25,816 bases of DNA from a virus. The position numbers were made by a program, and so were the translations under genes. The stretch covers positions 1 through 25,816 of the IMG/VR virus record IMGVR_UViG_3300044798_000065. One strand, written 5' to 3'. This document shows, piece after piece, positions 1-25,816 of this stretch. The notes beneath the pieces are model-generated. The model was not told where the DNA came from and ran no database searches. It saw only the letters and a program-made list of their open reading frames with translations. Each line of letters begins with the position of its first letter. The stretch's first letter is position 1.

Positions 1-1
1 T

Positions 2-568
2 TCTGTTCAAGGTACATCAGCGGAAAAATACAAACAAGTATCCGGCATTGATTTAGACTTTGACGAATTTGTATCTAACTTAAAATATTTTTATGAGCAT
101 AAAGCGCAGTGCCATGTGTATATAAAGATTGTTGATACAGTCTTAGACAGCAAAGAGGATGAACAAAAGTTTTATGACATATTCGGGGATATTTGCGATA
201 CCATAGGTATTGAAAAAACTGTTCCTATACACGGAGGCATAGACTTAAAAGAACGCTCAGAAACACAATTTGGGCTTCCCATACAAGATGTTAAAGTTTG
301 CCCACAGCCGTTTTTTCATTTACAGGTTAATTCTGACGGTCTATGCGTGCCCTGCTATTCTTTTGAGTATCCTCAAATTATGGGTAATGCGAACAAGGAA
401 AGTATTGTTGATATATGGAACGGTAAAAAGTTTACAGAATTTAGACGTAACATGTTAAACGGAAATAAGAATCCAGTCTGTCAAGATTGCAATATAATCA
501 AGTACCGCATGTTCCCCGAAGATAATTTAGAAAACGATATAGAGAGGTTGAAAAAACTTTATGAATAG
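2..568 (+). CDS. Radical SAM/SPASM domain protein, C-terminal part (5' end outside window)
   Basis: The frame is open from base 2 with no convincing start, so the N-terminal part, which would hold the CxxxCxxC radical-SAM cluster, lies upstream of the window. What remains has the look of a SPASM auxiliary Fe-S domain: a VCPQPF motif, then about 15 residues later DGLCVPCYSF, an 'IMGNANKESIVDIWN' stretch typical of SPASM proteins, and a closing CQDC. SPASM enzymes modify peptides or small molecules by radical chemistry; members also occur in glycan and O-antigen clusters, which fits the neighbours. The stop overlaps the next gene by 8 nt, so it is the upstream member of a plus-strand operon. 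Substrate unknown. SPASM identity fairly sure; the radical-SAM core is inferred, not seen. Confidence 0.75.
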   Translation, partial: SVQGTSAEKYKQVSGIDLDFDEFVSNLKYFYEHKAQCHVYIKIVDTVLDSKEDEQKFYDIFGDICDTIGIEKTVPIHGGIDLKERSETQFGLPIQDVKVCPQPFFHLQVNSDGLCVPCYSFEYPQIMGNANKESIVDIWNGKKFTEFRRNMLNGNKNPVCQDCNIIKYRMFPEDNLENDIERLKKLYE

Positions 569-1700
569 AAACTGCCCCATTTGTCAATGTGCAAGTAAAA
601 AAGTTTTATATACTCAAAAGTTCGGCAGTAAGGCAATATCCCTTATGGATAATTACGACGTTGTTGCGTGTAAAGATTGTGGTTTTGTATTCGCTGACAA
701 CATACCAAGCCAAAAGGAATTTGATAATTATTATGCCACTATGTCTAAATACGAAATTGATTACACTAATCAGAAACATAATAAAAAAATATTTGATTTT
801 ATAAGTGCCTACTTATTAAATGAAAATGCTCATATTTTAGATATAGGGTGTTCAACAGGCGGATTGTTAAAAGTATTTAGAGACAACGATTACAATAATC
901 TTTTTGGAATAGACCCTTCAATGGCGTGTGCTGAAAAAGCAAAAGGATTAAATATAGATGCTATTCAAAGTTCTTTGTTCCATTTTGTTCCTAAATATAA
1001 ATTTGATTTAATAATACTATCTGCTGTCCTCGAACACATAATCGACCTTAAAGGCGCAATGGAAAAACTTAAAACATTACTCAAGCCCAACGGTTTATTA
1101 TTTGTCGAGGTTCCTAATGCCGCAAGATTCCACAATCACATACACACACCTTTTCAACAATTCAGTATCGAACACATAAACTATTTTTCGCATTGGTCGT
1201 TAAGAAACTTAATGGAAAAATACAACTTTGAAAAACTAGCTATGTCTAATGAGCTTAACGAAGTCAATCAGTCTGTAGACCCTTGTATATTCTGGCTTGC
1301 TATTCACAAAGAATTTTCTATATTAAGAGATACAGTTAGCGAGGAAAACTTAAAAGGATATATAGAAAAAAGTAAAAGTAAAGATGTTGAAATTAAAAAG
1401 ACGATAGAAAAAAAATTAAAAAATCACGATAAGATTATTGTTTGGGGTGTTGGAACACACACACAGATGCTTTTAGGCAATGGTATTTTAGATTTAGATA
1501 AAGTATTTTGTTTTATCGATTCTAATAAAAATTATGACCAAAAAACTATCGAAGGAATAAAAATAGTTAATCCAGAAAGCCTACATCATATATTAACACC
1601 GCTGCCTATCTTAATATCCTCATGGAGTTATCAAAACGAAATTGCAGAACAAATAAGGAAAATGAAGCTTAAAAACGAGGTGATAAAGATTTATGAATAA
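561..1700 (+). CDS. Sugar C-methyltransferase-type SAM methyltransferase
   Basis: A 379-aa protein with the three-part layout of the TylC3/NovU-type sugar C-methyltransferases. An N-terminal zinc site uses C5, C8, C37 and C40 (CPIC...CKDC). A class I SAM-binding domain has motif I at 92-101 (ILDIGCSTGG) and FGIDPS for the acidic loop. The C-terminal part (about 290-379) starts with IIVWGVGTHTQ and resembles the Methyltransf_14 domain of this family. Known members methylate carbon 3 or 5 of 4-keto-deoxysugar nucleotides. Overlaps of 8 nt with the genes on both sides imply translational coupling. With the CDP-4-keto-3,6-dideoxyglucose genes nearby, a 4-keto sugar is a sensible substrate, but that link is inference. 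Family call strong, exact reaction unknown. Confidence 0.8.
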   Translation: MNRNCPICQCASKKVLYTQKFGSKAISLMDNYDVVACKDCGFVFADNIPSQKEFDNYYATMSKYEIDYTNQKHNKKIFDFISAYLLNENAHILDIGCSTGGLLKVFRDNDYNNLFGIDPSMACAEKAKGLNIDAIQSSLFHFVPKYKFDLIILSAVLEHIIDLKGAMEKLKTLLKPNGLLFVEVPNAARFHNHIHTPFQQFSIEHINYFSHWSLRNLMEKYNFEKLAMSNELNEVNQSVDPCIFWLAIHKEFSILRDTVSEENLKGYIEKSKSKDVEIKKTIEKKLKNHDKIIVWGVGTHTQMLLGNGILDLDKVFCFIDSNKNYDQKTIEGIKIVNPESLHHILTPLPILISSWSYQNEIAEQIRKMKLKNEVIKIYE

Positions 1701-2754
1701 CATCATCAAAGAAGATTTATCCGTTATTTATGGTTCTGATTTGAACTGGTCAGAATTTAAAAATAAGACTTTTTTAATTACAGGTTCAACGGGATTAATC
1801 AGTTCTTACCTTGTTTATACGTTGATGTACTTAAATAAAATCGACAATGCAAACATAAAGATTATAGCGCCTGTCCGTGACCTTTTAAAAATGTCCTCGA
1901 AGTTTTTTGAACTTTTAGGTAATAATAACTTTTTACCTGTTCTTTCGGATATATCAAGACATATGGTAGTAGACGGAAATATTGATTATATTATACATGC
2001 TGCCAGTCCGGCTGCTTCTAACCATTACGCTACTAATCCCTTAAGCGTATTTAATGCCAATGTTACAGCTACTAAGAACCTGCTTGAACTTGCAAAGGCT
2101 CATAATACTAAAAGATTTATGTTTGTAAGTTCGGGGGAAGTATCGGGTAAAATAACGGAAAATTCTTCCTGTCCTAATCATTATTTATCCGAGCTAGACA
2201 TTAACGAACTTGAATACGGCGAATTAGACCCATTAGAGCCACGCAATATATACGCCGAATCCAAACGTATGGGGGAAGCTCTTTGCGTTGCTTATACTAG
2301 GCAGTTTGGGATTAATACAGTAATCGTTCGGCCAGACCATACTTACAGTCCTACAATGGACTTAAAGAACGATAAAAGAGTATTTGCAGAATTTGTATCC
2401 AATATAGTTAATCACGAACCTATTAAATTAAAAAGTAATGGTTCTGCTACAAGAACTTTTACATATATTACCGATACTATCGACGGTATATTTAGGGTAT
2501 TATTAAAAGGTAACACTGCCGAAGCATATAATATCAGTAATGCTGCGGGCAGAACTTCTATACTTAATCTTGCCAATATGCTTGCGGATACTTTTAATAC
2601 TAAGGTTGTTTACGAAAAAAGAACAGGCGATTATATAGAGAATCCCGACACACAACGCCCAAGCCTTTGCACTGCCAAACTTGAGCAACTTGGATATAGA
2701 CCCAAGGTATTACTTAAAGAAGGGTTTTCAAGAACGGTAAAAAGTTTTCAATGA
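1693..2754 (+). CDS. NAD(P)-dependent epimerase/dehydratase/reductase (extended SDR)
   Basis: 353 aa, the usual length for an extended short-chain dehydrogenase acting on nucleotide sugars. The Rossmann motif is at 30-37 (TGSTGLIS); the third glycine of the canonical TGxxGxxG is replaced by Ser37. Catalytic residues appear as S146/S147 (FVSSGEV) and the YxxxK pair Y187/K191 (YAESK). YIIHAAS and a VRPDHTYSP stretch also fit the family. It resembles UDP-glucuronate decarboxylase or dTDP-glucose 4,6-dehydratase-like proteins of capsule clusters. Next to a C-methyltransferase it could be the 4-keto reductase or an epimerase that finishes the sugar; this is inference. Its stop overlaps the next start as ATGA. 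Confidence 0.8.
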   Translation: MNNIIKEDLSVIYGSDLNWSEFKNKTFLITGSTGLISSYLVYTLMYLNKIDNANIKIIAPVRDLLKMSSKFFELLGNNNFLPVLSDISRHMVVDGNIDYIIHAASPAASNHYATNPLSVFNANVTATKNLLELAKAHNTKRFMFVSSGEVSGKITENSSCPNHYLSELDINELEYGELDPLEPRNIYAESKRMGEALCVAYTRQFGINTVIVRPDHTYSPTMDLKNDKRVFAEFVSNIVNHEPIKLKSNGSATRTFTYITDTIDGIFRVLLKGNTAEAYNISNAAGRTSILNLANMLADTFNTKVVYEKRTGDYIENPDTQRPSLCTAKLEQLGYRPKVLLKEGFSRTVKSFQ

Positions 2755-2966
2755 AGACAATTATTGATGCGTGTTTTGAGGCACTTATAGATTTTTACCT
2801 TTTTCTTACTTATATTCCAGTTACGATAATTTTATTTCTTTATATGTGGCTTTATTTTTCGGCAGCATTATTTTTTAGAATGGTAGTATGTCAAGCCAAT
2901 GTAACTCGTGTAAGTATCAATTATAAAAAAGAAGGAAATCCAAATGCTAAAGACGTTGAAAACTGA
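2751..2966 (+). CDS. Small membrane protein of unknown function
   Basis: 71 aa. Residues about 10-46 are strongly hydrophobic (one long or two close membrane helices rich in F, L, I and Y), followed by a short polar, lysine-containing tail. The start overlaps the SDR stop as ATGA and the end overlaps the FkbM gene by 23 nt, so it is embedded in the operon and probably translated by coupling. I do not recognise a family. It could be a partner or membrane anchor for a glycan enzyme, but nothing in the sequence proves a role. Confidence 0.5.
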   Translation: MKTIIDACFEALIDFYLFLTYIPVTIILFLYMWLYFSAALFFRMVVCQANVTRVSINYKKEGNPNAKDVEN

Positions 2967-3810
2967 TTACGAAAAAGGAAATTTAAAGAAATATAGCTAC
3001 ATGCAATTAATGTATATGGAGCATAAAAAGCTTTATAGTTACGCTGACTATATTAAAAATACTAATTGCAAGAAAATAGAAATAGAAAACGGCGAAGTTA
3101 TTTTTACTTTCCTTAGCGAAGGTATGGAAATCAAAATGACTTCTATTCCTTTTGACCAAACAAGTGTTGCGTTTACTCATTTAGATTTTGGAGCATATGA
3201 TAAAGAGGAAACAAGCCTTCTTTGTAGATTAGTTCACGAAGGTGATGTTGTTTTAGATATAGGCGCAAACGCAGGCTGGTATAGTTTACACTGGCTTAAA
3301 AGAGGAGCTGAGGTTTTTTCTTTTGAACCCATGCCGCAAAATGTTAATTGTCTAAGCAGAAATATTGAACTAAACAAAATTAAAAAAGGGTTTCATATTT
3401 GGAACTGCGGATTATCGAATACGGTAGGCTATGCAGATTTTTGCTTTGACCTTGAACGCTGCGGAGCTTCCGGCCTTAAGAACATAAGGGAATCAAACAA
3501 CAACCAGAAAATATCTTGTCCGGTTGAAACACTAGATAACATAGCGCCAAGTTTGCATTTTAAGAAAATTGATTTTATTAAATGCGATGTTGAGGGAGCA
3601 GAAAAGCTTGTAATAGAGGGTGGACTTGAAACTATTAAAAAGTATAAGCCTATCATATACCTTGAGCTACTGAGGAAATGGTCGGCTAAATTTGGTTATC
3701 ATCCTAATGAAGTTATCAAAATATTAACCGATATAGGCTACCATTGCGACGTTGCAGAAATAACAGACGAAACAGAACAGACTAATTTTTTGTTTGTTCC
3801 AGAAAAGTAG
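2944..3810 (+). CDS. FkbM family SAM-dependent methyltransferase
   Basis: 288 aa. The SAM-binding motif lies at 103-111 (VLDIGANAG), followed by VFSFEPMPQN with the acidic ribose-binding residue. FIKCDVEGAE (about 213-222) and the final IIYLELL stretch are the usual FkbM signatures. FkbM enzymes O-methylate sugars or polyketides, so a sugar hydroxyl is the likely target here. The start is supported by a GAAGGA ribosome site 8-9 nt upstream. Last gene of the plus-strand operon: its 3' end overlaps the oppositely oriented rfbH gene by 29 nt, and I see no clear terminator there. Family secure, substrate unknown. Confidence 0.88.
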   Translation: MLKTLKTDYEKGNLKKYSYMQLMYMEHKKLYSYADYIKNTNCKKIEIENGEVIFTFLSEGMEIKMTSIPFDQTSVAFTHLDFGAYDKEETSLLCRLVHEGDVVLDIGANAGWYSLHWLKRGAEVFSFEPMPQNVNCLSRNIELNKIKKGFHIWNCGLSNTVGYADFCFDLERCGASGLKNIRESNNNQKISCPVETLDNIAPSLHFKKIDFIKCDVEGAEKLVIEGGLETIKKYKPIIYLELLRKWSAKFGYHPNEVIKILTDIGYHCDVAEITDETEQTNFLFVPEK

Positions 3811-4999
3811 AAATAATTTTTACAACGTATTCTTTTTGTTCCTGGGTTAATCCAGGATATACACCAATCCAGAAAGTATTATTCATAACATAATCAGAGT
3901 TTTCAAAATTACCGATAAATCTTTTATTTACTCCAACCATACAAGGGTGTTTAAGAATATTACCCGCAAACAAAGGTCGTGTCTGTATACCGTTATCTTC
4001 AAGGTGCTTAACTATCTGATTACGAGTAAATCCGGCATCGAGTTTTACTGTTAAAATAAATCCAAACCAGCTAGGATATGAAAGGAATTCAGCCTCTGGT
4101 AATATAAATTTATCCCTAAACTTGTTTAACTGCCTATGGTAATACAGCCAATTTTCTTTTCTGGCCTTTACAAAATCATAAAGCTTTTCAAGCTGTGCGC
4201 AACCTATTGCACCCTGAAATTCTGTAGCTTTCAAGTTATAACCAAGTCTTGAATATATATATTTATGGTCGTAGTTATATTGATTATCAAATCTATGCCC
4301 GCAAGCATTATCATGTCCAGACTGGCAAGTGCAATCGCGCCCCCAATCTCTTAATGATAAAATTATTTTATACAAAGTATCATTATTAGTATATAATGCT
4401 CCACCTTCGCCTGTTGTGATATGGTGTGCTGGATAAAAACTTGATGTTCCAATATCGCCGAAAGTACCTGTATATTGACCGTTATATTTACTACCTAAGC
4501 TATCGCAATTATCTTCGACCAACCATAAATTATGTTTATCACAAAATGTCTTAACTGCCTTTATATTAAAAGGATTACCCAAAGTATGAGCAATCATAAC
4601 AGCTTTGGTTCGATTAGATAACGCTTGTTCTAATAAAGTAACATCTATATTATATTCTGGTATTGTTATATCAACAAAGACAGGTATAGCGCCAAACTGT
4701 ATAATCGGAGCTATCGTAGTAGGGAAGCAGCAGGCAACCGTTATTACTTCATCACCCCTTTTAATCGCTTTTTCGCCTAACTCAGGCTGTGTCAGTGCCA
4801 TAAATGCAAGCAAATTGGCTGAACTGCCGGAATTAACCAGCGCACAATGTTTTATATTTAGTATAGCAGCGAGCTGTTTTTCAAATCTGTTGCAAAATTT
4901 ACCATGGGTAAGCCAGAAATCCTGAATTGCCTCTGCTAAATTTTCCTGTTCTCTTTGGTTATAGATACGTCCGGCATATGGAACTTTAATCACGTTCAT
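3782..4999 (-). CDS. rfbH: CDP-4-keto-6-deoxy-D-glucose 3-dehydratase (E1)
   Basis: 405 aa from the ATG at 4999, preferred over an in-frame TTG at 5008 because GAGGA lies just upstream of the ATG. PLP fold I (DegT/DnrJ/EryC1 family). The aminotransferase lysine is replaced by histidine in SFYPAHHITTGEGG (H192), the mark of the sugar 3-dehydrase E1. Cysteines 165, 223, 225 and 233 have the spacing C-X57-C-X1-C-X7-C known for the [2Fe-2S] site of E1. It removes the 3-OH of CDP-4-keto-6-deoxyglucose, together with a reductase E3 not seen here. About 28 aa shorter at the N-terminus than the enterobacterial enzyme as I recall it. Overlaps the rfbG stop by 14 nt; third gene of the ddhA-B-C order. 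Confidence 0.95.
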   Translation of the reverse strand: MNVIKVPYAGRIYNQREQENLAEAIQDFWLTHGKFCNRFEKQLAAILNIKHCALVNSGSSANLLAFMALTQPELGEKAIKRGDEVITVACCFPTTIAPIIQFGAIPVFVDITIPEYNIDVTLLEQALSNRTKAVMIAHTLGNPFNIKAVKTFCDKHNLWLVEDNCDSLGSKYNGQYTGTFGDIGTSSFYPAHHITTGEGGALYTNNDTLYKIILSLRDWGRDCTCQSGHDNACGHRFDNQYNYDHKYIYSRLGYNLKATEFQGAIGCAQLEKLYDFVKARKENWLYYHRQLNKFRDKFILPEAEFLSYPSWFGFILTVKLDAGFTRNQIVKHLEDNGIQTRPLFAGNILKHPCMVGVNKRFIGNFENSDYVMNNTFWIGVYPGLTQEQKEYVVKIISTFLEQTKN

Positions 5000-6017
5000 A
5001 ATCCTCAATTTGTTTTAAACATAACTCGTAAAGATTGTCGCCCTCTAAATAAACTTTGTACCAATCAATAGTTTTTTGCAAAGCTAATTCTATACACCAT
5101 TTAGAAGTCCAGCCAAGCTGAATTCGAGATTTAAAAGAATCTAGCTTTAAATATTTTGTTTCTTTTAAAGTATTATCTATTTTTATCTCGTATTTTGCTT
5201 TAAGTTGTTTACTGAATTTGTCAACTATATAACTCACGGAAATAGAATCGTCGATAGATGCTCCGAAATTCCACGCTTGAGCGTATTCAGTAGATTCATA
5301 TAATCTTTGTGCAAGTAACATATAGCCTGACAAAGGTTCAAGAACATGTTGCCATGGCCTTACTGAATCAGGATTGCGAATTATAACGGTTTCATTTTTT
5401 TGGACAGCCCTTATTAAATCTGGTATAATTCTGTCTTTTGCAAAATCCCCACCACCGATTACATTACCTGCTCTGGCTGTTGCTACAGGAAGGTTAAACG
5501 CCTCTCTATATGACTTTGTAACAAGCTCGGCGCATGCTTTGGAACTTGAATAAGGGTCATGACCGCCTAGCCTGTCTTTTTCTGTGTAACCTTTGGTTTG
5601 TTCTAAATTTTCATATACTTTGTCGGTTGTTACTATAATTATAGATTTGACATGTTTTGAGTGCCTACAAGCTTCAAGAATATTAACTGTACCCATAATA
5701 TTAGTTTCAAGTGTATGCGTAGGCTCGGCATAAGATTCTCTTACAATAGCATGGGCAGCCATGTGAATTACTATTTCATTATCCGCAAGAGCCTGTTTTA
5801 AAAATATTAGATTCCTAATATCGCCGATAAAAGTTGTATTGTTTTTTAAATCAAGAACATTAGCAAGTCTAAAAAGATTTGGTTCTGTAGGCGGCTGTAA
5901 TGAGTATCCTGTAACCTTAGCACCTAACCCGGTAAGCCATATAGTCAGCCATGCCCCTTTAAAGCCACTGGCTCCGGTAATTAAAACTTTTTTGCTATTC
6001 CAAAATTTTAAGTCCAT
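4986..6017 (-). CDS. rfbG: CDP-glucose 4,6-dehydratase
   Basis: 343 aa from the ATG at 6017; in-frame ATGs at 6026 and 6047 would add 3 or 10 residues. I chose 6017 because RfbG proteins start a few residues before the FW of 'KFW.SKKVLITG', and it gives only a 10-nt overlap with rfbF. Extended SDR: TGASGFKG at 14-21, VTTDKVYEN around 129-137 (T131, D132, K133), and YSSSK with Y156 and K160. The AGNVIGGGDFAKDRIIPD and RPWQHVLEPLSGY stretches are diagnostic for CDP-glucose 4,6-dehydratase. It converts CDP-glucose to CDP-4-keto-6-deoxyglucose in the cytosol, the second step of the pathway. Confidence 0.95.
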   Translation of the reverse strand: MDLKFWNSKKVLITGASGFKGAWLTIWLTGLGAKVTGYSLQPPTEPNLFRLANVLDLKNNTTFIGDIRNLIFLKQALADNEIVIHMAAHAIVRESYAEPTHTLETNIMGTVNILEACRHSKHVKSIIIVTTDKVYENLEQTKGYTEKDRLGGHDPYSSSKACAELVTKSYREAFNLPVATARAGNVIGGGDFAKDRIIPDLIRAVQKNETVIIRNPDSVRPWQHVLEPLSGYMLLAQRLYESTEYAQAWNFGASIDDSISVSYIVDKFSKQLKAKYEIKIDNTLKETKYLKLDSFKSRIQLGWTSKWCIELALQKTIDWYKVYLEGDNLYELCLKQIEDYERD

Positions 6018-6784
6018 AACTTCCATGGTGCTTTGCCAGTATTCCATAATTCTTCGAGATGATTTTTATCCCTTATTGTATCCATAGGAAACCAAAACCC
6101 TTGATGCTTGTAAGCTACAAGCTGATTATTATTTATAGCTTTATCCATAGGCTCATGTTCAAGAATTGTACTATCTCCGTCTATATAATCCAAAAATTCA
6201 GGCTCTACAACCATAAAACCGGAATTAACCCACAAATTATCACCTTTAGGCTTTTCCCTGAATCCTGTTATTAAATTATTTTCTGCTATATCAAGCGAAC
6301 CAAATCTGCCAGTAGGTTGCGAAGCTGTTACAGTAATTGTTTTTTTATTGGTATTATGAAAATTAAGCAAGTCAGGTATATTAACATCAGAAACACCGTC
6401 GCCATAAGTAAGCATAAACTTTTCATTGCCGATATACTTTTTAACACGTTTTAAACGACCTCCTGTCATTGTTTTTAATTCCGTATTCACCAAAGTGACC
6501 CGCCAGGGTTCAGCGGTTTGTGAGTGAATAATTTTTTTATCCTTAGAAGTAAAATCGAAAGTAACATCAGACTCATGCAAATAATAGTGGGCAAAGTATT
6601 CTTTAACATAATCCCCCTTATATCCAAGACAGATAATAAAATCGTTAAAGCCGTAATAGCTATATAATTTCATGATATGCCAGAGGACAGGTTTCCCGCC
6701 TATAGTAACCATTGGTTTAGGCTTTGTTTCTGTTTCCTCGCTTAATCTAGTACCTAGGCCACCAGCTAATATGATAACTTTCAT
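6008..6784 (-). CDS. rfbF: Glucose-1-phosphate cytidylyltransferase
   Basis: 258 aa, essentially the family length (about 257). The N-terminus shows the nucleotidyltransferase signature: LAGGLGTRL at 6-14 and KPKPM at 21-25. LTYGDGVSD carries the metal-binding aspartate, and ASQPTGRFG and FREKP follow as in RfbF/DdhA. It makes CDP-glucose from CTP and glucose-1-phosphate, the entry step of CDP-3,6-dideoxyhexose synthesis. The ATG overlaps the stop of the long spanin-like gene as ATGA and has no strong ribosome site of its own, so its translation is probably coupled to the phage lysis gene. This ties the sugar genes physically to the phage operon. Confidence 0.95.
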   Translation of the reverse strand: MKVIILAGGLGTRLSEETETKPKPMVTIGGKPVLWHIMKLYSYYGFNDFIICLGYKGDYVKEYFAHYYLHESDVTFDFTSKDKKIIHSQTAEPWRVTLVNTELKTMTGGRLKRVKKYIGNEKFMLTYGDGVSDVNIPDLLNFHNTNKKTITVTASQPTGRFGSLDIAENNLITGFREKPKGDNLWVNSGFMVVEPEFLDYIDGDSTILEHEPMDKAINNNQLVAYKHQGFWFPMDTIRDKNHLEELWNTGKAPWKLWT

Positions 6785-7224
6785 TTAATGTACCGTAGTC
6801 CTATTAAAGCGGCTGAACCAATAACAACCCATATACAACGCCCCCGCCATTTAGAAATGTCAGCGTCTTTGCGTTTAACAACATCTTCAAAATCCGTTTT
6901 TATACTTGTCAAATCTATCTTGTATTGTTCTCGCTCTGCTGTTACTTGATTCAATTTGTTTTGTAAGTCCGTCAACATCAGAGGATATACTTTGACTTTG
7001 TTGTTTAATGCTATCAACGATTTTTTGGATATCGTTATATCGTTGAGTAATTTCAGATTCTCGTTTGATTGCAGAATCCAGTTTTGATTGCAAGTCTCTA
7101 GTCTTGTCTCGCACGACACTATCGGTGTTGCTGTTACCCCACCAATATCCGATTGTGCAAATAATGCAAAAGACAACAACATAAAAAATAATATTACTAA
7201 TAATTTTTCTGTTTTTATCCACAT
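6781..7224 (-). CDS. Spanin-like membrane protein, long frame (signal sequence, coiled coil, C-terminal helix)
   Basis: 147 aa. An N-terminal hydrophobic stretch at about 8-24 ends in FALFAQSD, a possible signal-peptidase I site; no lipobox cysteine is visible. Two cysteines (SCETRLETC) come next, then a helical, probably coiled-coil middle, and a second hydrophobic segment close to the C-terminus (CIWVVIGSAALIGL). That plan recalls unimolecular spanins, which bridge the outer and inner membranes at lysis, but without the lipid anchor. The start follows the 26-aa peptide's stop (TAA, T, ATG), and the stop overlaps rfbF as ATGA. A second frame, starting at a GTG 2 nt downstream, encodes an Rz-like protein within the same DNA. 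Role inferred from layout and position. Confidence 0.65.
   Translation of the reverse strand: MWIKTEKLLVILFFMLLSFALFAQSDIGGVTATPIVSCETRLETCNQNWILQSNENLKLLNDITISKKSLIALNNKVKVYPLMLTDLQNKLNQVTAEREQYKIDLTSIKTDFEDVVKRKDADISKWRGRCIWVVIGSAALIGLRYIK
6887..7222 (-). CDS. Rz-like inner-membrane spanin, embedded in another frame
   Basis: 111 aa starting with GTG, 2 nt after the ATG of the longer frame (ATGTG) and lying fully inside it. It has the textbook i-spanin plan: a short basic N-terminus (MDKNRK), one membrane helix at about 8-28, then a long periplasmic part rich in K, E, Q, S, D and R, with heptad-like spacing and no proline. Both frames would share the same GGGG ribosome site. Nested spanin genes are known (lambda Rz/Rz1), although there the embedded frame is the lipoprotein. 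Position just after endolysin and holin candidates supports a lysis role. The non-ATG start and complete overlap keep confidence moderate. Confidence 0.55.
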   Translation of the reverse strand: MDKNRKIISNIIFYVVVFCIICTIGYWWGNSNTDSVVRDKTRDLQSKLDSAIKRESEITQRYNDIQKIVDSIKQQSQSISSDVDGLTKQIESSNSRARTIQDRFDKYKNGF

Positions 7225-7225
7225 A

Positions 7226-7306
7226 TTACCCCAACTTGTTTTTTATGATTTTACAAACAACGTAAAGAATTATTCCACCTATTACAAACCCTAAAAACCA
7301 ACTCAT
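7226..7306 (-). CDS. 26-aa single-helix membrane peptide in the lysis cassette
   Basis: A very short frame of 26 residues, MSWFLGFVIGGIILYVVC followed by KIIKNKLG. It is one membrane helix with a basic C-terminal tail. GGAG lies 9 nt before the ATG. It fits exactly between its neighbours: the holin candidate's stop is 1 nt before its start and its own stop is 1 nt before the long spanin-like start. That exact fit and the clean helix-plus-lysine design argue that it is real. It may be a small holin, antiholin or spanin helper; no family recognised. Confidence 0.55.
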   Translation of the reverse strand: MSWFLGFVIGGIILYVVCKIIKNKLG

Positions 7307-7307
7307 G

Positions 7308-7508
7308 TTATTGTTCTCCTTTTTTATCAAATCTGCCTATTTTTTGTACTACACTAATACCAGCAAACAAGCCTAAAGACCATAAGCTTATTGTTACAAA
7401 GTTGTCTTCATTAATTTTATTACAGAATCTAAGAATTAAAGAAATTAAAAATATTTCTTGTGCAAAAAAATATTTACGTCCACCAAACCAGTCATAAACT
7501 TTTTTCAC
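7308..7508 (-). CDS. Two-helix membrane protein, holin candidate
   Basis: 66 aa. After WFGGRKYF at 8-15 come two hydrophobic segments, about 17-30 (EIFLISLILRF) and 42-58 (ISLWSLGLFAGISVV), then a charged C-terminus. The GGRKxF start plus two helices is a pattern I associate with small phage membrane proteins next to endolysin genes. It overlaps the endolysin stop by 4 nt, so it is co-translated with it. Holins make the inner-membrane lesions that release endolysin. Position and topology suggest this role; sequence alone does not prove it. Confidence 0.5.
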   Translation of the reverse strand: MKKVYDWFGGRKYFFAQEIFLISLILRFCNKINEDNFVTISLWSLGLFAGISVVQKIGRFDKKGEQ

Positions 7509-7903
7509 TGTTTTAACTCAATATGCCAAGCATCTTGAAAATCATCATTGCGTATGTCGTTATCTCCGTTCCAATCTGCTCCTACTCTTATTTTAATATC
7601 CATAGCTGCTGCTAACCCTACTATTATTCCGAGAAGATAATATACTTGTTCAATGTCTTTAGGTTTAGTCATATCTGGATAAGGACAAGGGGCTATGTCT
7701 ACAGCCTCGCTAGGATAAGATAAATGTTTAGAATTAAGCGTTTTCGTCTTACCTTCGTCTAATAATTCTTTTTGACGCTCGGCAGTTCTATGTCCTTCCG
7801 TAATACTAAAATCAACAATCTTGATAGCAGAGCATAAAACACGTTGTAATTTGGGATGAATACCACTCATTAAGGTTTTTGATTTATCACCGAATTGAGG
7901 CAT
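7505..7903 (-). CDS. M15-type peptidoglycan peptidase (endolysin)
   Basis: 132 aa. Zinc-peptidase M15 (VanY / L-alanoyl-D-glutamate peptidase) features: GHRTAERQ at 37-44, SKHLSYPSEAVDIAP with ligands H60 and D69 (the spacing is slightly longer than the common SxHxxGxAxD), and D125-A-W-H-I-E-L with the third ligand H127. IRVGADWNGD at 105-114 is typical of this phage endolysin class. It should cut the peptide stem of peptidoglycan at lysis. No signal peptide, so it needs a holin. GGGGG about 6-10 nt upstream supports the start. Placed between two small membrane proteins. Confidence 0.9.
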   Translation of the reverse strand: MPQFGDKSKTLMSGIHPKLQRVLCSAIKIVDFSITEGHRTAERQKELLDEGKTKTLNSKHLSYPSEAVDIAPCPYPDMTKPKDIEQVYYLLGIIVGLAAAMDIKIRVGADWNGDNDIRNDDFQDAWHIELKQ

Positions 7904-7905
7904 CT

Positions 7906-8103
7906 TTAACCCCCTTGAACCGTATTTAGAATATCTTCCTTGAGTTTAATGTGTTTAAGTTGGCAAGCATCACCTGTGCTTTTTTCAAGTCCCGTAATTC
8001 GTTCTTCCGTTTTTCTTTTAAATTCTCTATCGCTGACGACATAATTAGACAGGACAAACCAAACGCCAGAAAGAAATAGGCTGGCAAAACCCAAAAATTC
8101 CAT
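7906..8103 (-). CDS. Small membrane protein with helical tail, lysis-associated
   Basis: 65 aa: a membrane helix at about 4-25 (FASLFLSGVWFVLSNYVV), then a charged, probably helical tail (REFKRKTEERITGLEKST). The AGAGG ribosome site 6 nt upstream of the ATG favours this frame over an overlapping 65-aa frame that starts at 8123. The stop is 2 nt before the endolysin start, so it belongs to the lysis operon. Proteins of this plan act as holin partners or antiholins in other phages; the role is inferred from position only. Confidence 0.6.
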   Translation of the reverse strand: MEFLGFASLFLSGVWFVLSNYVVSDREFKRKTEERITGLEKSTGDACQLKHIKLKEDILNTVQGG

Positions 8104-8140
8104 AAGTACCTCTTGCTAAACATGATGTTAAAACCTCATA

Positions 8141-8665
8141 CTATAAATGATTGACGACCTTAAAGTCAGGTGCGTCAGTAACAAACAATGCTAAAACCTT
8201 TGCCACTACTCCGTCTAATACTAAATTTTCAACAAGTGATAAAGAAACAGCATGGAAATCAAAATCAACTCTTTCATCCATGTTTTCTTTGCTGTAGTTT
8301 TTTTCATATATATCTATGATAGCTTGGTATTCAGCTTTAAGAGCATCATACTTTTCGTTAAATACCTTTTCGTTTGTGGTAAGTTTGAATTTTTGCTGTG
8401 GCGGTGTACCTTCCATTATAGGCTTGCCCACTTCGTCCTTGTCTGCGTATTCTTTAGCAAGGGCTATACGCTTTTCATTAAATTCTATAAACTCTTTACT
8501 TGGTTCAAGAGCTTTTTTAATTACTTTAGCTTCGTCGTCAATGAGTTTCTGGTTTTTTGTAATTGCGTAATTTACTTTGAATGGTGCGTTTTTGATACTT
8601 AAAATAGCTTGTTCAAAATACTGTTCAAATTCTAATACTTCGGTTCTAGTTAGTGATGCTTTCAT
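8141..8665 (-). CDS. Conserved phage protein, possibly DUF1617-like
   Basis: 174 aa, acidic and helix-rich, no membrane segment. The N-terminus (LTRTEVLEFEQYF) followed by NYAITKNQKLIDDE and then EFNEKRIALAKEYADKDEVGKP recalls a family of uncharacterised phage proteins I associate with DUF1617; this is recognition from memory and could be wrong. A near-perfect AAGGAGG site lies 6 nt before the ATG, so it should be well translated. It lies between the predicted hydrolase and the lysis cassette. Function unknown; a virion or assembly role is only a guess. Confidence 0.6.
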   Translation of the reverse strand: MKASLTRTEVLEFEQYFEQAILSIKNAPFKVNYAITKNQKLIDDEAKVIKKALEPSKEFIEFNEKRIALAKEYADKDEVGKPIMEGTPPQQKFKLTTNEKVFNEKYDALKAEYQAIIDIYEKNYSKENMDERVDFDFHAVSLSLVENLVLDGVVAKVLALFVTDAPDFKVVNHL

Positions 8666-8703
8666 TAATAATCCTCCTTAAAAAGATTTAGGTCATTGTA
8701 ACA

Positions 8704-9729
8704 TTATGTTTCTAAAAACTCTATTAAATCCTTTATATAGTATTCGTGAACTCTACCACCTGCCCCCACACCTGTAGGGTCGTCTCCTCCATAAGATATA
8801 TTAATTCCTAACCCTTCAAGATAAGTTCTCATTTGTTGTAAGCTATAATTGTGTAGGCCAGACTCATAATGATTCCGACAAAGGCGTATATTTATCCCTT
8901 TACTAACTCCTACTTGCACAAGATGTGCAAGCTCAATTCCTGATGTCTCGTATCTTTTATCCGTCGTAACAACATCAGGGTCTTGCGCTGTCCATGCGGG
9001 TGCGAAATATCCAGCGATGTAAGCTTTTTTCAAATTAGCCCTTGAATTAATTAGATAATGATACATTCTTTGTGCGCCACCAGATAAACCCATGCCGTAT
9101 ATTTTATCAAAATTTAATAATAACGCTTTTTCAACAATCATCGTATCTTCTAAAGTATGTAATATTGTGTCTTTCGGTAAAATAGTATAAGAACTTTCAC
9201 TTAAGCCAGCGGTGTTATAACTATCATCGTAAGTAATGATTTCATATCCCATAGGCGCTATTCTTGCCAAAATTTTAGCTTCTGCATATCCTCCTAACCC
9301 AGTTAACCCCATAGACAATTTTGATGGATAATCTCCAAAATGTCCGTTTATATTAAAAATAACTTTCCCTTGACCTGCGTCTACATTAATATGATAGGCA
9401 ACTATGGTTTTGGTACCAGACGTGATTGTATATTTTTTTACAATTGACCTTATAGCTCTTTGAAATCCTATTGTATAAGTCTCCGTAGAAATATTTTCTA
9501 TAACAGGGGCTTTATTAATATTTAAAAGACTGTTATATAAACTTTTTATTTCATCTACGGTTTTAGTTGATATTGCTTTTACGCCACCTGCTGCTTGTAA
9601 TTCTGCTAATCCTTTTGCTAAAGTCCAATTATTATTTGAAGGTCTTAAAACTTCATTTAATGTTGCAATATCATAATCAAGATTGTTACTATAAAAAAGG
9701 GGCAAAAAAGAGATAAAGCAATTAGCCAT
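8704..9729 (-). CDS. Predicted alpha/beta-hydrolase next to tail fibre (possible receptor esterase)
   Basis: 341 aa. Residues 212-220 (GMGLSGGAQ) form a nucleophile elbow of type GxSxG with S216 the likely catalytic serine. NGHFGD at 128-133 may supply the oxyanion hole, and H328 near the end (GGRVHEYY) with an upstream aspartate (D316/D317) could complete the triad. That order fits the alpha/beta-hydrolase fold. The first 75 residues are separate from this core and may attach it to the virion. It starts directly after the large fibre gene (TAA, A, ATG). Position suggests a tail-associated esterase or deacetylase acting on surface polysaccharide. Fold likely, substrate unknown, virion location inferred. 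Confidence 0.6.
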   Translation of the reverse strand: MANCFISFLPLFYSNNLDYDIATLNEVLRPSNNNWTLAKGLAELQAAGGVKAISTKTVDEIKSLYNSLLNINKAPVIENISTETYTIGFQRAIRSIVKKYTITSGTKTIVAYHINVDAGQGKVIFNINGHFGDYPSKLSMGLTGLGGYAEAKILARIAPMGYEIITYDDSYNTAGLSESSYTILPKDTILHTLEDTMIVEKALLLNFDKIYGMGLSGGAQRMYHYLINSRANLKKAYIAGYFAPAWTAQDPDVVTTDKRYETSGIELAHLVQVGVSKGINIRLCRNHYESGLHNYSLQQMRTYLEGLGINISYGGDDPTGVGAGGRVHEYYIKDLIEFLET

Positions 9730-9730
9730 T

Positions 9731-12172
9731 TTAAAAAATTGTTTGACTTTCTAATTCTAACGAACCAGCAAGCCTTACCCCTGTATAATTCCCACCTGAC
9801 CATATTGTTATTGTATTCGCATTAGGGTCTGGAGAACCAGTCATCCAAGTTCCTCCAGAATTATCGCCAAATAAGGGAACATAATTACCAGATACATTTT
9901 TAAAGACGACACCTGTAATTGCTATTACGCCATTACCGGAAGCCGTTGAAGAGCCAAAAGCTCCTATTATTTTTAAATCTTCTAAAAACAAAGCAGCCGT
10001 TAGAGCTTCCAATCTTACATAAGCTATGGCTCTAGTCGTTGTCCAATTTGTACCGCCAGAACTATAACTAACTGTTGGATTAAAAATTTGACTTTGTTGT
10101 ATTTTTCCTTCAACCATTTTCCATGTAGCATTTGCCGTTGTTCCTCTAAGTTCTACAGTGCCACCAGGTACTATATAAATAGGAGCATTAGTTGATAGAC
10201 TATCAATAGTATCGCCCGAAGCTGGGTAAACCGTAGCTATCTTTACACCGTTATTAATAACTCTAATTTTATAATTTAAAGCAAAAGCAGCGGGCAAAGT
10301 AACACCATAATTAGACGTTGCACACATCGTAATTATATTAATATTTGAGGTTAAAGAAACTGCGCCTTGTCCGTTACCTGCTGTAATACTGTCTGTTAAT
10401 GTATCCGACCCAGTAGCCAAGCCGTCACTTAATGCTTTTTCTGTAACAGCCAAAACTTGTGAAGTTCCAGAATAACTATTAGAAAGTTGCACAGCCCCTT
10501 TAACCGAGGTTGTAGCATCAGCAATAGATATTACAGCAGCCCCGCCTATGACTTGTCTTGTTTGGTCAAGCGCAATAGGACTTGTGGCGGTTAGATTTCC
10601 TTTTGTTAAGCTTGGCTCATAGGTAGCAGTATCAAGAGCAAAAGTATTAGCCGAAGTCATTTTTACAAAAGCAGTTGCAGAATAACTAAGAGCCGCAAGG
10701 GAAGTAAGGTTGCTTGATAAAGTTTGATAACTTCCTGCTGCCTGAAAATCAGTTGCAGCATGAGTTGATGCAGTACCCAATCCATGAACAGAAGTTCCGG
10801 TAAGCCCTATATGTGTTGTTAAATTTGATTGTACTGCCGAAGCTGCTCCAGATACATCAAAAGCCGTATATGCGTAAGTAGCAGCACTTCCTAATACAGT
10901 TGTGTCTAAGGCGAAAGTTCCGGTAGCGGTCATTTTAACAAATGATACCGAAGCAAACGACAAAGCAGATAATGAGGTTAAATTTGCATGAGCTGTCTGA
11001 TAACTTCCAGCAGGTTGCTTGCTATTAAATACATTCCAATCCGTTGAAGTTAAATAACCGTCTAAGCTTGCCGAAGCTGCGCCAAGCTTTGATTTGATTG
11101 TCGCCTGTGTTTCATCGCCTGTGTTAATTCCAGACAAACTGGCTAAAGATGTTTTCTGAGCGTCAGTAATATATCGTTTGTCTAAAGAATCCGCAATATC
11201 GGCTGTTGTTGCATCAACGCCAGCGGTTACAAGTCCTTTAGCATCGTAGGTAATTTTAGTATGGACTCCTGGCGTTATAACAATATTCGAAGCAACCTTA
11301 AGGCTTAATTGGTCGGATACAAGCTTTGCGCTTGGATATTGTACGTCTGTAGGAGAACTGAAAGCCACAACCTTATTAGCTGAATTTTCCGACGTATATC
11401 CTAAAGCCGCTTGCTTAGAATTAAATATAGTCCAGTCAGTTGATAGTAAATACCCGTTTTGCGTACCCGAAGCCTGTTTAACATTTATTGTAGTTCCACT
11501 ACCAATTACTGCATTTGCACCGCCAGTTATTGTTAAAACCGTACTACCCGATTCGGTTAAGTTACCTTTTGTCAAAGTAGGTTCATAGCTTCCGGAAGGT
11601 TGCGCTCCAATGTCCGCAGGCGTTAAAGTAATGTTGGCTATTAAAGCTTTCCCGTTGATTTGGCGTGAGGTAGGAACATAAGCCGATAAATCCTGGTCGC
11701 CTGTATTTGAACCGCTTAAAGTAGTAATCCCAAGCTTTGTCTTGATACTTGTTAAGGTTTCATCGCCTGTATTTACGCCAGTGGTATTGCTCAACTTAAC
11801 AAGGTCTAAGTCGGTGACAAAGCGTTTGTCTGTATAATCAATTATATTTGCCGAAGTAGAGCAATCAATATTTGGCACATTACCAAGTCCTATATCGGTT
11901 TTAGTTAGTACAACATCAGCACTTAAAGGGTGACTATTTATCGTCCTTATTAAATTAACTTTGACATCTAACGCTGTTTGTAAATCAGTCTGATTAGCAA
12001 GAGAGCCTATAATATGCCCCCATTCTATTTCAGGCAAAATGCCCGGTTGTGTCGGCTCTGTACCAAAAAGATATTTTTCAATACTTTCATCCGGCGCAAA
12101 ATATTCCGTAGGCGCTGATTCGCTAGGAGTCGGTGTAGTACTAAATAAATATTCTTTTATTGTATCAGCCAA
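9731..12172 (-). CDS. Large repetitive tail fibre protein
   Basis: 813 aa, low in charge and rich in S, T, A, G and N, as in trimeric fibres. Many internal repeats: INTGDE/SNTGDQ at about 133, 155 and 349; YEPTLTKGNLT at 196 and YEPSLTKGNLT at 519; and a longer pair, GSYQTAHANLTSLSALSF (389) and GSYQTLSSNLTSLAALSY (480), each followed by FVKMT and TFALDT. The N-terminus holds a duplicated element, KEYLFSTTPT and EKYLFGTEPT, possibly for baseplate attachment. The last 150 residues (from about 660) are non-repetitive and probably form the receptor-binding tip. No S74 chaperone is seen at the end. It is followed by the predicted hydrolase. Confidence 0.85.
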   Translation of the reverse strand: MADTIKEYLFSTTPTPSESAPTEYFAPDESIEKYLFGTEPTQPGILPEIEWGHIIGSLANQTDLQTALDVKVNLIRTINSHPLSADVVLTKTDIGLGNVPNIDCSTSANIIDYTDKRFVTDLDLVKLSNTTGVNTGDETLTSIKTKLGITTLSGSNTGDQDLSAYVPTSRQINGKALIANITLTPADIGAQPSGSYEPTLTKGNLTESGSTVLTITGGANAVIGSGTTINVKQASGTQNGYLLSTDWTIFNSKQAALGYTSENSANKVVAFSSPTDVQYPSAKLVSDQLSLKVASNIVITPGVHTKITYDAKGLVTAGVDATTADIADSLDKRYITDAQKTSLASLSGINTGDETQATIKSKLGAASASLDGYLTSTDWNVFNSKQPAGSYQTAHANLTSLSALSFASVSFVKMTATGTFALDTTVLGSAATYAYTAFDVSGAASAVQSNLTTHIGLTGTSVHGLGTASTHAATDFQAAGSYQTLSSNLTSLAALSYSATAFVKMTSANTFALDTATYEPSLTKGNLTATSPIALDQTRQVIGGAAVISIADATTSVKGAVQLSNSYSGTSQVLAVTEKALSDGLATGSDTLTDSITAGNGQGAVSLTSNINIITMCATSNYGVTLPAAFALNYKIRVINNGVKIATVYPASGDTIDSLSTNAPIYIVPGGTVELRGTTANATWKMVEGKIQQSQIFNPTVSYSSGGTNWTTTRAIAYVRLEALTAALFLEDLKIIGAFGSSTASGNGVIAITGVVFKNVSGNYVPLFGDNSGGTWMTGSPDPNANTITIWSGGNYTGVRLAGSLELESQTIF

Positions 12173-12176
12173 ATTT

Positions 12177-12443
12177 TTATACTCCCTGTTTAGCCTCAGA
12201 CTCTTTTGTTTTCATAGCCAGATAGAGGCTGAACTGTTTATCGTAAGTTATCTTTTTTATTTTATCTATCGGTATAGCCTCGTAAACATCTTCTGCGGTA
12301 GTGTAATTATACATTCCATTAAGTACACTATGGGCTACTTCGTTAAAGTTTTCCTCTGATTTATCCCAGTAGATAATCTTAACCCCCCAAAATTTAGGCA
12401 ATCCTACTACTTCTTGAATCGATTCATTTGTAATTTGGTTCAT
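12177..12443 (-). CDS. Unknown 88-aa protein upstream of the tail fibre
   Basis: 88 aa, mixed charge, no membrane segment or known motif. The N-terminal third (VVGLPKFWGVKIIYWDKSEENF) is followed by helical-looking sequence. An AGGGGG site 5 nt before the ATG supports translation, and it ends 4 nt before the fibre start, which suggests coupling. Since the moron interrupts the operon just upstream, it may need its own promoter or read-through from the right. It could be a fibre chaperone or connector; the function cannot be read from the sequence. Confidence 0.6.
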   Translation of the reverse strand: MNQITNESIQEVVGLPKFWGVKIIYWDKSEENFNEVAHSVLNGMYNYTTAEDVYEAIPIDKIKKITYDKQFSLYLAMKTKESEAKQGV

Positions 12444-12475
12444 AAATCCCCCTGTAAAATCATATAGTTATAATT

Positions 12476-12497
12476 TATCAGAAAAATATCAGAAAAA
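12476..12497 (+). repeat. Two perfect tandem copies of an 11-bp A-tract repeat
   Basis: TATCAGAAAAA occurs at 12476-12486 and again at 12487-12497, ending 1 bp before the -35 hexamer of the moron promoter. The 11-bp period is close to one helical turn, so the A-tracts lie on one DNA face. This could be an UP element, a bend or a pair of operator half-sites. Confidence 0.7.
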
Positions 12498-12498
12498 C

Positions 12499-12528
12499 TT
12501 GACAAGGATGCCCTTCCTGTGGTACTAT
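12499..12528 (+). promoter_or_regulatory. Sigma-70 type promoter of the plus-strand moron
   Basis: TTGACA at 12499-12504 matches the -35 consensus exactly, and TACTAT at 12523-12528 matches 5 of 6 -10 positions, with an 18-bp spacer. The start point would fall near 12535. It points away from the phage operon and towards the 110-aa gene, so these two genes can be transcribed independently of the late operon. Confidence 0.75.
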
Positions 12529-12536
12529 TATAGGTA

Positions 12537-12550
12537 GGTTGAGGGCAGAG
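12537..12550 (+). repeat. Left arm of a long-range inverted repeat in the moron leader
   Basis: GGTTGAGGGCA (12537-12547) is the exact reverse complement of 12908-12918. Adding 12548-12550 extends the plus-strand RNA pairing to 14 bp with one G-U pair. It lies at the predicted 5' end of the transcript, just before the AGGAAGG ribosome site of the first gene. Confidence 0.7.
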
Positions 12551-12565
12551 AAAGGAAGGACGACA

Positions 12566-12898
12566 ATGACAAGAATCGAAAAAATCAATGAAATGCTTAA
12601 GAACTTTGATTGCTCGATTACACTTCATCACAGTTACGAAAACGAGTTTGAAACAGGAATTGTTACAGCCACAGTAAGTCTTGATTCTATCAACTATGCT
12701 ATTATCGCAAAAACATTTAAGAGACAGGACGTCATAATGAAACTTAGATTCCTGGAGATTACAGACTCTAACGGCAATTTTCTTAGCGAGCAAGCTCTTG
12801 CAAAATTGCAAATCAAAACTGAAACGCACCAAATTGAGGACAAAATTTACACAAAACTTGCAAAGCTTGCTGAATCTGTCCACGAAAGGATTATCTAA
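12566..12898 (+). CDS. Unknown 110-aa moron protein
   Basis: 110 aa from the ATG at 12566, with AGGAAGG 6 nt upstream; an in-frame TTG at 12539 is ignored because it precedes this site and sits in the inverted-repeat arm. Soluble, mixed charge, no signal peptide, no clear helix-turn-helix. The middle alternates hydrophobic and polar residues (TGIVTATVSLDSINYAII), suggesting a beta-sheet, and the C-terminal third is helical (KIYTKLAKLAESVHERI). It runs opposite to the surrounding tail genes and has its own promoter, the definition of a moron. The lipoprotein gene follows 35 nt after its stop. Function unknown; a role in lysogenic conversion or defence is inference. Confidence 0.7.
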   Translation: MTRIEKINEMLKNFDCSITLHHSYENEFETGIVTATVSLDSINYAIIAKTFKRQDVIMKLRFLEITDSNGNFLSEQALAKLQIKTETHQIEDKIYTKLAKLAESVHERII

Positions 12899-12904
12899 AT
12901 AACC

Positions 12905-12918
12905 CTTTGCCCTCAACC
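12905..12918 (+). repeat. Right arm of the long-range inverted repeat, before the lipoprotein ribosome site
   Basis: CTTTGCCCTCAACC pairs with the leader arm at 12537-12550. It lies a few nt before the AAAGGAGG site of the lipoprotein gene. A weaker local hairpin (CCTTT at 12904-12908 with AAAGG at 12922-12926) would cover that site and excludes the long-range pairing, so a switch is conceivable. Confidence 0.6.
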
Positions 12919-12933
12919 AAAAAAGGAGGCTAC

Positions 12934-13167
12934 ATGAAGAGAATTTTAATTGTTTTGGAATTAAGTTTAATGGCTGTCGCTTGCGGGCAGGCGCCTGACT
13001 GTGATGATTGTATAAGCGTATATCTTTCTTGTAAACCTGAGTATTTATCAACATATGGAGGAGCATGCGGTATTGTAAACGAAGAAACTGTAGCAACTTG
13101 CAAAGAAGAAAACGGACAGTATTATAGAATAAGAAAAATAGACCCACGGGAACCTGACAAGTTTTAA
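12934..13167 (+). CDS. Small cysteine-rich predicted lipoprotein (moron)
   Basis: 77 aa from the ATG at 12934, with AAGGAGG 5 nt upstream; an in-frame TTG at 12907 is not used. The N-terminus MKRILIVLELSLMAVAC is a short signal sequence ending in AVAC, a near-lipobox with the lipidated cysteine at 17. Five more cysteines (positions about 22, 25, 32, 46 and 56) in a 60-residue secreted domain suggest disulphides, and thus a periplasmic or outer-membrane location. Small phage lipoproteins of this build (Llp of T5, Cor of phi80-type phages) block the receptor against superinfection; I infer a similar role from location and shape, not from sequence likeness. Confidence 0.7.
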   Translation: MKRILIVLELSLMAVACGQAPDCDDCISVYLSCKPEYLSTYGGACGIVNEETVATCKEENGQYYRIRKIDPREPDKF

Positions 13168-13194
13168 ATAATATATAAAAAATAAAAATAACCA

Positions 13195-13818
13195 TTACTT
13201 AATCCTTCTATACGCCCTGTTTCTTATGGAGCGGGGTTGTATAGATTGAGTTGCTGAACCACTAGTTTGAGAATAAACATCAACTGTACCCGTGCCTAAT
13301 GTACCTGTGCCTCCCGAAACGGGGGAATAATGACTATAGTTACCAGAGGCATAATTAGGGCTGGGAAATTGAATACCTTGGGTAACAGTATTAGACATAT
13401 TGCCATAATCATTAATAGCAAAATGATAAAAAAATGCAGTAGTATTATTCCATTTAGCTACAGCATGACTATGTGCTAAATCCACCTGATGCGAGGCATT
13501 ACCCACAACCGAAGTTGCGGCATAAGCCATAGAGATAATATCCCCAGCAGCTTCCGTTCCGTACCCAACAACGTATCTATTCGACATGTCCTCAAGAACT
13601 TTTCCGTTGTATACAGACGCAGGGTCAGATATTGTTTGCCCGTTGTGAGCCGCCCAATAAGCAGAATCAACAGTATTGACACCGTTTAGGTCGTCAAACC
13701 AAAGTAAAGAGCCAACTGGTACTAAAGCATCAACCTTAGCTATTAACGCCGTTAATATCGCAAAATTACCGTTTAAATCAGAACTTCCTAGTTTTTCCAA
13801 ATAAGACCAAACTTTCAT
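13195..13818 (-). CDS. Collar-type tail fibre / receptor-binding protein
   Basis: 207 aa. The N-terminus (KVWSYLEKLGSSDLNGNFAILTALIAKVDAL) is helical, for trimerisation or attachment. VPVGSLLWFDDL then starts a collar-like domain with HNGQTISDP at about 79-87, NRYVVGYG near 105 and QVDLAHSHAV near 132. The C-terminus QSIQPRSIRNRAYRRIK is typical of short fibres, where the histidine pair can bind metal. It follows the DUF2612-like wedge gene, the usual place for fibre genes. Its 3' end faces the plus-strand moron with only 27 nt between. Confidence 0.8.
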   Translation of the reverse strand: MKVWSYLEKLGSSDLNGNFAILTALIAKVDALVPVGSLLWFDDLNGVNTVDSAYWAAHNGQTISDPASVYNGKVLEDMSNRYVVGYGTEAAGDIISMAYAATSVVGNASHQVDLAHSHAVAKWNNTTAFFYHFAINDYGNMSNTVTQGIQFPSPNYASGNYSHYSPVSGGTGTLGTGTVDVYSQTSGSATQSIQPRSIRNRAYRRIK

Positions 13819-13828
13819 ATTTTATCTC

Positions 13829-14371
13829 CTATATTAACGTAACATTATAAGTAACACTACAGCCTGAAGGTACGCCAAACCATTTGTTGTCTAAGGAAAC
13901 CAAAGCAACATATAACCAATAAGCAGCAGAGTTTGTAATAAAAGTTAAATTTATAGTTAGTGTCTTTATACCTTCCGTAATTTGTATAACGGGAGGAACA
14001 ACAGTTTTATTCCAAACATTATACATATAATCTAAACTTTTAACTTGAGCAATATTTCTTAAAATTCTTGCTTTAAGCAATGCTCTTAAAACTGTATCAT
14101 TAATCGGAGAACTTGCTCCGTCTAATTGGTCAGTTCCGTCGAGCAAAGAAAAATCTAATATAAATGCTGTACCAACTTGTACATAACTCCTCGGAACATT
14201 AAATAAATCCGCAAGCTGCGTAAGCCAGTCACCAACAGCATTGTCAATGTCCAAAAACCTTAATAAATCTTCCGGTGAACCAGCAGCAACAACAGCATAC
14301 AGCGAATCTAAAAACCTATTAAAGTTTTGAGAGTTACGATATTGATATAACATGCGGCTTTTTTTGTTCAT
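13829..14371 (-). CDS. DUF2612-like baseplate wedge protein
   Basis: 180 aa. WLTQLADLFNVPR near 49-61, followed by VLRALLKARILRNIAQVKSLDYMYNVW, is typical of DUF2612 / gpI-like proteins, which link the baseplate wedge to the fibres. The C-terminal half is a beta-rich domain (IKTLTINLTF). The start overlaps the HNH gene stop by 4 nt. In related contractile phages it directly follows baseplate J; here the homing endonuclease separates the two. Confidence 0.8.
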   Translation of the reverse strand: MNKKSRMLYQYRNSQNFNRFLDSLYAVVAAGSPEDLLRFLDIDNAVGDWLTQLADLFNVPRSYVQVGTAFILDFSLLDGTDQLDGASSPINDTVLRALLKARILRNIAQVKSLDYMYNVWNKTVVPPVIQITEGIKTLTINLTFITNSAAYWLYVALVSLDNKWFGVPSGCSVTYNVTLI

Positions 14372-15153
14372 TTCGACTTGCCTTTATAATTCTTAGTCTT
14401 ACTATGACATATTTTACATAAAGTTATTCCATTATTAATATCCCACATTGGCTTATACATCATACTAGCTTCAAATAAATTAAACAAAGGGATATTGTCT
14501 TTTGCTTCTTGTATTAATTCTGAAAAAGCTTTAACATGATGAGCTTCCAAATATCCCCCTCTTTTTTTGCAACTTTGACATGTAAAATTATCTCTATTAA
14601 AAACTTCTTGTTTCCACTTTCGATATTCAAAAGAATGTCTTATTTTTTTAGTTAAAGGAGTTATGCCTCCTTTCCAAAATGAACATTTTGCCCCTTTTCG
14701 TTCTCTTAGTTTTTTTATTGCTTCTTTAGATAATTTTTTACCTAGATGTGATTTTATTAATTTTTCTATTGTTTTTTGATTTGGATGTCTTCCTGTTAGT
14801 TTTTGTCTTGTTATTTCTGGACATGGTTTCCCCTTACGTGCTTCACTCATTTTTTTTAAAGATTCTTCTGAATTTTTTCTTCCTTTGTTTGCTATAAATA
14901 TTTTATTTTTAAGTTCTTCGTTCATTGTTTTACCAAACATAGGATTACCTGAACCTTTATATTTTTCACTTAGTTCCTTTTTCTGTTTTTCTGTCCATAT
15001 TCTTTTAGAAGGGTGACAGCCGCACGATTTGTATCTTAACCCATTGTGTAAATATCTTTCTACTTCCTTTTTACAAACAGGACACAAAAACAAACCTACA
15101 GAATTATTTCTACCATAAATAAATTTAGTTCCTAATTCTTTTATTAATTCCAT
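14368..15153 (-). CDS. NUMOD3/HNH homing endonuclease, free-standing
   Basis: 261 aa, lysine-rich (about one residue in five) and unlike its neighbours in composition. The N-terminus has a Cys4 knuckle (C24, C27, C44, C46). The middle carries several NUMOD3-like DNA-binding repeats (GNPMFGK, KGRKNSEESLKKMSEARKGK, TGRHPNQKTIEKL). The C-terminus is an HNH nuclease: FNRDNFTCQSC, LEAHHVKAF, NNGITLCKICHSKT, with the two HxH-region histidines and a CxxC...CxxC zinc site. It sits between baseplate J (10 nt away) and the DUF2612-like gene (4-nt overlap) without visibly breaking either, as expected for a selfish intergenic endonuclease. Its recognition site is unknown. Confidence 0.9.
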   Translation of the reverse strand: MELIKELGTKFIYGRNNSVGLFLCPVCKKEVERYLHNGLRYKSCGCHPSKRIWTEKQKKELSEKYKGSGNPMFGKTMNEELKNKIFIANKGRKNSEESLKKMSEARKGKPCPEITRQKLTGRHPNQKTIEKLIKSHLGKKLSKEAIKKLRERKGAKCSFWKGGITPLTKKIRHSFEYRKWKQEVFNRDNFTCQSCKKRGGYLEAHHVKAFSELIQEAKDNIPLFNLFEASMMYKPMWDINNGITLCKICHSKTKNYKGKSK

Positions 15154-15162
15154 TTTTTATCC

Positions 15163-16341
15163 TTAAACTGTTGTTATAGTAATATCCACATTCTCGTCGC
15201 TGAGATATGCGTATATTCTATCTCCCACACTTACATTAGTTGCTGCAAAGCCCGCTGTCGGACTTGTTGACATCTTCAATGCTGTTATATCAAAAGGCGA
15301 TACATTAACGGCTGGAAACGCAAAGAATCCAAAAACTGTAGTATATGACACGTCTTGTCCAATATCCAAATCATTAACAAAGGTTTTACAGTTTGAACGT
15401 ATAATAGTATTGTAACTAGCGTCAGGAATAGCTTGTCCTGGTTTTGCTGTTACCGATGCTGCAATATAAATTCGTTCTTGTGTTGGTCTATCGAAATAAA
15501 TTGTATGTGCATCGCCTTGTGTATCTGTAAAAGTACCTGATGCAGCTCCATAAGTAGGAGTACCTCCAGATTTTTTAACACCAATTACGTCAACAATTTC
15601 TTGTGTTGTAGAACCTAAGACAACAGCGTTAATATGCTTTGAAGGGATACTTCTTGAATCTGTTGTAGCGGTATCGTTTTCGTAAACAACGGCTTTTGTA
15701 GTATTAGATAAATTTCTTAACGCTGCGTAAATGTCGCCTACTTCGCCGTTGGCGTTTAAGCTATTTTGCGTTCTCAGCCTTAATCTTAATTCTGTGTCTG
15801 TTTCGTTCTCTGTACCCTCTACGATTGATGTTATCGCAATATCTGTTAAAGGCGATATTGTTGTAACACTTGAAAGTTTATCGCCTACATTTGCAGCAGT
15901 TACCCCGTTTAAAACAGCTTGCAGTTGAACACCTGTTTTAGATAAAGCATTTACCGTTACCGATGTTGTTGTTTCAAATATTAAAGATGTTCCAGATAGT
16001 GTGAATTGTGTTCCCGAAGCTATTGTATAAGGCTGTGTGCTGGACGTTAATGTAACTGTTAACAATGCCTTTGTTCCGTCGTTTCTTTCTGTACCACGGA
16101 TAACAGCAATAAAGGACAAAAACGCACCTGACGCATTGTTTAAATTCATTTGATTGAATATATTTAACCCGTCAGTATCTGAATTTGTAAGCCATTCGGC
16201 TAATTCATTAGTCCATATTCCTTCTGGTGTTTCCTCGGTTATAACAATGCCAGGCCAGCCAGCTTGAAATGCTGCTTGTATAAGTGTTTTCCACTCTGCT
16301 AATGTTTTAACCGTATATCCAGTATTTGTAAGTTGCCCCAT
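15163..16341 (-). CDS. Baseplate J-like protein (wedge)
   Basis: 392 aa, the usual size of gpJ/Mu gp47-like wedge proteins. N-terminus: TVKTLAEWKTLIQAAFQ and WPGIVITEETPEGIW; then FLSFIAVIRGTERNDGTKA, a beta domain (YTIASGTQFTL), and the family signature TDTELRLRLR near 180-190. The C-terminal domain (from about 290) has IYIAASVTAKPGQ and DIGQDVSYT. The wedge surrounds the hub and changes shape at contraction. The ATG lies 3 nt after the gp25-like stop. Confidence 0.92.
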   Translation of the reverse strand: MGQLTNTGYTVKTLAEWKTLIQAAFQAGWPGIVITEETPEGIWTNELAEWLTNSDTDGLNIFNQMNLNNASGAFLSFIAVIRGTERNDGTKALLTVTLTSSTQPYTIASGTQFTLSGTSLIFETTTSVTVNALSKTGVQLQAVLNGVTAANVGDKLSSVTTISPLTDIAITSIVEGTENETDTELRLRLRTQNSLNANGEVGDIYAALRNLSNTTKAVVYENDTATTDSRSIPSKHINAVVLGSTTQEIVDVIGVKKSGGTPTYGAASGTFTDTQGDAHTIYFDRPTQERIYIAASVTAKPGQAIPDASYNTIIRSNCKTFVNDLDIGQDVSYTTVFGFFAFPAVNVSPFDITALKMSTSPTAGFAATNVSVGDRIYAYLSDENVDITITTV

Positions 16342-16344
16342 TTT

Positions 16345-16710
16345 TTACCCCACTGTGTGCTCTATTGTAACATTTTCGCCGGAAACTACAATAGTCGGAT
16401 TAAATGATATTGTTCCGGTTGGCTTATCCTGAGTATACGCAATAGATTCAATTGACTGTGTTAAATCTACTTGTAAACATACTCGACCAATTTCGTTTAT
16501 TTTATCTTGCAGATTTGAATAATCATTAAATATTATTCCGAAGTAATCCACGCCTAAAGTTTTGTCTGTAAATATCTCGCCTAAAAAAGTTCTTAACTTG
16601 TTTTTAGTAACTTCGGCAGCAACGTCAATGTTTCTGGTTGCAATTGCAAGTCTATTGTTTGTGTCCAAATAAAGGTCATTGTTTTGGTCTGTTAAGAATG
16701 TTTTACTCAT
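16345..16710 (-). CDS. gp25-like baseplate wedge protein
   Basis: 121 aa. The N-terminus TFLTDQNNDLYLDTNNRLAIATRN, then KNKLRTFLGEIFTDKTLGVDYF at about 37-58 with the conserved LG..F....GVDYF pattern, matches the gp25 / W / DUF2634 group. In the baseplate this small protein joins the wedge to the sheath and starts sheath assembly. The start overlaps the spike gene's stop by 1 nt. Gene order spike, gp25, J is the standard one. Confidence 0.85.
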   Translation of the reverse strand: MSKTFLTDQNNDLYLDTNNRLAIATRNIDVAAEVTKNKLRTFLGEIFTDKTLGVDYFGIIFNDYSNLQDKINEIGRVCLQVDLTQSIESIAYTQDKPTGTISFNPTIVVSGENVTIEHTVG

Positions 16711-17402
16711 TAATTAGGACTCCCTGATGTTGCTGGTATAATTGCCGGAGCCGCAAGAGCTGAGGCATTGAGTAACGTAGTGTGTGTATGTGTCTTTAAA
16801 CTCTTTCCCCCACCTACAACATCGGTTGTTGCCGTTAAAGTTCCTGTTACTGTTACATCGCCTGTAATAGCTATCGTACCAGAATTGTCTATTTTAATCT
16901 TGGCTGTACCTGCTAAGTTTCTTAACTCCATAGCTGTTGCGTTGTAATCGGATACTGCGGTTACATCATTCGGAACAAAAGGAACGTAAACACCGTTATT
17001 AATATCGAATAAACTTATATCGTCTTGGGCTATTCCGTCACCACCCTTTTGTTTCCACTGCGTTAAATCTTGCTGGCTGATGATAAGCATGCCCGTATCA
17101 CCAACAGTTACTGGCAGAGTAACCATTAAGTTACCTGCTCTTGGGAAGCATATCGGTACGTTTAATAGTATCGGCATAGCTATTTCACTAACACCTGCGT
17201 ATTGTCCTGTTCTTGTATATATTTGTGTTTTGCTGTCGTTATCTATTTTTTTAACGGTAATACAAGGCTGTACATCTACCCGCTGAGTTGACGCATATAC
17301 TTTGACAACTTTAACTATAAGCATAGTATTTATATCAGACTTAATCTGGTCTGACTGCATACTAAATTCTTTAGCATCGTTATAGTTTTTGCTAAAATCC
17401 AT
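16710..17402 (-). CDS. Baseplate spike / central puncturing protein, Gp138 N-terminal type
   Basis: 230 aa from the ATG at 17402, which overlaps the hub stop by 1 nt (TAATG); a TTG at 17423 in the same frame is less likely. The N-terminal domain (about 25-115) shows the Gp138/gpV OB-fold pattern: VYASTQRVDVQP, VPICFPRAGNLMVTLPVTVGDTGMLIISQQDL. A beta-helix-like region of short repeats follows (TIAITGDVTVTGTLTAT). The C-terminus has GGGKSLKTHTHTT with H205 and H207, like the HxH iron-binding tip of P2 gpV-type spikes. The spike pierces the outer membrane; no lysozyme domain is present. Confidence 0.88.
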   Translation of the reverse strand: MDFSKNYNDAKEFSMQSDQIKSDINTMLIVKVVKVYASTQRVDVQPCITVKKIDNDSKTQIYTRTGQYAGVSEIAMPILLNVPICFPRAGNLMVTLPVTVGDTGMLIISQQDLTQWKQKGGDGIAQDDISLFDINNGVYVPFVPNDVTAVSDYNATAMELRNLAGTAKIKIDNSGTIAITGDVTVTGTLTATTDVVGGGKSLKTHTHTTLLNASALAAPAIIPATSGSPN

Positions 17403-18391
17403 TAATTTACCCCGTCCATCCAACCGTCTATTTTAGTAGACCATTGATTCGTATGTGTACTACCGTTATGTACCAAAAACAAAGTTGTATATTTACCGAC
17501 ATACCTACTATCTTTAGTAACTCTTATTGTACCAATGTTAATTTTACTTGAAAGTCTGTCTTGAAATTCCAAAGCTCCTAAATTAAAACTTGCATACTGA
17601 GCATTAAGCAAAAACTTATCGCTAGGGTTTATATTAGGCTCTAAAAATATTTCTATATCTACACCTTTTTCCGTAACTACCGGAGGACGAAGCAATCCGC
17701 TTGCTCTGCTGAATTCAAAAAGTCTTACCTTGTCTGAGCCAATTTTAAGTATAACAAGCTTTGTTCCCCTTATTTCCCATGTAAAAGCATAAAGCCTAGC
17801 TAAATGGTCAAGAACGAGTTTGCAGTCCTTAAAAAACGATTTGTTCGTTATTGTAATGCCTGTAAAATCTCCCGTGTCCATTGCAAGGGTTAAGCCCATT
17901 TCTGTAGCCATATTTTGAATTAATGATACTAAGGATATATTTTGATAACTTTTTGAAAATACTAAATTAAGTCTGCTGTTTTTAGGGTCAAGAGTTGAGC
18001 AATATAAAATTGTTATTACGTCGGTATCAACTTTAGTACGCATAACGCTATAGATAAATCCATCAAACAATTGTCCTATAACTGCATTTTGTACGTTTTG
18101 GTGTCCGGCTGTTAAGGATATTTCCCTGCCTGAATCTCTTAAGAATTTAAACGTATCATCAGATAAATTAAATAGTTTTATTTCGGCAATACTAAAACCG
18201 TTTTCAAAAGTCTGTGTTTTACGTGTTACATCAAAATCAATTCTTGCGCCTATAGAGTTTTGGTTTAGAAATGTTTTGATATTATTTTGGGCGTCTCGTA
18301 CTTCTACCTTGCAATAACGCTTAGGTATGGACGAAGGATTAGTTCCGTCTTTACTTATAATATAATTTGTAACTACGTCTAAACCAGCCAT
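17402..18391 (-). CDS. Baseplate hub protein (gp27/gp44-like)
   Basis: 329 aa. RIDFDVTRKTQTFENGFSIAEIKLFNLSDDT at about 48-78 is the typical first hub domain of this phage group, followed by SLTAGHQNVQNAVIGQLFDGFIYSV. The centre carries the domain that appears as 'LVLDHLARLYAFTWEIRGTKLVIL', seen in gp44-type hubs. It should form the trimeric ring that holds the spike. Overlaps the plug gene's stop by 1 nt. Confidence 0.82.
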   Translation of the reverse strand: MAGLDVVTNYIISKDGTNPSSIPKRYCKVEVRDAQNNIKTFLNQNSIGARIDFDVTRKTQTFENGFSIAEIKLFNLSDDTFKFLRDSGREISLTAGHQNVQNAVIGQLFDGFIYSVMRTKVDTDVITILYCSTLDPKNSRLNLVFSKSYQNISLVSLIQNMATEMGLTLAMDTGDFTGITITNKSFFKDCKLVLDHLARLYAFTWEIRGTKLVILKIGSDKVRLFEFSRASGLLRPPVVTEKGVDIEIFLEPNINPSDKFLLNAQYASFNLGALEFQDRLSSKINIGTIRVTKDSRYVGKYTTLFLVHNGSTHTNQWSTKIDGWMDGVN

Positions 18392-18705
18392 TATATTTCC
18401 CTATAGAGTTTTACTCTATCCCCTAAATCTGCTTTTGTTATTGCAGCGGTATTTGTTGTATCTGTATCGTATAAACCTAACCCTGTACCGATACCCAAAT
18501 ATTCTAAAAACTTAAAAGCATTATTGTTGACCAATAAATATAAACCTTCAATAATTGGTACGTCAGTGGAATTAACATAAACATTTACAAACCACTGCGT
18601 ATTAAAATCATCGTAGAAAAGTTCAAATCTATATATGGTACCATTACAATCCATTTGAAAAGTTTGCTCTAGCCCTATTTGCAAATCAATATATTGTGTT
18701 GCCAT
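18391..18705 (-). CDS. Baseplate plug protein (Pam3 gp18-like)
   Basis: 104 aa, beta-rich. LQIGLEQTFQMDCNGTIYRFELFYDDFNTQWFVNV at about 8-42 and a C-terminal LGDRVKLYRE fit the small plug proteins of compact contractile baseplates, such as cyanophage Pam3. It lies between the Dit-like protein and hub, the expected place, and overlaps both by 1 nt. The family call is from memory of the pattern. Confidence 0.7.
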   Translation of the reverse strand: MATQYIDLQIGLEQTFQMDCNGTIYRFELFYDDFNTQWFVNVYVNSTDVPIIEGLYLLVNNNAFKFLEYLGIGTGLGLYDTDTTNTAAITKADLGDRVKLYREI

Positions 18706-19373
18706 TAGAAACTCACACTGCTAGGCACTAGGCTTGTTGCTAATGTTGTCGGAGCTTTTAAACCGTTCTGTACAGGAGTGTTTAACCCCGAAACATCTGT
18801 TGACGCATTTGTAACTACACTAAACTTTATAAGTCGTTTATATGTTATTCGTCCTCTAAACACCGATATTGTATCAGCATCTTGCATCGGCTCTATATCT
18901 ATAATAAGCATGTCCTTAAATGTTCCCAGAGGGGTGATTAAATCAAAAGCATCACCGTTATATTGCGCAATCAATAAATCAGTATATTTGGCAGCAATTC
19001 TGCTTTGTGCATCAAAACGGTTGCCAAATATAAATATTTTACCAGCCTGTATTAATGTACCTATATCAAGGTTAGAGGCTATATCGGCAAGTCCAACTAT
19101 GTTATTTATCCCTACGTCCATAACAATAGTATTAGGTAAAATAATTCTATGGTCGTTTACAATAACGCCGTTCTCTACGGGGTTTTCCGTAAGCTTAACG
19201 GAAGATTTATAGTTATAAGAGAATATTACATCCGCCTCGACAGTTTTAGCTTTTGTCGCAGGGGTGGTTTTTTGAACAGGCAGTACCGCAATAGTTTTAT
19301 TGGTTCTAAAGATTAGACCCTCTAAGTATCCAGCGCCAGTTCTCGCCATCATAATTCCGTCAAATACGCCCAT
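18705..19373 (-). CDS. Dit-like / hub-adaptor tail protein
   Basis: 222 aa. After a short N-terminus, FSYNYKSSVKLTENPVENGVIVNDHRIILP at about 51-80 matches the first domain of Dit-like hub adaptors in contractile phages: a sheet with a 'tenhPvEnG..i.DH' core. FKDMLIIDIEPMQDADT and FRGRITYKRL near 153-180 belong to the same domain family. The protein links tube end and hub, between tape measure and plug genes. It overlaps the tape measure stop by 1 nt. Confidence 0.75.
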   Translation of the reverse strand: MGVFDGIMMARTGAGYLEGLIFRTNKTIAVLPVQKTTPATKAKTVEADVIFSYNYKSSVKLTENPVENGVIVNDHRIILPNTIVMDVGINNIVGLADIASNLDIGTLIQAGKIFIFGNRFDAQSRIAAKYTDLLIAQYNGDAFDLITPLGTFKDMLIIDIEPMQDADTISVFRGRITYKRLIKFSVVTNASTDVSGLNTPVQNGLKAPTTLATSLVPSSVSF

Positions 19374-20410
19374 TATTTGCCCGCTGCTCCTCTTTTTAAA
19401 TTAGCTTGCTGCATTTCCCTATTTTTATTGACCTGCTGTTGTTTTATTTTCGTATCAATATTTGAACCGTCTGAATTATTATGTACTTCTAAATTGACTT
19501 GTACTGCTTGCGCTGCTTCTTTAGACACTTTGTCTGCCCTAGAAGACATATCGAAATTCCATTTTAACGCCTCGATTCCGAGTCCTATGGCTGGAAATTT
19601 ACTCATCATCCCGCCCCATAATCTTTCTTTTATTGTTAAATCTTCGTAAGGCCTAGAAAGCCTTTGTGATGATGTACTAACAGCATTACCTGTAAAATTA
19701 ATAAAGTTTTTTAAATTCTCGCTATTAAGTAATTCTGTTAATCCGACTATAGCCACTGTTAACCCAGGCAACGCAGCATTAGTAAAAGCAATAGCCAGAT
19801 TATCCATAGCTATAGACATATCCGCTTTTGATGTTCCGTATTTTTCTATACCTTTCCAATCAACACCGGATAAATCAGTCATTTTTTGAGCTTCGGCTAT
19901 ATATGAACGTAGTTGTTTTGGGTCTGTAAGCATACGTCCAAGCCCAGGAACTAAAGACTCGATTGCAGAACGTACATTAATATTATCTGTAGACGAATAT
20001 TTTTTACTAAGCAATTCTAAATTCTTTTTCCAATCCTTGCCGAAGTCGGTAGGAAGTAATCCAGCTTTCATTATAAGCCCTGTGTCAAATTCACCGAATG
20101 GCGCACCGCCTTTAAACTTAGCAATTGATTTTAAAGCATTAGCAGCTTGTTCTGAACTAAGTCCAAATTTAACCATAGTACGTTCCATAACCTTGATTTG
20201 CTCCGCAGGCATATTAAGTTCTTTACCTACATATGCAAGGTTACGCAGACTCTCGGCAGAATCATCAACTACGTTATAGGCTTTTTTGAATGTATCAAAT
20301 ATCTTACTTGCAATATTTCCCAACGAATCAAGAGCAGAGATACCAGAATACAATTTGATTGTATCAATGTTCGGAATAATATTTAAAGCAAAATCGCCGA
20401 TACTTTTCAC
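19373..20410 (-). CDS. Short tail tape measure protein
   Basis: 345 aa starting with GTG at 20410, preceded by AGAGGT. Long helical sequence with a tape-measure look: IASKIFDTFKKAYNVVDDSAESLRNLA, LGLSSEQAANALKSIAKFKGG, and MDNLAIAFTNAALPGLTVAIVGLTELL as a hydrophobic stretch near 215-240. The C-terminus is rich in Q, K and N. Position after the tail chaperones and before the hub is diagnostic. It is short: at about 1.5 A per residue it predicts a tail near 50 nm. Overlaps the chaperone frame by 4 nt (GTGA). No lytic domain is seen. Confidence 0.8.
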   Translation of the reverse strand: MKSIGDFALNIIPNIDTIKLYSGISALDSLGNIASKIFDTFKKAYNVVDDSAESLRNLAYVGKELNMPAEQIKVMERTMVKFGLSSEQAANALKSIAKFKGGAPFGEFDTGLIMKAGLLPTDFGKDWKKNLELLSKKYSSTDNINVRSAIESLVPGLGRMLTDPKQLRSYIAEAQKMTDLSGVDWKGIEKYGTSKADMSIAMDNLAIAFTNAALPGLTVAIVGLTELLNSENLKNFINFTGNAVSTSSQRLSRPYEDLTIKERLWGGMMSKFPAIGLGIEALKWNFDMSSRADKVSKEAAQAVQVNLEVHNNSDGSNIDTKIKQQQVNKNREMQQANLKRGAAGK

Positions 20411-20673
20411 TTTTTACCTCTACGTTCAAATTCTTTCCGGCTTAGATTATCGTAATCATTTTTGTAAAGTATCAGTTCGTTTAATATAAAAATATCGTAT
20501 ATAGTCATATTTCCGTCCTTTAAAGCCGTGTATGGTATATATCCATTAATCACGGGATTTAAAAACATGAAATCTAAATTAGGAGCTGTGCCTAAGCATT
20601 TGCTGACGAAGTCATGTACTTTGTCAGCAAGACTGTTAGAGCTTCTTTTGCTCTGGTACAACTCCCGTGGTAC
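20407..20673 (-). CDS. Tail assembly chaperone, T domain made by -1 frameshift
   Basis: The frame is open well upstream of its overlap with the G-like chaperone, has no ATG there (only TTG at 20661), and is -1 relative to that gene. The arrangement equals lambda G/GT: slipping at the C CCT TTG heptamer (20679-20673) would fuse 127 residues of G to 88 residues of this frame, 215 aa in all. The T part has a helical core (LADKVHDFVSKCLG) and KNDYDNLSRKEFERRGKK at its end. In lambda the T domain binds the tape measure and tube. Independent start at TTG cannot be excluded. Confidence 0.65.
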   Translation of the reverse strand, partial: VPRELYQSKRSSNSLADKVHDFVSKCLGTAPNLDFMFLNPVINGYIPYTALKDGNMTIYDIFILNELILYKNDYDNLSRKEFERRGKK

Positions 20674-21053
20674 AAAGGGAATAACACCTCTGAAAGATAC
20701 ACAGTAATTGTTTGTTCTATAAACGGTACGGTGAAATCATCATCGTCCATTTCAATACCATTTTTACCGTCAACAAACATGTGTTCTTTCGCCAAATCCC
20801 ATAAGTACATTCTTAAATTATACGCATCATCAACACTTGTATTTATCGCAGAATGTAGAAAACTTTCGGCTTTGATAACGGCCTGGTACTGTCTTTTTAC
20901 AGACTGAGGCAGCCAAAGCCTAACCTGTCTACCGTCAATCTTACCATTAAATTCCTTCCCAACCTCTCCTGACTCTTGTACATCCTTAATCTTTTTGGTG
21001 TACGCTTCTACAAGGTCTTTTTCGGTTAGAAACAAACTTGAAGTGTGTTTCAT
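20592..21053 (-). CDS. Tail assembly chaperone, G-like
   Basis: 153 aa. SSLFLTEKDLVEAYTKKIKD and a mostly helical body with an acidic patch (EMDDDDFTVPF near 100-110) fit the chaperone that sits between tube and tape measure genes in myoviruses. It should coat the tape measure during assembly and not be kept in the virion. The ATG is preceded by GGGGG about 5-9 nt upstream. Its last 27 codons overlap the -1 frame, so part of the ribosomes may make the longer fusion. Confidence 0.75.
   Translation of the reverse strand: MKHTSSLFLTEKDLVEAYTKKIKDVQESGEVGKEFNGKIDGRQVRLWLPQSVKRQYQAVIKAESFLHSAINTSVDDAYNLRMYLWDLAKEHMFVDGKNGIEMDDDDFTVPFIEQTITVYLSEVLFPLYHGSCTRAKEALTVLLTKYMTSSANA
20673..20679 (-). promoter_or_regulatory. 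Candidate -1 slippery heptamer C CCT TTG
   Basis: In the zero frame of the chaperone gene the codons are TTC CCT TTG, which gives X XXY YYZ = C CCT TTG. After a -1 slip the tRNAs re-pair on CCC TTT, and the -1 frame is open to 20407. An A AAG tetramer farther on (in ACA AAG) is a weaker alternative. No strong stem is seen just downstream. Confidence 0.55.
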
Positions 21054-21067
21054 ATTCCCCCTTTATA

Positions 21068-21529
21068 TTATGCCAACGCTGGCGCAATATACGCAGATGC
21101 AGGCATAAGTATAGTAAACTCAACATTTGCTTCAGGTTCCGAACCCCATTGCATACCTGGGTCTGTTTTCATAACACATTGAGCAGCAGCGATAAGTTCC
21201 TTGCTGTTGTTGTCTTTAACAAGTACGGAAAAAAGAACTGCCGCACCAGATAATTCAAGTGCTACTATGCCCTTTAGTTTTTTGTAATAAAACTGATTCC
21301 TTAATATGTTGACTACAAGTTTTTTATTCTTGGCTTTGTATGATTTATTTAAAAGCATATCACCAAAAGCACCCACAGCCTCAGTATAAAGATTAGGGTC
21401 AAGTGCCTCAATTCTTATACTGACTGGGTTAGGCCCGTACCCTCGTAGTGCTATCGTTCCAAAATCAGCACCCGTAAGTATTACGTCCACCGCCCCTAAG
21501 TCTATTAAACTCATTTCATTGGTTGGCAT
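21068..21529 (-). CDS. Tail tube protein (DUF3277-type)
   Basis: 153 aa, beta-rich. VDVILTGADFGTIALRGYGPNPVSIRIEALDPN at about 14-46 and VKDNNSKELIAAAQCVMKTDPGMQWGSEPEANVEFTILMP at the end are the hallmarks of DUF3277 tube proteins that accompany DUF3383 sheaths. It forms the inner tube through which DNA passes. Placed directly after the sheath gene, 15 nt apart. Confidence 0.9.
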   Translation of the reverse strand: MPTNEMSLIDLGAVDVILTGADFGTIALRGYGPNPVSIRIEALDPNLYTEAVGAFGDMLLNKSYKAKNKKLVVNILRNQFYYKKLKGIVALELSGAAVLFSVLVKDNNSKELIAAAQCVMKTDPGMQWGSEPEANVEFTILMPASAYIAPALA

Positions 21530-21544
21530 TTTAATTTCCCTCCG

Positions 21545-22675
21545 TTAGTATTTCAAAATATTTGTTAATTCTATTTTAATTACGTTGCCTGCTAAGATTC
21601 CGATAATACTTCCCCCTGGTAATATGCCCAGGGATTTATTAGCTGAAGATATATCTTTTGGAGCAGGTAAATTAATTGCGTAACCGTTCGGATACTTAAT
21701 ACCTGTAAGCTGGTCTACACCTGGTGCTAACAACTTAAATCCTACGGCCTGCTGGCATACTGTATCTATCGCAGAATAGAGAATATTAAATTCTTCCTGT
21801 GTATATGTGATATTAGGAAGTATCTTAAGAGTATCGTAAATTGCATATGTAACATTATATTCAAGCCAGTCTGCACCAACTTGTACGTTTATCTGAGTAC
21901 CATTAGAAAGAACTCCGGCGTATGCGTTGTTACGTCCGACCTCTCCAAACGCTGTATAGTAATTGCAATACTTATCTTGCAAGTTCTGAGTATACGCATC
22001 TACATTTAAACCGAAGTCTGTAGCTGTCTGACCAGAGAACTCTTTATATGCAAGAGAACCTAAAGGATTAGCTTGTGTAAAGTTAACTGTTGCAAAGTAT
22101 GACAAAGCAGTAACGTGTTTATACTCAGCCGATGTTGCAGGAGCATCATACATTGTAAAGGAACGAGCATAATTATAATTATACATGTCTTTTACAAAGC
22201 TTGTTGTATCCGAGGCAAGGGGTGCTGATGCAGCGACTATATCAGTTGAAAGATAAGCACCTATATAATTAATCTTTGTCGATGCTTCGATAGCTGCCGC
22301 TAATGCCGCTTCCTCGACAACACTAAAAGTATTGTCCAAAGCAAAGAAAAAATATCTAGGGTCTTGTAAAAGTTCCGCAATAACTGTAGACCATACCTCA
22401 GTTGAGTTGTTAAAGTTAGCAACCCAAAATATTTGAGGCTTCAGACCGTTAAATCCACCAGCGAAAAACTTTAAGGCTGCTTTGGAAACTTCTGTGTTAG
22501 AGCCGTAAGCAGTTACAATATCTGAATACGAAGCATAAGAATTTACCCTTAAACTATTTACCTCTGCACCTTTAAATACAAAAAGTACATTTCTAAAATC
22601 ACGTCTTGTCTGTGATACAGCCTGTATAATTGTTGAAACATCTATAATACGCCTTATAGTAACAACTGAACTCAT
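21545..22675 (-). CDS. Contractile tail sheath protein (DUF3383-type)
   Basis: 376 aa. VTIRRIIDVSTIIQAVSQTRRDFRNVLFVFKG at the N-terminus and YASYSDIVTAYGSNTEVSKAALKFFAGGFNGLKPQIFWVANFN at about 47-90 match DUF3383 sheath proteins. The central part contains PRYFFFALDN and an A-rich helix (EEAALAAAIEAS). The C-terminal LPGGSIIGILAGNVIKIEL may be the strand-exchange arm. Its presence makes this a myovirus-type phage. A GGAGGT-like site lies before the ATG. Confidence 0.92.
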   Translation of the reverse strand: MSSVVTIRRIIDVSTIIQAVSQTRRDFRNVLFVFKGAEVNSLRVNSYASYSDIVTAYGSNTEVSKAALKFFAGGFNGLKPQIFWVANFNNSTEVWSTVIAELLQDPRYFFFALDNTFSVVEEAALAAAIEASTKINYIGAYLSTDIVAASAPLASDTTSFVKDMYNYNYARSFTMYDAPATSAEYKHVTALSYFATVNFTQANPLGSLAYKEFSGQTATDFGLNVDAYTQNLQDKYCNYYTAFGEVGRNNAYAGVLSNGTQINVQVGADWLEYNVTYAIYDTLKILPNITYTQEEFNILYSAIDTVCQQAVGFKLLAPGVDQLTGIKYPNGYAINLPAPKDISSANKSLGILPGGSIIGILAGNVIKIELTNILKY

Positions 22676-22688
22676 TTTAATACCTCCA

Positions 22689-23279
22689 TTAATTCTTAAA
22701 ATTTATATCAATATCAACTTTATCTTTAACAGCCTCAACGCTTGATGCTGCATAAATTCTTGGTTGTACTTCGCCTAATACTATTGTGTCCGTATAATTA
22801 AAGTAAAAATCAGCCTGAATACGTTCTGCCCATGCTGCGTTTTCTAAATATGTTAAGTCAATCATGTTTTGGTCGATGTTGTGTAAAGGCAAATCAAAAT
22901 CACCTTTATTGTAACTAGCCTCGTAGTGCCTTGTACTTTGATTCAGAGCAGATAAATATACTAAAGAACTTTTTGCCATACCTTTAAGCTTGGATAATAC
23001 ATTTACTGTTACATGTACTTGCTTATGATAATCAATCTGCTCAATACCTGTCTGATGATTGATATAAGCATGGTCACTAAATGCGTTACCTAAACTATAT
23101 GGCTCATGTACTTGATAATACAAAAGTGTAGACGCTGCTATTCTAGGCGCATTAGTTTGATTGTTTACAAAAAATGATGCACTTGCAGCACTGGAAAATC
23201 CAAATAGAGTTTGATTACTGTTGAATAAAACATCAAAGTAATCATAAACCCTGGATTCTATATCGTAGACTGTAATCAT
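22689..23279 (-). CDS. Tail terminator / neck protein (gp12-like, LIC_12616-type)
   Basis: 196 aa. The central VHVTVNVLSKLKGMAKSSLVYLSALNQS at about 88-115 and the C-terminal WAERIQADFYFNYTD resemble the neck terminator proteins (LIC_12616 family), which cap tube and sheath at the head end. The N-terminus VYDYFDVLFNSN is less clear. It directly precedes the sheath gene, the expected place, and overlaps the 72-aa gene as ATGA. Confidence 0.72.
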   Translation of the reverse strand: MITVYDIESRVYDYFDVLFNSNQTLFGFSSAASASFFVNNQTNAPRIAASTLLYYQVHEPYSLGNAFSDHAYINHQTGIEQIDYHKQVHVTVNVLSKLKGMAKSSLVYLSALNQSTRHYEASYNKGDFDLPLHNIDQNMIDLTYLENAAWAERIQADFYFNYTDTIVLGEVQPRIYAASSVEAVKDKVDIDINFKN

Positions 23280-23494
23280 TCGTTCATTTCCCTTTCCATT
23301 GCTTCTAAATACTCGTAATAATCAGCGTTCTCTCTTAAATGACCTTCTACTATTGCTTTTACTATTTCTTTTGCTGTCTCTTCGTCTTTAACTATTTTTA
23401 ACACGTCCTCATAATGTTCGTCATACTCAACTTGATAACCAGACTTTGAATCATTAAAATTAATATTATTGATAGAATCTTTTAAATTAATCAT
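23276..23494 (-). CDS. Small acidic protein of unknown function
   Basis: 72 aa, strongly acidic (Glu/Asp over a quarter of residues) and helical: EHYEDVLKIVKDEETAKEIVKAIVEG. No membrane segment. It is locked between neighbours, overlapping the upstream gene by 8 nt and the downstream gene by 4 nt, which supports it being real. It may be an assembly chaperone or a regulator; no family recognised. Confidence 0.6.
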   Translation of the reverse strand: MINLKDSINNINFNDSKSGYQVEYDEHYEDVLKIVKDEETAKEIVKAIVEGHLRENADYYEYLEAMEREMNE

Positions 23495-23882
23495 TTAAAG
23501 TTCCTTCGAGTAAGCTTGTTATTAGTTGCCCGTAAAATCCATGTGTTTCAAAATCCAGTTGAGATAATATTTGAAAATCTTTTGATTTATATTCGACGAT
23601 ATCACTTTTTTGAAATAATGTTCCATTTTGAAATTTTAAATTATTAAAAGTATATAGCCAAAAATTCTCAGCACTTCCATACTGTCCAAAACCTAAATCT
23701 TGCATATCTTTTGGTTTAACAGGAACTAACACTTTTTTCTGTGTTAATTTTGTTCTTAACAAATTTGTATCTCCAATGTGTCCTTTGTTATAAAGGAATC
23801 CTCTGCTTTTTAAATAAACAGTTCCTTGTATAAAATATTGGTCATTGGTAAGTTGCCTGAGTAAACTTATATTCATACTCAT
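23487..23882 (-). CDS. Head-tail connector region protein, unknown family
   Basis: 131 aa, beta-rich, with many aromatic residues. VLVPVKPKDMQDLGFGQYGSAENFWLYTF near 51-79 and KSKDFQILSQLDFETHGFYGQLITSLLEG at the end look like a stopper or head-closure fold (short sheets with a 'y.v..' core). It lies between the gp10-like neck gene and the terminator, where head-closure proteins sit. The call rests on position and general look. Confidence 0.55.
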   Translation of the reverse strand: MSMNISLLRQLTNDQYFIQGTVYLKSRGFLYNKGHIGDTNLLRTKLTQKKVLVPVKPKDMQDLGFGQYGSAENFWLYTFNNLKFQNGTLFQKSDIVEYKSKDFQILSQLDFETHGFYGQLITSLLEGTLND

Positions 23883-24511
23883 TTTTTAGTTACCCACGCT
23901 GTCATGGCATTACGCATAGTTCCGGTATCAATAAGAGTATGCGAACTTCCTTTTATAGCTACTGTTAGGGGTGAATTCGGAGGATTTGGGCTAAAGCTAC
24001 CCTCTGTTATGTTTTTCTTTACTTGGTCTGCTGCATATAGTCCTATCTCGTTAAGAAAATCAGCAGCACCTCTATTTTGTTCGGCGCACTGATTTAATAA
24101 GAAAGATGCTTTTTTTTCTATGTTACGCATTTTTTCGCTGCCTTCCTCGAATGTTGTTCTTAAGAAAGGTCTGGCAGGTATTTTGTCGGATACTGAGCCA
24201 AATTCATTCTTTGCAGCATAGAACGCAATATCTACGTCCTCTTTACCTTGTCTACGAAGTAATTCGTTTCTTATTCCTACTTTCATAGGTGGCGACATTT
24301 TTCTATATCGTCTATGTTTCCATACAGCGTAATCAACTTCTTTAAATGTTGACTTGCTTAGTGCAGCATATTTTTTAATTGCTTTTGTATTTTGTGTTCC
24401 GGCAGGTATTCCAACCATGCACTTATGTTTAGGTATATCAATAAGTATAGCTTCGAGGTTTTTTTTAATTGCTTCCTCGATGTAATGCTTATTAAGAGGG
24501 AGTAAGTTCAT
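23879..24511 (-). CDS. HK97 gp10-like neck / tail completion protein
   Basis: 210 aa. AFYAAKNEFGSVSDKIPARPFLRTTFEEGSEKM at about 95-127 is the classic motif of gp10-like and minor virion proteins (N-E-F-G ... I-P-A-R-P-F-L-R). At the end, GSSHTLIDTGTMRNAMTAWV matches the second conserved block (L-I-D-T-G-x-M-R). The N-terminus carries a basic stretch (KHRRYRKMSPPMK). It completes the connector after DNA packaging. Overlaps the DUF4054-like gene as ATGA. Confidence 0.85.
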   Translation of the reverse strand: MNLLPLNKHYIEEAIKKNLEAILIDIPKHKCMVGIPAGTQNTKAIKKYAALSKSTFKEVDYAVWKHRRYRKMSPPMKVGIRNELLRRQGKEDVDIAFYAAKNEFGSVSDKIPARPFLRTTFEEGSEKMRNIEKKASFLLNQCAEQNRGAADFLNEIGLYAADQVKKNITEGSFSPNPPNSPLTVAIKGSSHTLIDTGTMRNAMTAWVTKK

Positions 24512-24939
24512 ACAATAAACCCCCCTACACTTCCTGACATCTTTTCAAGCCATAATGCAGCACCACGCCCGTATGCTGTAGTGTTAAGAAAAGAATTTAA
24601 CGACGGGAACATATCGCCTTTAAGCTTGGCGATTGATTCGTAACCTACTGATAAGCCGTCAGCACTCATCGAAGTAGCATTACGAATCATAGTCCTCGCC
24701 TCTGCGTATCCGTCTTTAACATTGTAATAACTTAAAATATGCGCAGTGGTGTAAAGCACTAAGTTATTAACTGATGTTTGGGATAAATAAGTTATGATAG
24801 CCTGCGGTAGCATATCCATAGCAATATCTAAATACGTTGTGATAGTAGCGTCCGTTACATCTGCGCCTGATTCATTAAGAATCGGTACAAACTCAGGAAA
24901 CAACGTCTTAAATTGTACTATGAAATCAGCTACAGCCAC
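24508..24939 (-). CDS. Head-tail connector protein (DUF4054-like)
   Basis: 143 aa. Helical N-terminus FIVQFKTLFPEF, followed by ITTYLDIAMDMLP and LVLYTTAHILSYYN, fits the DUF4054 / gp6-like adaptor pattern. LSVGYESIA and LNTTAYGRGAALWLEKMSGSVGGF at the end are typical: 'VGxvSvsy ... T.YG..y..l...'. Such adaptors sit between the portal and the stopper. It follows the 67-aa protein at 4 nt, so it is in the same operon. Confidence 0.82.
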   Translation of the reverse strand: MAVADFIVQFKTLFPEFVPILNESGADVTDATITTYLDIAMDMLPQAIITYLSQTSVNNLVLYTTAHILSYYNVKDGYAEARTMIRNATSMSADGLSVGYESIAKLKGDMFPSLNSFLNTTAYGRGAALWLEKMSGSVGGFIV

Positions 24940-24943
24940 TTAA

Positions 24944-25147
24944 TCAATCCCCTATTTTAATTATTCCCATTTCGACCATAAGGTTAAAATTTCCTACATG
25001 TTCGATACATTGTTCAATTATTGCCTTATTAACTTTTACAGGCTCGCCTTTTTTAAGTTTAAGCTTGTAAACAGGCCAATTACAATCTTCCGAACTAACT
25101 ACACTTACATACAAATCGCTGTTTTCTTTTTCTACTGGCTTTGACAT
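24944..25147 (-). CDS. 67-aa protein downstream of the major capsid gene
   Basis: 67 aa, with AGGAGG 5 nt before the ATG, one of the best ribosome sites in the window. Beta-type centre (VYKLKLKKGEPVKVNKAIIEQCIEH) and no membrane segment. Small proteins at this place, right after the capsid gene, are often head decoration or chaperone-like, and the 'K-L-K-K-G-E-P-V' part recalls N-terminal domains of Mu-like proteins. No firm family. Confidence 0.65.
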   Translation of the reverse strand: MSKPVEKENSDLYVSVVSSEDCNWPVYKLKLKKGEPVKVNKAIIEQCIEHVGNFNLMVEMGIIKIGD

Positions 25148-25181
25148 AAAATCCTCCTTTCAAAATGTCCTCCAATAATAA

Positions 25182-25213
25182 GGGCATGGGCGAGAACCAC
25201 TACACCCACGCCC
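25182..25213 (-). terminator. Strong hairpin after the major capsid gene (terminator or attenuator)
   Basis: On the minus strand GGGCGTGGGTG and CGCCCATGCCC form an 11-bp stem with two G-U pairs and a 10-nt loop, followed by TTATTATT. Read on the plus strand the two G-U positions become mismatches, so the structure belongs to the minus-strand RNA. It lies 33 nt after the capsid stop and before the AGGAGG of the next gene. Confidence 0.6.
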
Positions 25214-25245
25214 AAAGGAGGACTACGAACACACCACTCACAGAG

Positions 25246-25816
25246 TTAGCAACCTTTCAGATACCCGAAAGTTGTATCTCTGAATATATTCAATCCAGCT
25301 ACAAAAAACTGGGATTGAATTTCATAACTAAAACCTTTCTTGAATACTTCGCTGAATGTTAAAGGCTTTGGTATGTGCAGAACCATTTCGTCTGAACTAC
25401 GTTTAAACATGCAAAGTCTATCTTTTGTAGAATTTGTATCAAGATTAACAGCCTGAACACATGAGCGTATTTGTGTAATTCCAAGATACTGCTTAAGCAT
25501 TTCGGCAATAGTTATCATGTTATTAGCGCCAGTTGCTCCGGCTGCTATTGTTCCGTAAGTTGTAGTCATAAGAGTTGCAAGGCATCTAGGTGAAGTAACT
25601 ACAGTATCAGGGAACATTGTAGCATTACCTCCGGCAAGAGCGCATAGTGCAGCCCAAAGCCCCTTAAGGTCGGCATACATCTGATAACCAGAGTTTGAAG
25701 CACTATCAAAAGCGTAGGTAGCATTAAGCGCAACCGCTGAATTAACTTGGCTGTTGTTTAACAAACCTTCAACAAGGGTGTTACCCTGTTCATCGGTCAT
25801 ACCTGTAAATGCTATT
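25246..25816 (-). CDS. Major capsid protein, C-terminal part (cut by window edge)
   Basis: The frame runs to the end of the window and the ATG at 25800 looks internal (IAFTG precedes it), so the N-terminal part is missing. The visible 189 residues contain GLLNNSQVNSAV, then ALCALAGGNATMFPDTVVTSPRCLATLMTT, and near the end RLCMFKRSSDEMVLHIPKPLTF and GLNIFRDTTFGYLKGC. This order is that of DUF2184-type major capsid proteins: domain A, then the 'P..l......g' strand before the C-terminus. It forms the icosahedral shell. The hairpin that follows may set its level relative to the downstream genes. Confidence 0.82.
   Translation of the reverse strand, partial: IAFTGMTDEQGNTLVEGLLNNSQVNSAVALNATYAFDSASNSGYQMYADLKGLWAALCALAGGNATMFPDTVVTSPRCLATLMTTTYGTIAAGATGANNMITIAEMLKQYLGITQIRSCVQAVNLDTNSTKDRLCMFKRSSDEMVLHIPKPLTFSEVFKKGFSYEIQSQFFVAGLNIFRDTTFGYLKGC

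Follow-up and report, generated by a model that had tools for sequence, protein, structure and literature searches.

Among the closest described counterparts of the locus analysed here is the llp gene of phage T5 (lytic conversion lipoprotein), a gene of 234 bp or 77 codons that has a promoter of its own, lies opposite to the receptor-binding gene oad and is annotated as inactivating the receptor FhuA. The structure of the Llp-FhuA complex revealed that Llp binds from the periplasmic side and that the outer loops change, which prevents binding of the phage (PMC9586334). A second system is Rtp45, a protein of 76 amino acids assigned to PHROG 4281, an LptD-directed exclusion lipoprotein, whose gene forms a two-gene unit together with rtp44 that faces the fibre gene rtp43. 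In the Rtp45-LptDE structure, Rtp45 is located on the periplasmic side and the outer loops are altered, thereby leading to a loss of phage binding (PMC12685063). In the mEpimmI phages, lipoproteins of several sequence types, which are encoded in structural clusters, exclude phages using their own receptors (PMC11893012). Since these lipoproteins fall into several sequence types, exclusion is repeatedly accomplished by small lipoproteins with little common sequence. Accessory genes with their own expression, such as the morons of the lambda lom/bor type and the P2 Z/fun type, are found near tail or lysis genes.

A plus-strand cassette within a contractile-tail operon

The window, that is the whole stretch of DNA analysed here, is the 25.8-kb virus record IMGVR_UViG_3300044798_000065 (positions 1 to 25,816). 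It carries a contractile-tail operon on the minus strand, in which the major head protein, sheath, baseplate hub, baseplate J and fibre were recognized by profile matches. The operon is interrupted by two plus-strand genes, referred to as g1 and g2. The features of the locus are:

9731 to 12172, minus strand: 813-aa tail fibre (phrog_17472 at 6e-8; Phage_fiber_2 repeat)
12177 to 12443, minus strand: 88-aa protein with no assigned function, next tail-operon gene past the cassette, between g1 and the 813-aa fibre
12440 to 13195, minus strand: 251-codon open frame antisense to g1-g2, running from the TAATG at the stop of the 207-aa gene to the ATGA at the start of the 88-aa gene
12499 to 12528, plus strand: predicted sigma-70-type promoter, TTGACA-18-TACTAT with a TG extended -10, predicted transcription start about 12535-12537
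12537 to 12550, plus strand: 5' arm GGTTGAGGGCAGAG of a 14-bp inverted repeat, at the predicted mRNA 5' end
12566 to 12898, plus strand: g1, encoding an orphan protein of 110 aa, with the Shine-Dalgarno AAGGAAGG and atypical codon usage
12905 to 12918, plus strand: 3' arm CTTTGCCCTCAACC of the 14-bp inverted repeat, beginning 7 nt past the g1 stop and ending 5 nt before the g2 Shine-Dalgarno
12934 to 13167, plus strand: g2, 77-aa Cys-rich protein, predicted to be exported and a probable lipoprotein, strong Shine-Dalgarno AAGGAGG, signal MKRILIVLELSLMAVA before C17, six Cys
13195 to 13818, minus strand: 207-aa protein of fibre- or collar-like look, without a family match; the tail gene directly upstream of the cassette

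The initial annotation placed the two genes between two tail fibre genes, which describes the locus only loosely: the 813-aa fibre is found on one side, but the 88-aa gene intervenes, and the 207-aa protein was judged fibre- or collar-like by eye only. For the genes compared, the order of the tail genes is the same as in Elizabethkingia phage EKP1, whose proteins are only about 25% identical to those of the window and which has no g1-g2-like cassette between the DUF2612, baseplate wedge and fibre-assembly genes. The phage is remote: its baseplate J and sheath proteins are around 22-28% identical to the best-covered known-phage records, and searches for closer phages via the sheath, baseplate J, the 207-aa gene and a 341-aa gene yielded either known phages at about 25% identity or no match. 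The loci of these distant tail-gene relatives contain nothing like g1 or g2.

Further genes were observed along the operon. A NUMOD3/HNH homing endonuclease gene (14368-15153, minus strand) is inserted between the baseplate J and DUF2612 genes. The 341-aa protein (8704-9729, minus strand), which follows the fibre gene, has GLSGG (GxSxG) and NGH motifs and looks like an alpha/beta-hydrolase by eye; family and PDB searches gave no match for it, and it is a possible candidate for a tail-borne esterase acting on a surface sugar.

The presence of an Rz-like spanin (6890-7222, minus strand; E 6.5e-6) points to a host that has an outer membrane. The spanin gene is almost fully overlapped by a 147-aa frame (6781-7224, minus strand) with a signal-like start and a C-terminal hydrophobic segment, and the overlapping frames are possibly an embedded spanin pair. 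Positions 116-6784 contain genes that were assigned to surface-sugar metabolism by eye, namely the C-terminal part of a radical SAM protein, methyltransferases, an epimerase and a CDP-sugar set like RfbF/RfbG/RfbH; a role of this block in serotype conversion is possible. The nearest relatives of RfbH are mostly found in gut and rumen Clostridia and a Methanosphaera bin (up to 63%). Tail relatives were absent from 14 of the genomes with RfbH matches and only distant or absent in two sampled phyla, and no host was found by either route.

Coding evidence, promoter and relatives of g1 and g2

With a codon model derived from the tail genes of the window, g1 and g2 scored +0.06 and +0.08 bits per codon, respectively, whereas every other frame of the same DNA scored negative. 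The residue make-up of both is that of real proteins, unlike that of antisense shadows. The ribosome sites reach -7.8 kcal/mol for g1 (AAGGAAGG-ATG) and -11.6 kcal/mol for g2 (AAGGAGG-ATG), the latter being matched by only 0.5% of all ATGs. The exact promoter pattern occurs once in the window, compared to 0.02 occurrences expected from shuffling, and the site is the second best among all sites in the 25.8 kb; under a general sigma-70 score, chance alone would yield about one site of this quality in a sequence of that length. The putative promoter is thus good but unproven, and it is convincing through its position, because it is placed just upstream of g1 and points into it. The codon statistics, the promoter-like sequence and the Shine-Dalgarno sequences support the earlier proposal of two genes that run against the operon with their own promoter and ribosome sites.

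The term moron, under which the pair had been described, suits its layout and the promoter seen in the sequence; however, a terminator-like site was looked for 3' of g2 and none was detected, so the pair is not a textbook case. The lambda lom/bor and P2 Z/fun morons, compared here by placement and expression, share a similar placement and their own expression with g1-g2, which differs from them by the missing detectable terminator. Taken together, g1-g2 is a real accessory cassette, whose sequence is new and whose plan is familiar.

The codon usage of g1 is atypical. Eight of its ten leucine codons are CTT and none is TTA, the commonest leucine codon of the tail genes. Compared to the tail genes, its usage has a z of -2.9, a value close to the limit of what the phage's own genes show (g2: z = 0.6), and the deviation goes beyond leucine and serine, as z is -3.1 without these two. 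A foreign origin of g1 would account for part of the improbable openness of the minus-strand frame described below.

No relatives of g1 were found in viral contigs, genome contigs, phage records, plasmid records, Pfam, NCBIfam, PADLOC or the PDB, and its best match among the PHROGs was weak (37272, E = 0.007), a family without known function. Likewise, no relatives of g2 were found in viral contigs, phage records, plasmids (best E 0.4), Pfam, PHROGs, NCBIfam, PADLOC or the PDB. The record scans used short exact peptides and reach close relatives only; records very near the window were excluded, and genome contigs were scanned with g1 alone. At the sensitivity of these scans, and only there, g1 and g2 are orphans. 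The exact 5' leader sequence of the cassette is also absent from all other viral contigs searched. Structure models built without alignments were too poor to use (pLDDT 52 for g1 and 50 for g2), and a fold search with the g1 model returned nothing at E<=0.001. The suggestion that the 110-aa protein is a regulator or a toxin/immunity factor received no support from these searches.

Export signal and cysteines of g2

The g2 protein consists of MKRILIVLELSLMAVA followed by CGQAPDCDDCISVYLSCKPEYLSTYGGACGIVNEETVATCKEENGQYYRIRKIDPREPDKF, with a predicted cut before C17. Six cysteines in 77 residues are improbable at the cysteine rate of the phage (P = 3e-5), and a filter for a signal plus a relaxed lipobox, which g2 passes, is passed by only 7 of 2639 random open reading frames (0.27%), two of these with six cysteines. 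Because of both observations, g2 is likely exported. Its lipobox, M-A-V-A-C, fits the relaxed pattern; however, it fails the strict pattern [LVI][ASTVI][GAS]C as well as PROSITE PS00013 (no D/E/R/K in the six preceding residues), both as coded here, because of the alanine at position -3 and Glu9 in the h-region. As coded, T5 Llp passes both patterns, whereas Rtp45, a known lipoprotein, fails the four-residue strict form and passes PS00013. Lipidation of g2 is therefore probable, though not secure, and AVA before the cysteine could alternatively be a signal peptidase I site. Of the secreted six-cysteine lipoprotein that had been proposed, the length, the export signal and the cysteines stand; the lipobox, on whose presence the proposal had been made to depend, is found in the relaxed form and not in the canonical one, which makes lipidation weaker than assumed.

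Comparison with known exclusion lipoproteins

T5 Llp and g2 both comprise 77 amino acids, begin with a short export signal and are encoded behind a promoter of their own (predicted in the case of g2), opposite to a receptor-binding tail gene in T5 and to neighbouring fibre-like genes in the window. However, g2 has six cysteines instead of three, lacks a canonical lipobox, is preceded by a second gene and is located inside the tail operon, whereas T5 llp lies at the edge of an operon. Rtp45 resembles g2 in its length (76 vs. 77 aa), in containing cysteines and in belonging to a two-gene unit opposite to a neighbouring fibre gene; it differs in that it has three cysteines, and its partner rtp44, a 311-aa membrane protein, is encoded after the lipoprotein gene, whereas g1 precedes g2. 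The exclusion lipoproteins Lpp021 and Lpp010 of the mEpimmI phages (PMC11893012), which are set beside g2 here by description and not by sequence, likewise have a position in a structural cluster, but the strict lipobox that was used to find them is not matched by g2.

In terms of sequence, BLASTP gave no alignment between g2 and T5 Llp at E<=100 and no similarity to Rtp45, and g2 had no match at E<=1 to phrog_1119 (Cor superinfection exclusion protein, Llp/Cor family), a profile that recognizes T5 Llp at 1.1e-19 and Rtp45 at 0.0098. In terms of build, g2 has what characterizes the Llp/Cor proteins, namely around 75-80 amino acids, an N-terminal export signal and cysteines able to form a disulphide, and as regards layout, it has a promoter-like site and fibre-like neighbours, which are candidates for receptor binding. 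The Llp-like build noted by the initial annotation thus holds for size, signal, cysteines and layout, down to the exact codon number of llp, and does not extend to sequence similarity with Llp or Rtp45 or to a phrog_1119 match. g2 thus appears to share the working plan of Llp, but by sequence it belongs to neither the Llp/Cor nor the Rtp45 family.

An inverted repeat around g1

The 14-bp inverted repeat that brackets g1 is predicted to form an RNA helix of 14 bp with one G-U pair and -25 kcal/mol, which has a pairing probability of 0.94-1.0 in the folded transcript. No other gene of the 37 exceeds 8 exact complementary bases between its flanks. The chance of such a flanking repeat ranges from 1.7e-4 (shuffles) to 8e-4 (random window pairs) per gene, corresponding to about 0.6-3% over the window, and inverted repeats of this length at unspecified places are not rare in the window. 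The statistics are suggestive of a non-random flanking repeat and are not proof. The helix may couple the two genes by hindering ribosome loading on g2 unless ribosomes that end g1 open it. Transposon ends or an invertible segment were set aside as explanations of the repeat; a target duplication was not seen by eye, and no recombinase was recognized.

Proposed role of the cassette and alternative explanations

Our tentative preference, which falls short of an even chance, is that g1-g2 is an accessory cassette encoding a lipoprotein with an Llp-like mode of action. Owing to its own promoter, the cassette would be expressed while the late minus-strand operon is silent, that is during early infection or, if the phage is temperate, in the lysogen. 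The g2 protein would be exported, cut before Cys17 and probably lipidated, and its other five cysteines could form periplasmic disulphides. In line with the receptor blocking that the initial annotation found attractive, it might then act from the periplasmic side on the outer-membrane receptor that the adjacent fibre proteins employ, rendering this receptor unusable for further phage. As g1 would be translated first, it may set the level of g2: the mRNA 5' end would pair before the g2 ribosome site, forming a helix that ribosomes arriving at the end of g1 would open. Later, read-through of the tail operon could produce RNA antisense to the cassette and thereby silence it, which would fit a cassette active prior to the late stage. 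Several observations count against an Llp-like function, including the absence of any sequence, profile or usable structural link to exclusion proteins, the non-canonical lipobox, the six rather than three cysteines and the fact that it leaves g1 unexplained. Furthermore, the O-antigen-type genes suggest dealings with surface sugars, for which a periplasmic receptor blocker would help less.

The same genes bear on the main rival, host-envelope conversion, according to which g2 is an envelope lipoprotein that alters the fitness or surface of the host, as lambda Bor or Lom do, and leaves the phage's own receptor untouched. The layout is the same as that of any moron, sugar-nucleotide and O-antigen-type genes are located in the same window, and the codon usage of g1 is atypical; however, the fibre-adjacent position and the close match to T5 llp in size and layout are not specifically predicted by such a role, which we regard as somewhat unlikely. 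Alternatively, g1 might be the functional product, for instance an anti-defence or takeover protein, and g2 its envelope-side partner without any exclusion. In line with this, g1 is the first and longer gene and is the one bracketed by the inverted repeat, but four libraries gave no family match for it beyond the weak PHROG, and its fold model is unusable, which renders this explanation distinctly unlikely.

The long-range 5' pairing recalls the fold-back regulation in type I toxin mRNAs and, together with the arrangement of two small genes under their own promoter, could speak for a small toxic/immunity envelope peptide pair of the toxin/antitoxin or bacteriocin type. Such a pair is improbable, as Pfam, PADLOC and NCBIfam yielded no toxin or defence family match. 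As a small exported Cys-anchored protein, g2 could also be thought of as the missing outer-membrane subunit (Rz1-like) of the Rz-like protein at 6890-7222, which has no obvious lipoprotein partner. However, Rz1 partners are normally embedded in or adjoin Rz (PMC3091744), whereas g2 is located 5.7 kb away on the opposite strand behind its own promoter and is Cys-rich and not Pro-rich; a spanin subunit is thus very improbable.

The minus-strand frame opposite to the cassette

The 251-codon frame on the minus strand has a Shine-Dalgarno of -5.5 kcal/mol and is far longer than the longest random open reading frame in 25.8 kb (mean 102 codons, maximum 151 in 60 simulations). Its codon score of -0.37 per codon is like that of antisense shadows of real genes, its synonymous-codon z is -7.3, its residues are shadow-like with one glutamate in 250, and no match to the PHROGs was found. 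Because it resembles an antisense shadow in both codons and residues, the frame is not an ordinary gene. The idea that it is a real operon gene and the plus-strand frames its artefacts is the least credible of all, since it accounts for the exactly filled gap from TAATG to ATGA, the Shine-Dalgarno and the length, but is contradicted by codon score, z, residues and the missing PHROG match and would make two plus-strand genes, a promoter, two Shine-Dalgarnos and a signal peptide all accidental.

When g1 was recoded synonymously 20,000 times with the codon usage of the tail genes, its in-register antisense frame never stayed open; with that of the sugar genes, it did so in 0.05%. The parts opposite to g2 and the leader are open by chance in 1-3% and 9% of cases, respectively. 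Given the codon bias of g1, the remaining chance of an open minus frame is about 0.002, a product of simulated values. The frame is either open by chance or held open for late ribosomes to cross the insert. As a guess, TAATG may formerly have been the start of the 88-aa gene and have been separated from it by the insertion.

It is tempting, though a long shot, to combine both strands in one mechanism, in which the mRNA 5' end clamps the stretch upstream of g2, so that g2 is made only during translation of g1, and the 251-codon frame is kept open on the other strand as a bridge. Coming from the upstream tail gene, ribosomes would enter the bridge through stop-start coupling at TAATG and leave it by ATGA into the next gene. 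In this way, ribosomes on the late mRNA could cross the insert, sparing the fibre and lysis genes Rho-dependent polarity. If true, such a bridge frame would be a general solution for every opposite-strand moron and would explain how cassettes can reside inside a late operon without loss of the downstream genes.

If g2 excludes phages, it would be another unrelated protein with the job of Llp and Rtp45, with twice their cysteines and from a lineage far from the coliphages, in which proteins of this kind are known. This would strengthen the view that layout outpredicts sequence for exclusion function.
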